Source: Streptomyces sp. f51
GTDB lineage: Bacteria; Actinomycetota; Actinomycetes; Streptomycetales; Streptomycetaceae
Direction of reading: 5' to 3'
Length of the DNA: 64,000 nucleotides
Assembly (NCBI RefSeq): GCF_037940415.1
Contig: NZ_CP149798.1
Location: 4,497,001 to 4,561,000, forward strand
Shown here: piece after piece, positions 1 to 64,000 of the stretch
Layout: each line of letters opens with the position of its first letter
Numbering within the stretch: the stretch's first letter is position 1
Notes under the pieces: generated by a model
Told to the model about the DNA's origin: nothing
The model's input: only the letters and a program-made list of their open reading frames with translations
The model's database searches: none
Program-made: the position numbers and the translations under genes

Positions 1-188
1 CGTCGCCGTACGGTCTCCACGGCGGCCGCGTCCAGCAGCGCCACCGGAGCCTGGCGCCCGGTGTGCTGTTCCGGGAGCGTCCGCCGGTCGGTACCGAGGA
101 GCGCCACGGTGACGAGTTCCTCCCAGGAACCGCCGGCGGGCGTGCCGGCCTGGGCCGGGGTCGCGGCCGGGGTCGAGGTCGGGTTCAT
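1..188 (-). CDS. DUF5691 family protein, N-terminal part, runs off the window
   Basis: Only the first 62 codons are present, because the gene continues past base 1. The ATG at 188 has a clear ribosome binding site (GAAAGGA, about 194-200). After an Ala/Pro/Thr-rich stretch the protein reads WEELVTVALLGTDRR, which I recognise as the typical start of DUF5691 proteins. No biochemical function is established for the family. It lies downstream of the SWIM zinc-finger gene on the same strand and divergent from MoxR, DUF5682 and VWA genes, so it probably belongs to that module. The family call rests on this short motif and on context. Confidence 0.72.
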   Translation of the reverse strand, partial: MNPTSTPAATPAQAGTPAGGSWEELVTVALLGTDRRTLPEQHTGRQAPVALLDAAAVETVRR

Positions 189-531
189 GAGCGTCCTTTC
201 TGCGCGGAGGGCGGGGGGTTCAGGGCCGGTCGGTCGTCGGGTCGCGACGGCCGACGCGAGCGGGGCGCGGTTGGCGTCCGGCACCCGGCCCGCGTGGCCG
301 GGGTGACGGGAGGGGCGAACATGCCGGGTGTGGTGGGCGGGTTGGGGGCGGCAAGGGCGCCGGGTGCGGTGGGTGTGTCGGCGGCGGCAAGGGCGCCGGG
401 TGCGGTGAGCGTGTCGGGTGCAGTGGGTGCAGTGGGTGCAGTGGGTGCAGTGGGTGGAGCGGGTGGAGCGGGTGGAGCGGATGGAGCGGGTGCGGCCGGT
501 GCAGCCGGTGCGGCGGGGGTGGTGGCCGCTG
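189..531. other. Gap between SWIM and DUF5691 genes, holding a 9-bp repeat tract
   Basis: This 343-base spacer separates two minus-strand genes that would normally lie close together. It holds the Shine-Dalgarno of the DUF5691 gene at one end and a run of 9-base repeats at 416-514. I see no convincing gene. One minus-strand frame stays open through the repeats and would read as an Ala/Pro/Thr-rich chain, but it begins inside the SWIM gene in another frame. Confidence 0.5.
416..514. repeat. Eleven tandem 9-bp units
   Basis: Four copies of GGGTGCAGT (416-451) are followed by three of GGGTGGAGC, one GGATGGAGC and three diverged units. The period is exactly 9 bases, so every frame repeats a tripeptide. 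The identical first four units suggest recent expansion. Confidence 0.85.
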
Positions 532-1887
532 TCAGCACAGCGGCACCGCCTCGCCCTTGCCCTCCGGCCACGCCGTCAGGGGAGTGAAGCCGCGGTGTCC
601 GCACTCTCCGAAGACCGTGACCGGTGCGCCGCCGGACAGGGCGACCAGTCGCCACAGTTCGGGGCGCGACAGCGCGGAAGGACTGAGCGGAAGGGCCAAC
701 TCGCCGTCCAGGTCGGCAAGTTGCCACAAGTCGCCGTCCGGCGTCGGCACGACCCGGTCCAGAGTGACCGGACAGGAGTCCAGCCAGGGATCGTCGCGCA
801 GGGCCTCCCCGTAACGGGCGGCGGCCTGGGCCGTGGTCAGCCCGGTCGGCCGTATCGCCGAGGGTGCCGGGGCGCTGAACCGCTCGCCCAGCGCCGACCG
901 CAGTTGGCCGGATCCCGGGTACCCGGACAGGTCCGCCTCGAAGGACAGCCCCACCGGCAGCGCCAGTTCGGGTGCCCGGCCCGCCGCGCCGTAGGAGAGA
1001 AGCAGGGCCGTGCGGCCCGACCCGGCGCCGTACAGCCAGATCCTGCGGGTCGTGAGCCGGGCGTCCGCCGTGTCGTACTGGGCGAGGACCAGCCAGCTGT
1101 CCCGCAGCGGCGGGCCGTCCGCCGAGCCGGGCAGTCCGACGCGGGAGCGGACCGTCGCGGCCACGCCGTCCGGCAGCCGCTCGCGCCGCAGCCAGCCCTG
1201 GTCGAGAAGATGCAGCAGCGCGCACTCCTCCAGGAGCCGCACGGGCCAGCCCGGCCCCGACGACGGGATCGCCCCCAACTCCCTTACGCGCGCGGCCAGA
1301 CCAGGGGCCTGCGCGTCGACCATCCGGGCCGCCGTCTCCTCCCACATGCCGTACCCGGCGCGCTCGGCGGAGGCGAGGCCGCCGCGCAGCAGGTCCGCCA
1401 GCCGCTGCTCCAACTCGGCCGCCCCCGCGGTGATCCGCTCGGCCCGCCGCTCCGCCCTGCGCCGCGCCGCCTCGGGATCACCCGTCGAGGAAGCTCCAGA
1501 TCCCCCGCCCTCCGCGCGCCTGACCTCCGCGCGCCTGCGTCTTCCCTCCAGCCACTCGGCGGCCCAGTCCGGAGCCTGCCCGGACTCCACCGCCCCGTCC
1601 GCGCCCGCCCAGAGCAGCAGCAGTCCCAGCGCGTGCTTGCACGGGAACTTCCGGCTCGGACAACTGCACTTGTAAGCCGGACCCGCCGAGTCCGCGATGT
1701 CGACGACCGTCTGATACGGCTTGCTGCCACTTCCCCTGCACAGTCCCCATACCGTCCCCTCCTCGGTGGTGCCCGCCTGCGACCACGGTCCGGCCGCGCC
1801 GAGCTTGCTCCCCGCCTTGCGTGACGCGGCGTCAGGTGCCAGTGCCAGCACCTGATCCGCCGTCCAGCGCACCGCCTGCTGTGTCAT
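532..1887 (-). CDS. SWIM zinc-finger family protein (YehQ-like)
   Basis: This 451-residue protein carries a SWIM zinc-binding motif, CxC-x6-CxH, at about C74, C76, C83 and H85 (KCSCPSRKFPCKH). SWIM domains bind zinc and are linked to DNA or protein binding. The rest is an Arg- and Ala-rich helical part and a C-terminal domain without a recognised catalytic motif. The ATG at 1887 starts MTQQAVRW. The frame stays open up to 2205, but that extension would overlap the divergent ATPase gene and I reject it. The gene ends ...AVPLC at 532. It is divergent from the MoxR gene, with a 133-base shared promoter region, and precedes the DUF5691 gene. Confidence 0.85.
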   Translation of the reverse strand: MTQQAVRWTADQVLALAPDAASRKAGSKLGAAGPWSQAGTTEEGTVWGLCRGSGSKPYQTVVDIADSAGPAYKCSCPSRKFPCKHALGLLLLWAGADGAVESGQAPDWAAEWLEGRRRRAEVRRAEGGGSGASSTGDPEAARRRAERRAERITAGAAELEQRLADLLRGGLASAERAGYGMWEETAARMVDAQAPGLAARVRELGAIPSSGPGWPVRLLEECALLHLLDQGWLRRERLPDGVAATVRSRVGLPGSADGPPLRDSWLVLAQYDTADARLTTRRIWLYGAGSGRTALLLSYGAAGRAPELALPVGLSFEADLSGYPGSGQLRSALGERFSAPAPSAIRPTGLTTAQAAARYGEALRDDPWLDSCPVTLDRVVPTPDGDLWQLADLDGELALPLSPSALSRPELWRLVALSGGAPVTVFGECGHRGFTPLTAWPEGKGEAVPLC

Positions 1888-2020
1888 GGGATCGAAGGTA
1901 GGTCCCGCCACTGACAATCGACCTCCGCAAGCGTGTTTGCGCAGGTCAGAGTGCATTGTCAGTGGCGTGGTGCACGGTGGAACCAGATCCGAACCGGCCG
2001 AGCTGGAGGGGGACCGAGCC

Positions 2021-3166
2021 ATGTCCGTGTCCGTTGAACCGACGTCTGTCGACGCACCCGCGGGAGAGAGGGGCGCGAGCGGGCCGAGCGAGGCGCTGCG
2101 CCCGCACGCCGAGCACGCCTTCGCCGCCGAACTCGCCGCGCTCGCGGCCCAGGACGACCGTCCCCGCCCCGAGCGCTGGCTGCTGTCACCCTGGGCCGTG
2201 GCCACCTATCTGCTGGGCGGCACCCTGCCGGACGGCACTGTGATCACCCCCAAGTACGTGGGGCCGCGCCGCATCGTCGAGGTCGCCGTCACGACCCTCG
2301 CCACCGACCGGGCCCTGCTCCTGCTCGGTGTGCCCGGCACCGCGAAGACGTGGGTGTCCGAGCATCTGGCGGCCGCCGTCAGCGGCGACTCGACGCTGCT
2401 CGTGCAGGGCACCGCCGGCACCCCGGAGGAGGCCATCCGGTACGGCTGGAACTACGCGCAGCTGCTCGCGCACGGGCCCAGCCGGGACGCGCTCGTGCCG
2501 AGCCCCGTCATGCGGGCCATGGCCGAGGGCATGACGGCCCGCGTCGAGGAACTCACCCGCGTTCCCGCCGACGTTCAGGACAGCCTGATCACGATTCTCT
2601 CCGAGAAGACCCTGCCGATACCGGAACTGGGCCAGGAGGTGCAGGCCGTGCGCGGGTTCAACCTGATCGCCACGGCCAACGACCGCGACCGCGGTGTCAA
2701 CGAACTCTCCAGCGCGCTGCGCCGCCGTTTCAACACCGTGGTGCTGCCGTTGCCGGAGAGCGCCGAGGCCGAGGTCGACATCGTCTCGCGCCGCGTCGAC
2801 CAGATCGGCCGCTCCCTCGACCTGCCCGCCGTGCCCGACGGCGCGGCCGAGATCCGCCGGGTCGTCACGGTCTTCCGGGAGCTGCGTGACGGGATCACGT
2901 CCGACGGCCGGACGAAGCTGAAGTCGCCCAGCGGCACCCTGTCCACGGCCGAGGCGATCTCCGTCGTGACCAACGGCCTCGCCCTGGCCGCCCACTTCGG
3001 CGACGGTGTCCTGCGGGCGGGCGACGTCGCCGCGGGCATCCTCGGCGCCGTCGTGCGCGACCCGGCCGCCGACCGCGTCATCTGGCAGGAGTACCTGGAG
3101 GCGGTCGTCCGCGAGCGGGACGGCTGGAAGGACTTCTACCGCGCCTGCCGCGAGGTGAGCGCGTGA
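2021..3166 (+). CDS. MoxR-family AAA ATPase (YehL-like)
   Basis: This 381-residue cytoplasmic ATPase has a Walker A motif GVPGTAKT at about 103-110, a degenerate Walker B (ARVEEL, Glu-Glu in place of Asp-Glu) and the sensor/Arg-finger region ATANDRDR...SSALRRRFN. MoxR ATPases usually act as chaperones that load or activate a partner with a VWA domain, and a VWA gene lies two genes downstream. The ATG at 2021 follows GGAGGGGG; the frame is open from 1886 but this start has the ribosome binding site. The next gene overlaps by 4 bases, so the ATPase, DUF5682 and VWA genes are translationally coupled. Confidence 0.9.
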   Translation: MSVSVEPTSVDAPAGERGASGPSEALRPHAEHAFAAELAALAAQDDRPRPERWLLSPWAVATYLLGGTLPDGTVITPKYVGPRRIVEVAVTTLATDRALLLLGVPGTAKTWVSEHLAAAVSGDSTLLVQGTAGTPEEAIRYGWNYAQLLAHGPSRDALVPSPVMRAMAEGMTARVEELTRVPADVQDSLITILSEKTLPIPELGQEVQAVRGFNLIATANDRDRGVNELSSALRRRFNTVVLPLPESAEAEVDIVSRRVDQIGRSLDLPAVPDGAAEIRRVVTVFRELRDGITSDGRTKLKSPSGTLSTAEAISVVTNGLALAAHFGDGVLRAGDVAAGILGAVVRDPAADRVIWQEYLEAVVRERDGWKDFYRACREVSA

Positions 3167-5676
3167 GTGCCGAGCGGGACGCAGGCCCGCCCGCTCCCGG
3201 GGGCGGGGCGAGCAGGGGGCCGGGGCCGCTGCTGCTCGGTGTACGGCATCACGGACCCGGGTCGGCCCGGGCCGTACGGGCGGCGCTGGAGGCCGCGGCT
3301 CCCCGGGTCGTGCTGATCGAGGGGCCGCCCGAGGCGGACGAGCTGGTCCCGCTGGCCGCCGACAAGGAGATGCGGCCGCCCGTGGCGCTGCTGGCCCACG
3401 TGGTGGACGAGCCCGGCAGGTCGGCCTTCTGGCCGCTTGCCGAGTTCTCCCCGGAGTGGGTGGCGATCCAGTGGGCCCTGGAGCACGGGGTGGCGGCCCG
3501 TTTCATCGACCTGCCGGCCGCCCACACCCTCGCCTGGGGAAGCGACGGTCCGGCCCCCGACGGCACCGGTACGAACCCCGACCGGGACGGGCCTGACTGC
3601 GACCGGGACGGGCCCGAGGGGGCCGGGAGCCTCCCGGGTGATCCCGGCCGCGGGGGCGAGCCCGGAGAGCCGGCCGCGGCCGAGGGGTCCGGAAGCCCCG
3701 TCGACGTGGGCGCCGTACGGATCGACCCCCTCGCGGTGCTCGCCGGGGCGGCCGGGTACGACGACCCGGAGCGCTGGTGGGAGGACGTGGTCGAGCACCG
3801 GGCCGGGACGGCGGACGACCCGTTCGCTCCGTTCACGGTGCTGGAGGAGGCCATGGGGGCCCTGCGCGAGGCGTACGGGGTCGGGGGGCACGACCGGGAC
3901 CTGGTGCGCGAGGCGTACATGCGGCTCCAGATCCGTTCGGCGCGAAGGGAGTTCGGGGACGACCTGGCCGTGGTGTGCGGGGCCTGGCACGTCCCCGCGC
4001 TGCGGCAGAGTGCCACCGTCGGCGCCGACAGGGCGCTCCTCAAGGGCCTGCCGAAGGCCAGGGTCCAGCTGACCTGGGTGCCCTGGACCCACCGCAGACT
4101 GTCCCGGGCCAGTGGATACGGCGCGGGCATCGACTCGCCGGGCTGGTACGGACACCTGTTCAGCGCCCCCGACCGCCCTGTCGAGCGGTGGATGACCAAG
4201 GTCGCCAGGCTGCTGCGCGACGAGGACCGGGGCGTGTCGTCGGCCCATGTCATCGAGGCCGTGCGCCTGGCCGGCACCCTCGCCGCCATGCGCGGTCGCC
4301 CGCTGCCGGGACTGACCGAGACCACCGACGCCGTCCGGGCCGTGATGTGCGAGGGCTCGGACGTCCCCCTGGAACTGGTGCGCGACAGGCTCGTGGTCGG
4401 CGAGGTGCTCGGGGAGGTGCCGGAGTCCGCCCCGGCGGTTCCGTTGCAGCGGGACCTCGGCCGTTCGCAGCGGCGGCTGCGGCTCAAGCCCGAGGCGCTG
4501 GAGCGGGAGCTGGAGCTCGACCTGCGCAAGGAGACCGACGCGGGGCGCAGCACACTGCTGCACCGGCTGCGGCTCCTCGGCGTCGGGTGGGGCGAGCTCT
4601 CGGAGTCCCGCGGCAGCACGGGCACCTTCCGGGAGACCTGGCGGCTGCGCTGGGAGCCGGAGCTGTCGGTGCGGGTCGCCGAGGCCGGGGTGTGGGGCAC
4701 GACCGTCGTGTCCGCGGCGACGGCCAAGGCCGAGGCGGACGCCGTCGGCGCACCGTCGCTCGCGGACGTGACGGCGCTCGCCGAACGCTGCCTTCTCGCC
4801 GAGCTCGCGGACGCGCTGCCCGTGGTGATGCGGGTGCTCGCCGACCGTGCGGCCCTCGACACGGACGTGGGCCAGCTGGCGCGGGCCCTGCCCGCGCTCG
4901 TCCGCTCCCTGCGCTACGGCGATGTGCGCGGCACCGACACCCACGCCCTCGCAGGCGTCGCGGCCGGACTCGCCGAGCGCGTCTTCGTCGGTCTCCCGCC
5001 GGCCTGCGCCGCGCTGGACGGCGACGCCGCCCAGGAGATGCGCGGCCACGTCGACGCCGTGCACGGAGCGGTGGGCCTGCTGGGCGAGGCGACCGCCGAG
5101 GCCGCGGAGACCGGCGGTGTCCGCGGCCGGTGGTACGCGGTGCTGCGGGTCCTCGCGACCCGGGACACCGTGCCGGGGGTGATCAGAGGCCGGGCGGTCC
5201 GCCTGCTCCTCGACGAGGGGGAGCTGGCGCAGGAGGAGGCCGCGCGGCTCATGGGCCTCGTGCTCTCGCCGGGGACACCGCCCGCGGACGGGGCCGCGTG
5301 GATCGAGGGCTTCGTCGGGGGCGGCTCCGGCGGCATGCTGCTCGTGCACGACGAGCGGCTGCTCGCCCTGGTGGACACCTGGCTGACCGGGGTGCCGGCG
5401 GAGGCGTTCACCGATGTGCTGCCGTTGCTGCGCCGGACGTTCTCGGCGTACGAGACGGGGGTGCGCAGGACGCTGGGCGAGCTCGTCCGGCGCGGCCCCG
5501 CGCCGCGCGCGAACACCGGGACCGGCGGCTCCGGATCCGGCATCCCCGGGTTCGCCCCCGTTCTCGACACCGAGCGCGCCGACGCCGTGCTGCCGTTGCT
5601 GAGCCTGCTCCTGGGCCTCGGCGATCCCGAAACCGACCTCCACACCGGAAACGATCTTGCGAGGGTGGCCCCATGA
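3163..5676 (+). CDS. DUF5682 family protein (YehM-like)
   Basis: This 837-residue protein has a GTG start inside the ATPase stop (GTGA overlap). The N-terminus reads LLGVRHHGPGSARAV and then VVLIEGPPEADEL. This pattern of conserved His followed by Glu-Gly-Pro is what I expect of DUF5682, and it loosely recalls the EreA/ChaN/TraB fold; that link is inference. Residues about 125-175 are an Asp/Gly/Pro-rich low-complexity insert. The rest is mostly helical with no transmembrane segment. Its place between a MoxR ATPase and a VWA protein suggests it works with both; no reaction is known to me. Confidence 0.82.
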   Translation: MSAERDAGPPAPGGGASRGPGPLLLGVRHHGPGSARAVRAALEAAAPRVVLIEGPPEADELVPLAADKEMRPPVALLAHVVDEPGRSAFWPLAEFSPEWVAIQWALEHGVAARFIDLPAAHTLAWGSDGPAPDGTGTNPDRDGPDCDRDGPEGAGSLPGDPGRGGEPGEPAAAEGSGSPVDVGAVRIDPLAVLAGAAGYDDPERWWEDVVEHRAGTADDPFAPFTVLEEAMGALREAYGVGGHDRDLVREAYMRLQIRSARREFGDDLAVVCGAWHVPALRQSATVGADRALLKGLPKARVQLTWVPWTHRRLSRASGYGAGIDSPGWYGHLFSAPDRPVERWMTKVARLLRDEDRGVSSAHVIEAVRLAGTLAAMRGRPLPGLTETTDAVRAVMCEGSDVPLELVRDRLVVGEVLGEVPESAPAVPLQRDLGRSQRRLRLKPEALERELELDLRKETDAGRSTLLHRLRLLGVGWGELSESRGSTGTFRETWRLRWEPELSVRVAEAGVWGTTVVSAATAKAEADAVGAPSLADVTALAERCLLAELADALPVVMRVLADRAALDTDVGQLARALPALVRSLRYGDVRGTDTHALAGVAAGLAERVFVGLPPACAALDGDAAQEMRGHVDAVHGAVGLLGEATAEAAETGGVRGRWYAVLRVLATRDTVPGVIRGRAVRLLLDEGELAQEEAARLMGLVLSPGTPPADGAAWIEGFVGGGSGGMLLVHDERLLALVDTWLTGVPAEAFTDVLPLLRRTFSAYETGVRRTLGELVRRGPAPRANTGTGGSGSGIPGFAPVLDTERADAVLPLLSLLLGLGDPETDLHTGNDLARVAP

Positions 5677-6836
5677 CCGAGCTGGCGTCGGACGCCGGGG
5701 AAGAGCGGCTGCGGCGATGGCGGCTGGTGCTCGGCGGTGACGAGGCGGACGGCACCGGATGCGCGCTCTCCGGCCGGGACGCGGCCATGGACGGGGCGCT
5801 GAGCGCGCTCTACGGCAGGGACGGCGGACGGCGGCCGGGGCGGGACCGCTCGGCGGGGCTCGGGGCGTCGGCTCCGTCGGTCGCGCGCTGGCTCGGCGAC
5901 ATCCGGACCTACTTCCCCTCCTCCGTCGTCCAGGTGATGCAACGCGACGCCATCGACCGGCTCGGGCTGTCCGCGCTGCTCCTGGAGCCCGAGATGCTGG
6001 AGGCGGTCGAGGCCGACGTGCACCTGGTCGGCACCCTTCTCTCCCTCAACAAGGCCATGCCGGAGACGACGAAGGAGACCGCCCGGGCCGTGGTGCGCAA
6101 GGTCGTGGAGGACCTGGAGAAGAAGCTCGCCACCCGCACCCGGGCCACCCTCACCGGCGCCCTCGACCGCAGCGCCAGGATCAGCAGACCCCGCCACCAC
6201 GACATCGACTGGAACCGCACGATCGCGGCCAACCTGAAGCACTACCTGCCCGAGTACCGCACGGTCGTGCCCGAGCGGCTGATCGGCTACGGGCGGGCCT
6301 CCCAGTCCGTGAAGAAGGAGGTCGTCCTCTGCATCGACCAGTCGGGCTCGATGGCGGCGTCGGTCGTCTACGCCTCCGTGTTCGGCGCCGTGCTGGCGTC
6401 GATGCGGTCCATCGCCACCCGGCTCGTCGTCTTCGACACGGCGGTCGTCGACCTCACCGACCAGCTCGACGACCCCGTCGACGTCCTCTTCGGCACGCAG
6501 CTCGGCGGCGGCACGGACATCAACCGGGCCCTCGCCTACTGCCAGTCGCAGATCACCCGGCCGGCCGACACGGTCGTCGTCCTCATCAGCGACCTCTACG
6601 AGGGCGGCATCCGCGACGAGATGCTGAAGCGGGTCGCGGCGATGAAGGCGTCGGGGGTGCAGTTCGTGGCGCTGCTCGCGCTGTCCGACGAGGGGGCGCC
6701 CGCGTACGACCGTGAGCACGCGGCGGCGCTCGCGGCGCTCGGCGCGCCGGCGTTCGCGTGCACACCCGATCTGTTTCCCGAGGTGATGGCGGCGGCGATC
6801 GAGAAGAGGCCCCTTCCGATACCGGACGCCGGGTGA
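5673..6836 (+). CDS. VWA domain-containing protein (YehP-like)
   Basis: This 387-residue protein begins at an ATG overlapping the DUF5682 stop (ATGA). The C-terminal half is a von Willebrand factor A domain with an intact metal-ion-dependent adhesion site: DQSGS at 222-226, then GGGTDINRA with the MIDAS Thr, then LISDLYEGG. The N-terminal half is helical and Arg-rich. There is no signal peptide or membrane segment, so it should act in the cytoplasm as a partner of the MoxR-type ATPase. A strong hairpin at 6958-7004 follows the gene and ends the operon. Confidence 0.88.
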   Translation: MTELASDAGEERLRRWRLVLGGDEADGTGCALSGRDAAMDGALSALYGRDGGRRPGRDRSAGLGASAPSVARWLGDIRTYFPSSVVQVMQRDAIDRLGLSALLLEPEMLEAVEADVHLVGTLLSLNKAMPETTKETARAVVRKVVEDLEKKLATRTRATLTGALDRSARISRPRHHDIDWNRTIAANLKHYLPEYRTVVPERLIGYGRASQSVKKEVVLCIDQSGSMAASVVYASVFGAVLASMRSIATRLVVFDTAVVDLTDQLDDPVDVLFGTQLGGGTDINRALAYCQSQITRPADTVVVLISDLYEGGIRDEMLKRVAAMKASGVQFVALLALSDEGAPAYDREHAAALAALGAPAFACTPDLFPEVMAAAIEKRPLPIPDAG

Positions 6837-7207
6837 GAGTCTCCCCCTGACTGCCCTCTGGCCATGGATGACCGGTTTCGGCGGGTTCGGGGGCCCGGAC
6901 GGCCGAGGGGCGGCGGATCCACGCGGCGTCCGCCCGACCGGACGCCCGGCGGCTGCTCACAGGGGCCTCACCAGGGGATCCATGGCCTGGTGAGGACCCC
7001 TGTGGGCCCGATCTGTGACAGGTATCACCGCTGAGGTGTGATCTGCGATTTAGGGTCCCGTGCCCCTCGGCGATAACCTGCGAGACGGACATGCCGCGCG
7101 CTCGGACACCGTGTGCGCCACCCTTGTGACAGCGGACGTCACGTTGCCCTTCGCGGCACGCCCACGCATCCAACGAACCGCGAGATCACTGATAGGGACG
7201 GACGCGC
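6837..7207. other. Gap between the VWA gene and sucC
   Basis: This 371-base region holds the terminator at 6958-7004 and then the sucC leader. TAGGGT at 7051-7056 could be a -10 box but lacks a good -35, so I do not call the promoter. The ribosome binding site of sucC (TAGGGACGG) is at about 7192-7201. No gene is seen. Confidence 0.5.
6958..7004. terminator. Terminator hairpin after the MoxR/DUF5682/VWA operon
   Basis: Arms 6958-6975 and 6986-7004 pair over 18 bases with one bulged A, around a 10-base loop (GGATCCATGG). There is no T-run, as is usual in Streptomyces. It insulates sucC from the upstream operon. Confidence 0.8.
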
Positions 7208-8386
7208 GTGGACCTGTTCGAGTACCAGGCGAGGGACCTCTTCGCCAAGCACGGTGTACCGGTGCTGGCCGGTGAAGTCATTGACACGCCTGAGGCAGCC
7301 CGCGAGGCGACCGAGCGTCTTGGCGGCAAGTCCGTCGTCAAGGCCCAGGTGAAGGTCGGTGGCCGCGGCAAGGCCGGCGGCGTCAAGCTCGCCGCCACCC
7401 CGGACGAGGCCGTCGCCCGCGCGACGGACATCCTCGGCATGGACATCAAGGGCCACACGGTCCACAAGGTGATGATCGCCGAGACCGCGCCCGAGATCGT
7501 CGAGGAGTACTACGTCTCGTACCTCCTCGACCGCACCAACCGCACCTTCCTCGCCATGGCGTCCGTCCAGGGCGGCGTGGAGATCGAGGTCGTCGCGGAG
7601 GAGAACCCCGACGCCCTCGCGAAGGTGCCGGTCGACGCCAACGAAGGCGTGTCGATCGAGAAGGCCCGCGAGATCGTCGCCCAGGCGAAGTTCCCGGCCG
7701 AGGTCGCCGAGCAGGTGGCCGAGATCCTGGTGACGCTGTGGGACACCTTCATCAAGGAGGACGCCCTCCTCGTCGAGGTGAACCCCCTCGCCAAGGTCGC
7801 CTCCGGCAAGGTCATCGCCCTTGACGGCAAGGTGTCGCTGGACGAGAACGCCGAGTTCCGCCAGCCCGACCACGAGGCGCTTGTCGACCACGCGGCCGCC
7901 AACCCCCTCGAGGCCGCCGCCAAGGCCAAGAACCTCAACTACGTCAAGCTCGACGGTGAGGTCGGCATCATCGGCAACGGCGCGGGTCTCGTCATGAGCA
8001 CCCTCGACGTCGTCGCGTACGCCGGTGAGAACCACGGCGGCGTCAAGCCCGCCAACTTCCTCGACATCGGCGGCGGCGCCTCCGCCGCGGTCATGGCGAA
8101 CGGCCTGGAGATCATCCTGGGCGACCCGGACGTCAAGTCCGTGTTCGTCAACGTCTTCGGTGGCATCACCGCCTGTGACGAGGTCGCCAACGGCATCGTC
8201 CAGGCGCTCCAGCTCCTCGCCGACAAGGGCGAGGCCGTCACCAAGCCGCTGGTCGTGCGTCTCGACGGCAACAACGCCGAGCTGGGTCGCAAGATCCTGT
8301 CGGACGCCAACCACCCGCTGGTCCAGCGCGTGGACACCATGGACGGCGCGGCCGACAAGGCCGCCGAGCTCGCGGCTGCGAAGTAA
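7208..8386 (+). CDS. sucC: Succinyl-CoA ligase (ADP-forming) subunit beta
   Basis: This 392-residue TCA-cycle subunit interconverts succinyl-CoA and succinate with formation of a nucleoside triphosphate. It begins [18 protein letters not shown], a classic SucC start. The ATP-grasp domain is N-terminal ([14 protein letters not shown], about 48-61). The C-terminal CoA-ligase domain contains the strand [13 protein letters not shown] and FLDIGGGAS. The GTG at 7208 follows TAGGGACGG. The length is usual for the family. sucD follows 21 bases downstream, so the two form an operon closed by the hairpin at 9306-9357. Confidence 0.97.
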
Positions 8387-8407
8387 GGGACGAGGGACTA
8401 AACAGCC

Positions 8408-9292
8408 ATGGCTATCTTCCTCAACAAGGACAGCAAGGTCATCGTCCAGGGCATGACCGGTGCCACGGGTATGAAGCACACCAAGCTCATGCTCGCGGAC
8501 GGGACGAACATCGTCGGTGGCGTGAACCCGCGCAAGGCGGGCACCTCCGTCGACATCGACGGCACCGAGATCCCCGTCTTCGGCACGGTCGCCGAGGCCA
8601 TGGAGAAGACGGGCGCCAACGTCTCCGTCCTCTTCGTGCCGCCGGCCTTCGCCAAGGCCGCCGTCGTCGAGGCGATCGACGCGGAGATCCCCCTCGCGGT
8701 CGTCATCACCGAGGGCATCGCCGTCCACGACTCCGCCGCCTTCTGGGCGTACGCGAAGTCGAAGGGCAACAAGACCCGCATCATCGGCCCGAACTGCCCC
8801 GGTCTCATCACCCCGGGCCAGTCCAACGCCGGCATCATCCCGGGCGACATCACGAAGCCGGGCCGCATCGGCCTGGTCTCGAAGTCCGGCACGCTGACGT
8901 ACCAGATGATGTACGAGCTCCGTGACATCGGCTTCTCGTCCGCCGTCGGCATCGGTGGCGACCCGGTCATCGGCACGACGCACATCGACGCGCTCGCCGC
9001 GTTCGAGGCCGACCCCGACACCGACCTGATCGTCATGATCGGCGAGATCGGTGGCGACGCCGAGGAGCGGGCCGCGGACTTCATCGCGAAGAACGTGACG
9101 AAGCCGGTCGTCGGCTACGTCGCCGGCTTCACCGCGCCCGAGGGCAAGACCATGGGCCACGCCGGCGCCATCGTCTCCGGCTCCTCCGGTACGGCCGCCG
9201 CGAAGAAGGAGGCCCTCGAGGCCGCGGGCGTCAAGGTCGGCAAGACCCCGACCGAGACGGCCAAGCTGGCGCGCGAGATCCTCGCCGGCTGA
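8408..9292 (+). CDS. sucD: Succinyl-CoA ligase subunit alpha
   Basis: This 294-residue subunit has an N-terminal CoA-binding Rossmann domain ([13 protein letters not shown], about 15-27) and a C-terminal ligase domain. The phosphorylated active-site histidine is H251 in GHAGAIVSG. It forms a heteromeric complex with SucC. The ATG at 8408 follows AGGGAC (8388-8393) and lies 21 bases after sucC. Nothing unusual is seen. Confidence 0.97.
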
Positions 9293-9305
9293 GCACTCGC
9301 CCGAC

Positions 9306-9357
9306 CGAACGCCGGTGGGCCCGCACCCTTTCGGGGGTGCGGGCCCACCGGCGTTCG
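9306..9357. terminator. Terminator hairpin after sucCD
   Basis: Arms 9306-9328 and 9335-9357 are a perfect 23-bp inverted repeat with the 6-base loop TTTCGG. It probably acts in both directions, because the next gene (end 9451) converges from the other strand. Between 9358 and 9450 there are several scattered CCGTCAC-like heptamers. Confidence 0.92.
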
Positions 9358-9450
9358 CCGTCACCAGCCGTCATGGCCGTCACCAGTGTCACGGGCGTCA
9401 CCGCCGTCTCCGGCCGTCACTGCCGTCTCCGGGGTTCGCCGTCACGGACC

Positions 9451-10662
9451 TCAGCGGTTCTCCGGGACCAGCCGCTCCGGGCCGTTCATCTCCTGGGACC
9501 GCAGCCGGGCGCGGAGCTTCAGCTGCGCCGCGGAGAGCGGCCCGGGCGCGCCCTTGGGCGGCAGGCCGTGGATGGTCTCCGGCGGCGCCAGGGGGGCCTC
9601 GTAGTGGTCCGGGGCCGTGCCCAGCGTCAGGAGGGTGACCCCGATCAGCAGGACGGTGAAGGCGATCGCCGCCCGGGTCCACTGCTGGGCCCGGCGCTCG
9701 CCGTACCAGCGGACCGTACGGGGCTTCGCCGCCCGCAGCCGCTCCGCGCTCGCGAGTTCGGCGAGCCGCCAGTGCAGGTCCTCGGGCGAGGCCAGCTCCG
9801 GCAGCTTCGTGGTGACGGCCTCGCGCGCGTGCAGCACCCGGTTGGCCGCCGCGGGTGTGCTCGCCTCCGTCTCGGCCGCGGTCTCGGGCAGCCCGAGCCC
9901 CACACCGTCGTAGAGGACCAGCGTGCGGCGGTACACGGGCGGCAGATCGAGCAGCGCGTCCAGCAGGGCGCGGTCGGCGGCCTCGGCGGGCGGTGCCTCG
10001 GGGTGGCGGTGGCGCGGGCGCAGCCGGTGCCAGGGGGAGAGCGCGTACTCGTACGCCGTCGCGCGCACCCATCCGGCCGGGTCCCGGTCCACGGCCACCT
10101 CGGGCCAGCGGTACCAGGCCTGCTGGAAGGCCCGCTCCACGGACTCCCGGGCCAGCTCGCGCCGCCCGGTCAGCAGATATGCCTGTCGTACGAGGGCGGG
10201 GGCGCAGAACGCGTAGAGCGCGTCGAAGGCCTGAGCGGGCGTCAGTGACGGCTCGGAGAGCCCGGAGAGCCCGTCCTCGGGGAGGTGCTCCTCGGCGAGA
10301 GGCTCCTCCGCGGGGTGCAGCGCGGACCGCCCCCCGGTTCGGACGGAACGTTTCTTTACCCTGGCGGCCCGCTCCCCATGAGCGGCGGCGGCCCCCACCG
10401 GCTCGGAGCCGGTCTCCTTCTGAGGGGTGGTCACCTCGGCCCGGGCGGCGGCGGGATCGGCCAGGAGCAGCCTCGTGTACGCCTCCCGCATACGACCGCG
10501 CGGGGCCGAACGGCCGGTCTCCCACGAACGGACCGTCGCCCGGCTGACGCCGAGCCGGGTCGCCACGTCGGCCTGGGACAGGGACCGGGTCTCGCGCAGA
10601 CGGCGGCGCTCCTTGGGCGCCGGCAGCGGGGTGGCGGGGCTCTGTGTCAGGTCGGATTCCAC
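9451..10662 (-). CDS. XRE helix-turn-helix protein with an ECF-sigma-like middle and a C-terminal membrane anchor
   Basis: This 403-residue protein has three parts. Residues about 18-55 are an XRE-type helix-turn-helix (SQADVATRLGVSRATVRSWE). Residues about 145-290 resemble ECF sigma regions 2 and 4 (RESVERAFQQAWYRWPE; LPPVYRRTLVLYDGVGLGLPE...AANRVLHARE). Around 325-345 there is one membrane segment (IAFTVLLIGVTLLTLG). The GTG at 10662 follows GAAGGGG; the frame extends to 10806 without a better start. From memory it is the conserved neighbour of sucCD in Streptomyces, annotated only as a DNA-binding protein. Whether it can act with RNA polymerase is unknown; the sigma likeness is degenerate. 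Confidence 0.75.
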   Translation of the reverse strand: MESDLTQSPATPLPAPKERRRLRETRSLSQADVATRLGVSRATVRSWETGRSAPRGRMREAYTRLLLADPAAARAEVTTPQKETGSEPVGAAAAHGERAARVKKRSVRTGGRSALHPAEEPLAEEHLPEDGLSGLSEPSLTPAQAFDALYAFCAPALVRQAYLLTGRRELARESVERAFQQAWYRWPEVAVDRDPAGWVRATAYEYALSPWHRLRPRHRHPEAPPAEAADRALLDALLDLPPVYRRTLVLYDGVGLGLPETAAETEASTPAAANRVLHAREAVTTKLPELASPEDLHWRLAELASAERLRAAKPRTVRWYGERRAQQWTRAAIAFTVLLIGVTLLTLGTAPDHYEAPLAPPETIHGLPPKGAPGPLSAAQLKLRARLRSQEMNGPERLVPENR

Positions 10663-10675
10663 AGAAGGCCCCTTC

Positions 10676-10689
10676 GTACGAAAAAGTAC
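10676..10689. promoter_or_regulatory. Inverted repeat GTAC-GAAAAA-GTAC before the XRE/ECF-like gene
   Basis: GTAC at 10676-10679 and 10686-10689 flank GAAAAA, in an AT-rich patch just upstream of the regulator's ribosome binding site and in the divergent region shared with the DUF6350 gene. It could be an operator for the XRE domain; this is inference from position and symmetry. Confidence 0.35.
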
Positions 10690-10767
10690 ATAACTGCATA
10701 TTGAGCGACACATCCGGGGTTCGCCTGTTACGACGGGAAAGCGCGTGTCGTTGGGAGCATGAGGGTC

Positions 10768-12645
10768 GTGACCCAAATCACCCACCGCAGGCTCCCGTTG
10801 TCGCACCTGCTCACCCGGATGCGCGACCGATCACCCGGACTGGCCGCGAGCGTCCTGGGCGGCGCCCTCGCCGCGGGGCTCGGGCTCGCCTCGCTCGCCG
10901 TCCTCGTCATGGCGCTGTGGATCAGTTCGCCGTATCCGGACAGCGGTCCGGGCGGCGCGCTGCACCTCGCCGCGGCGCTCTGGCTGCTCGCGCACGGCGT
11001 GGAGCTGATCCGGACCGACACACTGTCAGGCCTGCCCATGCCCGTCGGGGTGACGCCGCTCCTCCTGCTCGCCCTGCCGGTGTGGCTGCTGCACCGGGCC
11101 GCCAGGGAGGCGGCCGACGTCACGTCGGCGTCGTCGCCGGGCACGGCGTGGGCCGGGGTCGTGGCCGGCTATCTGTCCGTCGCCTGGGCCGCGGCGCTGT
11201 ACGCCTCCGGCGGGACGCTGCGTCCCTCCTGGGCCTGGGCCGCGGTCTGTCTGCCGCTCCTCGCGGTGATCGCCGCGGGAGCGGGGGTCTGGACGGCGAA
11301 CGGGCGCCCCTGGGGACCCGGGCCGTTCCGGGGGAAGCGGGCCGTGAAGCCGCTTCCGCTTCCCGGCGGGCGTCTGCCCGAAGGACGTCCGGCGGTCGCG
11401 GCCGTACGCCGTCTCGCCGCCGCCGACGACCGGGTGCTCGGCGCCTCCGCACGGGCCGCCGCGGCCGGGGTCGCGGTCCTCGTCGGAGGCGGGGCGCTGC
11501 TCGTGGCGGCCTCGCTCGTCTGGCACGGAGACACGGCTCGCGCCGCGTTCGTCCAGCTCACCGGGGTGTGGTCGGGCCGGTTCGCCGTCCTGCTGCTGTG
11601 CCTGGTCCTGGTGCCGAACGCGGCCGTGTGGGGGGCCGCGTACGGGCTCGGGCCCGGCGTCGTCCTGAGCGCGGGGCATGTCGCGGGACCGCTGACCGCG
11701 GCGATTCCGGCGGAGCACGCGCCGACCGAGCTGCTCCCCGCGTTTCCGCTGCTCGCCGCATTGCCGCGGGCGGGTTCGGAGGCGCCGACCGCCTGGCTGG
11801 GCGCGCTGGTGCCGCTGGCCGCCGGTGTGACGGTGGCGTGGTTCGCGGTGAGGGCGGGGGCCGCGCGAGCGACCCCGGGCCGCGCGGAGCCCTGGCCGCT
11901 GCGGCGGACGGTGGCCGCCGTCGCGATCGCCGCCGCGTGGTGCGGTGTCGCGCTCGGTCTGCTCGCCGGGCTGGCCGGAGGGCCGCTGGGGGTCCACACG
12001 CTGACGCACTTCGGGCCGGTGTGGTGGCAGGTGGGACCCGCGACGGCGGTGTGGACGGCGGTCGTCGGGGTTCCCGTCGCGGCGGGCGCGGCCGAGTGGA
12101 GGGACCGGGGACGCGCCGCGGTCGCGCGCGCGGGCGCGCGCCGGTACGAGCACGGGACCGGGTGGACCTCGCGGTTCCGGCCGCGCGCCTGGCTCCCGCG
12201 GCGCGGGGGTACCTCCGCGACGCCGACGCCGCTTCCGCTCCAGGGCGCGCGCTCCGCGGGCCGGGTCGATCCGGCGGTGCTGGAGTCCGTCGTCGAGAGC
12301 TTCGACCCGTACGAGGCCTTCGACCCGGACGACTCCTACGACCCCTTCGAGCCGTACGACCTGCTGCCGGGGGAGGCCGCGCCGGGCGCCTGGTACGGAG
12401 ATCTGTCCAGGGAGACGCGCTGGGAGGCCCTGCGGAAGGCGGGCGGCTCGCCCGAGCCCGGAGGCCCCGAAGGTCCCGGAGGTCCTGAGGGTCTTGGAGG
12501 CTCTGGAGGCCGGAAGAGCTCCGACGACCTCAAGGACCCGGAACCCCGGAAGGAAGCGGGGGACGAGGGGTATCCGCACGACGCCGAACACCGGAACGGG
12601 CCGGACGGCCATGGCCCGGAGGCCGCGGGTGGCTCCCCCGGCTGA
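10768..12645 (+). CDS. DUF6350-type polytopic membrane protein
   Basis: This 625-residue integral membrane protein has many hydrophobic segments between about residues 30 and 430. A hydrophilic tail from about 470 has acidic Tyr/Asp repeats ([17 protein letters not shown]) and then Gly/Pro/Glu-rich low complexity. I chose the GTG at 10768 (VTQITHRR), 10 bases after GGGAG; an in-frame ATG at 10759 sits only one base from that motif. Streptomyces carry a conserved protein of this kind between sucCD and purN. No function is known. It is divergent from the XRE/ECF-like gene. Confidence 0.75.
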
Positions 12646-12695
12646 CCCGGGACCGCCCTCCCGTCCGGCGGTGGAGCCGGGCGGGAGGCGGGATG

Positions 12696-13562
12696 TCAGT
12701 TGTGGCTGCCCAGGATCCCGCGCAGATCCTTCGGGAGAAGGTCGTTGCAGGACTGCTTCGCGGCGTTCGTCAGGGCGTCGTTCGTGCAGGAGTAGTAGTC
12801 GCTGTAGACGAGGTGGGCGGTGAAGACCCCGGCGACCAGCACGATGGCCAGCGACGCGGTGACGATCCCGCTCACCGCGGCCGTCATCTGCGGGCGCAGG
12901 TTCGGATCGGGCGCCGGGGCGTCCGGGTCCGGGGAACGCCCCTTGGAACGCAGCGCGCTGCCGCCCCAGTACAGGGCGAGCGCGCCGAGCAGAAGTGCCA
13001 CGTACGGCCAGCCGAAGAGGACGAAGAAGAACGCCCACATGCCGGAGAGCAGCGCGTACCGGGCGCGGCGCTGGGCCGGGTCGGTCGGGTCCCAGCGCAT
13101 GCCGCCGCCGGGTGTGCCGCCGGGGCCCTCGGGGCCGCCCCGTCCCTGCGGCGTGCCCGGCCGGTCGCCGAAGCCGCCGCCGCTGGAGGGGCCGGGCTGC
13201 CGGTCGCTCCACTGGCTTCCCCAGGGGGAGTGCCCGGGGTCCTGCTGTCCGCCCCCGCCGTTCTCGCCGGAGCCCTGTCCCGGCCGGCGCGGCTGCCAGG
13301 GCCGGTCGGGTGTTCCCTCCGGCGGCGGCGCGAACGGATTGTCCTCCTGGCCTGAGGAGGAGTCGGGGCCGGACGGGGGAGTGCCGGGCGCGTCGGAGCC
13401 GCGCTCGTCCGAGGGGCCGCCGCTTCCTCCCGCCGAGCCGCCCTCACCGCTCGCGGAACCGGGCCCGCCGGTGGGGCCGTTCCCTTCCGGCCTCGGCGGG
13501 GTGGACGAAGGGCGCCGCTCGCGCAGCAGGAGCGGAGGGAGTCGGAGACTGCGGTCCGGCAT
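12696..13562 (-). CDS. Pro/Gly-rich membrane protein of unknown function
   Basis: This 288-residue protein has a long disordered N-terminal half (about 1-165, rich in Gly, Pro, Ser and Arg). Two or three membrane segments follow (about 175-205 and 225-250), then a short external tail with two Cys ([16 protein letters not shown]). The two Cys could form a disulfide outside the cell. The ATG at 13562 has GGGGAAG upstream. It converges on the DUF6350 gene. No family recognised with confidence. Confidence 0.7.
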
Positions 13563-13938
13563 CAGGTGAGCGTCTTCCCCTTGGTGGTTCTGGCAGGCGG
13601 CATGTCCACACGGTCAGGCCGTTCGTGACGCGCGCCCCGAGCCGGTCCTCCCGGGCTGACGCCTCGGGCCGGTCCGCCCCGGACAGACGCCCCGAGCTTC
13701 GCACTCCGGACTCGCGCCCCGAGCTTCGTACCCCCGGACACGCGCTCCGGATGGCTCCGGGGCCCGTGTCGCGGGTGGTGCCGGGGCCGTGCCCCGGACC
13801 TTCGTCCTCGTCCCAGGTCAACGTCCCGCGCACACAGGGCGTTCCCCGTGCCGGAGGCGTTCCCGGGTGGATCCTCCCCAGACGCTACCTTCCGGCCTCG
13901 CCCCCGTCCCGTGGGGGCCGCCCGGTGTGCCGGTATCG

Positions 13939-13966
13939 TTGCTGACGGTCGGCCGCTTCGTAGACT
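13939..13966 (+). promoter_or_regulatory. Candidate purNH promoter
   Basis: TTGCTG at 13939-13944 and TAGACT at 13961-13966 are separated by 16 bases. The -10 fits the Streptomyces housekeeping consensus; the -35 matches at three of six positions. It lies 69 bases before the purN start. Confidence 0.45.
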
Positions 13967-13994
13967 TCCCCGTATCCCGGGGCGCGAAGCATTC

Positions 13995-14006
13995 GTACGA
14001 CCGTAC
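13995..14006. promoter_or_regulatory. Palindrome GTACG-AC-CGTAC in the purN leader
   Basis: A 12-base inverted repeat lies between the candidate -10 box and the purN ribosome binding site (GAAAGGG, 14021-14027). It could be an operator just downstream of the transcription start. No other evidence. Confidence 0.3.
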
Positions 14007-14034
14007 AAACGCTCCCCCGAGAAAGGGCCCCGTC

Positions 14035-14655
14035 GTGGCCAAGGCCAAGCGCCTCGTCGTGCTGGTCTCCGGATCAGGTACGAATCTGAAGGCACTGATC
14101 GACGCCGTCGCGGAGGCGGGCCCGGCGGCCTACGGTGCCGAGATCGTGGCCGTCGGCGCCGACCGGGACGGCATCGAGGGGCTCGCGCGGGCCGAACGGG
14201 CCGGGATCCCGACCTTCGTGTGCAAGGTCAGGGACCACGCCGGCCGGGACGACTGGGACCGCGCGCTCGCCGAGGCGACCGCCGCGTACGAGCCCGACCT
14301 CGTGGTGTCCGCCGGATTCATGAAGATCGTGGGGAAGGAATTCCTCGCCCGGTTCGGGGGACGGTTCGTCAACACCCATCCCGCGCTGCTGCCCAGTTTT
14401 CCCGGCGCCCACGGAGTCCGTGACGCGCTCGCGTACGGAGTCCGGGTCACCGGCTGCACCGTCCACTTCGTCGACGACGGCGTCGACACCGGCCCGATCA
14501 TCGCCCAGGGCGTGGTCGAGGTCCGCAACGAGGACGACGAGAGCGCTCTGCACGAGCGCATCAAGGAAGTCGAGCGAAGACTGCTCGTCGATGTCGTGGG
14601 GCGGCTCGCCCGCAACGGCTATCGCATTGAGGGACGAAAGGTAGTTATCCAGTGA
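14035..14655 (+). CDS. purN: Phosphoribosylglycinamide formyltransferase
   Basis: This 206-residue enzyme transfers a formyl group from 10-formyl-tetrahydrofolate to GAR in the third step of purine synthesis. It begins [17 protein letters not shown], binding the phosphate of GAR. The catalytic Asn-His-Asp set is visible in [14 protein letters not shown] and [11 protein letters not shown]. The GTG at 14035 follows GAAAGGG; the frame is open from 13789 but the conserved N-terminus begins here. It overlaps purH by 4 bases. The cofactor depends on FolD and GlyA, both in this window. Confidence 0.96.
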
Positions 14656-16265
14656 CCGCCGACAGCACAGTCACGGCCGAGAGCACCGAGGGCACCAAGC
14701 GGGTCATCCGGCGCGCGCTCGTCAGCGTGTACGACAAGACCGGGCTCGAAGAGCTGGCCCGCGGGCTGCACGCGGCCGGTGTCGAGCTCGTCTCCACCGG
14801 CTCCACCGCCGCCAGGATCGCCGCGGCCGGCGTGCCCGTCACCAAGGTGGAGGAGCTGACCGGCTTCCCCGAGTGCCTGGACGGCCGCGTCAAGACCCTG
14901 CACCCCAAGGTCCACGCCGGGATCCTCGCCGACCTGCGCCTGGAGAGCCACCGGCAGCAGCTCGCCGAGCTGGGCGTCGAGCCGTTCGACCTGGTCGTCG
15001 TCAACCTCTACCCGTTCCGGGAGACGGTCGCGTCCGGGGCCACCCCCGACGAGTGCGTCGAGCAGATCGACATCGGCGGTCCCTCGATGGTCCGCGCGGC
15101 GGCCAAGAACCACCCCTCCGTCGCCGTCGTCACCAGCCCCGGCCGCTACGACGACGTCCTGAACGCCGTCCAGGGCGGCGGCTTCGACCTGCGCACCCGC
15201 AAGCGGCTCGCCGCCGAGGCCTTCCAGCACACGGCCGCGTACGACGTCGCCGTCGCCTCCTGGTTCGCGTCCTCGTACGCGCCGGTCGACGCTGCGGCCG
15301 ACAGCGGCTCCGCCGAGGGGCAGTTCCCCGACTTCCTCGGTGCCACCTGGCAGCGCGCGCACACCCTGCGCTACGGCGAGAACCCGCACCAGCCCGCCGC
15401 GCTCTACACCTCAGGCACCGGCGGTCTCGCCGAGGCGGAGCAGCTGCACGGCAAGGAGATGTCGTACAACAACTACACGGACACGGACGCCGCCCGCCGT
15501 GCCGCGTACGACCACGAGGACCCGTGCGTCGCGATCATCAAGCACGCCAACCCGTGCGGGATCGCGGTCGCCTCGAACGTCGCCGAGGCGCACCGCAAGG
15601 CGCACGCCTGCGACCCGCTGTCCGCGTTCGGCGGCGTGATCGCGGTCAACCGGCCGGTCACCAAGGAGATGGCCGAGCAGGTCGCGGAGATCTTCACCGA
15701 GGTCATCGTCGCGCCGGAGTACGAGGACGGCGCCCTCGAAGCCCTCACCAAGAAGAAGAACATCCGCGTGCTGCGGGCCCACAACGCCCCGGCCGACCCC
15801 GTCGAGATCAAGCCCGTCGACGGCGGCGCGCTGCTCCAGGTCACCGACCGGCTCCAGGCCGCCGGCGACAACCCGGCGAGCTGGACGCTGGCGACCGGTG
15901 ACGCCCTGAGCGAGGGCGAGCTCGATGAGCTGGCCTTCGCCTGGCGCGCCTGCCGCGCGGTGAAGTCCAACGCGATCCTGCTCGCCAAGGACGGCGCCTC
16001 GGTCGGCGTCGGCATGGGCCAGGTCAACCGCGTCGACTCCGCGAAGCTCGCGGTCGAGCGGGCCGGCGCCGAGCGCGCCCGCGGCTCCTACGCCGCCTCG
16101 GACGCGTTCTTCCCGTTCCCCGACGGCCTGGAGATCCTCGCCGACGCGGGCGTCAAGGCCGTGGTCCAGCCCGGCGGCTCGGTCCGCGACGAGCTGGTCG
16201 TGGAGGCCGCGAAGAAGGCCGGCATCACGATGTACTTCACCGGTACGCGCCACTTCTTCCACTGA
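14652..16265 (+). CDS. purH: Bifunctional AICAR formyltransferase / IMP cyclohydrolase
   Basis: This 537-residue enzyme makes the last two steps to IMP. The N-terminal cyclohydrolase (MGS-like) domain has the signature [22 protein letters not shown] and [16 protein letters not shown]. The C-terminal formyltransferase domain has [11 protein letters not shown] and the catalytic KHANPCG motif. The start is a GTG overlapping the purN stop (GTGA). Its substrate AICAR monophosphate (ZMP) is the compound reported by the ZTP riboswitch upstream of glyA at 38.5 kb. Confidence 0.97.
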
Positions 16266-16325
16266 TCGCTCCGGCCGGCGTGACCGCCTCGGTCGCGCCG
16301 GCCGCGTCGACCCCGTGGAACACGC

Positions 16326-16366
16326 GAGGGCCGTGTCCCCCCGGCATGGGGTGGGACACGGCCCTC
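16326..16366. terminator. Terminator hairpin between purH and the converging membrane gene
   Basis: Arms 16326-16339 and 16353-16366 (GAGGGCCGTGTCCC and its complement) pair perfectly, with three further C-G pairs inside. It lies between converging genes and should serve both. Confidence 0.85.
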
Positions 16367-16382
16367 GGTGCGTACCGGCCGT

Positions 16383-17021
16383 TCAGTAGCGCGGGCGGTT
16401 GAACCACGCGGCGCCCGACGGGGCGATCATCGCCGCCGCCATCACACCGCCGAAGCCGATCCACAGCAGCGCGAACACCAGCGCCGCCGAGGAGTTGACG
16501 TTCGCCGCGTTGATCAGGCCGAGGACGCCGAACAGGGAGCCCAGGATTCCGTACACCATGGTGGTGATCCGGATGCCCTGGCCGCCTCTGCTGAACTTGA
16601 CGCCCAGCGTGATCGACAGGCCCGCGAGGGCCAGGAAGAGCAGCGCGATCACGAAGATCACGCCCGCGGAGTCGTGGCCGATGTCGGACAGGCCGTTGTT
16701 GCCGAACGTGTCCTCGCCCGCGTTGGAGGCGTCGTTGATGGTGGCCGCGCCGAAGATGGCGAAGATGCCGATCAGGACCTGGACGCCCGCCACGATGAAC
16801 AGCAGCACGCGCGCGGTCATCATCAGACCCGGCATGGTCTGCGGCATCATGTTGCCGCCCGGGTAGCCGGGGTACGCCGGCTGCTGCGGGTAGCCGTAGC
16901 CCTGCGGGGGCACGCTGGGCGGCGCCTGCGGGTACCCGTAGCCGGGAGGAGCGGCCGGCGGTGCGACCGGAGGCTGCTGCGGCGGGGGGCCGTAGGGGTT
17001 GTTCGGGTCGCCGAAACTCAT
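16383..17021 (-). CDS. Pro/Gln/Tyr-rich small polytopic membrane protein
   Basis: This 212-residue protein starts [13 protein letters not shown] after the ribosome binding site GGAGGAAA. Residues 1-60 are a repetitive PPGYGYPQ-type segment. Four membrane segments follow, with a short loop near 100-120 ([15 protein letters not shown]). The upstream in-frame Met at 17132 lacks a ribosome binding site. Such PGYGYP-tailed proteins are common in Streptomyces; function unknown. Confidence 0.8.
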
Positions 17022-17411
17022 GGCGGGTTTCCTCCGTTGCCTGGTGCGGGGACTACGCGCGGCACGGTTCGGAGGAATTTCTACAGAGCGGTCCGTCCCC
17101 CCGGTACTGCCCGCGGCACTGTATGTGCTCATCGTTCTTTAGCAGACTCTTACTTGTCCAGCGCCATTCGGTATGTGTTGTCCAAGTGCAACATGCGTGA
17201 TCATGGCCGGATACGGGCGAATCGGTCGGCCGCCGGGTGCCGGGGGGCCGCCGGCTCGCCGCCGCGAGGTCGCCGGCAGGCACTCGGGGGCCGTTCCGAG
17301 GCCGTTCCGAGCCTGTTCGGAGGCTGTTCGGAGGTCGCCGGGCCGGTCCTCGCGGGGCTGCCGTGGCCCCGGATTGGAACCTGGGCCGCGTCATCCTGGA
17401 GGATGGGGGGC
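17022..17411. other. Divergent region between a membrane gene and folD
   Basis: This 390-base region has a lower-GC patch at about 17110-17210, where divergent promoters probably lie, and an 11-base tandem repeat at 17291-17334. No promoter could be assigned with confidence and no gene is seen. Confidence 0.45.
17291..17334. repeat. Four tandem 11-bp units upstream of folD
   Basis: The units are CCGTTCCGAGG, CCGTTCCGAGC, CTGTTCGGAGG and CTGTTCGGAGG. The 11-base period places each on nearly the same face of the helix, which suits cooperative protein binding, though simple slippage would also explain it. Confidence 0.7.
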
Positions 17412-18266
17412 ATGACCGCCCAGATTCTCGATGGCAAGGCCACCGCAGCCGCGATCAAGTCCGACCTGACCGTCCGCGTGGCGGCCCTGAAGGAGAAGGG
17501 CGTCACGCCCGGCCTCGGGACGGTCCTGGTCGGGGACGACCCCGGAAGCCAGAAGTACGTAGCGGGCAAGCACCGCGACTGCGCCCAGGTCGGCATCGCC
17601 TCCATCCAGCGCGAACTGCCCGCCACCGCCACGCAGGAAGAGATCGAGGCGGTGGTCCGCGAGCTGAACGAGGACCCCGCCTGCACCGGCTACATCGTCC
17701 AGCTGCCGCTCCCCAAGGGCATCGACGAGAACCGCATCCTGGAACTGATGGACCCGGACAAGGACGCGGACGGCCTGCACCCGATGAACCTCGGGCGTCT
17801 CGTCCTCAACGAGCCCGCCCCGCTGCCCTGCACCCCCAACGGCGTCCTCACGCTCCTGCGCCGCTACGGCGTGGAGATCAAGGGCGCCGAGGTCGTGGTC
17901 GTCGGCCGCGGTGTGACCATCGGGCGCCCGATGCCGCTGCTGCTCACGCGGCGCAGCGAGAACGCGACGGTCACCCAGTGCCACACCGGCACCCGTGACC
18001 TCTCCGCGCACCTCAAGCGCGCCGACATCATCGTCGCCGCCGCGGGCTCCGCGCACCTCATCCGCGCCGAGGACGTGAAGCCGGGCGCCGCCGTCCTCGA
18101 CGTCGGTGTCTCGCGCAGCGCCGAGGGCAAGATCGTCGGAGACGTCCACCCGGACGTCGCCGAGGTCGCCGCCTGGATCTCCCCGAACCCCGGCGGTGTC
18201 GGGCCGATGACCCGGGCCCAGCTGCTCGTCAACGTGGTGGAAGCGGCGGAGCGAAGTGTCGGCTGA
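17412..18266 (+). CDS. folD: Bifunctional methylenetetrahydrofolate dehydrogenase / cyclohydrolase
   Basis: This 284-residue enzyme converts 5,10-methylene-THF to 10-formyl-THF. Visible motifs are the catalytic Lys region ([15 protein letters not shown]), the substrate loop ([12 protein letters not shown]), [13 protein letters not shown], the NADP-binding [11 protein letters not shown] and the C-terminal [10 protein letters not shown]. The ATG at 17412 follows GGAGGATGGGGGG; the frame is open further upstream but lacks family sequence. It feeds PurN and PurH. The DUF3017 gene overlaps its end by 11 bases. Confidence 0.97.
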
Positions 18267-19071
18267 CGGCGAGAGCGATGAGGCCGGGGCCGGCGTGGGG
18301 CGCGGTGGCGTCGAGTCGGCCGTGCGGGAGGCGGAGTTGAAGACCGAGGTCGAGGGCGAGGGCGTGTCCGAGGCGGGCGGTGACGCCGGGGTCCTGTCCG
18401 GGGCCGGGGCCGGCTCGCGGGCCGAGACCGGCGTTCGGGCCGAGGCCGGCACTCGGGCCGAGGCTCGGGGCGACGATGTCTCCGAGGTCGACGGCGGGGC
18501 CAGGGACGGCGTCGGGGCTGCCGAGGCCGAGGCCGAGGCCGGGTCCGGGTCCGGGTCCGGGTCCGAGGACGGCGTCGAGGCTGTCTCGGGGGCTGAGGTC
18601 GAGGCTGCGGGCGGGGTCGAGGCCGAGGCCGAGGCCACCGTTCGGGACGCGATCAGCGCGCCCGACGCCGAGGGGCGGCCGCGGCGCACCACACGGCGCT
18701 TCCCGCTGTTCACGCGTGACACCGCGCGGCCCGAGGGCGGCGGCCGGGCCGCGCCCGGGGACGCCCCGGCGCCCGCGCGTCAGTGGCCCATCCTCACCGT
18801 GCTGTCCGCCGTCGCGCTCGGCCTGCTGCTCACCGCGCTCGACCAGTTCCGCGTCGGCACGATCCTGATCGGGGCCGCGCTGCTCGCGGGTGCCGTGATG
18901 CGATGGATGCTCCCGAGCGTCGGCATGCTCGCGGTCCGCTCCCGCTTCACGGACATGCTCACCTACAGCGTCCTGGGCATCGCCATCGTGGTGCTCGCGC
19001 TGATGGCGCAGCCCAACCCGGTGCTGGTGATTCCGTTCCTGGACGACACCTTGCACTTCACGGTGCGCTGA
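18256..19071 (+). CDS. DUF3017 membrane protein with a long acidic low-complexity N-terminus
   Basis: This 271-residue protein starts at a GTG inside the end of folD. Residues 1-165 are nearly all Glu, Ala, Gly, Asp and Ser in short repeats ([16 protein letters not shown]). The conserved C-terminal part has three membrane segments (about 175-195, 200-215, 235-255) and ends ...LHFTVR. Position after folD and the three-helix core fit DUF3017. The low-complexity part is encoded by GC-rich repeats and probably varies between strains. Function unknown. Confidence 0.75.
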
Positions 19072-19132
19072 ACGGGCCGTGCCCCTCGGCCCGCCTGTGC
19101 GGCCCGTCCTCTCCTTCGGGGAGGGCGGGCTT

Positions 19133-19176
19133 CGTCGTTCCCCAACCCGGCCTCGTGCCCGGGTTGGGGAACGACG
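19133..19176. terminator. Terminator hairpin after DUF3017 gene
   Basis: Arms 19133-19150 and 19159-19176 form a perfect 18-bp stem with an 8-base loop. Confidence 0.88.
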
Positions 19177-19212
19177 GCGGCCCGTCCCCTCCCCCGAGTA
19201 AGGACGGGCCGC
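19177..19212. terminator. Second terminator-like hairpin
   Basis: GCGGCCCGTCC at 19177-19187 pairs with 19202-19212 across a 14-base loop, directly after the stronger hairpin. Confidence 0.6.
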
Positions 19213-19424
19213 GATCGGGCGCGTGTTCCGCCCGGGGTCAACCCTTGTGCACGCGAACGTGCCGTTCAACAGCCCGCGGTCCCCTGTGGCACGGAAGTGA
19301 CCATTCCGGCACGGTGTGCTCGCCCTCTGCCGGGAACCGGCCCAACTCCGGCTCTTATGACGGTTGTTGACATACTTGATCTTCTGCCCCGTTGGGCATG
19401 CACCAGGGGAAGTAGGGGGAGGGA

Positions 19425-20297
19425 ATGCCTCGTTGGAAGGCGCTGCCGGATGAACTCGATCCGCGGGTGACGGAGTTCGTCGGTCAGTTGCGACTGCTCG
19501 TCGACCGGAGCGGGCTGGACGTCGCGGCCGTGGCCGACCGCACGGGCTACCCCAGGGCGTCCTGGGAGCGCTACCTCGACGGCGGGCTGCTCGCGCCGAA
19601 GGGGGCGGTCGTCGCGCTGGCCGAGGTGACCGGGGCCAGTCCCGTGGATCTGGCGACGATGTGGGAGCTGGCCGAACGGGCCTGGAGTCGTTCGGAGACG
19701 CGGTACGACTCGGGGGTGGAGGCGATGCGGATGTCCCGGGCGCGGGGCGCGCCGGAGCCGCGGGACGCGCGGCCCGAGGGGGCCGTTGCGGGGGACTCCG
19801 CTCGGCGGAGGCGGCTCTGGACGGTGTTGCTCGCGGCGGTCCTGGGGGTTCTTGTCGTTGTCGCGGCCGTCGTCTGGGTCGGTTCTGGTGGGGGTGGGAC
19901 GGCTTCCGGCGGTGTGCCGAAGGCGTCGGCCGCCTCCGTGAGCGCCCGGTCCGAGCTGCCGCCGGGGGTCAAGTGCGTCCGCGCCTCGTGCGCCGGGAAG
20001 GACCCCGAGCTCATGGGGTGCGGTGGTCGGATGGCCACGACGGTCACCAGTGTGACGGTGGGGGCCGCTTTGGTGGAGGTGCGGTACAGCGCGACGTGCG
20101 GGGTCGCCTGGGCGCGGGTCGCGCGGGCGGGGGTGGGGGACCGGGTGGAGGTGTCGTCGCCGGGGGCCGCGGGGACGCGGACGGCTGTGGCGGGCGCGGA
20201 CGTGTACACGTACACGCCGATGGTGGTGGTGAAGGACGCCGGCTCGGTGAAGGCTTGTCTGGTGCCGAGTTCGGGGCGACGGGAGTGCACCTCGTAG
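19425..20297 (+). CDS. XRE-like DNA-binding protein with membrane anchor and extracellular DUF2690 domain
   Basis: This 290-residue protein has an N-terminal HTH-like domain (about 15-75: VAAVADRTGYPRASWERYLDG), one membrane segment (about 128-150) and an extracellular C-terminal domain with paired Cys (GVKCVRASCAGKDPELMGCGG). The last part matches DUF2690, common behind HTH domains in Streptomyces. DNA-binding and external parts on one chain suggest signalling across the membrane, but no ligand is known. The ATG at 19425 follows GGGGGAGGGA. Confidence 0.82.
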   Translation: MPRWKALPDELDPRVTEFVGQLRLLVDRSGLDVAAVADRTGYPRASWERYLDGGLLAPKGAVVALAEVTGASPVDLATMWELAERAWSRSETRYDSGVEAMRMSRARGAPEPRDARPEGAVAGDSARRRRLWTVLLAAVLGVLVVVAAVVWVGSGGGGTASGGVPKASAASVSARSELPPGVKCVRASCAGKDPELMGCGGRMATTVTSVTVGAALVEVRYSATCGVAWARVARAGVGDRVEVSSPGAAGTRTAVAGADVYTYTPMVVVKDAGSVKACLVPSSGRRECTS

Positions 20298-20343
20298 CGG
20301 CTTCGCTCGCCTCTGGCTCCGGCTCCCGGTTCGGTGGTGGGTC

Positions 20344-20429
20344 GGGGCCGTGCCGGTGCATCAGCCCGTCGCCGTTGGATGAGGAGTGACCGTCGGTGGC
20401 GACGGGCATCGATGTACCGGCACGGCCCC
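20344..20429. terminator. Large imperfect hairpin after the XRE/DUF2690 gene
   Basis: Arms 20344-20373 and 20398-20429 pair over about 30 bases with a mismatched patch in the middle, around a 24-base loop. Its position 46 bases after the stop suggests a terminator. Confidence 0.7.
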
Positions 20430-20562
20430 TCGCGTCGGATCCCGGCTGCGGGTGATTCGTGGTGCCCGGTCCGCATCCCAGCCTTGGCCGCCGAAACCTC
20501 AGCCGCGACCACCGAAATCCCAGCCCCGGCCGCCCGAATTCCAGCCCCGGCCGGGAAAAGTT

Positions 20563-20612
20563 TCAGCCCCTCCGGCGATTGAGGAGCGGGGGTCCGGGGG
20601 CGGCGCCCTCGG
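20563..20612. repeat. Streptomyces interspersed intergenic repeat
   Basis: The sequence CAGCCCCTCCGGCGATTGAG followed by GGTCCGGGGGCGGC matches, from memory, a short element found between genes in many Streptomyces chromosomes (CCGTCCGGCGATTGAGGAC type). It is not an IS and has no coding capacity. Confidence 0.65.
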
Positions 20613-20910
20613 GGTCGGGTTGGGTAGGGGCGGAGGGGGCGAGAAGGAGGTTGTGGTGGGGCAGGGGGAAACTTCTGGTTTGGGGGATTGAGTTGGTTCC
20701 GAGGGGGCAGGGGCTTCGTACCCCCACGGGATCCGGTGCCGTCGGGAAGGGGGGAGATCCCTTCCCGCGAGCCGCTGGTACCCCCTTTGGCGGTCGCCGA
20801 GTTCACCCTCTCCCGAGCCCGGCGACCGCCTCCCCGGGGAATCCCGGGACATCTGTGGGGTGGGCCACACGCACCCTGACGTCCGGCGTCCCGGATGCGC
20901 GATAGCCTGA

Positions 20911-22029
<1,119 letters not shown>

Positions 22030-22340
22030 TCCGGCGCGAACAGGCCTGAGCCGGACGGCCGTCCGGCCGGCTCGGCCCGGTGGCGCTCGGTGCGCAGCAG
22101 TACCCGCGATGCCCGGGTGGTGACGACCACCCGGGCATCGGTGTGTTTGGGGGCCATTGGGCGTAGGGAAAGTACGTGCCGAACGTATGTGCTTTGTCGC
22201 CATAAAGAGGGGTGCCGATGGCGGAAACCTCACTATGGTCGTGAGGTGCGGTCCGCCGGGGGGCTGGGCGCGGCAGGGTGCGGCGGCGAACACGCCGGGA
22301 TCGGGCCGTCGGGTGGGGCCGACGGGGGAGCGGGGGCGGC
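22030..22340. other. Gap between mdh and the poly-Gln membrane gene
   Basis: This 311-base region holds the mdh terminator (22107-22140) and an AT-richer stretch at 22170-22240 that is probably the next gene's promoter. A small inverted repeat TACGT-GCCGA-ACGTA is at 22173-22187. No gene seen. Confidence 0.5.
22107..22140. terminator. mdh terminator
   Basis: A perfect 15-bp stem, 22107-22121 with 22126-22140, has the 4-base loop GACG. Confidence 0.9.
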
Positions 22341-23375
22341 ATGGCGCAGCGATGGGACGCGGACCGTCGGCAGTGGGTCGACGACGGTACGGGCCCCGCG
22401 GACGGCGGGGTCCAGGACGGTGCGGACGCCGGCGGAGCGCCGCCGGCCGGGGACCAGCAGTGGTGGGCGGCGGCCACGCAGACGGGTCCGCCGCGGCCCG
22501 ACGTCCCGCCGCCCGCGGGCTTCGGACCGCACCAGCCACCGCTTCCACCGCAACAGCAACAGCAGCAGCAGCAACAGCAGTGGGCCCAGGCTCAGCAGCA
22601 GGCCCAGGCCGCCTGGTCGCACCAGCAGTCGCAGCCGCCGACGTGGCCCGGTGGTGTCGTACCGCCGGGTGCCGGTGGCCGGCCGCCTGGCTCGGGTGAC
22701 GCGCGGAAGCTGCTTCTGGTGATCGTGGCCGTGGCGGTTCTCGCGGGCGGTGTGGGCGGCGGACTGTGGGCGGTGACCCGGGGCGGCTCGGCGCGGCATC
22801 CGCAGGCGCACTCGTCCGGACCCTCGGTCGGCGTCACGACACCGCAGGCCGGTGTCACACCGGACAACTCGAACGTCACCGGCGGCGAGGGCACGTACAC
22901 CGCTCCGGCCGTCACCACCGCCCCGGCGCCCGCCCCCGGGTACAGCCGCTCGGTCGATCCGGTCGGCTACACCGTGGACGTCCCGGCCGGCTGGGCGCGT
23001 CAGGAGAAGCAGGGCAAGCTGGCGCCCGTCGTCACGTACACCGCGCCCGACGGCGTCCGCAGCCTGCTGGTGTTCGAGATCAAGGAGGACTCCGTGGCGG
23101 AGTCCTCGGCGCAGGCCCAGTCCATCGCGGAGGGGGCCCGGGGCTACCAGTACCTGGACCGGCGCAGCGGCACCGACTGGACGGAGTTCAGCTACCGCTA
23201 CGACAGCAAGCAGACCGGGCCCACCCAGAACATCGACCACCGTTTCCAGGCCGCCGACGGCACGCCGTACGCCATCGTCGCCAGCAGCCCGCCGGGCACC
23301 GACATGACCCAGCAGCTCGCGACGGCCGTCAACTCCTTCTGCCCGAGCGGGTACGCCTGCTCGAACACCACCTGA
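22341..23375 (+). CDS. Single-pass membrane protein with poly-Gln tract and extracellular domain
   Basis: This 344-residue protein starts MAQRWDADRRQWVDDG. A cytoplasmic Pro/Gln-rich segment contains ten consecutive Gln near residues 72-81. One membrane segment follows (about 122-145, LLLVIVAVAVLAGGVGGGLWAV), then a Ser/Thr/Pro linker and an extracellular domain (about 210-344, YSRSVDPVGYTVDVPAGW...) ending with a Cys pair (FCPSGYAC). The ATG at 22341 follows GGGGAGCGGGGG; an upstream Met at 22278 gives an unlikely Arg-rich extension. Proteins of this build with a lipoprotein-like outer domain are common in Streptomyces, with unknown roles. Confidence 0.8.
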   Translation: MAQRWDADRRQWVDDGTGPADGGVQDGADAGGAPPAGDQQWWAAATQTGPPRPDVPPPAGFGPHQPPLPPQQQQQQQQQQWAQAQQQAQAAWSHQQSQPPTWPGGVVPPGAGGRPPGSGDARKLLLVIVAVAVLAGGVGGGLWAVTRGGSARHPQAHSSGPSVGVTTPQAGVTPDNSNVTGGEGTYTAPAVTTAPAPAPGYSRSVDPVGYTVDVPAGWARQEKQGKLAPVVTYTAPDGVRSLLVFEIKEDSVAESSAQAQSIAEGARGYQYLDRRSGTDWTEFSYRYDSKQTGPTQNIDHRFQAADGTPYAIVASSPPGTDMTQQLATAVNSFCPSGYACSNTT

Positions 23376-23382
23376 GGCACGC

Positions 23383-24312
23383 TCAAGGCGCGGGCGGCTC
23401 CTGCGCATTGACGGGGAGCCGCTTCTCGAACCAGTGCGCCGCGTACACGTTGTCGTCGTAGCGCGGGATCTCCGTGTACCCGCACGCCCGGTACATCCGC
23501 TGGGCCTCGGTGAGCACGGCGTGCGTGTCCAGGCGTACGACGCCGAACCCGCGCTCCGCCGCCCGCTGTTCGAGGCCGTCGAGGATCCGGCGCCCGAGGC
23601 CGAGCCGGCGGGCCCCGGGGTCCACCCACACATGACGGATCTCGCCCGCCCGGGGACCGAGACGGCGCAGCGCGCCGCAGCCCACGGGCCGGCCCTCCTC
23701 GTAGGCGACGAGGAAGGCGCCCGCGTCCCCGGACACCTCTCGCGGCCGTACGAGGGTGGCGGGGTCGAAGCCCTCGGGGAACCGTGCGTCGATGTCGGCC
23801 GCGTACGCGGCGAGGCAGGCGCGGGCGTCGGGGGAGGCGCCGTCGACCGTCTCGACGGTGATCGCGGCGAGCCGGAGCAGCCGGTGGGCGGTGTCCAGGG
23901 CCGCGGTCAGCTCCGTGCGCCGGTGCGCGTCGAGACCGCTGAGCAACCCCTCGGCGAGCGCGTCGGCCAGCCGGTTCTGCTCCGCGATCTCGGCCCGTCC
24001 GGCGTCCGTGAGACCGGCGACCCGCAGTCTGCTGTCGGAGGGATGGACGCTCACCCGGACGAGCCCCTGGCGCTCCAGGGCGCGCACCATCCGGCTCAGG
24101 TACCCCGCGTCCAGGCCGAGCCGGGCCCGCAGGTCGCGCAGGGAGGCTCCCTCCCCGCCGATCTCGAACAGGAGCCGGGCCTCGCCGAGGGGGCGGTCCT
24201 GGCCGAGGTAGTGGTCGTCGAGGGCTCCGATGCGCCGCGTGAAGTAGCGGTTGAAGCGCCGCAGCGCCGTCACCTGGTCCGTGGTCACCGTGTCCGTCGG
24301 CACTGGCTCCAT
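23383..24312 (-). CDS. Bifunctional MarR-type regulator / GNAT acetyltransferase
   Basis: This 309-residue protein fuses a MarR winged helix (about 10-150: LDAGYLSRMVRALERQGLVR, HPSDSRLRVAGLTDAGR) to a GNAT domain (about 155-300: IRHVWVDPGARRLGLGRRILDGLE, the acetyl-CoA loop, and MYRACGYTEI). It is divergent from betaine aldehyde dehydrogenase, and a perfect TTTGACT-TT-AGTCAAA palindrome lies between them. I infer that it represses itself and the choline genes. The acetylation target is unknown. Confidence 0.88.
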   Translation of the reverse strand: MEPVPTDTVTTDQVTALRRFNRYFTRRIGALDDHYLGQDRPLGEARLLFEIGGEGASLRDLRARLGLDAGYLSRMVRALERQGLVRVSVHPSDSRLRVAGLTDAGRAEIAEQNRLADALAEGLLSGLDAHRRTELTAALDTAHRLLRLAAITVETVDGASPDARACLAAYAADIDARFPEGFDPATLVRPREVSGDAGAFLVAYEEGRPVGCGALRRLGPRAGEIRHVWVDPGARRLGLGRRILDGLEQRAAERGFGVVRLDTHAVLTEAQRMYRACGYTEIPRYDDNVYAAHWFEKRLPVNAQEPPAP

Positions 24313-24373
24313 CTTCCTTCGGCTCCCGGTCCGGCCGCCTTCCCGCGGTTCTCCGCCAGGACGGCGCTCTTCT

Positions 24374-24389
24374 TTTGACTTTAGTCAAA
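24374..24389. promoter_or_regulatory. MarR-type operator, TTTGACT-TT-AGTCAAA
   Basis: This perfect 16-base palindrome lies 62 bases upstream of the MarR/GNAT start and 182 bases before the dehydrogenase gene. MarR dimers bind sites of this size and symmetry. The half-site TTGACT also resembles a -35 box, so binding would block transcription. Confidence 0.65.
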
Positions 24390-24570
24390 GGAAAACGGGC
24401 TGTCCATCGCCCGCTCTTGTCCCTTTTCGTGGGATTTTTCAGTGACCCGGCGCACTTCTCGTGACGGATCGCGCATGTGGAGGGGGCGCAGGGGCAGGCG
24501 CTCACAGCTCACGGGGGCGACGCCTCCGTGACACAGGGGGATCGAACAGGAACGGAAGGCAACACCGGCC

Positions 24571-26082
24571 ATGGCAGGACAGCAGGCAGAACAGACCATC
24601 CACGTGGACGGCGAGTGGCGCGCGGCACTCTCCGGATCGACACGCGAGATCCTCGACCCCGCCGATGCCGAGCCGTTCGCCGTGGTCGCCGAGGGAGACG
24701 GGAAGGACGCGGACCTCGCGGTCGCCGCCGCGCGCCGTGCCTTCGACGAGGGGCCCTGGCCGCACACCCCCGTCGCCGAACGCGCCGCCCTGCTGCGCCG
24801 CGTGGCCGGTCTCCTCGTCCGTGACCGCGAGACGCTCGGGCTGCTCGAAAGCCGTGACGCGGGCAAGACGGCGGAGGAGGGGCGCGTCGACATCGACTGC
24901 GTCGCCGACGCCTTCCGCTACTTCGCCGACCTTGTGGTGGGCGAGGGCGGCGGCCGTGTCGTGGACGCCGGTTCGGCCGACGTCCACAGTGTGGTCGTGC
25001 ACGAGCCCGTCGGCGTGTGCGCCCTGATCACCCCCTGGAACTATCCGCTGCTCCAGGCCAGTTGGAAGATCGCCCCCGCCCTCGCCGCCGGCAACACCTT
25101 CGTGGTCAAGCCCAGCGAGATCACCCCGATGACGACCGTCGCGCTGCTGCGGCTGCTGGCCGAGGCGGGCCTGCCCGACGGGGTCGCGGGCCTGGTCACC
25201 GGCCCCGGGCACACCGTCGGCGCCCGCCTCGCCGAGCACCCCGACGTCGACCTCGTCTCCTTCACCGGCGGCCTGGCCAGCGGGACGAAGGTGGCGCGTG
25301 CCGCCGCCGACACGGTCAAGAAGGTCGCGCTCGAACTCGGCGGCAAGAACCCCAACATCGTCTTCGCCGACGCCTGCGCCACCCCGGAGGACTTCGACAC
25401 CGCCGTCGACCAGGCGCTCAACGCCGCCTTCATCCACAGCGGTCAGGTGTGCTCGGCCGGTTCCCGGCTCATCGTCGAGGAGTCCGTACGCGAGCGCTTC
25501 GTCGCCGAACTCGCCCGCAGGGCCGGTGCGATCCGGCTCGGCCGCGGCACCGGGGACGGTGTCGAGTGCGGTCCGCTCGTCTCCGAGCAGCAGCGCGCGA
25601 AGACCGAGGAGTACGTCGCCTCCGCGCTGGCCGAGGGCGCGGTCCTGCGGGCCGGGGGCAGGCGGCCCGAGCCGTCCGAAGTCCGGCCCGCCACCGGGTA
25701 CTTCTACGAGCCGACCGTGCTCGACCAGTGCCACCGCGGGATGCGGGTCGTCCGCGAGGAGGTCTTCGGGCCCGTCCTGACCGTGGAGACGTTCGCCACC
25801 GAGGACGAGGCCGTCGCGCTCGGCAACGACACCGAGTACGGCCTCGCGGGCGCCGTCTGGACCGCCGACGCCGGCCGTGCCCGCCGGGTCGCGGGGCGGC
25901 TGCGCCACGGCACCGTCTGGATCAACGACTTCCACCCCTATCTCCCGCAGGCGGAGTGGGGCGGCTTCGGACGCAGCGGCGTCGGACGCGAACTCGGCCC
26001 CGCCGGGCTCGCCGAGTACCGCGAGAGCAAGCACGTCTACCAGAACCTCGCGCCGAAGCCCGTCCGCTGGTTCGCCGGCTGA
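24571..26082 (+). CDS. betB: Betaine aldehyde dehydrogenase family protein
   Basis: This 503-residue aldehyde dehydrogenase probably oxidises betaine aldehyde to glycine betaine. It has PWNYPLLQASWKIAPALAAG, the cofactor-binding FTGGLASGTK, the general base E255 in ELGGKNP and the catalytic C294 in GQVCSAG. The downstream choline dehydrogenase and betaine importer support the substrate, although the sequence alone fits the wider ALDH family. The ATG at 24571 has a modest AAGG upstream. It is the first gene of a plus-strand operon to 31761. Confidence 0.87.
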   Translation: MAGQQAEQTIHVDGEWRAALSGSTREILDPADAEPFAVVAEGDGKDADLAVAAARRAFDEGPWPHTPVAERAALLRRVAGLLVRDRETLGLLESRDAGKTAEEGRVDIDCVADAFRYFADLVVGEGGGRVVDAGSADVHSVVVHEPVGVCALITPWNYPLLQASWKIAPALAAGNTFVVKPSEITPMTTVALLRLLAEAGLPDGVAGLVTGPGHTVGARLAEHPDVDLVSFTGGLASGTKVARAAADTVKKVALELGGKNPNIVFADACATPEDFDTAVDQALNAAFIHSGQVCSAGSRLIVEESVRERFVAELARRAGAIRLGRGTGDGVECGPLVSEQQRAKTEEYVASALAEGAVLRAGGRRPEPSEVRPATGYFYEPTVLDQCHRGMRVVREEVFGPVLTVETFATEDEAVALGNDTEYGLAGAVWTADAGRARRVAGRLRHGTVWINDFHPYLPQAEWGGFGRSGVGRELGPAGLAEYRESKHVYQNLAPKPVRWFAG

Positions 26083-26137
26083 CTCCCGCCGTCCGGCGAA
26101 CTCCCCTACCTTCCCTGGCCTTTTGGAGCACCCCTTC

Positions 26138-27666
26138 ATGTCCCAGCACGAGGAAACGTACGACTACGTCGTCATCGGCGGCGGCACCGCGGGCTCCGTG
26201 ATCGCGTCCCGCCTCACCGAGAACCCGGATGTCAGCGTCGCCGTCATCGAGGGCGGCCCCAGCGACGTGGGACGCGAGGACGTCCTCACCCTGCGCCGCT
26301 GGATGGGCCTGCTCGGCGGGGAGCTCGACTACGACTACCCGACCACCGAACAGCCGCGCGGCAACTCGCACATCCGGCACAGCCGTGCCCGGGTGCTCGG
26401 AGGCTGCTCGTCGCACAACACGCTGATCGCGTTCAAGCCCCTGCCGTCCGACTGGGACGAGTGGGAGGCGGCCGGCGCCAAGGGCTGGGGCGCGGCGGGG
26501 ATGGAGGAGTACTACGCGCGGCTCCTGAACAACATCGTCCCCGTCGACGAGAAGGACCGGAACGCCATCGCGCGGGACTTCGTGGACGCGGCCCGGTCCG
26601 CCCTCGACGTCCCGCTGGTCGAGGGCTTCAACCGGCAGCCGTTCACCGAGGGCGCCGGCTTCTTCGACCTCGCCTACCACCCCGAGGACAACAAGCGGTC
26701 GAGCGCCTCGGTCGCGTATCTCCACCCCGTGATGGACGAACGGCCCAACCTGACGCTCCTGCTGGAGACGTGGGCGTACAAGCTGGAGCTGGAGGGGAAG
26801 CGCGTCACGGGCGTGCACGTCAGGACCAAGGACGACGAGGAGGTCCTCGTCCGGGCGCGCCGCGAGGTCCTGCTGTGCGCGGGAGCCGTCGACTCGCCCC
26901 GCCTGCTGCTGCACTCAGGCATCGGACCCGCCGGTGACCTGGAGGAACTGGACATCCCCGTCGCGCACGATCTGCCGGGCGTCGGCGAGAACCTGCTCGA
27001 CCACCCCGAGTCGGTGATCGTCTGGGAGACGCACGGGCCGATTCCGGAGAACTCCGCGATGGACTCCGACGCGGGACTCTTCGTCCGGCGGGACCCCGAA
27101 CAGCCGGGCCCCGACCTGATGTTCCACTTCTACCAGATCCCCTTCACGGACAATCCGGAGCGCATCGGCTACGAACGCCCCGCGCACGGCGTCTCGATGA
27201 CCCCCAACATCCCCAAGCCGCGCAGCCGCGGCCGCCTCTACCTCACCAGCGCGGACCCGACCGTCAAACCCGCCCTGGACTTCCGGTACTTCACGGACGA
27301 GGAGGACTACGACGGCCGTACCCTCGTCGACGGCATCAGGATCGCCCGCGAGATCGCCAGGGCCGAACCACTGGCCGGCTGGCTCAAGCGTGAGGTCTGC
27401 CCAGGGCCCGACGTCACCGGGGACGAGGAACTGAGCGCGTACGCACGCCAGGTCGCGCACACCGTGTACCACCCGGCCGGCACCTGCCGGATGGGCGGGC
27501 TCCTGGACGAACTCGCCGTGGTGGACCCCGAACTGCGGGTCCGCGGCCTGGACGGCATCCGGATCGCCGACGCCTCCGTGTTCCCCGCCATGCCCGCGGT
27601 GAACCCGATGATCGGGGTGCTCATGGTCGGCGAGAAGGCCGCCGAGCTGATCGGTGGTGACGCGCG

Positions 27667-27670
<4 letters not shown>
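26138..27670 (+). CDS. GMC-family choline dehydrogenase
   Basis: This 510-residue flavoprotein has the FAD-binding [15 protein letters not shown] (about 11-25), the GMC signature around [12 protein letters not shown] and the active-site HPAGTCRMG and PAVNPMIG near the C-terminus. Beside betB it most likely oxidises choline to betaine aldehyde, but GMC enzymes vary in alcohol substrate. The ATG at 26138 follows GGAG (26124-26127). It overlaps the ABC ATPase gene by 4 bases. Confidence 0.86.
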
Positions 27671-28850
<1,180 letters not shown>

Positions 28851-28851
<1 letters not shown>

Positions 28852-30800
28852 TGGCGGCTGTCACCGCAACCCCTCCCCGTACGGTCCTGCCCGGACGCCT
28901 GCGGCATCCGGCCGTCGGCAAGCTCGCGGTCCTCGCCGTCGTCGCGGCGGTGCTCGTGCCGCTCGCCGAGGCCCGCTGGTCCGGCGGCAGCTGGCCGCAC
29001 GCCCTGACCGTCGACCTGACCGGACCGCTCGGCCGCGCCGGCGACTGGATCATCGACAACCGCGACAGCCACCCGCTGTTCCTGTACTTCTTCGGCTACG
29101 TCAGCAACGCCGTCGTCCTGTCCGTACGCGCCGTCTATCTGCTGCTCCTCGCGGCCGGCTGGGCCGGAGTGACCGCCCTGGCCGCGCTGGTGGCCTGGCG
29201 GGCCGCCGGAGTGCGCCAGGCGCTCGGCGCCGGTGCCGCGTTCCTCGTCTGCGGACTGCTCGGCATGTGGGTGCCCACGATGCAGACGCTGGCGGTCATG
29301 ACGGTCGCCGTGCTCGCCTCCGTCGTGCTCGGCCTGCTGCTCGGCCTCGCCGCCGGGCTCTCCGAGCGCACCCACCGCGCGCTGCGCCCCGTCCTCGACA
29401 CCATGCAGGTGCTCCCGGCCTTCGCGTATCTGCTGCCCGTCGTGCTGGTCTTCGGCATCGGCGTCCCCGCAGCCGTGCTCGCCACCGTCGTCTACGCCGC
29501 CCCGCCCATGGCCCGCCTCACCGCGCTCGGCCTGCGCGACGCGGACGAGGGCGTGATGGAGGCCGTCGCCTCGCTCGGCGCCACCGCCCGCCAGCGCCTG
29601 CTGACCGCCCGCCTTCCGCTGGCCCGCAAGGAACTCCTCCTGGGCCTCAACCAGACGATCATGATGGCGCTGTCCATGGCCGTCATCGCCTCCGTGATCG
29701 GCGCCGGCGGCCTCGGCGACCGCGTCTACCAGGCCCTCGCCTCGGTGGACGTGGGCGCCGCCCTCTCCGCGGGCATCCCGATCGTCCTGCTGGCCGTCGT
29801 CCTCGACCGGGTCACGGCCGCCGCCGGCGAGCGGATCGGAGCGGTCGGCGCGAACCCGCCCCGGCTGTACACGGCGCTCGCCGCCCTCGCCGTCGTGGCC
29901 GTCGCCCTCACCGGCCGTCTCACGGGCAGCCCCGACTGGCCCGACGCCTGGGTGGTGAACATCGCCGAGCCGGTCAACAGCGCCGTCGACTGGATGACCG
30001 GCCACCTCTACTCGGGCGTCCCGTACATCGGCGGCACCGCCGACTGGGCGGGCCACTTCACCACCTGGGTCCTCGACCCGCTCCGGGACGGACTCCAGTG
30101 GCTGCCCTGGTGGGCCGTGCTGCTGACCGTCGCCGCCCTGGCCTGGCTGATCGGCACCTGGCGCACCGCGCTCACCGCCGTCCTCGCCATGGCCGCGATC
30201 GGTGTCCTGGGCGCGTGGAAGCCGTCCCTCGACACGCTCTCCCAGGTGCTCGCGGCGGTCGCCGTCACCCTGGTGCTCGGCTTCGCCACCGGGATCGCGG
30301 CCGCGCGCAGCGAACGCTTCGAGCGTCTGCTGCGGCCCGTCCTCGACGTCTTCCAGACCATGCCGCAGTTCGTCTACCTCATCCCCGTCGTCGCGCTGTT
30401 CGGTGTCGGGCGCGCCCCCGCCGTCGCCGCCGCGGTCGTCTACGCGCTGCCCGCCGTCATCCGCATCACCACCCAGGGACTGCGGGCCGTCGACCCCGCC
30501 GCACTGGAGTCGGCCCGCTCCCTCGGTGCGACCGCCGGGCAGCAACTGCGCCAGGTCCAGCTCCCGTTGGCACGGCCCGCGCTGCTGCTGGCCGTCAACC
30601 AGGGCGTCGTCCTGGTCCTCGCCGTGGTCATCATCGGCGGTCTGGTCGGCGGTGGCGCGCTCGGCTACGACGTCGTGTTCGGCCTGGCCCAGGGCGACCT
30701 GGCCACCGGACTGGTGGCCGGCGCCGCGATCGTCTGCCTCGGACTGATGCTCGACCGGGTGACCCAGCCGACCGGGCGCCGCGCCAAGAAGGGAGCGTGA
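28851..30800 (+). CDS. Glycine betaine ABC transporter, fused double permease (ProW-like)
   Basis: This 649-residue membrane protein contains two binding-protein-dependent permease domains in tandem. Each has the EAA-type loop: MEAVASLGATARQRLLTARLPLARKE near 240 and LESARSLGATAGQQLRQVQLPLARPA near 560. One chain may therefore replace a permease dimer. The ATG at 28851 overlaps the ATPase stop by one base; a GTG at 28848 is also possible. The binding-protein gene starts 2 bases after the stop. Confidence 0.87.
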
Positions 30801-30801
30801 C

Positions 30802-31761
30802 ATGCGACTTCGTACGACATCCGTGGTGGCCGGGGCCTCGGCCCTGCTGCTGCTCACCGGCTGCGGCGCCGCCGACATGACCAAGCAGGCCTCGCCCTTC
30901 GCGAACGCCCGGGGCGCGCGGACGGTGACCCTGTCCGTGCAGTCGTGGGTCGGCGCCCAGTCCAACGTGGCCGTCGCGCAGTACCTCCTCGAACACGAGA
31001 TGGGATATCGCGTCGACACCGTGCAGGTCGACGAGGTGCCCGCCTGGGACGCCCTCAGCCAGGGCCGTGTCGACGCCATCCTGGAGGACTGGGGGCACCC
31101 CGACCAGGAGAAGCGGTACGTCCAGGACAAGAGGACGATCGCGCCCGGTGGCGACCTGGGCGTGACCGGTCACATCGGCTGGTACGTGCCGACGTACTTC
31201 GCGAAGCAGCATCCCGACGTCACGGACTGGAGGAACCTGGACAAGTACGCCGACCGGCTCCGCACCCCCGAGAGCGGCGGCAAGGGACAGCTCCTCGACG
31301 GCTCCCCTTCGTACGTCACCAACGACAAGGCGCTGGTGAACAACCTGAAGCTGAACTACCAGGTCGTGTTCGCCGGTTCGGAAGCCGCGCAGATCACGCA
31401 GATGAAGCAGTTCGCGAAGGAGAAGAAGCCCTTCCTCACGTACTGGTACTCGCCGCAGTGGCTGTTCGAGAAGGTCCCCATGACCGAGGTGAGGCTGCCC
31501 GCCTACAAGGAGGGCTGCGACGCCGACGCGGCGAAGGTCGCCTGCGCCTACCCGCACACCCCGCTGAAGAAGTACCTGAACGCCGACTTCGCGCGGACCG
31601 GCGGCAAGGCCGCGGCGTTCCTGAAGAAGTTCCGGTGGACCACCGGGGACCAGAACGAGGTCTCCCTGATGATCGCCAACGACAAGCTGACCCCGCAGGA
31701 GGCGGCGAAGAAGTGGGTGGAGCGCCACCGGTCGACCTGGAAGGCGTGGCTGCCGTCGTGA
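30802..31761 (+). CDS. Glycine betaine ABC transporter substrate-binding lipoprotein
   Basis: This 319-residue protein has a lipobox LLTGC with the lipidated Cys at 21, placing it on the outer face of the membrane. The body is an OpuAC-type binding domain: VQSWVGAQSNVAVAQYLLE, WDALSQGRVDAILEDWG, ITQMKQFAKEKKPFLTYWYSPQW. The aromatic-rich WYSPQW segment is typical of quaternary-amine binding sites. It closes the choline/betaine operon and is followed by a hairpin. Confidence 0.9.
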   Translation: MRLRTTSVVAGASALLLLTGCGAADMTKQASPFANARGARTVTLSVQSWVGAQSNVAVAQYLLEHEMGYRVDTVQVDEVPAWDALSQGRVDAILEDWGHPDQEKRYVQDKRTIAPGGDLGVTGHIGWYVPTYFAKQHPDVTDWRNLDKYADRLRTPESGGKGQLLDGSPSYVTNDKALVNNLKLNYQVVFAGSEAAQITQMKQFAKEKKPFLTYWYSPQWLFEKVPMTEVRLPAYKEGCDADAAKVACAYPHTPLKKYLNADFARTGGKAAAFLKKFRWTTGDQNEVSLMIANDKLTPQEAAKKWVERHRSTWKAWLPS

Positions 31762-31780
31762 CCGGCTCGCCGCGGCTCGA

Positions 31781-31835
31781 CCGTCGTGCCCCTGCCGTCC
31801 GGGCCGCCCGCGCCCGGGCGACGGGGGCACGACGG
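31781..31835. terminator. Terminator between the betaine operon and the converging PEP-mutase-like gene
   Basis: CCGTCGTGCCCC (31781-31792) pairs with 31824-31835, with further pairing inside the loop. It lies between converging genes. Confidence 0.75.
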
Positions 31836-31841
31836 TTCCTG

Positions 31842-32588
31842 TCAGGACCGCAGCCCCGCCGCGACGTCCCCCAGCGCCTCGGCCGCCCGGCGCTGTAGCC
31901 CGGGGCCGAACGTGACGCGTGTGGCGCCCAGTTCACCCAGTTCGGCCGGGGACGCCCCGTCGATCCTGGCGAAGGCGTTCAAGGGCCCCTGGATGCCGGA
32001 CCGCAGCAGCGGAAGCACCTCGGCCGGGGCCCCGATCGGGTACACGCAGTCCGCACCGGCCGCGACGTACAGCGCGGCCCGCCGGACGGCCTGCCCCGGA
32101 TCGCCGTCGCCGTACGCGAAGACGTCGACCCGGGCGTTCAGGAAGAGCAGGTCCGCCGCGGCGTCCCGCACCTCGGCCAGCCAGTCGGCGTGCCGGTCCG
32201 CGTCCTTGAGGACTCCGCCCTCGGAGTCCTCGAGGTTGCAGCCCACGGCCCCCGCCTCCAGCAGCCGCTCCACCAGCTCCCGGGGCGCCAGGCCGTAGCC
32301 GCCCTCGACATCGGCCGACACCGGCACGTCCACGGACCGGGCGATCCGCCCGACGGCGGCGAACATCTCGTCGGCGGGCGTCTGTCCGTCCGCGTACCCC
32401 AGCGAGGCGGCCACCCCGGCGCTCGGCGTGGCGAGCGCGGGGAAGCCTGCGTCCGCGAACACCCGGGCGCTCGCCGCGTCCCAGGGGCCGGGCAGCACCA
32501 GCGGATCGCCCGGCACCCGCATGTGGTGCAGCGCCCGGAACCGCTCCGCGCCGCTCGTCACCGAGCGCTCCCTGCCCGGCGCCGTCAC
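31842..32588 (-). CDS. Isocitrate lyase / PEP mutase superfamily protein
   Basis: This 248-residue TIM-barrel protein has the metal-binding and substrate motifs of the family: GPWDAASARVFADAGFPALATPS, VSADVEGGYG and CNLEDSEGG. These enzymes make or break C-C or P-C bonds next to a carboxylate, but it lacks the Cys-containing motif of true isocitrate lyase, so the substrate is unknown. The GTG at 32588 overlaps the stop of the AhpD-like gene (GTGA), giving a two-gene operon. Confidence 0.85.
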   Translation of the reverse strand: MTAPGRERSVTSGAERFRALHHMRVPGDPLVLPGPWDAASARVFADAGFPALATPSAGVAASLGYADGQTPADEMFAAVGRIARSVDVPVSADVEGGYGLAPRELVERLLEAGAVGCNLEDSEGGVLKDADRHADWLAEVRDAAADLLFLNARVDVFAYGDGDPGQAVRRAALYVAAGADCVYPIGAPAEVLPLLRSGIQGPLNAFARIDGASPAELGELGATRVTFGPGLQRRAAEALGDVAAGLRS

Positions 32589-33127
32589 CTGTGCCCGCCG
32601 GGCCGGTAGTGGCCGGGCACCATGCGGCAGGTCACGGCGAACCGGTTCCAGGCGTTGATCACCGTGATCGAGGCGATCAGCTGGGCCAGGTCGGCCTCCT
32701 CGAAGTGCCGGGCGGCGCGCTCGTACACCGCGTCCGGCACGAAGCCCTCAGTGATCACCGTGACGGCCTCGGTCAGCTCGATCGCCGCGATCTCCTTCTC
32801 CGTGTAGAAGTGCCGCGACTCCTCCCACGCGCCGAGCTGGACGATCCGCTCGACGCTCTCGCCCGCCGCGAGCGCGTCCTTGGTGTGCATGTCCAGGCAG
32901 AACGCGCAGTGGTTGAGCTGCGAGGCGCGGATCTTCACCAGTTCGAGGAGCGTGGGGTCCACCCCGCGCCGGGCCGCCGCGTCGAGCCTGACCATCGCCT
33001 TGTAGACGTCGGGGGCCAGTTCGGCCCAGGCCAGCCGGGGGGAGTGCTCGGGCGCGTACGGCGCGCCCGCGGCGGGGGCGTCCGGGGTCGTCGGGGTGTG
33101 CTGCGTGGTCGTGTCCTGCGTCGTCAT
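32585..33127 (-). CDS. Carboxymuconolactone decarboxylase / AhpD-like protein
   Basis: This 180-residue protein has the AhpD-type redox motif ASQLNHCAFCLDMHTKDA (CxxC followed by His), which supports thiol-based peroxide or alkylhydroperoxide chemistry rather than decarboxylation. A Thr/Pro-rich N-terminus of about 20 residues precedes the domain. It shares a 47-base promoter region with the divergent MocR regulator. Confidence 0.88.
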   Translation of the reverse strand: MTTQDTTTQHTPTTPDAPAAGAPYAPEHSPRLAWAELAPDVYKAMVRLDAAARRGVDPTLLELVKIRASQLNHCAFCLDMHTKDALAAGESVERIVQLGAWEESRHFYTEKEIAAIELTEAVTVITEGFVPDAVYERAARHFEEADLAQLIASITVINAWNRFAVTCRMVPGHYRPGGHR

Positions 33128-33174
33128 GCGATCGACCCTACGAGGGGAGTAGCCCGGGAGTATGGTCCATTCCC
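33128..33174. promoter_or_regulatory. Shared divergent promoter of the AhpD-like and MocR genes
   Basis: Only 47 bases separate the two starts, so both promoters and any operator overlap. ATGG-T-CCAT at 33162-33170 is a short palindrome close to the MocR start. MocR regulators usually control the divergent neighbour. Confidence 0.4.
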
Positions 33175-34566
33175 ATGGGGAAAACGTGGGCCACTCTGGG
33201 AGTCGACCTTCATGTCGAGCCGACGGGGTCCGGCATTCGCAAGGGGTTGACGGAGGCGCTGCGCGAGGCCGTCCGCGGCGGCCGGCTCGCCCCCGGGACC
33301 CGTCTGCCGTCCTCCCGCTCGCTCGCCGCCGACCTCGGCATCGCCCGCAACACGGTCGCCGAGTCCTACGCCGACCTCGTCGCCGAGGGCTGGCTCACCG
33401 CACGCCAGGGCTCCGGCACACGCGTGGCGGGGCGGAGCGTCGTACGACCGGCGCCGCAGGCCGCCCCGCCCCGCCGTGAACCGGCCGGTCCCGCCTACGA
33501 CCTCGTCCCCGGCCGGCCCGACCTCGCGTCCTTCCCGCGCACCGCCTGGCTCAAGGCCGCCCGCCGCGCCCTGGCCCGCGCTCCGCACGAGGCCCTCGGC
33601 TACGGCGATCCCCGCGGCCGCCCCGAACTGCGCACCGCCCTCGCGGGCTATCTCTCCCGTGCCCGGGGAGTGCGCGCCGACCCGGAGCGCATCGTGATCT
33701 GCTCCGGCTTCTCGGACGGCCTCACCCTGCTCGGCCCGATCCTGCGCCGGCGAGGGCTCCGCTCGGTCGCCGTGGAGTCGTACGGGCTGGACACGCACTG
33801 GAATCTCCTGCACCGGTCGGGCCTGCGCACGACCCCCCTGCCGTTCGACGAACTCGGCACCGACACAAGGGACATGGCCGGAGCGCGGGCCGTACTCCTC
33901 ACCCCCGCCCACCAGTTCCCGATGGGCGTGCCGCTGCACCCGGACCGCCGGGCCGCCGTCGTCGCCTGGGCCCGCCGCACCGGCGGGCTCGTCCTGGACG
34001 ACGACTACGACGGCGAGTTCCGCTACGACCGGCAGCCCGTCGGCGCGCTGCAAGGACTGGACCCCGACCACGTGGTCCATCTGGGCACCGCCAGCAAGTC
34101 GCTGGCCCCCGCGCTGCGCCTCGGCTGGCTGGTCCTGCCCCCGTCGCTCGTGGACGAGGTCGTCTCCCTGAAGGCGGAGGGCGGCTGGTCCACCGGGGCG
34201 CTCGACCAGCTGACCCTGGCGGAGTTCATCACCTCGGGCGCCTACGACCGCCACGTCCGCTCGGCCCGGCTGCGCTACCGCCGCCGCCGTGACGCCCTCG
34301 TCGCCGCCCTCGCCACCCGCGCCCCCGAGGTGCGTGCCACCGGTATCGCGGCCGGGCTGCACGCGGTGCTGCGGCTCCCGACCGGCACCGAGGGGCCGGT
34401 CGTGCAGGCCGCCGCCTTCCAGGGCCTGGCCGTCCACGGTCTCGCGCACCACCGTCACCCGGACGCGCCGACCGCGCACCAGGACGCCCTGGTCGTCGGT
34501 TACGGCACGCCGCCGGACCACGCCTGGGCGGGCGCCCTGGACGCACTGTGCCGGGCGCTTCCCTGA
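33175..34566 (+). CDS. MocR-family (PdxR-like) regulator with aminotransferase domain
   Basis: This 463-residue protein has an N-terminal GntR winged helix (about 20-85: GTRLPSSRSLAADLGIARNTVAESYADL) and a class-I aminotransferase-like domain. The PLP-binding features are LDDDYDGEF and the Lys in GTASKSLAPALRLGW. MocR proteins use this fold as a PLP or amino-compound sensor rather than as an enzyme. It is divergent from the AhpD-like and PEP-mutase-like genes and converges on a DMT transporter 4 bases away. PdxST genes are not present here, so it need not control vitamin B6. Confidence 0.88.
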   Translation: MGKTWATLGVDLHVEPTGSGIRKGLTEALREAVRGGRLAPGTRLPSSRSLAADLGIARNTVAESYADLVAEGWLTARQGSGTRVAGRSVVRPAPQAAPPRREPAGPAYDLVPGRPDLASFPRTAWLKAARRALARAPHEALGYGDPRGRPELRTALAGYLSRARGVRADPERIVICSGFSDGLTLLGPILRRRGLRSVAVESYGLDTHWNLLHRSGLRTTPLPFDELGTDTRDMAGARAVLLTPAHQFPMGVPLHPDRRAAVVAWARRTGGLVLDDDYDGEFRYDRQPVGALQGLDPDHVVHLGTASKSLAPALRLGWLVLPPSLVDEVVSLKAEGGWSTGALDQLTLAEFITSGAYDRHVRSARLRYRRRRDALVAALATRAPEVRATGIAAGLHAVLRLPTGTEGPVVQAAAFQGLAVHGLAHHRHPDAPTAHQDALVVGYGTPPDHAWAGALDALCRALP

Positions 34567-34570
34567 CGGC

Positions 34571-35437
34571 TCACGACGGCACCGGCGCGGACGGCTCCGT
34601 GCCCGGGGCCTCGCCGAACCGCGCCAGCGCCAGCGCGCCCGCCACCGCCACCGCGAAACCGAGAACGGCCAGCCAGGTCAGTCCCTCGCGGGTACGGTCG
34701 CCCAGCCACACCACCCCGACCAGCGCCGGCCCGATGGTCTCCCCGATGACCAGACCGGCGGTGGCCGTGGTCACCGAGCCCCGTTCCAGGGCCGTGGTGA
34801 GCAGCAGGAACGCGGCACCGCCACCGATGAGCAGGGCGTACGTCGCCGGATTGGCCAGCAGGGTCCCCGGATCGAGGTCGGCGATCAGCCGCACCGCCAC
34901 CTCGACCACCCCGAACCCGAACCCCGACCCGAGGCCCAGCGCGAGCGCCCGCCCCCGGTCGGGCAGCCGTCCGCCGACGAGCGCCAGCACCAGGACGGCC
35001 ACGGACGTCCCGAGCATCGCGTACTTCAGCGCCAGGGAGCCCGTACGGTCACCCTCCGCGCCGGACGCCAGCCCGAGCATCGCGAGTCCGCCGCACACCA
35101 CCGCCACGGCGCCCCACTCGACCCGGCTCAGCCGCACATGGAGCAGCCGCGCCGCGACCACCGCGGTGACGGCCAGGCTCGCCGCGAGGGCCGCGCCGAC
35201 CGCGTAGATCGGAAGCGAGCGCAGGGCGAGGATCTGGAGCACGAACCCGACCCCGTCGAGGCCAAGTCCCGCCAGATAGCGCCACTGCCGCAGCGCCCGC
35301 AGCAGCAGGACGGCCGCGCCGCCGGCTCCGCCGCCCGTCCCGCCCTCACCCGCGGTCCGCGCGGCCATCGCCTGGAGAACCGTCGCCGTACCGAAGCAGA
35401 CCGAGGCGCCGAGGGCGCAGATCATTCCAAAGAGCAC
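34571..35437 (-). CDS. DMT (EamA-like) transporter
   Basis: This 288-residue protein has about ten hydrophobic segments in two repeats, the usual size and layout of the drug/metabolite transporter superfamily. The GTG at 35437 begins VLFGMICALGASVCFGTATVLQ. Substrate unknown. It converges closely on the MocR gene. Confidence 0.8.
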   Translation of the reverse strand: MLFGMICALGASVCFGTATVLQAMAARTAGEGGTGGGAGGAAVLLLRALRQWRYLAGLGLDGVGFVLQILALRSLPIYAVGAALAASLAVTAVVAARLLHVRLSRVEWGAVAVVCGGLAMLGLASGAEGDRTGSLALKYAMLGTSVAVLVLALVGGRLPDRGRALALGLGSGFGFGVVEVAVRLIADLDPGTLLANPATYALLIGGGAAFLLLTTALERGSVTTATAGLVIGETIGPALVGVVWLGDRTREGLTWLAVLGFAVAVAGALALARFGEAPGTEPSAPVPS

Positions 35438-35478
35438 GAAGCGACTGTAGGGGACGGCGCGTTACCAGGGGGCCGTCG

Positions 35479-35508
35479 TGGACTCGCTGTGCGCGGGATC
35501 TCTAATCT
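35479..35508 (+). promoter_or_regulatory. Candidate promoter of the lipoprotein gene
   Basis: TGGACT at 35479-35484 and TAATCT at 35503-35508 are separated by 18 bases. Four of six -35 bases match the housekeeping consensus. A start near 35515 would give a leader of about 44 bases. Confidence 0.45.
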
Positions 35509-35558
35509 GTCCTCTTCGATCAAAAGATGAACCACCGAGAACAAGCGGGGGAACGAAC

Positions 35559-35900
35559 ATGGCAGACGTACGGCGTCAACTGCGCTCGGGCACGGTCGTC
35601 CTCGGCGGCATGGGACTTCTCGCGGCGACCCTCACCGCCTGCTCCTCGGACCCCGACAAGCGCTGTGTCGACCGCGACAGCTACAACGCGGCCAAGGGCT
35701 ACGAGGTCGTCGCGGACAAGTACTGCACGTCGTCCTCGGGTTCGTACCACACCGGCTGGTACTACGGCGGCAGCAGGAAGAGCGGTCGGGTCGAGGGCGG
35801 CTCCTTCGTCAAGCCCAGCGGGGGCGGCTCCGGGGGTTCGGGCGGCAGCGGCGTCCACCGCGGCGGTTTCGGCGGCGGAAAGGGCGGCTCCGGCGGCTGA
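35559..35900 (+). CDS. Small lipoprotein with Gly/Ser-rich tail
   Basis: This 113-residue protein has a basic start, a hydrophobic run and the lipobox TLTAC with Cys at 28. The mature part is CSSDPDKRCVDRDSYN..., with three Cys in all, then a Gly/Ser/Phe-rich tail (GGFGGGKGGSGG). The ATG at 35559 follows GGGGGAAC. It sits directly before a glutathionylspermidine-synthase-like gene. In E. coli a Gly/Ser-tailed YgiB protein is paired with the similar ligase YgiC; I infer a functional counterpart but not clear homology. Confidence 0.78.
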   Translation: MADVRRQLRSGTVVLGGMGLLAATLTACSSDPDKRCVDRDSYNAAKGYEVVADKYCTSSSGSYHTGWYYGGSRKSGRVEGGSFVKPSGGGSGGSGGSGVHRGGFGGGKGGSGG

Positions 35901-35971
35901 TCCGCGCCCGCCCACCGGAGCGAGACCTCCGGCCCCGACCCACCCGCCGAGCCGGAGAACGCACGCATCCC

Positions 35972-37156
35972 ATGGAACGCCGCACCACCACCCCCCGTCC
36001 CGGCTGGCAGCAGACCGTCGAGCGGCAGGGGCTGATCTACCCGCTCACCCGTCACCCCGACGACTCCCTGCGCCCCTACTGGGACGAGAGCGCCTACTAC
36101 GTCTTCTCGCTGCCCGAGGTCGAGGCGCTGGAGGAGGTCGTCGAGGAACTGCACGCCATGTGTCTGACGGCGGCCGGGCACATCGTCGAGCACGGACGGT
36201 TCGCCGACCTCGGCATCGACGACCCCCGGGTCGTGGCGGCCGTCGCCGAGGCCTGGCACCGGCGCGGCGAACTCCCCTCGGTCTACGGCCGCTTCGACCT
36301 CCGCTACGACGGAACGGGCCCCGCGAAACTCCTGGAGTACAACGCCGACACGCCGACCTCGCTGGTGGAGGCCGCGAGCCCCCAGTGGTTCTGGATGGAG
36401 GACCGCTTCCCCGGCGCCGACCAGTGGAACTCCCTCCACGAACGCCTCGTCGCGGCCTGGAGGAAGCAGGGCGCACTCCTGCCGCCGGGCGGCCCGCTCT
36501 ACTTCGCGCACTCCGCCGAGGACGAACTCGGCGAGGACCTGATGACGGTCGCCTACCTGAAGGAGACCGCCGAGCAGGCGGGACTGGCCACGGACTGGAT
36601 CTCCATGGAGGAGATCGGCTGGGACCCCCTGTCCGGCCGCTTCGTCGACAACCGGCTCGCGTTCATCCGGAGCTGCTTCAAGCTCTATCCCTGGGAGTGG
36701 CTCACCACCGACGCGTTCGCCGGCCACGTCCTGGACACCCTCGACAACGGCGGCGGCACCGGTTCGACCCTGTGGATCGAGCCCGCCTGGAAGATGCTCC
36801 TGTCCAACAAGGCGCTCCTCGCCGTCCTCTGGGAGCTCTACCCGGACCACCCGAACCTGCTCCCCGCGTACCTCGACGGCCCCCGCGAGCTCGCCCGCGC
36901 GAACGGCTACGTCGCCAAGCCCCTGCTCGGCCGCGAGGGCGCCGGGGTGACGGTCCACGAGCCCGGCGCCGCACCCGTCGTACGCGAAGAGGCCTGCTGC
37001 TACCAGGAGCTGGCGCCGCTCCCGGACTTCGACGGCAACCGTGTCGTCCTCGGCGCCTGGGTCGTCGGGGACGAGCCGGCGGGCCTCGGCATCCGGGAGT
37101 CCTCAGGCCTGATCACGGACGAGTACGCCCGCTTCCTGCCGCACGTGATCCTCTAG
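35972..37156 (+). CDS. Glutathionylspermidine synthase-like ATP-grasp ligase (YgiC/YjfC-like)
   Basis: This 394-residue protein has the ATP-grasp core of the GSP_synth family: LRYDGTGPAKLLEYNADTPT (about 107-126), WIEPAWKMLLSNKALLAVLWE and GYVAKPLLGREGAGV near the C-terminus. E. coli GspS joins glutathione to spermidine, but Streptomyces make mycothiol rather than glutathione, so the substrate is probably different. There is no amidase domain. It lies 71 bases after the lipoprotein gene on the same strand. Confidence 0.85.
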   Translation: MERRTTTPRPGWQQTVERQGLIYPLTRHPDDSLRPYWDESAYYVFSLPEVEALEEVVEELHAMCLTAAGHIVEHGRFADLGIDDPRVVAAVAEAWHRRGELPSVYGRFDLRYDGTGPAKLLEYNADTPTSLVEAASPQWFWMEDRFPGADQWNSLHERLVAAWRKQGALLPPGGPLYFAHSAEDELGEDLMTVAYLKETAEQAGLATDWISMEEIGWDPLSGRFVDNRLAFIRSCFKLYPWEWLTTDAFAGHVLDTLDNGGGTGSTLWIEPAWKMLLSNKALLAVLWELYPDHPNLLPAYLDGPRELARANGYVAKPLLGREGAGVTVHEPGAAPVVREEACCYQELAPLPDFDGNRVVLGAWVVGDEPAGLGIRESSGLITDEYARFLPHVIL

Positions 37157-37215
37157 CGCCGTTCGCGGGTCCTGCCGGGCCCGGGTCCCTTCGTGGTCCT
37201 CCCGGGCCCGGGTGC

Positions 37216-38439
37216 CTACGCGCCGAGCACGGCCCGGAGCTGGGCCAGACCCCAGTCCAGGTCCTCCTCGGAGATGACCAGCGGCGGGGCGATCCGGACG
37301 GTGACGCCGTGCGTGTCCTTGACCAGGACGCCCCGCTCCAACAGCCGCTCCGAGACCTCCCGGCCGGTGCCGTGCGCGGGGGCGATGTCGACGCCCGCCC
37401 ACAGACCGCGCCCGCGCACCGCCGTGACGTGACCGGAGTCCTTCAGCCGGCCCAGTTCGCGGTGCAGACGCTCGCCGAGCCGGGCCGCCCGCTCCTGGTA
37501 CTCGCCCGACCGCAGCATCGCGATCACCTCCAGGGCCACCGCGCAGGCCAGCGGGTTCCCCCCGAAGGTCGACCCGTGCTCCCCGGGCCGGAACACTCCG
37601 AGGACCTCCGCGCTCGACACCACCGCCGACACCGGCACCACCCCGCCGCCGAGCGCCTTCCCGAGGACGTACATGTCCGGCACCACGCCCTCGTGCTCGC
37701 ACGCGAACGTACGGCCGGTGCGCCCGAGACCCGACTGGATCTCGTCCGCGACGAACAGCACGTTCCGCTCCCGCGTCAGCTCCCGCACGGCCGGCAGATA
37801 TCCGGCCGGCGGCACCAGCACTCCCGCCTCCCCCTGGATCGGCTCCAGCAGCACCGCCACCGTGTTCTCCGTGACCGCCGCCCGCAGGGCCGTCAGGTCC
37901 CCGTACGGCACGATCTCGAAGCCCGGTGTGTACGGCCCGAAGTCGGCCCGGGCCTCGGGGTCCGTCGAGAAGCTGATGACCGTCGTCGTACGCCCGTGGA
38001 AGTTGTTGCCCGCGACCACGATCTTCGCCATCCCGGCCGGGACGCCCCTGACCCGGTACCCCCACTTTCGGGCCGTCTTCACCGCCGTCTCCACCGCCTC
38101 CGCGCCGGTGTTCATCGGCAGCACCATCTCCATGCCGCACAGCGCGGCCAGCTCCCGGCAGAAGTCCGCGAACCGGTCGTGGTGGAACGCGCGCGACGTC
38201 AGCGTCACCCGGTCCAGCTGCGCCTTGGCCGCCTCGATCAGCCGCCGGTTGCCGTGGCCGAAGTTCAGCGCCGAGTACCCGGCGAGCATGTCGAGGAAGC
38301 GGCGCCCCTCGACATCCGTCATCCAGGCACCGTCCGCCGTCGCCACGACGACCGGCAGCGGGTGGTAGTTGTGCGCGCTGTGCGCCTCGGCCGAGGCGAT
38401 GAACGCCTCCGTCGTCTCCCTGGCATCCATGGTGGTCAC
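37216..38439 (-). CDS. rocD: Ornithine aminotransferase
   Basis: This 407-residue class-III aminotransferase converts ornithine and 2-oxoglutarate to glutamate semialdehyde and glutamate. Visible motifs include HNYHPLPVV, MNTGAEAVETAVKTARKWGY, the PLP Asp in LFVADEIQSGLGRTG and the PLP Lys in LGKALGGGVVPVSA. The GTG at 38439 sits 5 bases from GGAG; an in-frame ATG at 38430 is less well spaced. It is divergent from glyA. The length and motifs match RocD better than other class-III enzymes. Confidence 0.92.
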   Translation of the reverse strand: MTTMDARETTEAFIASAEAHSAHNYHPLPVVVATADGAWMTDVEGRRFLDMLAGYSALNFGHGNRRLIEAAKAQLDRVTLTSRAFHHDRFADFCRELAALCGMEMVLPMNTGAEAVETAVKTARKWGYRVRGVPAGMAKIVVAGNNFHGRTTTVISFSTDPEARADFGPYTPGFEIVPYGDLTALRAAVTENTVAVLLEPIQGEAGVLVPPAGYLPAVRELTRERNVLFVADEIQSGLGRTGRTFACEHEGVVPDMYVLGKALGGGVVPVSAVVSSAEVLGVFRPGEHGSTFGGNPLACAVALEVIAMLRSGEYQERAARLGERLHRELGRLKDSGHVTAVRGRGLWAGVDIAPAHGTGREVSERLLERGVLVKDTHGVTVRIAPPLVISEEDLDWGLAQLRAVLGA

Positions 38440-38749
38440 GGGATCTCCGTTCGCGCGCGGGCGGGTCTGTGCCCCCTTTCCTATCGTCGCTCGCATGGTG
38501 GACCGGGGACCCCGCCGATCCGGCGCGCCCGGTAGGCTTCCCGGCGGGGCCGTGACTGGCGCGCTGGGATGGGACCGACCATCGGGGAGCGGCACCAGCG
38601 CTGTGGCTTTCCCGGGACGATCCCGGACCTCAGGACGGAGTGACAGGCCGCCCCGAGGAGCCCGGACCACCGGGCGAGGAGTCGTGGCAACCGAGTGCCG
38701 TGCGCCTGGGCCGACCCGTGAACGCTGAACGCAACGTCCGGAGGCCGTC
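38440..38749. other. Gap between rocD and glyA, mostly the glyA riboswitch leader
   Basis: This 310-base region holds the rocD promoter side and the glyA 5' leader with a ZTP riboswitch (38546-38712). The glyA ribosome binding site CGGAGG is at 38739-38744. No gene is seen. Confidence 0.7.
38546..38712 (+). promoter_or_regulatory. ZTP (pfl) riboswitch upstream of glyA
   Basis: The first half carries GGGGCCGTGACTGGC (38546-38560) and GACCATCGGGGAGCGGC (38577-38593). The second carries GTGCGCCTGGGCC (38700-38712). These match the conserved parts of the pfl/ZTP aptamer as I know it, including the 3' GCCTGGGC that forms the pseudoknot. The intervening linker of about 105 bases holds its own hairpins, as is often seen. 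ZTP and ZMP accumulate when 10-formyl-folate is short, and binding turns on folate genes such as glyA. Confidence 0.86.
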
Positions 38750-40195
38750 ATGCCAGAGCCCCTTTCCACCGAGTCCACCGCCTTCCGCAGCGCCCTCGAC
38801 GTGATCAGGGCCGTGGAGCCCCGCGTCGCCGACGCCATCGGCCAGGAACTCGCCGACCAGCGCGACATGCTGAAGCTGATCGCCTCCGAGAACTACGCCT
38901 CCCCGGCCACCCTCCTGGCCATGGGCAACTGGTTCAGCGACAAGTACGCCGAGGGCACCGTCGGCCGCCGCTTCTACGCCGGCTGCCGCAACGTCGACAC
39001 CGTCGAGGCCCTCGCCGCCGAGCACGCCCGCGAGCTGTTCGGCGCCGAGCACGCCTACGCCCAGCCGCACTCCGGCATCGACGCGAACCTCGTCGCCTTC
39101 TGGGCCGTCCTCGCCGCCCGGGTCGAGGCCCCGGCGCTCGCCGAGGCCGGTGTCCGCAACGTCAACGACCTCTCCGAGGCCGACTGGGCCGAACTGCGGC
39201 AGGCCTTCGGCAACCAGCGCATGCTCGGCATGTCCCTGGACGCCGGGGGCCACCTCACGCACGGATTCCGTCCGAACATCTCGGGCAAGATGTTCGACCA
39301 GCGCTCGTACGGCACCGACCCCGCCACCGGTCTCATCGACTACGAGGCGCTGCGCGTCTCCGCCCGCGAGTTCAAGCCGCTGATCATCGTCGCCGGCTAC
39401 TCCGCCTACCCCCGCCTGGTGAACTTCCGGATCATGCGGGAGATCGCCGACGAGGTCGGCGCCACCCTCATGGTCGACATGGCGCACTTCGCCGGACTGG
39501 TCGCGGGCAAGGTCCTCACCGGCGACTTCGACCCGGTCCCGCACGCCCAGATCGTCACCACCACCACGCACAAGTCGCTCCGCGGCCCCCGCGGCGGCAT
39601 GGTCCTGTGCGACGAGACCCTCGCCGAGCAGGTCGACCGCGGCTGCCCGATGGTCCTCGGCGGCCCGCTGCCCCACGTCATGGCCGCCAAGGCCGTCGCG
39701 CTCGCCGAGGCCCGCCGCCCCGAGTTCCGCGACTACGCCCGGGCCGTCGTCGACAACTCCCGTGCCCTGGCCGAGGGCCTGATGCGCCGCGGCGCCACGC
39801 TGGTCACCGGCGGCACGGACAACCACCTCAACCTCATCGACGTCGCCTCCTCCTACGGCCTGACGGGCCGCCAGGCGGAGTCCGCGCTGCTCGACTCGGG
39901 CATCGTCACCAACCGCAACGCCATCCCGGCCGACCCGAACGGCGCCTGGTACACCTCCGGCATCCGCATCGGTACTCCCGCGCTGACCACCCGTGGTCTC
40001 GGCGCGACCGAGATGGACGAGATCGCCGGTCTGATCGACCGGGTCCTGACCGCGGCCGAGGCCGGGACCACCGCCAAGGGCGCCCCGTCCAAGGCGCAGC
40101 ACGTCCTGGACGCGAAGATCTCCGACGAGATCGCCCACCGCGCGAGCGACCTGCTCACCGGCTTCCCGCTCTACCCGGAGATCGACCTCGGCTGA
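38750..40195 (+). CDS. glyA: Serine hydroxymethyltransferase
   Basis: This 481-residue PLP enzyme converts serine and THF to glycine and 5,10-methylene-THF. Motifs are [43 protein letters not shown] and the PLP Lys in [14 protein letters not shown]. It is longer than most bacterial enzymes because of an insert of about 35 residues near 125-160 (EAPALAEAG...RQAFGNQ), which I believe is found in other actinobacteria. The ATG at 38750 follows CGGAGG. Expression is probably controlled by the ZTP riboswitch. Confidence 0.96.
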
Positions 40196-40211
40196 CGCGC
40201 GTCCCCCGCGG

Positions 40212-40955
40212 TCACTGGGCTTCGGCCAGCTCCTGGCGCGAGCCCAGCAGCGGCCCGGCGTTCTCCCGCCGGGCCCTGACCGCCGCCTGGCTGATGAACC
40301 ACGCGGCGCCGGCGCCGAGCGCCACGCCCGCCGCGAGTCCGGGCACCGCCCAGAACGCCGGGTCCAGCTGCACCGTGGGGGCGGACGCGACCGACCCGGA
40401 GCCGAAGAGCCGTCCGTCCTTCATCAGCTCGTCGAACACCGAGCGCGGCGCCACATGCCAGCGGATGTCGTGGTTCATCGAGTCCGGCGACAGATTCGAC
40501 CGCACCCAGGGCGTACCGTCCGAGTCGAGGTACACCTGGTCCTGGCGGCTGAGGATGACGTCGCCGCCGGGTGTCACATGGGCGGTCCGCGTCCCGTCCC
40601 CGGGACCCGTGACCCCCCAGATCACCGTGGCCTGAAGCTCCGGGAGGTGACCGTCCCTCCACCCGTCCGGCGCCTTCTGCGTGCCCTCGTACCGGGGCGA
40701 CAGCAGCCGCCACAGCCGTCCGAAGTCCGGGTCCGCGTTGTGGAGGGTGGTCGTCCGTCCCGTGTCGCCCGCGATGGTCAGGGCGACGTCCGGACTCGCC
40801 CCCGAGGAGCGCTCCGCGCTGTCCAGGACCGTGTGCGAGAGCACCGGCGCACTCGCCGCCGGGCCGGCCAGGGCGGACGGCGCCACGGACACCACCGCGG
40901 CGGCGGTCGCCCCCAACGCCCCCACCACCGTGACCACTTCACGAAGCCCGCGCAT
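40212..40955 (-). CDS. Secreted, C-terminally membrane-anchored protein
   Basis: This 247-residue protein has a signal peptide (MRGLREVVTVVGALGATAAA..., cleavage likely after ALA near 30), an extracellular region of about 165 residues and a C-terminal membrane segment (VPGLAAGVALGAGAAWFISQ) with a basic cytoplasmic tail. The outer part contains ATVIWGVTGPGDGTRTAHVTPGGDVI. The Met at 40955 follows GGGGG; the frame opens at 40994. I recognise no family. It converges on glyA. Confidence 0.72.
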   Translation of the reverse strand: MRGLREVVTVVGALGATAAAVVSVAPSALAGPAASAPVLSHTVLDSAERSSGASPDVALTIAGDTGRTTTLHNADPDFGRLWRLLSPRYEGTQKAPDGWRDGHLPELQATVIWGVTGPGDGTRTAHVTPGGDVILSRQDQVYLDSDGTPWVRSNLSPDSMNHDIRWHVAPRSVFDELMKDGRLFGSGSVASAPTVQLDPAFWAVPGLAAGVALGAGAAWFISQAAVRARRENAGPLLGSRQELAEAQ

Positions 40956-42357
<1,402 letters not shown>

Positions 42358-42365
42358 CGGCCGAG

Positions 42366-42409
42366 GCCGCCGCCGCAGGGGTGGCCGTGCCCGGCCCCGC
42401 GGCGGCGGC
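42366..42409. terminator. trpS terminator
   Basis: GCCGCCGCCGC at 42366-42376 pairs with 42399-42409, starting 8 bases after the stop. Confidence 0.75.
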
Positions 42410-42581
42410 GCGGCTCCCTACCACACCACCTTCGGCAGTCAGTACGAGACGAGCGCGACACTGCCGTGACGGCCGATTGCGGGTCATACCGCCGTACAGT
42501 CGGAAGCCGGGGAGCGAAGCGATCGCCTCCTCCGCGCAGCACCACCGGACAGCCCGATCATCGACGACGACAGGAGACGAC

Positions 42582-43163
42582 GTGGGGACCGTAACGATCG
42601 GCGTGTCGATCGCGGTCCCGGAGCCTCACGGCAGCCTGCTCCAGGAGCGGCGCGCGGGCTTCGGCGACCCCGCGGCCTGCTGCATTCCCACGCATGTCAC
42701 CCTGCTGCCGCCGACCGAGGTCGAGCGGTCGGCGCTGCCCGCGATCGAGGCGCACCTCGTCCGGGTCGCCGCCGCCGGGCGCCCGTTCCCGATGCGGCTG
42801 TCCGGCACGGGCACCTTCCGCCCGCTCTCCCCGGTCGTGTACGTACGCGTCGCCGAGGGCGCCGAGGCCTGCACCCGGCTTCAGAGCCAGGTACGGGACG
42901 CCTCCGGCCCCGTCGCCCGCGAGCTCCAGTTCCCGTACCACCCGCATGTCACCGTGGCGCACGGCATCGGCGAAGAGGCCATGGACCACGCCTTCGAGGC
43001 GCTGTCCGGGTTCGAGGCCGGGTGGCCCTGCACCGGGTTCGCCCTCTACGAACAGGGCGCGGACGGCGTGTGGCGCAAGTTGCGGGAGTTCCCCTTCGGC
43101 AGCGCGGTGGTGCCCCCTCAGGCGTCCTCGCCCGAGCGGGACACCACCCTTCCGGCACTCTGA
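42582..43163 (+). CDS. 2H phosphoesterase / 2'-5' RNA ligase family protein
   Basis: This 193-residue protein has the two His-x-Thr motifs of the 2H superfamily: PTHVTLLPP near 38-46 and HPHVTVAHG near 122-130. The fold catalyses cyclic phosphodiester or RNA-end reactions; which one cannot be told from sequence. The GTG at 42582 follows AGGAG. It follows trpS after a terminator and a 172-base gap, so it is probably transcribed separately. Confidence 0.88.
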   Translation: MGTVTIGVSIAVPEPHGSLLQERRAGFGDPAACCIPTHVTLLPPTEVERSALPAIEAHLVRVAAAGRPFPMRLSGTGTFRPLSPVVYVRVAEGAEACTRLQSQVRDASGPVARELQFPYHPHVTVAHGIGEEAMDHAFEALSGFEAGWPCTGFALYEQGADGVWRKLREFPFGSAVVPPQASSPERDTTLPAL

Positions 43164-43226
43164 CCGTCCTTCCGGCGCTCCCTCCGGTGACCGGCCCTTC
43201 CGGCGCTCGGCCCGGTCCGCGCGGCC

Positions 43227-43982
43227 TCAGACCGGCAGCCGCCTGAACACGGCCCGCGGCGTGTGCCGCAGCGCCGACATGACCATCCTGAGCGCCCCCG
43301 GCACCCACACCGTCTCGGAGCGGCGCCTGAGCCCCAGCTCGATCGCCGCGGCCACCGCCTCCGGAGTCGTCGACAGCGGCACCTCCGGCAGATGGGCCGT
43401 CATCCGCGTACGGACGAACCCGGGGCGTACGACCATGACGTGGGCGCCCGTGCCGTGCAGGGCGTCGCCCAGGCCCTGCGCGAAGGCGTCGAGGCCCGCC
43501 TTGCTGGAGCCGTAGATGAAGTTCGAGCGGCGGGCCCGCTCGCCCGCGACCGAGGACAGCACCACCAGGGAGCCGTGCCCCTGCGTCTGGAGCGCCCGCG
43601 CGCACACCAGGCCCGAGGACACGGCCCCCGTGTAGTTGGTCTGCGCGACCCTGACCGCGGCGACCGGCTCCTTCTCGTCCACGGCCTGGTCGCCGAGCAC
43701 CCCGAAGGCCATCAGCACCATGTCGATGTCCCCCTCGGCGAACACCTTGCCGAGCACGGCCTCGTGGGACTCGGGATCGAGGGCGTCGAAGGCGAGGGTG
43801 CGGACGTCCGCGCCGAGCCCGCGCAGCCGCCCGGCCGCCTCCTCCAGGCCGGGCGCCGGCCGTCCGGCGAGCCACACCGTCCGGGTGCGCCGGGTGATCA
43901 TCCGGCGGGCGGTGGCCAGCGCGATCTCGGACGTGCCGCCGAGGACCAGCAGGGACTGGGGGATACCGAAGGCGTCCTTCAT
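43227..43982 (-). CDS. dprE2: Decaprenylphospho-2-keto-ribose reductase-like SDR
   Basis: This 251-residue short-chain dehydrogenase has LLVLGGTSEIALATARR (about 11-27), the catalytic SS...YGSSK set (VLSSVAGERARRSNFIYGSSKAG) and an FRRLPV end. The GGTSEIA start is characteristic of DprE2, which reduces the keto intermediate to decaprenylphosphoryl-arabinose. The ATG at 43982 follows AGGAGC. It lies 132 bases downstream of dprE1 on the same strand. The polyprenyl length in this organism is unknown. Confidence 0.87.
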   Translation of the reverse strand: MKDAFGIPQSLLVLGGTSEIALATARRMITRRTRTVWLAGRPAPGLEEAAGRLRGLGADVRTLAFDALDPESHEAVLGKVFAEGDIDMVLMAFGVLGDQAVDEKEPVAAVRVAQTNYTGAVSSGLVCARALQTQGHGSLVVLSSVAGERARRSNFIYGSSKAGLDAFAQGLGDALHGTGAHVMVVRPGFVRTRMTAHLPEVPLSTTPEAVAAAIELGLRRRSETVWVPGALRMVMSALRHTPRAVFRRLPV

Positions 43983-44114
43983 GACAGCTCGCTCCTAGAG
44001 ACGGGGGGAACAGGGCGGGCGGCCGGGGAACGGGCCGCCGTGCGGGTGGGGGGACCGGCGCGGGGGCGCCGGGGGGTGGCCCTGCGGGCGGGACGTCGCC
44101 GACGAGCCCCGGAC

Positions 44115-45464
44115 CTAGAGACCGAGCCGGCGGGACAGGTCCGAGGTGAACACTCCGCGCGGGTCCAGCTCCCGCCGCAGCGCCCGGAACACGCCGAGCC
44201 GCGGATACATCGCGGCCAGCAGCTCCGGACGCAGCCGTGCGTCCTTGGCGAGGTACACCCGTCCTCCTGCGTCCGCCACCTCCTCGTCGAGACCGTCAAG
44301 GAAGGTGCCGAGGCCCGGCAGGCCGGCGGGGATGTCCAGGGCGAGGGTCCAGCCGGGCACGGGGAAGGACAGCCAGCCGGGGTCGCCGTCGCCGAAGCGC
44401 TTCAGGACGGCGAGGAAGGAGGGGCAGCGGCGTCCGGAGATGCGCCGCACGATCCGGCGCAGGGTCTCCTCCCGGCCGTGTCCGACGACGAACTGGTACT
44501 GGACGAAGCCGCCGCGCCCGTAGACGCGGTTCCAGTGGGGCACCCCGTCGAGGGGATGGAAGAAGGCCGGGATCGGCTGGAGTTCACCGCGCCGCGCGCG
44601 CGGTGCCTTGCGGTACCAGAGCTCGTTGAACAGGCCCACCGTCGTCCGTCCGAGGAGCCCTTCGGGCAGGAAGGAGGGGGCGGCGGGGAGTCGCGAGGGC
44701 CGGAATTCCAGCGGGTGTCTGCGCGCCCGCGCCGGCAGCGCGTCCAGCGGCGCGTGATCGCCGCGCGTCAGGACCGCGCGGCCCGTCGCCGCCCCGCGCG
44801 CGAGGAGGTCGATCCAGGCCACCGAGTAGCGGTAGCGGTGGTCGGTGGCGGTGAGGCGCGCCATCAGGTCGTCCAGGTCCGCCGCGCGTTCGGTGTCGAC
44901 GGACATCAGGCCGCTCTCCACCGGCCGGAGGCGGACGGTGGCCGTCAGGATCACCCCGGTCAGGCCCATGCCGCCCGCCGTGGCGTCGAACAGGGGGGTG
45001 CCGCGCCCGACCGTCCTGATCTCGCCGTCCGCCGTCAGCAGCTCGAAGGACAGGACATGACGGGAGAAGGAGCCCGACACATGGTGGTTCTTGCCGTGGA
45101 TGTCCGCGCCGATCGCGCCGCCCACGGTGACGTAGCGGGTCCCCGGGGTCACCGGCACGAACCAGCCCAGGGGAAGCAGGACCTCCATCAGCCGGTGCAG
45201 GGACACCCCCGCGTCGCACAGGACCGTGCCGCCGTCGGCGTCGATGGCGTGGATCCGGTCCAGGCCCGTCATGTCGAGCACCGCCCCGCCGGCGTTCTGC
45301 GCGGCGTCGCCGTACGCCCGTCCGAGCCCCCGGGCGATCCCTCCCCGTGCCCCGCACTCCCGGACGGCGGCCGCCGCCTCCCCGTAGGTGCGCGGGCGGA
45401 CCATTCGGGCGGTGGTCGGGGCGGTGCGGCCCCAACCCGTGACGGAGACGGAGTCGGCAGGCAT
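44115..45464 (-). CDS. dprE1: Decaprenylphospho-ribose 2-oxidase-like flavoprotein
   Basis: This 449-residue FAD enzyme matches DprE1: SVTGWGRTAPTTARMVRP, the FAD-binding ARGLGRAYGDAAQNAGG and VTVGGAIGADIHGKNHHVSGSF, and the C-terminal MYPRLGVFRALRRELDPRGVF. It oxidises polyprenylphosphoryl-ribose at C2. At the position of the mycobacterial Cys387 that benzothiazinones attack (GWNICVD), this protein reads GWTLALD, so the Cys is Ala (codon 44340-44342). The ATG at 45464 is chosen; a TTG at 45497 is in frame. It is divergent from the PAP2 gene. Confidence 0.9.
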   Translation of the reverse strand: MPADSVSVTGWGRTAPTTARMVRPRTYGEAAAAVRECGARGGIARGLGRAYGDAAQNAGGAVLDMTGLDRIHAIDADGGTVLCDAGVSLHRLMEVLLPLGWFVPVTPGTRYVTVGGAIGADIHGKNHHVSGSFSRHVLSFELLTADGEIRTVGRGTPLFDATAGGMGLTGVILTATVRLRPVESGLMSVDTERAADLDDLMARLTATDHRYRYSVAWIDLLARGAATGRAVLTRGDHAPLDALPARARRHPLEFRPSRLPAAPSFLPEGLLGRTTVGLFNELWYRKAPRARRGELQPIPAFFHPLDGVPHWNRVYGRGGFVQYQFVVGHGREETLRRIVRRISGRRCPSFLAVLKRFGDGDPGWLSFPVPGWTLALDIPAGLPGLGTFLDGLDEEVADAGGRVYLAKDARLRPELLAAMYPRLGVFRALRRELDPRGVFTSDLSRRLGL

Positions 45465-45606
45465 GACCGTGACCGTAGCGCCGCCGAGGGGACGCAACGG
45501 GGCAATCCACCCAGCACTCCGGGCTCCTCACCGAAATGGGTGATTAATGGGATGTCGTCCAAGATTGCCGTAATTCTTTGACCGCTCCCTAGAAGAGTGG
45601 CCTCAC

Positions 45607-46203
45607 ATGGACGACCTTGACGACCGTGACGAGATGGATCGGCGGCTTGACGACCATGGCCACCGGGACGACAGGGATCAACGCCCGGACGGCCACGGCC
45701 ACCGGGGCAGCGGCATGGACCGACGGCTGCTGTCCGTGTTCCACGCGTACGGCGGGGACCCGCGCGTCGCGGCCGCCGCCCGCGCCCTGTCCTGGAGCGG
45801 GGAGCACGGTGCCCTGTGGCTCGCCGCGGGACTCACCGGGGCGGCCGCCGACCACGGGAGGCGCGCGGCGTGGCTGCGCGCCACGGCGCTCACCGCGGGC
45901 GCGCACCTCGCCAGCATGGGCGTGAAGCGGATCGTGCGCCGTCCGCGCCCCACACACGTGGCGCCCCGGGCCCGCACCGCAGGACGGCACTCCTTCCCCA
46001 GCTCCCACGCGGCCTCCGCCACCGCGGCCGCGGTCGCCTACGGCATGCTCGGCGCCTACGCCGTGCCGCCGCTCGCCGCCGCGATGTGCCTCTCCCGCCT
46101 CGTCGTCGGTGTCCACTACCCCACGGACATCGCCGCCGGCGCGGCCCTGGGCGCCGCGACGGCCGGACTGGGCGCCCGCTGGATCGGAGCCGGCCATGGC
46201 TGA
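45607..46203 (+). CDS. PAP2-family phosphatase, possible polyprenyl-phosphoribose-phosphate phosphatase
   Basis: This 198-residue membrane phosphatase has the three PAP2 motifs: KRIVRRPRP, SFPSSHAAS and SRLVVGVHYPTD. The first 36 residues are a Asp/His/Arg repeat; ATG 45715 (MDRRLLSVFHAYGG) may be the true start. By analogy with Rv3807c it may remove the phosphate left by the prenyltransferase, giving polyprenylphosphoryl-ribose for DprE1. The next gene overlaps by 8 bases. Confidence 0.85.
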   Translation: MDDLDDRDEMDRRLDDHGHRDDRDQRPDGHGHRGSGMDRRLLSVFHAYGGDPRVAAAARALSWSGEHGALWLAAGLTGAAADHGRRAAWLRATALTAGAHLASMGVKRIVRRPRPTHVAPRARTAGRHSFPSSHAASATAAAVAYGMLGAYAVPPLAAAMCLSRLVVGVHYPTDIAAGAALGAATAGLGARWIGAGHG

Positions 46204-47140
46204 GCGCACCGCGCTCCTGGAGCGCGCCCCGGTCCTCGCCCCGCCGCCGCGGACCCTGACCGGGCTGGTGCGGGGCCTGGTCAGAACGGCGCGGCCCCGC
46301 CAGTGGGTCAAGAACGTGCTCGTCGTGGCGGCCCCGGCCGCCGCGGGACGGCTCTTCTCGCCGCACGCGTTCGGCCGGCTCGCCCTCGTCTTCGTGCTGT
46401 TCACGGCCTGCGCCGCCGCCGTGTACCTGATCAACGACGCCCGGGACGCCGCCGCCGACCGCGCCCACCCCGTCAAGCGCCACCGCCCCGTCGCCGCCGG
46501 CCAGGTCCCCGTACCGGCCGCGTACGCCGTCGGCGGCACCCTCGGGGTCCTCGCGCCCGCGGCCGCCGCCTGGCTCTGCTCGGCGTCCGTCTGCGCGCTG
46601 CTGACCGCGTACATCGGCATGCAGCTCGCGTACTGCGTCAGCCTCAAGCACGTGCTCGTCGTGGACCTCGTCGTCGTCACGACCGGGTTCCTGATGCGGG
46701 CCGTGATCGGCGGTCTGGCCCTGGGCATCCCGCTCTCGCGCTGGTTCCTGATCACCACCGGCTTCGGGGCGCTGTTCATGGTCTCGGCGAAGCGTTACTC
46801 CGAGGCCGTCCAGATGGCGGGGAAGGCGGGGGCCACGCGGGCTCTGCTGACCGAGTACACGACCGGCTATCTGCGCTTCGTCTGGCAGCTGGCCGCCGGG
46901 GTCTCCGTCCTCGGCTACTGCCTGTGGGCGCTGGAGGAGGGCGGGGCGCCGAGCACCGGCCTGCTGCCGTGGCGCCAGCTGTCCATGGTCGCCTTCATCC
47001 TGGCGGTCCTGCGCTACGCGGTCTTCGCCGACCGGGGTTCGGCGGGCGAGCCGGAGGACGTGGTCCTGCGCGACCGCCCGCTCGCCCTCATCGGGCTGGT
47101 GTGGCTGGCGATGTACGGACTGGCCGTGGCCCATTGGTGA
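46196..47140 (+). CDS. Decaprenyl-phosphate phosphoribosyltransferase-like UbiA family protein
   Basis: This 314-residue polytopic membrane enzyme has the two Asp-rich motifs of UbiA prenyltransferases, YLINDARDAAADRAHPVKRHRP (NDxxD) and the second in the AKRYSE region. TARPRQWVKNVLV and YLRFVWQ are typical of Rv3806c-type proteins, which transfer phosphoribose from PRPP to polyprenyl phosphate. It overlaps the PAP2 gene upstream and the GtrA gene downstream (GTGA). Confidence 0.88.
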   Translation: MAERTALLERAPVLAPPPRTLTGLVRGLVRTARPRQWVKNVLVVAAPAAAGRLFSPHAFGRLALVFVLFTACAAAVYLINDARDAAADRAHPVKRHRPVAAGQVPVPAAYAVGGTLGVLAPAAAAWLCSASVCALLTAYIGMQLAYCVSLKHVLVVDLVVVTTGFLMRAVIGGLALGIPLSRWFLITTGFGALFMVSAKRYSEAVQMAGKAGATRALLTEYTTGYLRFVWQLAAGVSVLGYCLWALEEGGAPSTGLLPWRQLSMVAFILAVLRYAVFADRGSAGEPEDVVLRDRPLALIGLVWLAMYGLAVAHW

Positions 47141-47712
47141 GCGTCACCGGGAACCGGCCCGCCCCGGGGCCGCCCACCAGGGGCGGGACCGGTGCGGGTG
47201 CACCGGACGTGCCGGGGTCCGCCGTCAGGGAGCCGGCCGCCCCGGGGCCGGCCGTCGCGGAAGCGGTGACCGGGCCCGGGGCGGGACGGCGGGGGCTGCT
47301 GCGTGAACTCGCCGGGTTCGCCTCGGTCGGCCTCCTCGCCTACGCGGCCGACCTCGGCCTCTTCGTCTGGCTCCGCGGCCCGGCCGGTCTCGACCCGCTG
47401 ACCGCCAAGTCGCTGTCGTTCCTCGCCGGCTGCTCGGTGGCGTACGCCGGGAACGCGCTCGGCACCTACCGGCACGCGGCGGCACGCGGCCCGCGGCAGT
47501 ACGTGATCTTCTTCGGGGTGAACATCGCGGGCGCGCTCGTGCAATTGCTCTGTATCGCCGTCAGTCACTACGCGCTCGGTTTCACCTCCCCGCGCGCGGA
47601 CACGGTCTCCGGAGCGGGAATCGGCATGGCGCTGGCCACTGCCTTGCGATTCTGGGGTACCCGCTCACTGGTTTTCCGAGGCGAGGGCAGAGTCGGATCA
47701 TGGACTGGCTGA
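47137..47712 (+). CDS. GtrA-family membrane protein
   Basis: This 191-residue protein has a Pro/Gly-rich N-terminus of about 50 residues and four membrane segments (FASVGLLAYAADLGLFVWL; SVAYAGNALGTYRHAA; YVIFFGVNIAGALVQLLCI; IGMALATALRFWGTRSLVF). GtrA proteins help flip or present polyprenyl-linked sugars. In mycobacteria Rv3789, next to dprE1, is of this family. The start is a GTG overlapping the UbiA stop, and its end overlaps the YihY start by 13 bases. Confidence 0.87.
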   Translation: MSVTGNRPAPGPPTRGGTGAGAPDVPGSAVREPAAPGPAVAEAVTGPGAGRRGLLRELAGFASVGLLAYAADLGLFVWLRGPAGLDPLTAKSLSFLAGCSVAYAGNALGTYRHAAARGPRQYVIFFGVNIAGALVQLLCIAVSHYALGFTSPRADTVSGAGIGMALATALRFWGTRSLVFRGEGRVGSWTG

Positions 47713-48674
47713 AAAAGATTCCCGGCGTGGGACCTCTGGTCGTACGCCTCATGGCGACGCACGCGTGGCGGTCGTACGAGCGGCTCGACCGGGTGAAATG
47801 GACGCGGCTCGCCGCGGCGATGACCTTCATCAGCTTCATCGCGCTGTTCCCGCTGCTGACCGTGGCCGCGGCGATCGGCGCCGCCACGCTGAGTCCCCAG
47901 CAGCAGAAGGACCTCCAGGACAAGCTCGCCGAGCAGGTGCCGGGCATCTCCGACCAGCTCGACATCCACGCCCTGGTCCAGAACGCGGGCACGATCGGGC
48001 TCGTCGCGGGCGCCCTGCTGCTGATCACCGGCATCGGCTGGGTCGGCCAGATGCGGGACTGTCTGCGCGCGGTCTGGGAACTGCCCGACAGCGAGGAGAA
48101 CCCCCTCCTGCGCAAGCTCAAGGACGGCGGGATCCTCATCGGTCTCGGCGGCGCCGTGCTCCTGACGATCGCCGTCTCCACCCTCGCGTCCACGGCGATG
48201 GGCTGGTCGGCGCGGCACGTGGGACTCGACGAGCACGGCTGGGGGACCACCCTGCTCCAGGGCGTCGCCTTCGCGGTGGCCGTCCTCGCCGACTTCCTGG
48301 TCCTGCTGTACGTCCTGACCCTGCTGCCCGGTGTCGAGCCGCCGCGCCGCCGGCTGATCGTCGGGGCGCTGATCGGCGCCGTCGGGTTCGAGCTGCTCAA
48401 GCTGCTGCTCAGCGGCTATATGCGGGGGGTGGCGTCGAAGAGCATGTACGGCGCCTTCGGCGTGCCCATCGCGCTGCTCCTGTGGATCAACTTCACCTCG
48501 AAACTGCTCCTGTACGCCGCCGCCTGGACGGCGACCCGGAGCGAGGGGCAGGAGCGGGAGGCCGCCGGTCCGCGGGAGCCGGAGGTCCCGGACGAGCCCG
48601 CCGGTCCGCGGGAACCGGCGGGGCCCGAGGGCCGGAAGGACCCGGGGGGCCGCGAGGTCCGCGCGGGCCCCTGA
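47700..48674 (+). CDS. YihY/BrkB family membrane protein
   Basis: This 324-residue protein has six or so membrane segments between about 35 and 275, with the conserved RVKWTRLAAAMTFISFIALFPLLT and the RLKDGG, GVEPPRRR and FGVPIALLLWINF regions. A Pro/Glu/Arg tail of about 45 residues follows. Function unknown; it is not an RNase BN. Overlap with GtrA places it in the same operon, though its link to the arabinose pathway is only positional. Confidence 0.85.
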   Translation: MDWLKKIPGVGPLVVRLMATHAWRSYERLDRVKWTRLAAAMTFISFIALFPLLTVAAAIGAATLSPQQQKDLQDKLAEQVPGISDQLDIHALVQNAGTIGLVAGALLLITGIGWVGQMRDCLRAVWELPDSEENPLLRKLKDGGILIGLGGAVLLTIAVSTLASTAMGWSARHVGLDEHGWGTTLLQGVAFAVAVLADFLVLLYVLTLLPGVEPPRRRLIVGALIGAVGFELLKLLLSGYMRGVASKSMYGAFGVPIALLLWINFTSKLLLYAAAWTATRSEGQEREAAGPREPEVPDEPAGPREPAGPEGRKDPGGREVRAGP

Positions 48675-48685
48675 GCCCCGGGCTG

Positions 48686-50011
48686 TCAGCGGCGGCGGCG
48701 CATCAGGTCAGGCAGCGGCCAGCGCCGGTTGACCAGGAAGACGCCCGCCGCGAGCAGGACGAGGAAGCCGCCGGCCAGACCGAGCGCGACGCCGATGCCG
48801 CTCGAACCGCCCCTCGCCCCGGCGGTGGAGGCCGCCACCGGCTTCGTGGAGGCGTTCGCGCCGCCCGTGCCGGAGCCCGTGCCGTGGCTCGCTCCGCCCG
48901 ACGCGTTGGCGCCCGGCTGGGCGGTGGTGTCGACGCCCTTGGGCGGGACCAGCTCGCCCACCGGCTGCACCTTGCCCGCGGCCTGGAATCCCCAGTCGAG
49001 CAGTTGCGCGGCCTCCTTGTAGACCTCGTTGTGCTCCTTCTTCTCCGGGTTCATGACCGTCACGAGCAGCACCTTGCCGCCGCGTTCGGCGACGCCCGTG
49101 AAGGTGGCGCCCGCGTTGGTGGTGTTGCCGTTCTTCACGCCCGCGATGCCCTGATACGGGGTCACGTCGCTGTCACCGGCGAGCAGCCGGTTGGTGTTCT
49201 GGATCTCGAAGGTCGAGCGGCCCGTGCCCTTCCCGTTCTTGGCCCTCACGCCGGGGAACTCGGCCCGCACCGTCGAGCAGTACTCCCGGAAGTCCTTCTT
49301 CTGGAGCCCCGAACGGGCGAACAGGGTCAGGTCGTACGCCGACGACACCTGGCCCCCGGCGTCGTATCCGTCCGGGCTGACCACGTGCGTGTCGAGGGCC
49401 TGGAGGTCCTCGGCGTGCGCCTGCATGTCCTTGACCGTCTCGTCGACACCGCCGTTCATCGCGGACAGCACGTGCACGGCGTCGTTGCCGGAGCGCAGGA
49501 ACACCCCGAGCCACAGGTCGTGGACGGAGTACGTCTGGTTCTCCTTTATCCCCACCACGCTGGAGCCCGCGCCGATGCCCGCCAGGTCGGAGGAGGTCAC
49601 CTTGTGCGAGGTGCTCCTCGGGAACCTGGGCAGCACCGTGTCGGCGAACAGCATCTTCAGGGTGCTCGCCGGGGGCAGTCGCCAGTGGGCGTTGTGCGCG
49701 GCCAGGACGTCCCCGGACTCCGCGTCGGCGACGATCCAGGAACGGGCGGTGACGTCCGCGGGCAGGACGGGGGCGCCGCCGCCGAGGCTCACCTGGTTGC
49801 CGGGCCGGCCGAGCCGCTCGCCGCCGAGGCTCGACATGTGCGCGGGGGGTGTGGCCGACGGAGAGGCCGTGGGGCTCTCCGACGGGCTCGCGTCGGTGGT
49901 GTCGGTGGTGTCTTTGGTGTCGGCGAACGCGGGCGCGGTGAGCGAAAGGGCCAGCAAGGTGGCGGAAGCGGTCAGCAGGGATCGCCGAATGGTCTTTTTC
50001 GAGGCGGGCAC
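48686..50011 (-). CDS. D-alanyl-D-alanine carboxypeptidase (PBP5-type)
   Basis: This 441-residue cell-wall enzyme has a signal peptide (cleavage near AFA, 28-30), a Ser/Thr/Pro linker and the penicillin-binding motifs STLK (S116-K119), SGN (174-176) and KNG (in GIAGVKNGNT, in place of the usual KTG). A Gly/Ser-rich linker and one C-terminal membrane segment (GIGVALGLAGGFLVLLAAGVF) anchor it. It trims terminal D-Ala from peptidoglycan. The GTG at 50011 is used; no strong ribosome binding site is seen. It is divergent from the small membrane protein gene. Confidence 0.9.
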   Translation of the reverse strand: MPASKKTIRRSLLTASATLLALSLTAPAFADTKDTTDTTDASPSESPTASPSATPPAHMSSLGGERLGRPGNQVSLGGGAPVLPADVTARSWIVADAESGDVLAAHNAHWRLPPASTLKMLFADTVLPRFPRSTSHKVTSSDLAGIGAGSSVVGIKENQTYSVHDLWLGVFLRSGNDAVHVLSAMNGGVDETVKDMQAHAEDLQALDTHVVSPDGYDAGGQVSSAYDLTLFARSGLQKKDFREYCSTVRAEFPGVRAKNGKGTGRSTFEIQNTNRLLAGDSDVTPYQGIAGVKNGNTTNAGATFTGVAERGGKVLLVTVMNPEKKEHNEVYKEAAQLLDWGFQAAGKVQPVGELVPPKGVDTTAQPGANASGGASHGTGSGTGGANASTKPVAASTAGARGGSSGIGVALGLAGGFLVLLAAGVFLVNRRWPLPDLMRRRR

Positions 50012-50123
50012 GATCGAGAAAGTACAGGGGTTGTGACCGGAATTCGCGTCACCGTCCGGGTAAGCCGCCCCGCCCTCTCCACCCCGGCGCCGGACCACGG
50101 TGGGCGACGGCGATACTGAACGC

Positions 50124-50366
50124 ATGAAGCTCAGCCGCCCCGTGTCCTGGTTCCTGCTCGCCTTCGGGGTGTGGAGTTGGGTCATTTGGGTCACTTTCGC
50201 TAAGAATCTCTGGGAAGACGCCAGTGGGCTCGCGTTCGACGACGCGGGCGATCCGACGGCGTACTTCTGGGTGCATCTCACCCTCGCCGTCGTGTCGTTT
50301 GTCCTTGGGACGGTCGTCGGGGTCATCGGGTTGCGCGGCGTACGCGCTTTGCGCCAGACGTCATAA
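50124..50366 (+). CDS. SCO4848-type small membrane protein
   Basis: This 80-residue protein has two membrane segments (VSWFLLAFGVWSWVIWVTF; FWVHLTLAVVSFVLGTVVGVIGLRG) joined by an acidic loop. Position between the D-Ala-D-Ala carboxypeptidase and a metallophosphoesterase, and the sequence, fit the family named after S. coelicolor SCO4848. Function unknown. The next gene starts 16 bases later. Confidence 0.82.
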   Translation: MKLSRPVSWFLLAFGVWSWVIWVTFAKNLWEDASGLAFDDAGDPTAYFWVHLTLAVVSFVLGTVVGVIGLRGVRALRQTS

Positions 50367-50382
50367 CGGGGGGTACGGCGTC

Positions 50383-51675
50383 ATGGTCATCCTGTTCGTG
50401 GCGGCGGCCCTGGCCGCGCTGGCCCTGATCGTCGGGCTGCACCGGTACGCCTATGTCCGGCTGGTGCGCGACACCACGAGCGGCCCGGGACCGGTCCGCC
50501 GGCTGGGCGCGGCCGTCTTCGTCGCCGGGCCGCTGCTGATGGTGGGAGCCGTCGCGAGCGAGCGCGCGGGAGCCCCGTTCTGGCTCCAGCGGACGCTGTC
50601 CTGGCCCGGCTTCCTGTGGATGCCGCTCGGCCTCTACCTCGTACTGGCGCTGCTGGCAGGGGAACTCGTCAGGCCACTGCTGAGGCGCGCTCTGGAGCGA
50701 AGGGCCGCCCGGCAAGGGGAGAACGAAGGGCACGCGCCCTCGGAGGACACGGTGACCGCCGAACCGGCCGCCGAACCGGCGGGTGAGGCGGTGGCTGCCG
50801 AGGCGGTGGCGGCCGAGGGGGTGGCCGACGAGACGGCGGCGCGCCCTGAGCCGTCGCGGCGGCTGTTCGTCTCCCGGGTCGTGGGCGGCACGGCCGCGGC
50901 CGTCGCCGTGGGCACCGTCGGATACGGAACCTACGGCGTGCTGCGCGGGCCCCGGGTGAAGCGCGTCACCGTGCCGCTCGCCAAACTGCCCCGGTCCGCC
51001 CACGGTTTCCGGATCGCCGTCGTGAGCGACATCCACCTCGGGCCGGTGCTGGGGCGCGGGTTCGCGCAGAAGGTGGTCGACACCATCAACTCCACGCAGC
51101 CCGATCTGATCGCCGTCGTCGGCGACCTGGTCGACGGCAGCGTCAAGAACCTCGGCCCCGCGGCCGCGCCGCTCGCCGGGCTGCGCGCCCGGCACGGCTC
51201 CTACTTCGTCACCGGGAACCACGAGTACTTCTCCGGAGCCGCGCAGTGGGTCCGTCAGGTGCGGGAGCTGGGAATCCACCCGCTGGAGAACGTGCGGACC
51301 GAACTGGCCGGATTCGACCTCGCCGGTGTGAACGACCTCCAGGGCGAGAGCGAGGGCCAGGGTCCCGACTTCGGCAAGGCGCTCGGGGACCGCGACAGGA
51401 CACGGGCCTGCGTGCTGCTCGCCCACCAGCCGGTGCAGATCCACGAGGCGGTGCGCCACGGCGTCGACCTCCAGCTGTCCGGACACACCCATGGCGGACA
51501 GCTGTGGCCGGGCAACTTCGTCGCGGCCGCCGCCAATCCGACGGTCGCCGGTCTTGAGCGCTACGGAGACACCCAGCTCTATGTGTCCCGGGGCGCCGGA
51601 GCCTGGGGACCGCCGACCCGCGTCGGCGCGCCCTCGGACATCACGGTCGTCGAGCTGGCGTCGCCGGAAGCCTGA
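50383..51675 (+). CDS. Membrane-anchored metallophosphoesterase
   Basis: This 430-residue protein has three or so membrane segments (about 1-20, 45-65, 75-95), a Glu/Ala-rich cytoplasmic stretch (112-150), another hydrophobic segment near 160-180 and then a calcineurin-like domain. Its metal ligands are in VVSDIHLGP, VGDLVDG, TGNHEYF and SGHTHGGQLWPG. The domain is probably extracellular. Substrate unknown. The ATG at 50383 follows GGGGGG. Confidence 0.88.
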   Translation: MVILFVAAALAALALIVGLHRYAYVRLVRDTTSGPGPVRRLGAAVFVAGPLLMVGAVASERAGAPFWLQRTLSWPGFLWMPLGLYLVLALLAGELVRPLLRRALERRAARQGENEGHAPSEDTVTAEPAAEPAGEAVAAEAVAAEGVADETAARPEPSRRLFVSRVVGGTAAAVAVGTVGYGTYGVLRGPRVKRVTVPLAKLPRSAHGFRIAVVSDIHLGPVLGRGFAQKVVDTINSTQPDLIAVVGDLVDGSVKNLGPAAAPLAGLRARHGSYFVTGNHEYFSGAAQWVRQVRELGIHPLENVRTELAGFDLAGVNDLQGESEGQGPDFGKALGDRDRTRACVLLAHQPVQIHEAVRHGVDLQLSGHTHGGQLWPGNFVAAAANPTVAGLERYGDTQLYVSRGAGAWGPPTRVGAPSDITVVELASPEA

Positions 51676-51819
51676 GAATCCGCTGTGCGGCGGCCGGAAA
51701 AGATCATTTTCATCGGACCTGGGCACTCTTCCCGATTCCCTTCCCCGGCTGAAACTCCTGTGGTTAGGTGATCCGCGTCACTAGGGGAGTGACGTGCGGG
51801 GCGCCTGGGGAGGGCACCG

Positions 51820-53376
51820 ATGCGATCGGTTCGCTTATGGATTCTCGCGACGCTGCTCGTCCTGGCGGGCGCGGGTGTGGCCGGCTGGCAGCTGCTGCCC
51901 GCCAAACAGAACAGCGACCGCACCATCACGGTGGGCACGACGGACGCCGTCACCTCGCTCGACCCGGCCGGCGCCTACGACGCCGGATCCTGGGCCCTGT
52001 TCAGCAATGTCTTCCAGTCGCTGCTCACCTTCGAGCCCGGCGGCACCAAGCCCGTTCCGGACGCTGCCAGGAGCTGCGCCTTCACCGACGCGGGGCTGCG
52101 CACCTATCGCTGCACGTTGCGTGACGACCTGACCTTCGCCAGCGGACGCAAGGTGACCGCGGAGGACGTGCAGTTCTCCTTCGACCGGATCAAGCGCATC
52201 AACGACGAGGTGGGGCCCGCCTCCCTGCTCTCCACCCTGGGCAGCGTGGACGCGAGCGGCCTGACCGTCACGTTCCATCTGGCCTCGCCGGACGCCACGT
52301 TCCCGTTCAAGCTGGCGACCGGTGCGGGATCGATCGTCGACAGCACCGCCTACCCCCGGCGCAGCCTGCGCACCGACAGCGGCGCCGACGGCACCGGGCC
52401 GTACGTCCTGAAGACGTACACGCGGGACGCGAAGGCCGTCCTCGCGCCCAACCCCCGCTACAAGGGTGCCGTCGACGACTCCGGGCGGCCCGTCGTCCTG
52501 CGCTACTACCCCAACTCGCAGGCGCTCCAGGTGGCCTGGAAGGCGAAGGAGCTGGACGTCGTGGCCCGGCAGCTGCCGCCCGCCGTCCTCGCCGCGCTCT
52601 CGCCGAGCGACCCCGCCCAGCGCGTCACGGCGGCCGACAGCGCCGAGACCCGCAACCTCGTCCTCAACGTGCGCCCCGCGTCCCCGCTGCACGACCGGCG
52701 GGTCCGGCAGGCGCTCGCCTCGCTGATCGACCGCGAGAAGCTCGTCGACCGCACGTACCGCGGGACCACCGACGCGCTCTACGGGCTGATCCCGGCCGGG
52801 ATCACGGGGCACACCACCGCGTTCTTCGACGACTATCCGCAGCCGGACGCCAAGAAGGCGCGGGCCCTGCTGACCGAGGCCGGGGTCAAGCTGCCCGTGC
52901 GCTTCACCTACGGCTTCGCCGAGGGGCGCGGCGCCGCGGCCGAGGAGGCGGCCGAACTCAAGCGGCAGCTGGAGGCGGACGGCCTGTTCAAGGTGACGAC
53001 CGTGGGCTACGAGTGGACCGAGTTCCAGAAGAAGTACGCGGAGGGCGGCCTGGACGCCTGGGCGGTCGGCTGGGTCGCCGACTACCCCGACGCCGACACC
53101 TTCGGCGCGCCGCTCGTGGGCACCGGCAACAGCATGAAGAACGGCTACAGCAACAAGGACGTCGACGGGTTGATCCGGCAGACCCAGGAGGACGCCGACC
53201 GCAGCCGTACGGCGGACGCGTTCCGCAGGCTCCAGGCGGACGTGGCCCAGGACGTGCCGCTGATCCCGCTGTGGCAGCGCAAGGACTACGTCATCAGCAC
53301 CGAGGACATCGGCGGCGGCGAGTACCTCTCCGACGGGACCGGTGTCTTCCGCCTCTGGCGGCTGAGCTGGCTGTGA
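51820..53376 (+). CDS. Peptide/nickel-type ABC transporter substrate-binding protein (orphan)
   Basis: This 518-residue protein is a family-5 extracellular solute-binding protein: TDAVTSLDPAGAYDAGSWALFSNVFQSLL, LRDDLTFASGRKVTAEDVQFSFDRI and the C-terminal WVADYPDADTF. The N-terminus is a signal anchor without a lipobox Cys, so it may stay membrane-bound or be secreted. No permease or ATPase genes are nearby. The ATG at 51820 follows GGGGAGGGC. Confidence 0.87.
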   Translation: MRSVRLWILATLLVLAGAGVAGWQLLPAKQNSDRTITVGTTDAVTSLDPAGAYDAGSWALFSNVFQSLLTFEPGGTKPVPDAARSCAFTDAGLRTYRCTLRDDLTFASGRKVTAEDVQFSFDRIKRINDEVGPASLLSTLGSVDASGLTVTFHLASPDATFPFKLATGAGSIVDSTAYPRRSLRTDSGADGTGPYVLKTYTRDAKAVLAPNPRYKGAVDDSGRPVVLRYYPNSQALQVAWKAKELDVVARQLPPAVLAALSPSDPAQRVTAADSAETRNLVLNVRPASPLHDRRVRQALASLIDREKLVDRTYRGTTDALYGLIPAGITGHTTAFFDDYPQPDAKKARALLTEAGVKLPVRFTYGFAEGRGAAAEEAAELKRQLEADGLFKVTTVGYEWTEFQKKYAEGGLDAWAVGWVADYPDADTFGAPLVGTGNSMKNGYSNKDVDGLIRQTQEDADRSRTADAFRRLQADVAQDVPLIPLWQRKDYVISTEDIGGGEYLSDGTGVFRLWRLSWL

Positions 53377-53390
53377 CCGCCGGTGTGACT

Positions 53391-53453
53391 CCCGCGGCCG
53401 TCGGCCGCACGGCCGCGGGCGGCGGTCGACGGCCGTCGCCGTGACCGCCGCCC
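53391..53453. terminator. Two overlapping terminator hairpins
   Basis: Hairpin 1 pairs 53391-53401 with 53409-53419. Hairpin 2 pairs 53417-53427 with 53443-53453. They share three bases, so the full stems exclude each other. The site lies between converging genes. Confidence 0.75.
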
Positions 53454-53478
53454 GCGGCGGAGGAGTGGACCCCGGACC

Positions 53479-55854
53479 CTAGGGGTGCGGTGTGGATCCG
53501 TACGAGGTCAGGAAGCGGTCGCGGAAGTCGCTCATCTTCCACACCGGGGCGTTGTGCTCGGGCCGGAGACCGTCCGTCCAGCCCCAGTCGGCGATCCTGT
53601 CGAGCACCTTCGGGTCCTTGGCGACGATGGAGACGGGCACGTCACGGCTGGCGTGGTCGCCGCTGACCCGGGCGATCGGCTGGTGGTCGCCGAGGTAGAT
53701 CAGCACCGTGTTCTTGTTGCCGTACTTCACCAGCCAGTCGATCAGGCTCGTCACCGAGTACGAGATCGCCTTGCCGTACTCCACCTTGGACTTGGGCGAG
53801 CTGGTGATGATGTCGGCGGGCCGCTTGCCCGCCTTCTCGATGGCGCCGTAGACCGAGCCGTCGCCGACCTGGTCCTGGGGGACCGTCCTGGGGATGGGGG
53901 CCCAGGGCTGGTGACTGGAGGTCAGGATGATCGTCGACATCAGCGGCTTGTCGTGCTTCTTGCTGTGCACCAGACGCTGGTACGCGGCCAGGGCGTACTG
54001 GTCGGGCATGGTCGACCAGCTGAACTTCGGTCCCTTGTAGCCGAGGTGGTGGGCGTCGTAGAGCTTGTCGATGCCGTAGAACTTCTGCTCGGGCCAGGCC
54101 TTCTGGACACCCGGCATGACGCCCACGGTGTCGTAGTCGCCGGTCTTCTTGAAGGCGCCGACCAGGGTCAGGTGATCGCCCGCGGTCACCGTGCGGTAGC
54201 GCTGCTGGTTGTTGATCCACAGGCCGGACAGGAACGTCGAGTGGCCGAGCCAGCTGCTGCCGCCGTACGTCGCCGAGGTGAGCCAGCCGCTCTTCGCCGC
54301 GAAACCGGCCTGGGTCAGCTTCTTGTTCTCGGCGGTCAGCGTCGCGTCGACGCGCGGCGCCATGAGCGGGTCCTCGACGGCGCTGCGGCCGTAGCTCTCG
54401 ATGAACGTGACGATCATGTCCTTGCCGCGCAGATCGGTGAGCAGCTGGCTGGGCGGAGTGTTGGCGAAGTTGTCCTTCTTGGAGATCCTGGCGAACTCGG
54501 CCTCGTCCCGCAGGGTCTGCCGCACGGCCTCCGTCCGGTCCTGGACGACCAGGGCCACGTGCTCGGAGGCGATGGGCACCCCCGTGTACTGCACGCCGAG
54601 CGTGGCGCAGGTGACCCAGGCGATGGCCAGGACCAGCGTCGTGCGGGTGGCCGTCACGGTGTTCCTGGCGACCAGGCCGCCCAGCCGGACGACCGACAGG
54701 GTGGTGAGGGCCAGTATCGCGAGCACGAGCGCCACGGCCAGGGCGGCTATGCCGAGCGCGCCGCCGTTGCCGAAGGTGTCCTGGAGGTAGGCCTGCGCGT
54801 CGCCGAAGAGCGACCAGTCGAGGACGACGTTGAAGCCCCGCCCGAGGTATTCGTTGAACTCGATGTCGAGGATGTTCAGGACGGTCAGCACGCCCAGGAG
54901 CAGTCCGGCGGCCACCGACACCGCGATCCGCGGCCGGCGGGGCAGGACGATCAGCAGCGCGGCGCCGAAGATCGCCTCCACCGGCAGCCGCAGGAACTCG
55001 GCGGGCCGGAACTTGTCCGCGTGGCTCGGCATGAGCAGGGCGAACAGGACGAGCGCGGCGGCGAGGAGGGTCGTGGTCCAGGCGAGGGTGCGCGCGGCGA
55101 CGGGATACCGGCCCCGCCATCCGTTGCCCCGCCCGGGCGGCTCGTCCGCCGGCGACTCCTCCCCGCCGCCGGCCCCGTCCCCGGCGGCCGGGCCCGGGAC
55201 TTCTCCGGCGGGGTCCTCGCCGTCCGGCGCAGCAGCCGCCTCCGAGGCGCCGTCCGAGGAGTCCGGGCCGACCGCACCGGCGTCGGCGGGCGCGTCGGTG
55301 CCGGGTTCGGTGCCGGGTCCGGTCTCGGGCAGGGTGTCGGTGTCGGCAGCGGTCGTGTCCGGTGCGTCGGGGGCGTCCGGGGAGTCCGGGTCCGTCGGGC
55401 CGGATCCGGCGGACGCGTCGGTGCCGGGTCCGGTGTCGGGCAGGGTCTCGGTGTCAGCAGCGGCAGCGGTCGTGTCCGGTGCGTCGGGGGCGTCCGGGTC
55501 CGTCCGGCCGGATCCGGCGGGCGCGCCGGTGCCGGGTTCCGTGCCGGAGGGCGTCCCGGTGCCGGTCCCGTCCCGCGTGACCGCCGCCCCGCTCCCGGGA
55601 GCGGTGGTGTCCTCCGTCGCGGCGGTGGGCGGTGTGCCCTCCGGGTCCCCGGAAGCGGAAGAGGCGGCCCCGTCGTTCGCGGTGATCTCGGGGGCCGCCC
55701 CGGCCGCTGCCTCTCCCTCACCCGAGGCGGCGGCGTCCTCTCCGTCCGCGGGCGCGTCGGCGTCGGTGTCCGTGGGCGGTTCCGGTGCCGGCTCGTCGCG
55801 CGGAGGCGTCTCGTCCGTGTTCGGCTGCTGTCGAGAGCTCGTTTTGAACGACAA
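53479..55854 (-). CDS. LTA synthase-like sulfatase family membrane protein
   Basis: This 791-residue protein has a disordered acidic N-terminus of about 230 residues with an internal repeat. Five membrane segments (about 245-445) follow, then an extracellular alkaline-phosphatase-superfamily domain with IVTFIESYGRSAVEDP, GGSSWLGHSTFLSG and LIYLGDHQP. This is the layout of lipoteichoic acid synthases and other phosphoglycerol transferases; the substrate here is unknown. I chose the TTG at 55854 (LSFKTSSRQQ) because AAGGA lies 8 bases before it; an ATG at 55926 has no ribosome binding site. It lies downstream of the two-component genes. Confidence 0.82.
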   Translation of the reverse strand: MSFKTSSRQQPNTDETPPRDEPAPEPPTDTDADAPADGEDAAASGEGEAAAGAAPEITANDGAASSASGDPEGTPPTAATEDTTAPGSGAAVTRDGTGTGTPSGTEPGTGAPAGSGRTDPDAPDAPDTTAAAADTETLPDTGPGTDASAGSGPTDPDSPDAPDAPDTTAADTDTLPETGPGTEPGTDAPADAGAVGPDSSDGASEAAAAPDGEDPAGEVPGPAAGDGAGGGEESPADEPPGRGNGWRGRYPVAARTLAWTTTLLAAALVLFALLMPSHADKFRPAEFLRLPVEAIFGAALLIVLPRRPRIAVSVAAGLLLGVLTVLNILDIEFNEYLGRGFNVVLDWSLFGDAQAYLQDTFGNGGALGIAALAVALVLAILALTTLSVVRLGGLVARNTVTATRTTLVLAIAWVTCATLGVQYTGVPIASEHVALVVQDRTEAVRQTLRDEAEFARISKKDNFANTPPSQLLTDLRGKDMIVTFIESYGRSAVEDPLMAPRVDATLTAENKKLTQAGFAAKSGWLTSATYGGSSWLGHSTFLSGLWINNQQRYRTVTAGDHLTLVGAFKKTGDYDTVGVMPGVQKAWPEQKFYGIDKLYDAHHLGYKGPKFSWSTMPDQYALAAYQRLVHSKKHDKPLMSTIILTSSHQPWAPIPRTVPQDQVGDGSVYGAIEKAGKRPADIITSSPKSKVEYGKAISYSVTSLIDWLVKYGNKNTVLIYLGDHQPIARVSGDHASRDVPVSIVAKDPKVLDRIADWGWTDGLRPEHNAPVWKMSDFRDRFLTSYGSTPHP
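55303..55545. repeat. Imperfect tandem repeat of about 110-120 bp in the sulfatase N-terminus
   Basis: A Pro/Gly/Thr/Asp-rich unit (PDAPDTTAA...DTLPDTGPGTDA) is repeated about twice with high DNA identity. It encodes the variable linker before the membrane part. Confidence 0.6.
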
Positions 55855-56069
55855 CCCGGCGGTCCTTCCGTGCGGTGCGCGGTGGTGGCGTGGCGGGCCG
55901 ATCCGAAGCGACCGATTCGCCCTCATCGTGGTGTACGGGGCCTGGGCAGCCGGTGTTCAACCGCCCGGGTCAGCTTCTGTTCAAGTACGTTTCCGCAGGT
56001 CACGGCGGTGCGGATGAGGGGTCCCCGACCCGCGCCGGAGCCTCGGGAGCCACGCCGGTCCCGCGGGCC

Positions 56070-57524
56070 TCACCGCACCGGCAGCGTCACCGTCACTGCT
56101 AGGCCCTCGCCGGGTGCCGTCCGGACCGCGACGTCTCCGCCGTGCGCCCGCACCACGCCCTCCACGATCGCCAGGCCGAGCCCGCTGCCCGCGCCGCCGC
56201 CGGCCCGGAAGAAGCGGTCGAAGACGCGCGCCGCGTCCTCCTGCGCGAGCCCGGGACCCTTGTCCGCGACGCACAGCCGCAGGACACCGTCCGCGCGCTC
56301 CAGGCCGAGCCGTACCGGCACGTCGTCGGGCGTGTGCGTGCGTACGTTGGCCACGAGATTGCCCAGCACCTGGCGCAGCCCCGACTCGTCGGCCCGTACG
56401 AGCAGCGTGCCGTCGGCGTCCACGGTCACCGGCCGGCCGGGCTGCTGGGCGCGCAGATCGGCGGCCGCGTCCCGCACGAGCCGGCTCAGATCGACGTTCC
56501 TGAACCGGAGTTCGGGACGCTGGTCGAGGCGGGCCAGGGTGAGCAGCTCGTCGACCAGCCGGCCCATCCGGTCGGCCTCGGCGTTCATCCGGTCCCAGGC
56601 CCGTCTGCGCTCGGCGGGATCGGTCAGCATCCCCTTGTCGTACAGCTGGAGGTAGCCGCGTATCGCCGCGAGCGGGGTGCGCAGTTCGTGCGAGGCGTCG
56701 CCGACGAAACGCCGCAGCTGGGCGGCGCTGTCCTCGCGCGTCCGGTAGGCCGACTCGACCTGGTGCAGCATGGAGTTGAGGGCGAGCCGCAGCTGTTCGA
56801 CCTCCTGGGTCGGATGGTGGCTGGAGGGGACGCGCCGGGTCAGATCGCCCTCGGCGATGGCGGACGAGGTCTCCACCATGGCCTCCAGTGGCAGCATCCG
56901 CCGGCGCACGCTGAACATCGTGAGGCAGGCGAGGAGCGCCAACAGCAGGGTGCCCACGGCGAGATCGAGCTTGAGCGCCTTGGCGATGCCCTTGTGCAGC
57001 CCGTCGGTCGAGGCGGCGAACAGGACGTAGGTGCCGTCGGCGAGCCGGATGGCGGTCGCCCGGTAGGCGGCGCCGTGCACGGTGACGTCCCGTGGTTCGC
57101 CGGCGCGGGCGAGGGCGGCCGGGTCGTCGACGACGGCGGCGAAGGCGCGCTGGGTGTCCCCGGGCCGGAAGCCGGCGACCTCGATCGCCTCGCCGCGTCG
57201 GTCGACGGCCGCGAAGAGGGAATCCGGCTTCGGCGACTCGTCCGCCGCCGGACCGATCCGGTCGTGGACGAACGCGAGGGCGCTCAGCGAGTCGATCTGG
57301 CGCATGGTGAGCTGTGAACCGCCCAGTGATGCACGGGTTTTGAGGAGCTGGGCGTCCACCTGGTCGAGCAGATAGTGCCGCATGCCCATCAGGCTCACGG
57401 CGGTGGCCACCACGATGCCGAGGGCCAGCAGTCCCACGTTCGCGATGGTGAGCTGGCCGCGCAGGGAGTGGATGCCGTGCTTGCGGCGCACGGGTCGGCA
57501 GCCGGTCAGGACGGGCGGTTTCAC
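56070..57524 (-). CDS. Two-component sensor histidine kinase
   Basis: This 484-residue kinase has two membrane segments (about 27-47 and 175-195) enclosing an extracellular sensor of about 130 residues, a HAMP domain, the H-box DASHELRTPLAAIRGYLQLYD and an ATPase domain with DKGPGLAQEDAARVFDRFFR and GSGLGLAIV. The GTG at 57524 overlaps the response-regulator stop (GTGA). Signal unknown; neighbours suggest cell-envelope control. Confidence 0.92.
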   Translation of the reverse strand: MKPPVLTGCRPVRRKHGIHSLRGQLTIANVGLLALGIVVATAVSLMGMRHYLLDQVDAQLLKTRASLGGSQLTMRQIDSLSALAFVHDRIGPAADESPKPDSLFAAVDRRGEAIEVAGFRPGDTQRAFAAVVDDPAALARAGEPRDVTVHGAAYRATAIRLADGTYVLFAASTDGLHKGIAKALKLDLAVGTLLLALLACLTMFSVRRRMLPLEAMVETSSAIAEGDLTRRVPSSHHPTQEVEQLRLALNSMLHQVESAYRTREDSAAQLRRFVGDASHELRTPLAAIRGYLQLYDKGMLTDPAERRRAWDRMNAEADRMGRLVDELLTLARLDQRPELRFRNVDLSRLVRDAAADLRAQQPGRPVTVDADGTLLVRADESGLRQVLGNLVANVRTHTPDDVPVRLGLERADGVLRLCVADKGPGLAQEDAARVFDRFFRAGGGAGSGLGLAIVEGVVRAHGGDVAVRTAPGEGLAVTVTLPVR

Positions 57525-58210
57525 GCGAGCCCGTATCCCACGCCCCGGCGGGTCTCGATCACCGGCGGACCCAGCGGTTCGAGCTTGCGCCGCAGATAGC
57601 TGATGTACGTCTCGACGACCGTCGACTCGGCGGGGTGCTCGTACTGCCATACGTGGCGCAGGAGTTGCTCCTTGGGGACGATCCGTCCGCCGTTGCGGAC
57701 GAGGAAGCGCAGCAGCGCGTACTCGGTGGGGGTGAGTTCGACGGTGGTGCCCGCGCGGTGGACGCGGTACGTCGTCTCGTCCAGTTCCAGATCGCCGTAG
57801 CGCAGGGGCGGGCGCTGCGGCAGGACGTCGCCCTGCCGGGTCCGGCGCAGGACGGCGGTGATCCGGGCGACGACCTCGTCGATGTTGAAGGGCTTGGTGA
57901 TGTAGTCGTCGCCGAAGCCGAGCGCGCCGACGATTTCGGCGGGCGCGTCGCGCGCGGTGAGGAAGACGACGGCCAGGTCGGGCTGCCGCAGGCGCAGTTC
58001 ACGGCCGAGGGCCCGGCCGTCGCCGTCCGGGAGCATCACGTCGAGCAGGGCCGCGTCCGGGCGGGTGCGTTCGGCCAGGGCGAGCGCCTCGCGCACGCAG
58101 CCCGCGGCCATCACCTCGAAGCGGTGGTAGCGCAGCGCGATGGTGAGGACGTCCGCGATGCTCGGCTCGTCCTCGACGACGAGGACGGTGGCTCCCTCGT
58201 GAGCGGTCAT
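57521..58210 (-). CDS. OmpR/PhoB-family response regulator
   Basis: This 229-residue regulator has a receiver domain (VLVVEDEPSIADVL; phospho-Asp in AALLDVMLPDGDG; the Lys in DDYITKPFN) and a winged-helix output domain (LTPTEYALLRFLVRNGGRIVPKEQLLRHVW, RRKLEPLG, TRRGVGYGLA). It is divergent from the MMPL gene, and a 10-base direct repeat at 58255-58274 in the shared region looks like its binding site. Confidence 0.93.
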   Translation of the reverse strand: MTAHEGATVLVVEDEPSIADVLTIALRYHRFEVMAAGCVREALALAERTRPDAALLDVMLPDGDGRALGRELRLRQPDLAVVFLTARDAPAEIVGALGFGDDYITKPFNIDEVVARITAVLRRTRQGDVLPQRPPLRYGDLELDETTYRVHRAGTTVELTPTEYALLRFLVRNGGRIVPKEQLLRHVWQYEHPAESTVVETYISYLRRKLEPLGPPVIETRRGVGYGLA

Positions 58211-58254
58211 GTCCCCAGTATCGGCCGGGTCGTTGGCGGCGCGTGCCGTTCGCG

Positions 58255-58274
58255 CCTTGGAGTTCCTTGAGAGT
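58255..58274. promoter_or_regulatory. 10-bp direct repeat, likely response-regulator box
   Basis: CCTTGGAGTT is followed at once by CCTTGAGAGT. OmpR-family regulators bind tandem half-sites spaced 10-11 bases. TTGAGA in the second unit is at a plausible -35 position for the MMPL gene. Confidence 0.5.
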
Positions 58275-58361
58275 CATGGGCGGGTCGGGTCCACTCGCGC
58301 GCGGGGTCGCGAATGCTGGTGTCCAGGACCTGGGGGACCGACCGATTAAGGAGCGTTGAAC

Positions 58362-60785
58362 GTGGCGGTATTGGCACGGTGGTGCTATCGGCACCGGCTG
58401 GTGGTCCTGTTGCTGTGGGTGGGTGCGCTGTTCGGTCTCGGCTTCGCGGCGACCACCGCGGGCACGGACTACGCGAACGTGTTCTCCCTTCCGAACACGG
58501 ACTCCAAGCGCGCGTACGACCAGATGGAGAAGGCCTTCCCGAACAGCGCGGGGGACACCGACACGGTGGTGTGGAAGGTCGCGCACGGCACGGTGAAGGA
58601 CGCTTCCGTGCGGTCCCGGATCCAGCCGGTGCTGGACGAGATCGCCGGGATGAAGGGGGTCGGCCAGGTCGCGGGGCCGTACCGGGGGGAGCGGGGCGCC
58701 GCGCAGATCAGCAGGGACGGCCGGATCGCGTACGCCCAGATCACCTTCGCCGAGCAGGCGAACGCCGTACCCAAGGACCTGGTGCAGAAGGTCGTCGACA
58801 CCGCGCAGGGCGCCGAACGGGCTGGACTTCAGGTCGAGCTGGGCGGACAGGCGATCCAGCGGGTGCAGGAGCCGCCCACCGGGCTCGCCGAGATGGTCGG
58901 CATCCTGGCGGCGGCCGTCGTCCTCTTCCTCGCCTTCGGCTCGCTCTTCGCCATGCTGCTGCCCATCGGCATCGCGATCTTCGGTGTGGGTACGGGCCTG
59001 TTCTCCACCCAGTTGCTCAGCCACACCACGGCCATCCCGGACCTGGCCCCGCTGCTGGCCACCCTGATCGGCCTCGGCGTCGGCATCGACTACGCGCTGT
59101 TCATCGTCACCCGGCACCGGCGCGGCCTCCTGCGGGGGCTTGCGCCCGAGGAGTCGGCGGTGGTCGCCCTCAACACCTCGGGGCGCGCGGTGCTGTTCGC
59201 GGGCGGAACGGTGTGCATCGCGCTCGCGGGCATGCTCGTGACGAACCTCAGGTTCCTGGACGGCGTGGTCATCGGCACCTCCCTGACCGTCGTGTTCAGC
59301 GTGCTCGCCGCCGTCACGCTGCTGCCCGCGCTCCTCGGAGTGCTCGGCGTCCGGGTGCTCAGCCGGCGCCAGCGGCGCAAGCTGGCGGAAGGCGGCCCCG
59401 AGCCGGAGCGGGCGAGCGGGGCCGCGGCGCGCTGGTCGATGACCGTGCAGCGCCGCCCCCGTACGATCGCGGCGCTCGCGCTGGCCGTGATGGCGGTCCT
59501 CGCGGTCCCCGTCCTCTCGCTGCACCTCGGTGCCACCGACCAGGGCAACGACGACGCGAAGACGACCACCAGGCAGGCCTACGACCTGCTCGCCGAGGGC
59601 TTCGGCCCCGGCTTCAACGGCCCCCTGCTGGTCGTCGCGACCAAGGGTGACACCGACGTCCTGGCGAAGAGCATCGGCGGCACGCCCGGGGTCGCCGCGG
59701 TCGCCGCGCTGCCGCCCGCCAACGGCGTGACGGTGATCCAGGTGGTGCCGGCCTCCTCACCGCAGTCGGTACGGACCGACCACCTCATCGACACCCTGCG
59801 GGACCGGGTGATCCCCGACGCAGGGGCCACGGCCCATGTGGGCGGTGTGACCGCCGTGTCCAAGGACTTCGCCACGATCACCGGCGACCGGCTGCCCTGG
59901 TTCGTCGCCACGATCATCGGCCTCGGATTCCTGCTCCTGCTGATCGCCTTCCGTTCCCTGATGGTCCCGCTGACGGCCGCGCTGATGAACCTGATCGCGG
60001 CCGCCGCGTCCTTCGGCGTCCTGGTCGCGGTCTTCCAGTGGGGCTGGGGCCTCGGACCGCTGGGCCTCGGCAAGGAGGGCCCCATCAACGCCTTCCTGCC
60101 CGTCATCATGCTCTCGCTGCTCTTCGGCCTGTCCATGGACTACCAGGTGTTCCTGGTGAGCCGGATGCACGAGGAGTGGGTGCACACCAGGGACAACGCG
60201 CGCGCGGTGCGCGTCGGTCTCGCGGAGACCGGGCGGGTCATCAACTCGGCCGCCCTGATCATGGTGTGCGTCTTCCTCGCCTTCGTCCTGAGCGGTGACG
60301 CGGGGGCGGCGATGGCGGGGGTCGGCCTCGCGGCCGCGGTCGCCCTGGACGCCTTCATCCTCCGTACGGCCCTGGTGCCCGCGGCGATGCACCTGCTCGG
60401 CGACTCCAACTGGTGGCTGCCCGCCTGGCTGGACAAGCGGCTGCCGCATCTGGCGGTGGAGCCCGCCGAGGAGCCCTCGGAGGATGCGGCCCCGGTCCCG
60501 GGCGGGGCCTCGGCCGTGCACGGCTTCGTCCGGGACGCGGACGGCGAGGCCGTCGACGGAGCGGTTCTCACGCTGCTGTCCAAGGGAGGACGCCAGCTGG
60601 ACCGGGTGACCTCGCTGGCCGACGGTTCCTACATCGTCTCGGTCCCCGCCCCGGGGACGTATCTGCTCTCCGCGACGGCCCGTTCGTACGGGGCGCGGGC
60701 ACGGCACGTCGTCGTCACGGACGAGCCGCTGGTGCACGACGTGGAGCTGGCGCAGGGAGAGGTGGACGCCGACGCGGTCAACTGA
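58362..60785 (+). CDS. MMPL/RND-family transporter with C-terminal Ig-like domain
   Basis: This 807-residue transporter has the two-repeat RND layout: N-terminal segment, extracellular loop, then two bundles with IGLGVGIDYALFIVTRHR and LLFGLSMDYQVFLVSRMHEE, which hold the conserved Asp-Tyr pairs. Residues about 720-795 add a carboxypeptidase-regulatory-like beta domain (VHGFVRDADGEAVDGA...DGSYIVSVPAPGTYLLSA), which on topology would be cytoplasmic. The GTG at 58362 is 7 bases after AAGGAG; a TTG at 58356 is too close. MMPL proteins move lipids or lipid-linked compounds. It is divergent from the two-component genes. Confidence 0.9.
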   Translation: MAVLARWCYRHRLVVLLLWVGALFGLGFAATTAGTDYANVFSLPNTDSKRAYDQMEKAFPNSAGDTDTVVWKVAHGTVKDASVRSRIQPVLDEIAGMKGVGQVAGPYRGERGAAQISRDGRIAYAQITFAEQANAVPKDLVQKVVDTAQGAERAGLQVELGGQAIQRVQEPPTGLAEMVGILAAAVVLFLAFGSLFAMLLPIGIAIFGVGTGLFSTQLLSHTTAIPDLAPLLATLIGLGVGIDYALFIVTRHRRGLLRGLAPEESAVVALNTSGRAVLFAGGTVCIALAGMLVTNLRFLDGVVIGTSLTVVFSVLAAVTLLPALLGVLGVRVLSRRQRRKLAEGGPEPERASGAAARWSMTVQRRPRTIAALALAVMAVLAVPVLSLHLGATDQGNDDAKTTTRQAYDLLAEGFGPGFNGPLLVVATKGDTDVLAKSIGGTPGVAAVAALPPANGVTVIQVVPASSPQSVRTDHLIDTLRDRVIPDAGATAHVGGVTAVSKDFATITGDRLPWFVATIIGLGFLLLLIAFRSLMVPLTAALMNLIAAAASFGVLVAVFQWGWGLGPLGLGKEGPINAFLPVIMLSLLFGLSMDYQVFLVSRMHEEWVHTRDNARAVRVGLAETGRVINSAALIMVCVFLAFVLSGDAGAAMAGVGLAAAVALDAFILRTALVPAAMHLLGDSNWWLPAWLDKRLPHLAVEPAEEPSEDAAPVPGGASAVHGFVRDADGEAVDGAVLTLLSKGGRQLDRVTSLADGSYIVSVPAPGTYLLSATARSYGARARHVVVTDEPLVHDVELAQGEVDADAVN

Positions 60786-60819
60786 GGCCGTGCACCGCCG
60801 GATCGCTCCGGCGCGACGG

Positions 60820-60845
60820 GGGGTGCCCGCCTCGGCGGGCGCCCC
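60820..60845. terminator. Terminator between MMPL and TetR genes
   Basis: GGGG-T-GCCCGCC (60820-60831) pairs with 60834-60845. It lies between converging genes, directly before the TetR stop. Confidence 0.7.
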
Positions 60846-61670
60846 TCACTCCGTCTCCCCGGCCGGCTGCGAAGGGCCGGATCCCTGCTTCTTCGCCGGG
60901 TCCGGCAGAGCCTTCGTCATGCCCGGCAGGAAGTCCGTGAACAGTTCGTGCACCTCGTGGACCAGCGGGCGCAGCAGACGGAAGCGGGAGAGGTAGACGC
61001 CCCGCGCGGTCAGCCGGGCGCCGCGCTCGGCGAGCCGGTAGCTGCGCTCGCGGCCCTCGGTGCGGTCGAAGACCCAGTACAGGACGAGTCCCATCTGCGA
61101 GAGCCACATCAGCTCCGGCAGCACCTCGCGCAGTTCCTCCGGGACCTTGGTCTTCGCCCCGGCCAGCACCTCCTTGTGCACGCTGATCGCTTCCAGGCGC
61201 GCGTGCTCCGACTCGGGCGAGAACGGACTGAGCGGACTGTCCGGGTCGGCGGCGTTCTTGAAGAACTGCACGGCGAACTCGTGGTACGGCGTGGCGATGT
61301 CGAGCCACACCTTCAGCACGCCGCCCAGCCGGGCCTCCAGGTCCGTCTCGCGGTCCAGGACGTCCCGGACCGCCTCGCGGTGCTCGGCGGCGATCCGGTC
61401 GTAGAAGCCCTGGATCAGGTGCTCCTTGCCGGCGAAGTAGTAGTACGCGTTGCCGACCGAGACCCCGGCCTCCTGGGCGATGGCCCGCATCGTCGTCTTG
61501 TCGTACCCGCGTTCCTGGAAGAGCCGCATCGCGGTCTCCAGGATCAGGGCCCGGGTCTGTTCGCTCTTCGCCGGGCTCTTCGCTTCCCTGTCGGGGGACT
61601 TGGCGGGCCGGGGGGCCGCGGTGGGCTCGGAGGACCCGCCGGGGCCGGGGCTGTCTGTCGGTGCTGGCAC
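60846..61670 (-). CDS. TetR-family regulator
   Basis: This 274-residue regulator has a Pro/Ser/Lys-rich N-terminal extension of about 36 residues, then a TetR HTH (TRALILETAMRLFQERGYDKTTMRAIAQEAGVSVGNAYYYFAGKEHLIQGFY) and a helical ligand domain. It is the last gene of a minus-strand operon with a membrane protein and a DCC-type oxidoreductase. Two identical-type palindromes upstream of that operon are its likely operators. The start is a GTG at 61670, 9 bases after the preceding stop. Confidence 0.9.
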   Translation of the reverse strand: MPAPTDSPGPGGSSEPTAAPRPAKSPDREAKSPAKSEQTRALILETAMRLFQERGYDKTTMRAIAQEAGVSVGNAYYYFAGKEHLIQGFYDRIAAEHREAVRDVLDRETDLEARLGGVLKVWLDIATPYHEFAVQFFKNAADPDSPLSPFSPESEHARLEAISVHKEVLAGAKTKVPEELREVLPELMWLSQMGLVLYWVFDRTEGRERSYRLAERGARLTARGVYLSRFRLLRPLVHEVHELFTDFLPGMTKALPDPAKKQGSGPSQPAGETE

Positions 61671-61679
61671 GGGACGAGC

Positions 61680-62204
61680 CTAACGACTGGGGACGGCGGG
61701 ACAGCCCCCGCTGTCGCAGGCGGGCGGCTCGAAGGTCCAGCCGACGGCCGGGTCGTAGCGCCAGCCGTCGCCCCGGTCGTACACGCCGCCGCCCCACCGC
61801 CGGGACGCCTGCGCCTCCCGCCACCTGGCGGCGGCGAGGGTGGCGCCCCTGGCCAGCCGGGCACCCGCGGGAGTGCTCAGCCGGTGGGCCAGCGGACGGT
61901 ACTCGCGCAGCGCCCACAGGGTGACGATCCAGGCGGCGGCTCCCTGGTAGACCTGCCCGGCGTCGCCCAGGACGGTGATCTCGTCCAGGGTGGCGCCGTG
62001 GTCGAGTCCCGGGCAGAGCCGGGCGGCCTCCGCGGAGCCCGCGGGCACGAACCGCAGCGGCACGAGCTGGCGCTGTGCGGCGAGCCACTTCTTCAGCGCC
62101 GCGCACAGCGAGCACCGCGCGTCGTAGAGGACGGTGAGCCCGAGGACCGGGACGCGCTCGGCGTCCCGGTCCCCGGCGGCCGGTGCGCCGGTCACCGCGA
62201 TCAC
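61680..62204 (-). CDS. DCC-type thiol-disulfide oxidoreductase
   Basis: This 174-residue protein has the DCC family pattern: LTVLYDARCSLCAALKKWLAA with CxxC at about 32-35, FVPAGSAEAARLCPGL and YQGAAAWIVTLWALREYRPL. The family is inferred to be thioredoxin-like. The C-terminus is basic and ends with two further Cys (FEPPACDSGGC). The GTG at 62204 overlaps the upstream gene's stop (GTGA). Confidence 0.88.
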   Translation of the reverse strand: MIAVTGAPAAGDRDAERVPVLGLTVLYDARCSLCAALKKWLAAQRQLVPLRFVPAGSAEAARLCPGLDHGATLDEITVLGDAGQVYQGAAAWIVTLWALREYRPLAHRLSTPAGARLARGATLAAARWREAQASRRWGGGVYDRGDGWRYDPAVGWTFEPPACDSGGCPAVPSR

Positions 62205-62608
62205 GCCCCGGCCGCGGGAGCGGCCCAGTCCGTCGGCCGCACCGGCGGGGTCTGCTCCCGCTCCATGACGCCCCGCCGCCGGATCCTGTTGAGCGCGTAG
62301 ACGTTGCCCAGGTGCATCACGCCGAGCACCAGCAGGACGACACCCAGCTTGGTCGAGAGGGCCTCGAAGATCTCGCGGGCGTTGGAGATCTCCTCGCTCT
62401 GGTGCAGATAGAGGGCGACGAAGCCCAGGTTGACGAGGTAGAAGCCCACGACCAGCAGATGGTTGACGGCATCCGCGAGCTTCTCGTCGCCGTGCATGAC
62501 GTCCGACAGGAAGATCCGTCCGTTGTGGCTGAGCGTGCGCGCCACCCAGACCGTCAGCGCGATGCTGACCAGCAGATAGATGACGTACGCGACGACTGTG
62601 AGATCCAT
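62201..62608 (-). CDS. Four-helix membrane protein, first gene of the TetR operon
   Basis: This 135-residue protein has three or four hydrophobic segments (VVAYVIYLLVSIALTVWVA; AVNHLLVVGFYLVNLGFVALYL; TKLGVVLLVLGVMHLGNVYAL) and a short hydrophilic tail. The ATG at 62608 follows AAGGGG. Its function is unknown; co-transcription with a DCC oxidoreductase suggests a membrane redox or stress role. Confidence 0.85.
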   Translation of the reverse strand: MDLTVVAYVIYLLVSIALTVWVARTLSHNGRIFLSDVMHGDEKLADAVNHLLVVGFYLVNLGFVALYLHQSEEISNAREIFEALSTKLGVVLLVLGVMHLGNVYALNRIRRRGVMEREQTPPVRPTDWAAPAAGA

Positions 62609-62622
62609 GTCCCCACCCCTTC

Positions 62623-62636
62623 TTGAACGCGTTCAA
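62623..62636. promoter_or_regulatory. TetR operator 1, TTGAACGCGTTCAA
   Basis: This perfect 14-base palindrome lies in the operon leader, just before the ribosome binding site. Its half-sites equal those of operator 2. Confidence 0.75.
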
Positions 62637-62652
62637 AACGCTGTCTGAGATG

Positions 62653-62681
62653 AATGTAGACCTGCTTTTGAACATGTTCAA
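62653..62681 (-). promoter_or_regulatory. Promoter of the TetR operon with operator 2 over its -35 box
   Basis: On the minus strand TTGAAC (62681-62676), a 17-base spacer and TACATT (62658-62653) form a good housekeeping promoter. The palindrome TTGAACATGTTCAA (62668-62681) covers the -35. Its centre is 45 bases from operator 1. Confidence 0.8.
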
Positions 62682-62798
62682 GTCGGATCCGGGGTGACTG
62701 TCGCGGACGGGCCCGGCGACCGTCGCGAACAGGCCGGACGCCGAACTCGGCAGGACCCGAGGGCCGGTTGTCAGTGGGGGCTCGTACTGTTCGTCGGC

Positions 62799-63191
62799 AT
62801 GGGAATGGTGACGTTCGTCGACGAGACGACCAGCGGGACCCGGGGCGCGGGCTGGGGCATCGAGTTCGCCGAGGAGCGGCTCGCGGTGCGCGAGCTGATC
62901 AGGCGCCGGGTCTTCCAGGAGGTCGCCGAGTACAACGCGGCCATGCCCGCGGTGTTCCAGGGGCTCGTGCAGCCCGAGGACACCGAGCGCGTGCTGAACG
63001 GCTACGCGCTGCGCACGCCCCGCCGGATCGACCCGGAGGCCCAGACCGCGCTGGCACTCCGCGCGTTCGAGGGCAACGGCTTCCTGGTGCTCGTGGGGGA
63101 CCGTCAGGTGACCGCCCTCGACGAGGAGATCGAGCTGGCCCTCGGGACCGAGGTCACCTTCCTCAAGCTCGTCGCACTGGTGGGGGGATGA
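62799..63191 (+). CDS. Small conserved protein upstream of DUF4132 gene
   Basis: This 130-residue soluble protein (TFVDETTSGTRGAGWGIEF..., RELIRRRVFQEVAEYNA..., GFLVLVGDRQVTALDEEIEL) has no recognised domain. It is mixed alpha/beta without membrane segments. Starts at 62799, 62805 and 62808 are all possible. The DUF4132 gene overlaps its stop (ATGA), so the two are translationally coupled and probably act together. Confidence 0.75.
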   Translation: MGMVTFVDETTSGTRGAGWGIEFAEERLAVRELIRRRVFQEVAEYNAAMPAVFQGLVQPEDTERVLNGYALRTPRRIDPEAQTALALRAFEGNGFLVLVGDRQVTALDEEIELALGTEVTFLKLVALVGG

Positions 63192-64000
63192 CGATGACCG
63201 ACGTCGCGAAGTGGGTGCGGTGGATCCGCGCGTGGGTGGCCAAGGACGACATGGAGGCGCTCGCCACCGACGTCCTTCGCGCCGCGACGGTCAACAGGGG
63301 CGGCTGGCACGGCGGATGGACCGAGATCCTCGACCTGCTCAGGGCGCTGCCCGCCGAGCGGCGGACCCGGCTGGCCGACGTGCTGGTGCAGCGCTACCAC
63401 GCGCTCGGCGAGGGGACGGACGCCCGGGACCACGCGCTGACCCTGGTCGGCGTCGTCTCCCGGGGCCTCCCCGGCGACCGGCTCCCGGTGGAGCGGCTGA
63501 AGCGGCTCGACGAACTCGGCACGATGTACTCCATCTGGTACGCGTCGCGGCCCGACGGGCTCATCGAGGCCGAGCTGGGGACCGGCCGCGCGCTCTCCCC
63601 GGCCGTCGTCGCGGTGCTCCGCCGCTCGGCCATGGACGCCTACCGCTCCACGAACCTGGGGGACCTGGCGAAGACGATCACGGATCCGGTCCTCAACGTC
63701 GGTGAGGAATGGGCCGAGGCGGCCATGCGGGACGGCTCCGGGCCCGACTGGCGGGCCCTGCTGGCCCATCTGACGACCGCCACCGCCTCCAAGCCCTCCG
63801 CCAAGTGGGACCAGCGGTCACGGGCGCTGGTCGAAGCCCTCGGCGCCGACCACGTCCGCGTCACCGTGCTGCCCTGGCTCGCCCTCGCCGGCCGCCCCCG
63901 GACGTTCCGGCTGCGGAGCCAGTCCTACGGCGCCGACCTGAACGACGCGTACGACCCCTACAACGCCAACGCCCTGCGCGGCCTCGCCTGGCTGGTCTCC
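63188..64000 (+). CDS. DUF4132 domain-containing protein, 5' part, runs off the window
   Basis: An open frame of 271 codons begins at the ATG overlapping the previous stop and is still open at the last base. It reads MTDVAKWVRWIRAWVAKDD..., VNRGGWHGGWTEILDLLRALP and later NANALRGLAWLVS. The repeated Trp/Leu-rich helical pattern and the closing LRGLAWL motif fit DUF4132 (MolR/YehI-type) proteins. Function unknown. In E. coli yehI lies near yehLMPQ, whose counterparts are at the other end of this window. Confidence 0.7.
   Translation, partial: MTMTDVAKWVRWIRAWVAKDDMEALATDVLRAATVNRGGWHGGWTEILDLLRALPAERRTRLADVLVQRYHALGEGTDARDHALTLVGVVSRGLPGDRLPVERLKRLDELGTMYSIWYASRPDGLIEAELGTGRALSPAVVAVLRRSAMDAYRSTNLGDLAKTITDPVLNVGEEWAEAAMRDGSGPDWRALLAHLTTATASKPSAKWDQRSRALVEALGADHVRVTVLPWLALAGRPRTFRLRSQSYGADLNDAYDPYNANALRGLAWLVS

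Follow-up and report, generated by a model that had tools for sequence, protein, structure and literature searches.

A co-conserved MoxR-DUF5682-VWA module of Streptomyces lies behind RecA-NDp-type promoters and probably belongs to the DNA-damage response

We examined a 64,000-nt stretch of a Streptomyces genome (the window, meaning this whole stretch) and found that five genes at its left end, encoding a SWIM zinc-finger protein, a DUF5691 protein, a MoxR AAA+ ATPase, a DUF5682 protein and a VWA protein, are members of what the evidence supports as a genuine, co-conserved and previously undescribed MoxR-VWA module. Since the Streptomyces module sits behind the type of promoter used by recA and other DNA-repair genes, a role of the five genes in the DNA-damage response is probable. 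The explanation that we prefer, with a probability of about one half, is a damage-inducible MoxR-VWA remodelling machine in which DUF5682 is the dedicated partner. The YehL subfamily of MoxR ATPases and the DUF families had already been named (PMC3893208; Pfam), and the new findings are the RecA-NDp promoters, a TIKI/TraB signature in DUF5682 and a HEAT/ARM-like appearance of DUF5691.

The features of the module are listed in Table 1. A sequence-only reading of the window had proposed these five families, and Pfam found all of them above its cut-off. The same reading had described two minus-strand genes opposite three plus-strand genes; the orientation was right, but most of the DUF5691 gene lies outside the window. 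From its start codon at 188, just the first 188 bp are inside, and the remainder is found to the left (L004:8554-10188); the stop codon, at L004:8554, is 1446 bp away from the window's left edge. The module is flanked on the left by pcrA and on the right by genes which by eye read as sucC and sucD. The MoxR and DUF5682 genes overlap by 4 bp, as do the DUF5682 and VWA genes, and the three are therefore probably translationally coupled.

Table 1. Module genes and putative promoters in the window
Feature	Position	Strand	Evidence or sequence
DUF5691 gene, 5' end	1..188	-	Pfam PF18944 1e-173; protein of 544 aa
SWIM zinc-finger protein	532..1887	-	Pfam PF04434 5e-6; ATG (MTQQAV...) at 1887
RecA-NDp/PafBC-type promoter of SWIM-DUF5691	1895..1917	-	TTGTCAGTG-GCGGGACC-TACCTT; strict form
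RecA-NDp-type promoter, CA variant, of MoxR-DUF5682-VWA	1956..1978	+	TTGTCAGTG-GCGTGGTG-CACGGT
MoxR AAA+ ATPase, YehL subfamily	2021..3166	+	AAA_5 4e-37; 40% identity to E. coli YehL
DUF5682 (YehM homologue)	3163..5676	+	PF18934 2e-298
VWA_CoxE protein (YehP homologue)	5673..6836	+	PF05762 5e-62; 37% identity to YehP

The Walker A and MIDAS motifs, which had been described as intact, are indeed kept across the aligned homologues. The MoxR protein possesses the Walker A sequence GVPGTAKTW, and Walker A and sensor motifs of the types PGTAKTW and IATANDRDRG are conserved in 22 homologues. The VWA protein harbours the MIDAS sequence DQSGS, and the motifs DxSxS, FDT and SDLYEGG are retained across the aligned set. 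The CxC/CxH signature of the SWIM protein is also intact, and CxCPSRxxPCKH is conserved in 13 homologues from modules of type A (defined below).

The likeness to E. coli yehL, yehM, yehP and yehQ that the sequence-only reading had pointed out was borne out. YehL, YehM and YehP belong to the same Pfam families as the MoxR, DUF5682 and VWA proteins of the window (PF18934 2e-98 for YehM), with identities of 40, 26 and 37%, respectively, and the genes are tightly packed in the same order. Judging from these similarities, the MoxR-DUF5682-VWA operon of the window is orthologous to yehL, yehM and yehP. YehL defines one of seven MoxR ATPase subfamilies (PMC3893208), and our placement of the window MoxR in this subfamily is based on the homology of the MoxR and VWA proteins to YehL and YehP and on the DUF5682 gene that lies between the two. 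YehQ is also a SWIM protein, but its similarity to the SWIM protein of the window is essentially restricted to the finger. A relationship between the type A SWIM protein and YehQ beyond the finger was considered and set aside, as the profile match was weak (13% probability, E 0.002). In MG1655 the gene order is yehF/yehH (WGR; molR, a pseudogene), yehI (DUF4132), yehK, yehL, yehM, yehP and yehQ. In contrast to the Streptomyces module, E. coli thus carries WGR and DUF4132 genes upstream, DUF5691 was not found in the E. coli control genome, and no damage box was found at the operon. yehM is present in 5284 of 5426 E. coli genomes (97%), almost always as a single chromosomal copy, and the yeh operon is dispensable in laboratory E. 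coli, having been deleted in DGF-298, a point that counts against our preferred explanation. A published function for operons of the yehLMPQ type would have told against an undescribed system; the literature that we searched, largely without subscription papers, contained none.

The MoxR-DUF5682-VWA core recurs in five phyla, in agreement with the conservation across distant phyla that had been claimed, and its families were not found mostly apart in the genomes surveyed. DUF5682 was present in 10 of 149 actinobacterial genomes, where MoxR lies directly upstream of every DUF5682 gene and VWA directly downstream in all cases except one (L116), in which VWA is upstream. Among 80 Streptomyces loci from named genomes, approximately 66-68 display the layout DUF5691(-) SWIM(-) MoxR DUF5682 VWA; genes are missing nearly always at contig ends, the exception being L031, with no detectable VWA. 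DUF5691 and DUF5682 each occur in 58 of 61 Streptomyces genomes. The complete genome G184 is without DUF5691 and has just a distant type-D-like DUF5682, and G156 is without both. In some species DUF5682 and VWA are fused into one protein, which points to a physical interaction between the two.

The partners of the core define subtypes, and the subtype in which WGR/DUF4132 replaces DUF5691 had, like the promoters, been missed in the sequence-only reading. In type A, the partners are SWIM and DUF5691, found co-directionally as SWIM-DUF5691-MoxR-DUF5682-VWA in Deinococcus, Rhizobium, Methylosinus, Methylobacterium, Nocardia and Nonomuraea; a single fused protein unites SWIM and DUF5691 in Hymenobacter. 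Type B (WGR/DUF4132-MoxR-DUF5682-VWA-SWIM) is present in E. coli, Proteus, a Streptomyces paralogue (L115) and a distant actinobacterium (L117, cut by the contig end). Type C, found at L108, L113 and L114, combines MoxR and a fused DUF5682-VWA gene with a very large ORF and with a DUF4132 gene, the last of these shown for L108 and L113, and in type D (L116) VWA comes first. Some copies of the module are plasmid-borne. On a Methylosinus trichosporium plasmid, the VWA gene (L104:12145-13370) is broken up among three reading frames and has probably been inactivated, and the other four genes look intact. In a Fusobacterium module, a different protein of 638 aa occupies the slot of DUF5691 (L106:6926-8839). 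A MoxR-DUF5682-VWA cluster resembling that of Fusobacterium was also seen on an unverified faecal contig labelled 'Bacteriophage sp.' (L110), which is probably bacterial DNA.

This distribution bears on whether the module is a conflict system, one of the options raised by the sequence-only reading. In such a system, an anti-phage or anti-element MoxR-vWA ternary device, DUF5682 would be the effector, and SWIM, DUF5691 or WGR would sense foreign nucleic acid. Kaur et al. 2020 (PMC7159879) described four MoxR-vWA ternary conflict systems, and the module shares their three-part logic of MoxR, vWA and a third core component; its partners vary between subtypes, and some copies are on plasmids, as noted above. 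On the other hand, the third component here is DUF5682, no variable effectors were seen, and the VMAP, iSTAND, FtsH and beta-propeller components were not found in the window module, with bpMoxR below the cut-off. The core is not patchy but is carried by 58/61 Streptomyces and 5284/5426 E. coli genomes, in E. coli almost always once and on the chromosome. PADLOC gave no match for the module and NCBIfam no specific match, and in IMG/VR viral contigs 42 pattern matches were obtained, with no relative confirmed. Because of the core distribution, the absence of a match in the defence library and the lack of a confirmed match on viral contigs, we disfavour a conflict system and consider it improbable.

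The evidence for a role in DNA damage comes from the 133-bp region between the SWIM and MoxR genes. When 66 of these Streptomyces intergenic regions were aligned, a pair of inverted boxes, CCACTGACAAT and ATTGTCAGTGG, stood out as conserved. The boxes emerged from the alignment without having been sought and were recognised afterwards as the RecA-NDp motif (tTGTCRgtg-8nt-TannnT; PMC5656591). The tests that followed this recognition were counts in the rest of the loci, searches with the reversed pattern and inspection of other operon subtypes. In the window, both boxes fit TTGTCRGTG-N8-nAnnnT; the one on the SWIM side matches the strict consensus and that on the MoxR side is a CAnnnT variant. 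Both boxes are kept in 61 of the 66 Streptomyces relatives, the core occurred elsewhere in these loci (1.35 Mb) 12 times, and none was obtained in 100 shuffles of the window. The CA variant was enriched over the reversed control in 61 Streptomyces genomes.

The strict motif occurs at 41 sites in the whole genome and the reversed pattern at none. Genes behind the strict sites include recA, uvrB, radA, pcrA, xseA, ogt and a YoaA/DinG-type helicase gene, as well as those for an MgsA/RarA-type ATPase and an AlkZ-like glycosylase. At recA, uvrB, radA, xseA and pcrA, the -10 element is 6-9 nt from the start codon. The ATG of the SWIM gene lies 7 nt past the -10 hexamer, and this matching spacing suggests that these transcripts are leaderless. 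The earliest description of the motif was at recA of Streptomyces (Ahel 2002, as cited in a later paper), and it has also been found at the UV-inducible gene SCO6735 (PMC5087735); in mycobacteria it is the promoter used by PafBC, an activator of the DNA-damage response (PMC6789036, PMC8223512). The module therefore resembles the PafBC/RecA-NDp regulon in promoter sequence and in the leaderless-type spacing of recA, uvrB, radA, xseA and pcrA in the same genome, but it is not among the PafBC or RecA-NDp targets named in the published sources consulted. Its induction by damage is predicted from the promoters, and we regard this induction in Streptomyces as likely.

Several further RecA-NDp boxes were noticed during these searches. 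A third box in the window, of strict form (62768-62790, plus strand), lies 8 nt before a likely leaderless ORF of 130 aa, which is followed by ORFs of 164 and 961 aa (L174:800-4595); none had a Pfam match, and the three may be a novel damage-inducible operon. Another SWIM protein, of 501 aa with its finger near the C-terminus (G000:C1:810657; L175:1687-3189), starts 6 nt past a strict box, so that the putative damage regulon would include two SWIM genes. Eleven strict boxes, several of them identical or nearly so, are clustered at G000:C1:7654572-8061311, within 0.5 Mb of the contig's end, which suggests a repeated gene family under damage control. At L158, a gene for an AlkZ-like DNA glycosylase begins directly at a RecA-NDp box.

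The box also precedes the first gene of the Streptomyces operons of types B, C and D. It is exact at L108, L114, L115 and L116 and has one mismatch at L113 (type C). The DUF5682 proteins of these operons are only approximately 22-30% identical to that of the window, and the shared box therefore implies a common control of the damage type. In other phyla, LexA, RDRM and alphaproteobacterial SOS boxes were sought with simple patterns. No SOS/RDR-type box was found upstream of the operons from Deinococcus, Rhizobium, Methylosinus, Methylobacterium and E. coli or at the other loci scanned, nor was the RecA-NDp box found at the modules from Nocardia, Nonomuraea and other actinobacteria outside Streptomyces. 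We thus limit the damage claim to Streptomyces.

This limited range, together with a box before rpsF in this genome, would also fit a general stress chaperone, or a protein-quality module, connected with DNA damage only incidentally, as promoters of the RecA-NDp/PafBC type also drive oxidative-stress and housekeeping genes. SWIM and WGR, however, are families that point to nucleic acid, and boxes are conserved at four operon subtypes in spite of the low identity of their DUF5682 proteins to that of the window. Although the PafBC regulon does include oxidative-stress functions (PMC8223512), we judge a general stress module to be unlikely, and keep the damage-inducible remodelling machine as the preferred explanation.

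DUF5682 is a candidate catalytic component of this machine. It consists of a predicted TIKI/TraB-like domain at the N-terminus (residues ~20-310) and a C-terminal alpha-solenoid (~430-820). In 22 diverse DUF5682 proteins, whose N-domains are 26-59% identical to that of the window, the residues H29, E53, S96, E98, D116, W206, E211, R249, E250, M253, G273 and H276 are kept, and of these H29, E53, R249, E250, M253 and H276 are invariant. Members of the TIKI superfamily share two His, two Glu and one basic residue (PMC6254334). Two His, a Glu and a basic residue are found in the fixed order in DUF5682 (H29, E53, R249-E250-xx-M253, H276), and the assignment of the second Glu is uncertain. The DUF5682 motifs GxRH, LIE, RExxM and GAWH parallel GSIH, IVE, RNxxW and GALH of TraB/GumN. 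With hhalign, DUF5682 matched TraB/GumN with a score of 35 (E 4e-4, probability 35%), against a maximum of 18 in 60 column shuffles, 15 with the reversed profile and 16-17 with MoxR and VWA controls; EreA scored 22 against 18. The match spans the half containing RExxM and GAWH; GxRH and LIE were placed by visual alignment. The comparison with EreA and ChaN proposed in the sequence-only reading was thus supported at the level of motifs and profiles, with TraB/GumN as the nearest relatives.

The AlphaFold model of DUF5682 (pLDDT 73) also displayed an alpha/beta N-domain and an alpha-solenoid C-terminus. When viral structures in BFVD were searched, a TraB protein had the highest probability in the list (0.99), but with a weak E value of 0.18. 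TIKI proteins were not listed in a PDB fold search with the whole model, in which the helical C-terminus fills the list. PDB sequence-profile searches gave no TIKI match with the DUF5682 alignment and nothing useful with the VWA alignment. The similarity to TraB lies in short motifs, and we tentatively propose, at somewhat less than even odds, that DUF5682 is a hydrolase. Unlike the known members of the TIKI/TraB/EreA superfamily, it carries a long alpha-solenoid C-terminus and is in permanent partnership with MoxR and VWA.

The conserved His and Glu residues of DUF5682 could instead bind a metal, and the MoxR-VWA pair might then act as CoxD-CoxE, NorQ-NorD or the chelatases do, inserting a metal or cofactor into DUF5682 or an unlinked metalloenzyme needed under stress. 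The window VWA belongs to Pfam VWA_CoxE, as does CoxE, and is encoded beside a MoxR ATPase as in CoxD-CoxE and RavA-ViaA (the ViaA match of the window VWA was far below the cut-off); other MoxR-VWA pairs mature metalloenzymes (PMC3893208). The E. coli neighbour yehH is molR, a gene reported in 1990 to be required for the use of molybdate; a molybdate role was considered on this ground and left as weak. In contrast to CoxD-CoxE and RavA-ViaA, no molybdenum or metalloenzyme neighbour was seen, a conserved metalloenzyme next to the module is absent from all annotated loci, and SWIM, DUF5691 and DUF5682 are additional. The DNA-damage promoter is common to all Streptomyces subtypes, and moeA and moeB of D. 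radiodurans do not respond together with the WGR and DUF4132 genes (PMC8533742). We therefore find metal or cofactor maturation a doubtful explanation and return to the remodelling machine.

As for the remaining partners, a model of a Streptomyces DUF5691 orthologue (pLDDT 80) consisted entirely of helices, and ARM/HEAT repeat proteins made up nearly all of the best matches to it; in this model DUF5691 looks like a HEAT/ARM-like scaffold. A type B DUF4132 protein also has HEAT repeats, so the two may have equivalent roles as scaffolds. Depletion of the damage repressor DdrO in D. radiodurans strongly raises one WGR and one DUF4132 protein (PMC8533742), which by analogy is an independent hint that the type B partners are linked to damage.

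These results can be assembled into the following model. DNA damage would fire the RecA-independent promoters (RecA-NDp, PafBC-type) in both directions and so supply all five proteins. From what is known of the MoxR-VWA family, MoxR would form an AAA+ ring, and the VWA protein, a CoxE-type co-chaperone with an intact MIDAS, would couple the ring to its target; by this analogy, ATP-driven remodelling is highly probable. DUF5682 would be the third core component, in which a body of helical repeats carries a TIKI/TraB-like His/Glu/Arg/His site; DUF5682 probably binds VWA physically and may have hydrolase or peptidase activity. Their domain families suggest that SWIM with the HEAT-like DUF5691, or WGR/DUF4132 with SWIM, most likely recognise damaged DNA or nucleoprotein. 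A protein on damaged DNA might thereby be unfolded, taken apart or cleaved by the machine, or the hydrolase might be activated at that site. By analogy, nucleoprotein is a possible substrate, one that we consider rather unlikely. Still less probable is a specific version in which SWIM/HEAT or WGR/DUF4132 reads the damage and the MoxR-VWA unfoldase feeds proteins on damaged DNA to a peptidase of TIKI/TraB fold; such a repair machine could act on substrates like DNA-protein crosslinks and repair complexes that have stalled. Among the chaperone, nucleic-acid and conflict options offered by the sequence-only reading, the regulatory evidence thus favours a chaperone-like machine in the damage response.

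One paper (PMC9380542) left undecided whether Streptomyces has a RecA/LexA-independent (PafBC-type) response. It reported that an initial search for the PafBC motif of M. smegmatis did not find it conserved in S. venezuelae, which counts against the damage link. The 41 strict sites in one genome, many of them before DNA-repair genes, bear on this question. The literature searched contained no function for yehLMPQ and its relatives, although they are core genes in Streptomyces as well as in E. coli. The promoter evidence provides a first testable role for them, in the DNA-damage response, and the TraB-like signature of DUF5682 a testable activity with named residues.

Follow-up and report, generated by a model that had tools for sequence, protein, structure and literature searches.

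The five enzyme families of the mycobacterial decaprenylphosphoryl-arabinose pathway are encoded together at one locus of Streptomyces sp. f51, within a stretch of 64,000 nucleotides (hereafter the window; contig NZ_CP149798.1, positions 4,497,001 to 4,561,000), which raises the question of what lipid-linked sugar is made there and to which acceptor it is transferred. A literature search turned up no paper on what DprE1 does in Streptomyces, nor on polyprenyl-P-arabinose there; in the literature found, the S. coelicolor DprE2 homologue received a passing mention only and published Streptomyces wall polymers contained no arabinose. From its sequences, the gene set very probably makes polyprenyl-P-arabinofuranose (polyprenyl-P-Araf), and related genomes suggest that in Streptomyces this lipid serves to decorate a wall polymer of the teichoic-acid type and not to build arabinogalactan.

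Gene content and catalytic residues

The genes predicted at 43227-47712 (UbiA, PAP2, DprE1, DprE2 and GtrA) were confirmed with exact coordinates, and are arranged with DprE2 and DprE1 on the minus strand and PAP2, UbiA and GtrA divergently on the plus strand (Table 1). The ATG of UbiA overlaps the PAP2 stop, and the start of GtrA overlaps the UbiA stop (GTGA).

Table 1. Features of the dpr locus and its flanks (window coordinates)
Feature	Position	Strand	Basis and remarks
trpS (left flank, conserved)	41365-42357	+	Streptomyces synteny
2H-ligase-type gene (left flank, conserved)	42582-43163	+	Streptomyces synteny
DprE2, decaprenylphospho-2-ketopentose 2-reductase (SDR)	43227-43982	-	NCBIfam NF053786, catalytic residues
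DprE1, decaprenylphosphoryl-ribose 2-oxidase (FAD)	44115-45464	-	NF053785, PDB match, active site; ATG at 45464
Divergent intergenic region, likely both promoters	45465-45606		Gene arrangement
PAP2 phosphatase, candidate 5-phosphoribose phosphatase	45607-46203	+	PF01569, PAP2 motifs; alternative start possible at 45715
UbiA-type polyprenyl-phosphate phosphoribosyltransferase (DPPR synthase)	46196-47140	+	NF008978, PDB 8j8j, motif
GtrA-family membrane protein, candidate lipid-sugar exporter	47137-47712	+	PF04138
YihY/BrkB membrane protein	47700-48674	+	PF03631; overlaps GtrA stop, extends gene run
D-Ala-D-Ala carboxypeptidase, dacC (right flank, conserved)	48686-49837	-	PF00768, synteny; start uncertain, ORF reaches 50326

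DprE1, DprE2 and UbiA scored above the equivalog cut-offs of their families (688 bits against 500, 376 against 250, and 424 against 207, respectively). DprE1 matched M. tuberculosis (Mtb) DprE1 in the PDB with an E value of 3e-125 and keeps the equivalents of Mtb Y60, H132, K134, Q334, Q336, K367 and K418, and the catalytic S, Y and K of DprE2 were all found. UbiA matched the decaprenyl-phosphate phosphoribosyltransferase of Mtb in the PDB (8j8j, 1.4e-81), and the motif NDxxDxxxDxxHPxK is present. PAP2 (5e-16) carries the motifs KX6RP, PSSHA and SRX5H, and GtrA was assigned to its family at 5e-20. All five frames are open and the motifs are intact.

Distribution in Streptomyces and coupling of DprE1 to UbiA

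Among 150 Streptomyces genomes compared, DprE1 was found in 83, with a close UbiA in 56 and without UbiA in 27; thus about 45% of the sample is without DprE1 and another 18% has lost UbiA. The description of the region as core therefore holds for the insertion site, which is conserved and syntenic (trpS and the 2H-ligase gene on one side, yihY and dacC on the other), but not for the operon, whose occupancy is patchy, DprE1 and UbiA occurring together in just 56/150 genomes. At UbiA-less DprE1 loci, PAP2, UbiA and GtrA were gone in all 20 inspected. Since YihY/BrkB is retained where these three genes are lost, it is probably not a member of the pathway.

The tree shows 11 changes in the presence of UbiA and as many in the intactness of the DprE1 active site. 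In UbiA-less strains, the variant DprE1 has Arg at the position of K134. UbiA loss and decay of the DprE1 site went in the same direction in 7/7 supported independent contrasts (p=0.016), and the single UbiA-bearing genome with a degraded DprE1 site carries a broken UbiA. Because the DprE1 active site decays in step with UbiA loss, we conclude that DprE1 needs the UbiA product and that the gene set works as one pathway. The full polyprenylphosphoryl-arabinose pathway of the original prediction is thus supported by family scores, by catalytic residues and by this evolutionary dependence of DprE1 on UbiA.

Candidate transferases and the acceptor

As originally stated for arabinofuranosyltransferases, no arabinosyltransferase gene lies within the window. 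EmbA/B/C (PF04602) was found in 0/150 Streptomyces, the f51 genome included, and neither AftA nor AftB was detected in the f51 genome with NF041481 or PF12250. Since Emb is missing from the genus sample and AftA and AftB from the genome itself, mycobacterial arabinogalactan is not expected in f51 and was rejected as the destination of the sugar. The genome search for GT-C proteins yielded six GT87 and one MptA/B-like protein; GT87 was rejected as the evident transferase, as none of the six is linked to the dpr genes.

Relatives of the mycobacterial enzymes (34-43% identity) do occur elsewhere in the genus, AftB-like in 15/150 and AftA-like in 2/150 genomes, and all 17 have the full operon (Fisher 9e-9, uncorrected, in transferase co-occurrence tests that ignore phylogeny). 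All of the candidate transferases are missing from 16/56 full-operon genomes. AftB-like genes lie near the dpr genes in L180, G171 and G525, and no GT-C gene lies at the f51 locus. The AlphaFold model of the L180 AftB-like protein, predicted from a single sequence, was unusable (pLDDT 44).

The acceptor had been left open, and comparative data point to clusters of the teichoic-acid type: 7/16 AftB-like loci are inside TagF/teichoic-acid clusters, and the dpr genes themselves adjoin TagF/TarF genes in three independent lineages (counted as three changes, L025 being a duplicate of L042). The f51 genome has a syntenic TagF cluster at 2.815-2.841 Mb, presumably corresponding to SCO2997, which includes a TagG/TagH-like exporter and in which other membrane proteins fill the AftB-like slot. 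One gene of this region encodes a 543-aa multi-TM protein (c11, G000:C1:2827437-2829065) with a 7-TM neighbour directly upstream; c11 is present in 34/83 DprE1-positive and 0/67 DprE1-negative genomes. By profile comparison, neither c11 nor the slot protein had a significant match to AftB, AftA, Emb, GT87 or MptAB, so that assignment to these known GT-C families was rejected, and c11 had no match in the PDB. As yet unproven, c11 or its upstream neighbour is the leading candidate transferase in f51.

From these observations we infer the chemistry, the polymer and the transferase in f51 itself: polyprenylphosphoryl-arabinofuranose would supply arabinosylation of a wall polymer of the teichoic-acid type, to which a membrane GT-C transferase would shift arabinofuranose from the lipid donor. 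The chances that the acceptor is such a polymer are about even. With a lower probability, though one that deserves attention, the same donor may serve another acceptor, namely a secreted glycoprotein, lipoglycan or other surface glycan, through one of the GT87, MptA/B-like or PMT-like enzymes that the f51 genome encodes. The GT87 and MptA/B-like proteins of f51 would be at hand for this, no TagF gene was adjacent in the stretch inspected around 9/16 AftB-like and both AftA-like loci, and Pseudomonas puts the same donor type onto pilin (PMC11127046); however, none of the GT87, MptA/B-like or PMT-like genes is linked to the dpr genes in f51, and dpr and TagF/TarF genes are repeatedly juxtaposed in other lineages.

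It is unlikely that the enzymes handle a different pentofuranose, with polyprenyl-P-ribose as end product or with another epimer, and no arabinose. The DprE1 pocket differs from that of Mtb at Y314 (Phe), N385 (Thr) and C387 (Ala), and further UbiA-type synthase systems yield ribose or xylose side chains (PMC11127046), but Phe and Thr are also what DprE1 from outside the mycobacteria usually has at these positions, DprE1 and DprE2 exceed their equivalog cut-offs, the catalytic residues are invariant while UbiA is present, and the AftA/AftB relatives track the operon. That the operon is a functionless, decaying relic in f51 is most improbable, given its open frames and intact motifs and the retention of the DprE1 site wherever UbiA stays, despite its frequent loss across the genus.

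Arabinosylation of wall teichoic acid can be extended, tentatively and with considerable doubt as to the whole, to a wider scheme. In this scheme DprE1 and DprE2 of Streptomyces would provide the lipid donor, and the polymer would be modified on the outer side of the membrane by exchangeable GT-C transferases encoded in polymer clusters, some AftB-like, some AftA-like and others from one or more unrecognised families that include c11; after loss of the donor synthase, DprE1 would stay as a conserved pseudo-enzyme with a new function beside an intact-looking DprE2. The preferred reading by itself would move a validated tuberculosis drug-target pathway out of its arabinogalactan setting and tie it to teichoic-acid-type wall polymers in the main antibiotic-producing genus, with a short, testable list of transferases, one possibly of an unrecognised family. 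The donor synthase has been lost several times, with the DprE1 site decaying afterwards, and this natural experiment shows which DprE1 residues the reaction needs; the DprE1/DprE2 pair retained in UbiA-less strains raises the question of its role there.

Comparison with known systems

The mycobacterial pathway (Rv3806c, Rv3807c, DprE1 Rv3790, DprE2 Rv3791 and Rv3789) uses the same five enzyme families, whereas in f51 they form one compact divergent locus without galactan or Emb machinery, and DprE1 has Ala for C387 and Phe for Y314. The arabinofuranosyltransferases AftB and AftA, missing in f51, have relatives in 17/150 Streptomyces, several within TagF clusters. GT2-TagF fusion genes are shared with the wall teichoic acid clusters of TagF type known from Streptomyces (SCO2997 and its relatives; PMC5882110, PMC7831098), for which no link to polyprenyl-P-arabinose was found in the literature searched. 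Three-component extracytoplasmic pentofuranose addition (Kelly et al. 2024, PMC11127046) follows the same logic of UbiA-type phosphoribose synthase, epimerase pair, exporter and GT-C, and DprE1/E2 homologues mark the Araf side chains of those systems; in f51, in contrast, PAP2 and GtrA replace the HAD phosphatase and MATE flippase, the locus is without a GT-C gene, and the acceptor would be a Gram-positive wall polymer. The same enzyme types provide lipid-linked arabinofuranose outside mycobacteria in type IV pilin arabinosylation of Pseudomonas aeruginosa (PMC11127046), where the acceptor is pilin.

The dpr locus and its chromosomal site

The originally predicted span of 43227-47712 was confirmed, and it runs exactly from the DprE2 stop to the GtrA stop. 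The genes for PAP2, UbiA and GtrA overlap at their starts and stops along the plus strand and diverge from those for DprE2 and DprE1. The window DprE1 and UbiA matched the solved DprE1 (3e-125) and phosphoribosyltransferase (1.4e-81) of M. tuberculosis, respectively. For these homology-based identifications chance is no concern, and the pathway is predicted to be that of mycobacteria.

Genes of the dpr locus and the adjoining yihY (window positions)
Gene	Position	Strand	Evidence
DprE2	43227-43982	-	NCBIfam equivalog, 376 bits (cut-off 250)
DprE1	44115-45464 (ATG at 45464)	-	NCBIfam equivalog, 688 bits (cut-off 500)
PAP2	45607-46203	+	PAP2 motifs found
UbiA	46196-47140	+	NCBIfam equivalog, 424 bits (cut-off 207); UbiA motifs found
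GtrA	47137-47712	+	Third in plus-strand run
yihY	47700-48674	+	Next after GtrA

DprE1 scored above the cut-off in 56 of 396 genomes of the phylum (mycobacteria, Streptomyces and many further families). Among 150 Streptomyces genomes, DprE1 was present in 83 and a close UbiA (at least 45% identity) in 57. The prediction of a core region held for the site, since most Streptomyces loci read share its trpS/2H-ligase to yihY/dacC position (e.g., S. scabiei 87.22, S. antibioticus, and S. coelicoflavus), but not for the pathway, both genes (the full operon) being present in only 56 of the 150. The shared site and the patchy gene presence together argue for an old chromosomal position from which the pathway is frequently absent.

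One genome without DprE1 (G453, locus L120) carries a UbiA 61% identical to that of the window with the rest of the operon absent around it, possibly a user of polyprenyl-P-ribose. A second, distant DPPR-synthase-like UbiA occurs in some Streptomyces (G446, G447, G438, G458, G413, G399, G503, G459, G409, G107, and G469), including ones without DprE1; it is approximately 33-39% identical and, at 158-189 bits, falls short of the cut-off.

UbiA loss and the DprE1 active site

The close UbiA has been lost in 27 of the 83 DprE1-positive Streptomyces genomes, and no other DPPR-synthase-like gene was found in 18 of these. PAP2, UbiA and GtrA were all absent from the 20 UbiA-less loci read; where measured, the distance from the DprE1 start to yihY in UbiA-less loci was 128-977 bases, versus 2235 in the window. 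A 63-residue UbiA remnant adjoining DprE1 was the sole leftover, in one of the 27 genomes.

Little or no variation was seen at the active-site residues of M. tuberculosis DprE1 in mycobacteria, in non-orphan Streptomyces and in further members of the phylum (of the 87 sequences classed as non-orphan, some lay on contigs not long enough to reveal UbiA, and some, from Streptacidiphilus, have no UbiA nearby). In UbiA-less genomes, the K134 position was altered in 20 of 23, Q334 in 12 and K418 in 4. The only UbiA-bearing exception to an intact site was S. composti, whose UbiA is split in two pieces. A tree of 85 loci was built on TrpS, DacC and DprE2, with the short-contig and Streptacidiphilus sequences excluded from the test, and gave 11 changes in UbiA presence and 11 in active-site intactness; independent contrasts on supported branches were all in the same direction (7/7; median sign-test p 0.016). 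The tally was 60 loci with UbiA and an intact site, 22 without UbiA and with a damaged site, and 1 without UbiA and with an intact site. Judged from these sequences, the DprE1 catalytic site is kept up only where UbiA is present, as expected if both share one substrate chain.

Median pairwise dN/dS of DprE1 was 0.33 without UbiA versus 0.22 with it, purifying selection persisting without UbiA, and that of DprE2 was unchanged (0.21 versus 0.20), with the catalytic Y and K of DprE2 retained in 22 of 22 UbiA-less cases. In the losers of PAP2-UbiA-GtrA (L103-L119, L121, L122, L043, L163, L187, and L201), DprE1 is full-length with an active site that is altered, frequently by K134R, and DprE2 still looks catalytically intact. 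Purifying selection acts on both, and such a DprE1 may be a pseudo-enzyme with another role.

C387 of M. tuberculosis DprE1 is the cysteine bound by benzothiazinones. The corresponding residue is Ala in the window DprE1 and likewise in every non-orphan Streptomyces DprE1 compared; covalent inhibition would therefore not be expected.

Candidate arabinosyltransferases and TagF clusters

The window lacks an arabinofuranosyltransferase, as pointed out originally. In the whole genome, a search for GT-C arabinosyltransferases found no Emb, AftA-like or AftB-like protein; six GT87 proteins and one MptA/B-like protein are present. In one 697-aa membrane protein of this genome (L061:8038-10128, approximately 2.088-2.090 Mb), a PAP2_3 phosphatase domain is fused to a GT87 glycosyltransferase.

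Among the 150 Streptomyces genomes, Emb was found in none and AftB-like proteins in 15 (34-43% identical to a mycobacterial AftB; match to solved AftB 2.8e-75, including its DD motif), and two further genomes have AftA-like proteins (34-35% identical). All 17 have the full operon (Fisher 9e-9, phylogeny ignored); 16 full-operon genomes have none of the candidate transferases. The AftA-like genes (L203:8774-10606 in G510 and L204:8659-10485 in G416) each have a GT2 gene and the gene of an 8-TM protein as neighbours, and neither falls within a TagF cluster in the stretches read.

The AftB-like gene adjoins fusion genes of GT2 and glycerophosphotransferase (TagF-type) in five genomes, followed in four of them by a conserved multi-TM protein, c11. 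In the stretch read, 9 of 16 AftB-like loci and 2 of 2 AftA-like loci did not adjoin TagF genes. Six AftB-like genes (L082, L083, L088, L090, L093, and L094) lie in a second conserved context of an ABC-ATPase fused to an S15-type hydrolase, an ABC-2 permease and an AMP-binding protein, some with several small one-TM proteins.

The window's genome has a syntenic TagF cluster (G000:C1, 2.815-2.841 Mb), in which a solute-binding protein and a pair of permeases precede three TagF fusions; next come an unrelated 7-TM protein in the AftB slot and c11 (approximately 69% identical). After these there are further glycosyltransferases, a TagG/TagH-like ABC exporter and one more TagF fusion, the fourth. 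With a threshold of 58% identity, c11 occurred in 34 DprE1-positive genomes (30 of 56 with the full operon versus 4 of 27 UbiA-less) and in no DprE1-negative genome; the slot protein (at least 60% identity) occurred in 21 and 3, respectively. Neither has a recognisable relationship to known GT-C families, and as candidate transferases of this strain they are therefore only correlates. A second GtrA gene and a c11 paralogue (38%) overlap each other where the TagF cluster ends (L206:6684-8568 and L207:6479-8357), a hint that the c11 family may use polyprenyl-phosphate sugars.

The dpr genes themselves adjoin TagF/TarF-like genes in three independent lineages, namely the S. cacaoi/diacarni/AA1529 group (two members of which have an AftB-like gene approximately 18 kb off), the NBC_01016/LHD-70/boluensis group (with a remote AftB homologue immediately after DprE2 in NBC_01016), and Streptacidiphilus. 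These associations point to a teichoic-acid-type polymer as a candidate acceptor of the predicted arabinose donor.

Relation to known pathways

Extracytoplasmic additions of pentofuranose are known as a general class, with DprE1/E2 homologues where the side chain is Araf (Kelly et al. 2024, PMC11127046); the main text of that study makes no mention of Streptomyces or teichoic acids. Among Streptomyces wall polymers, teichulosonic acid and polydiglycosylphosphate as described in PMC7831098 and polyglycerolphosphate lipoteichoic acid as described in PMC3196553 are arabinose-free. As far as our literature searches show, the proposed teichoic-acid link and the repeated loss of UbiA with decay of DprE1 have no prior description. 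The dpr locus is a known pathway in a new setting.
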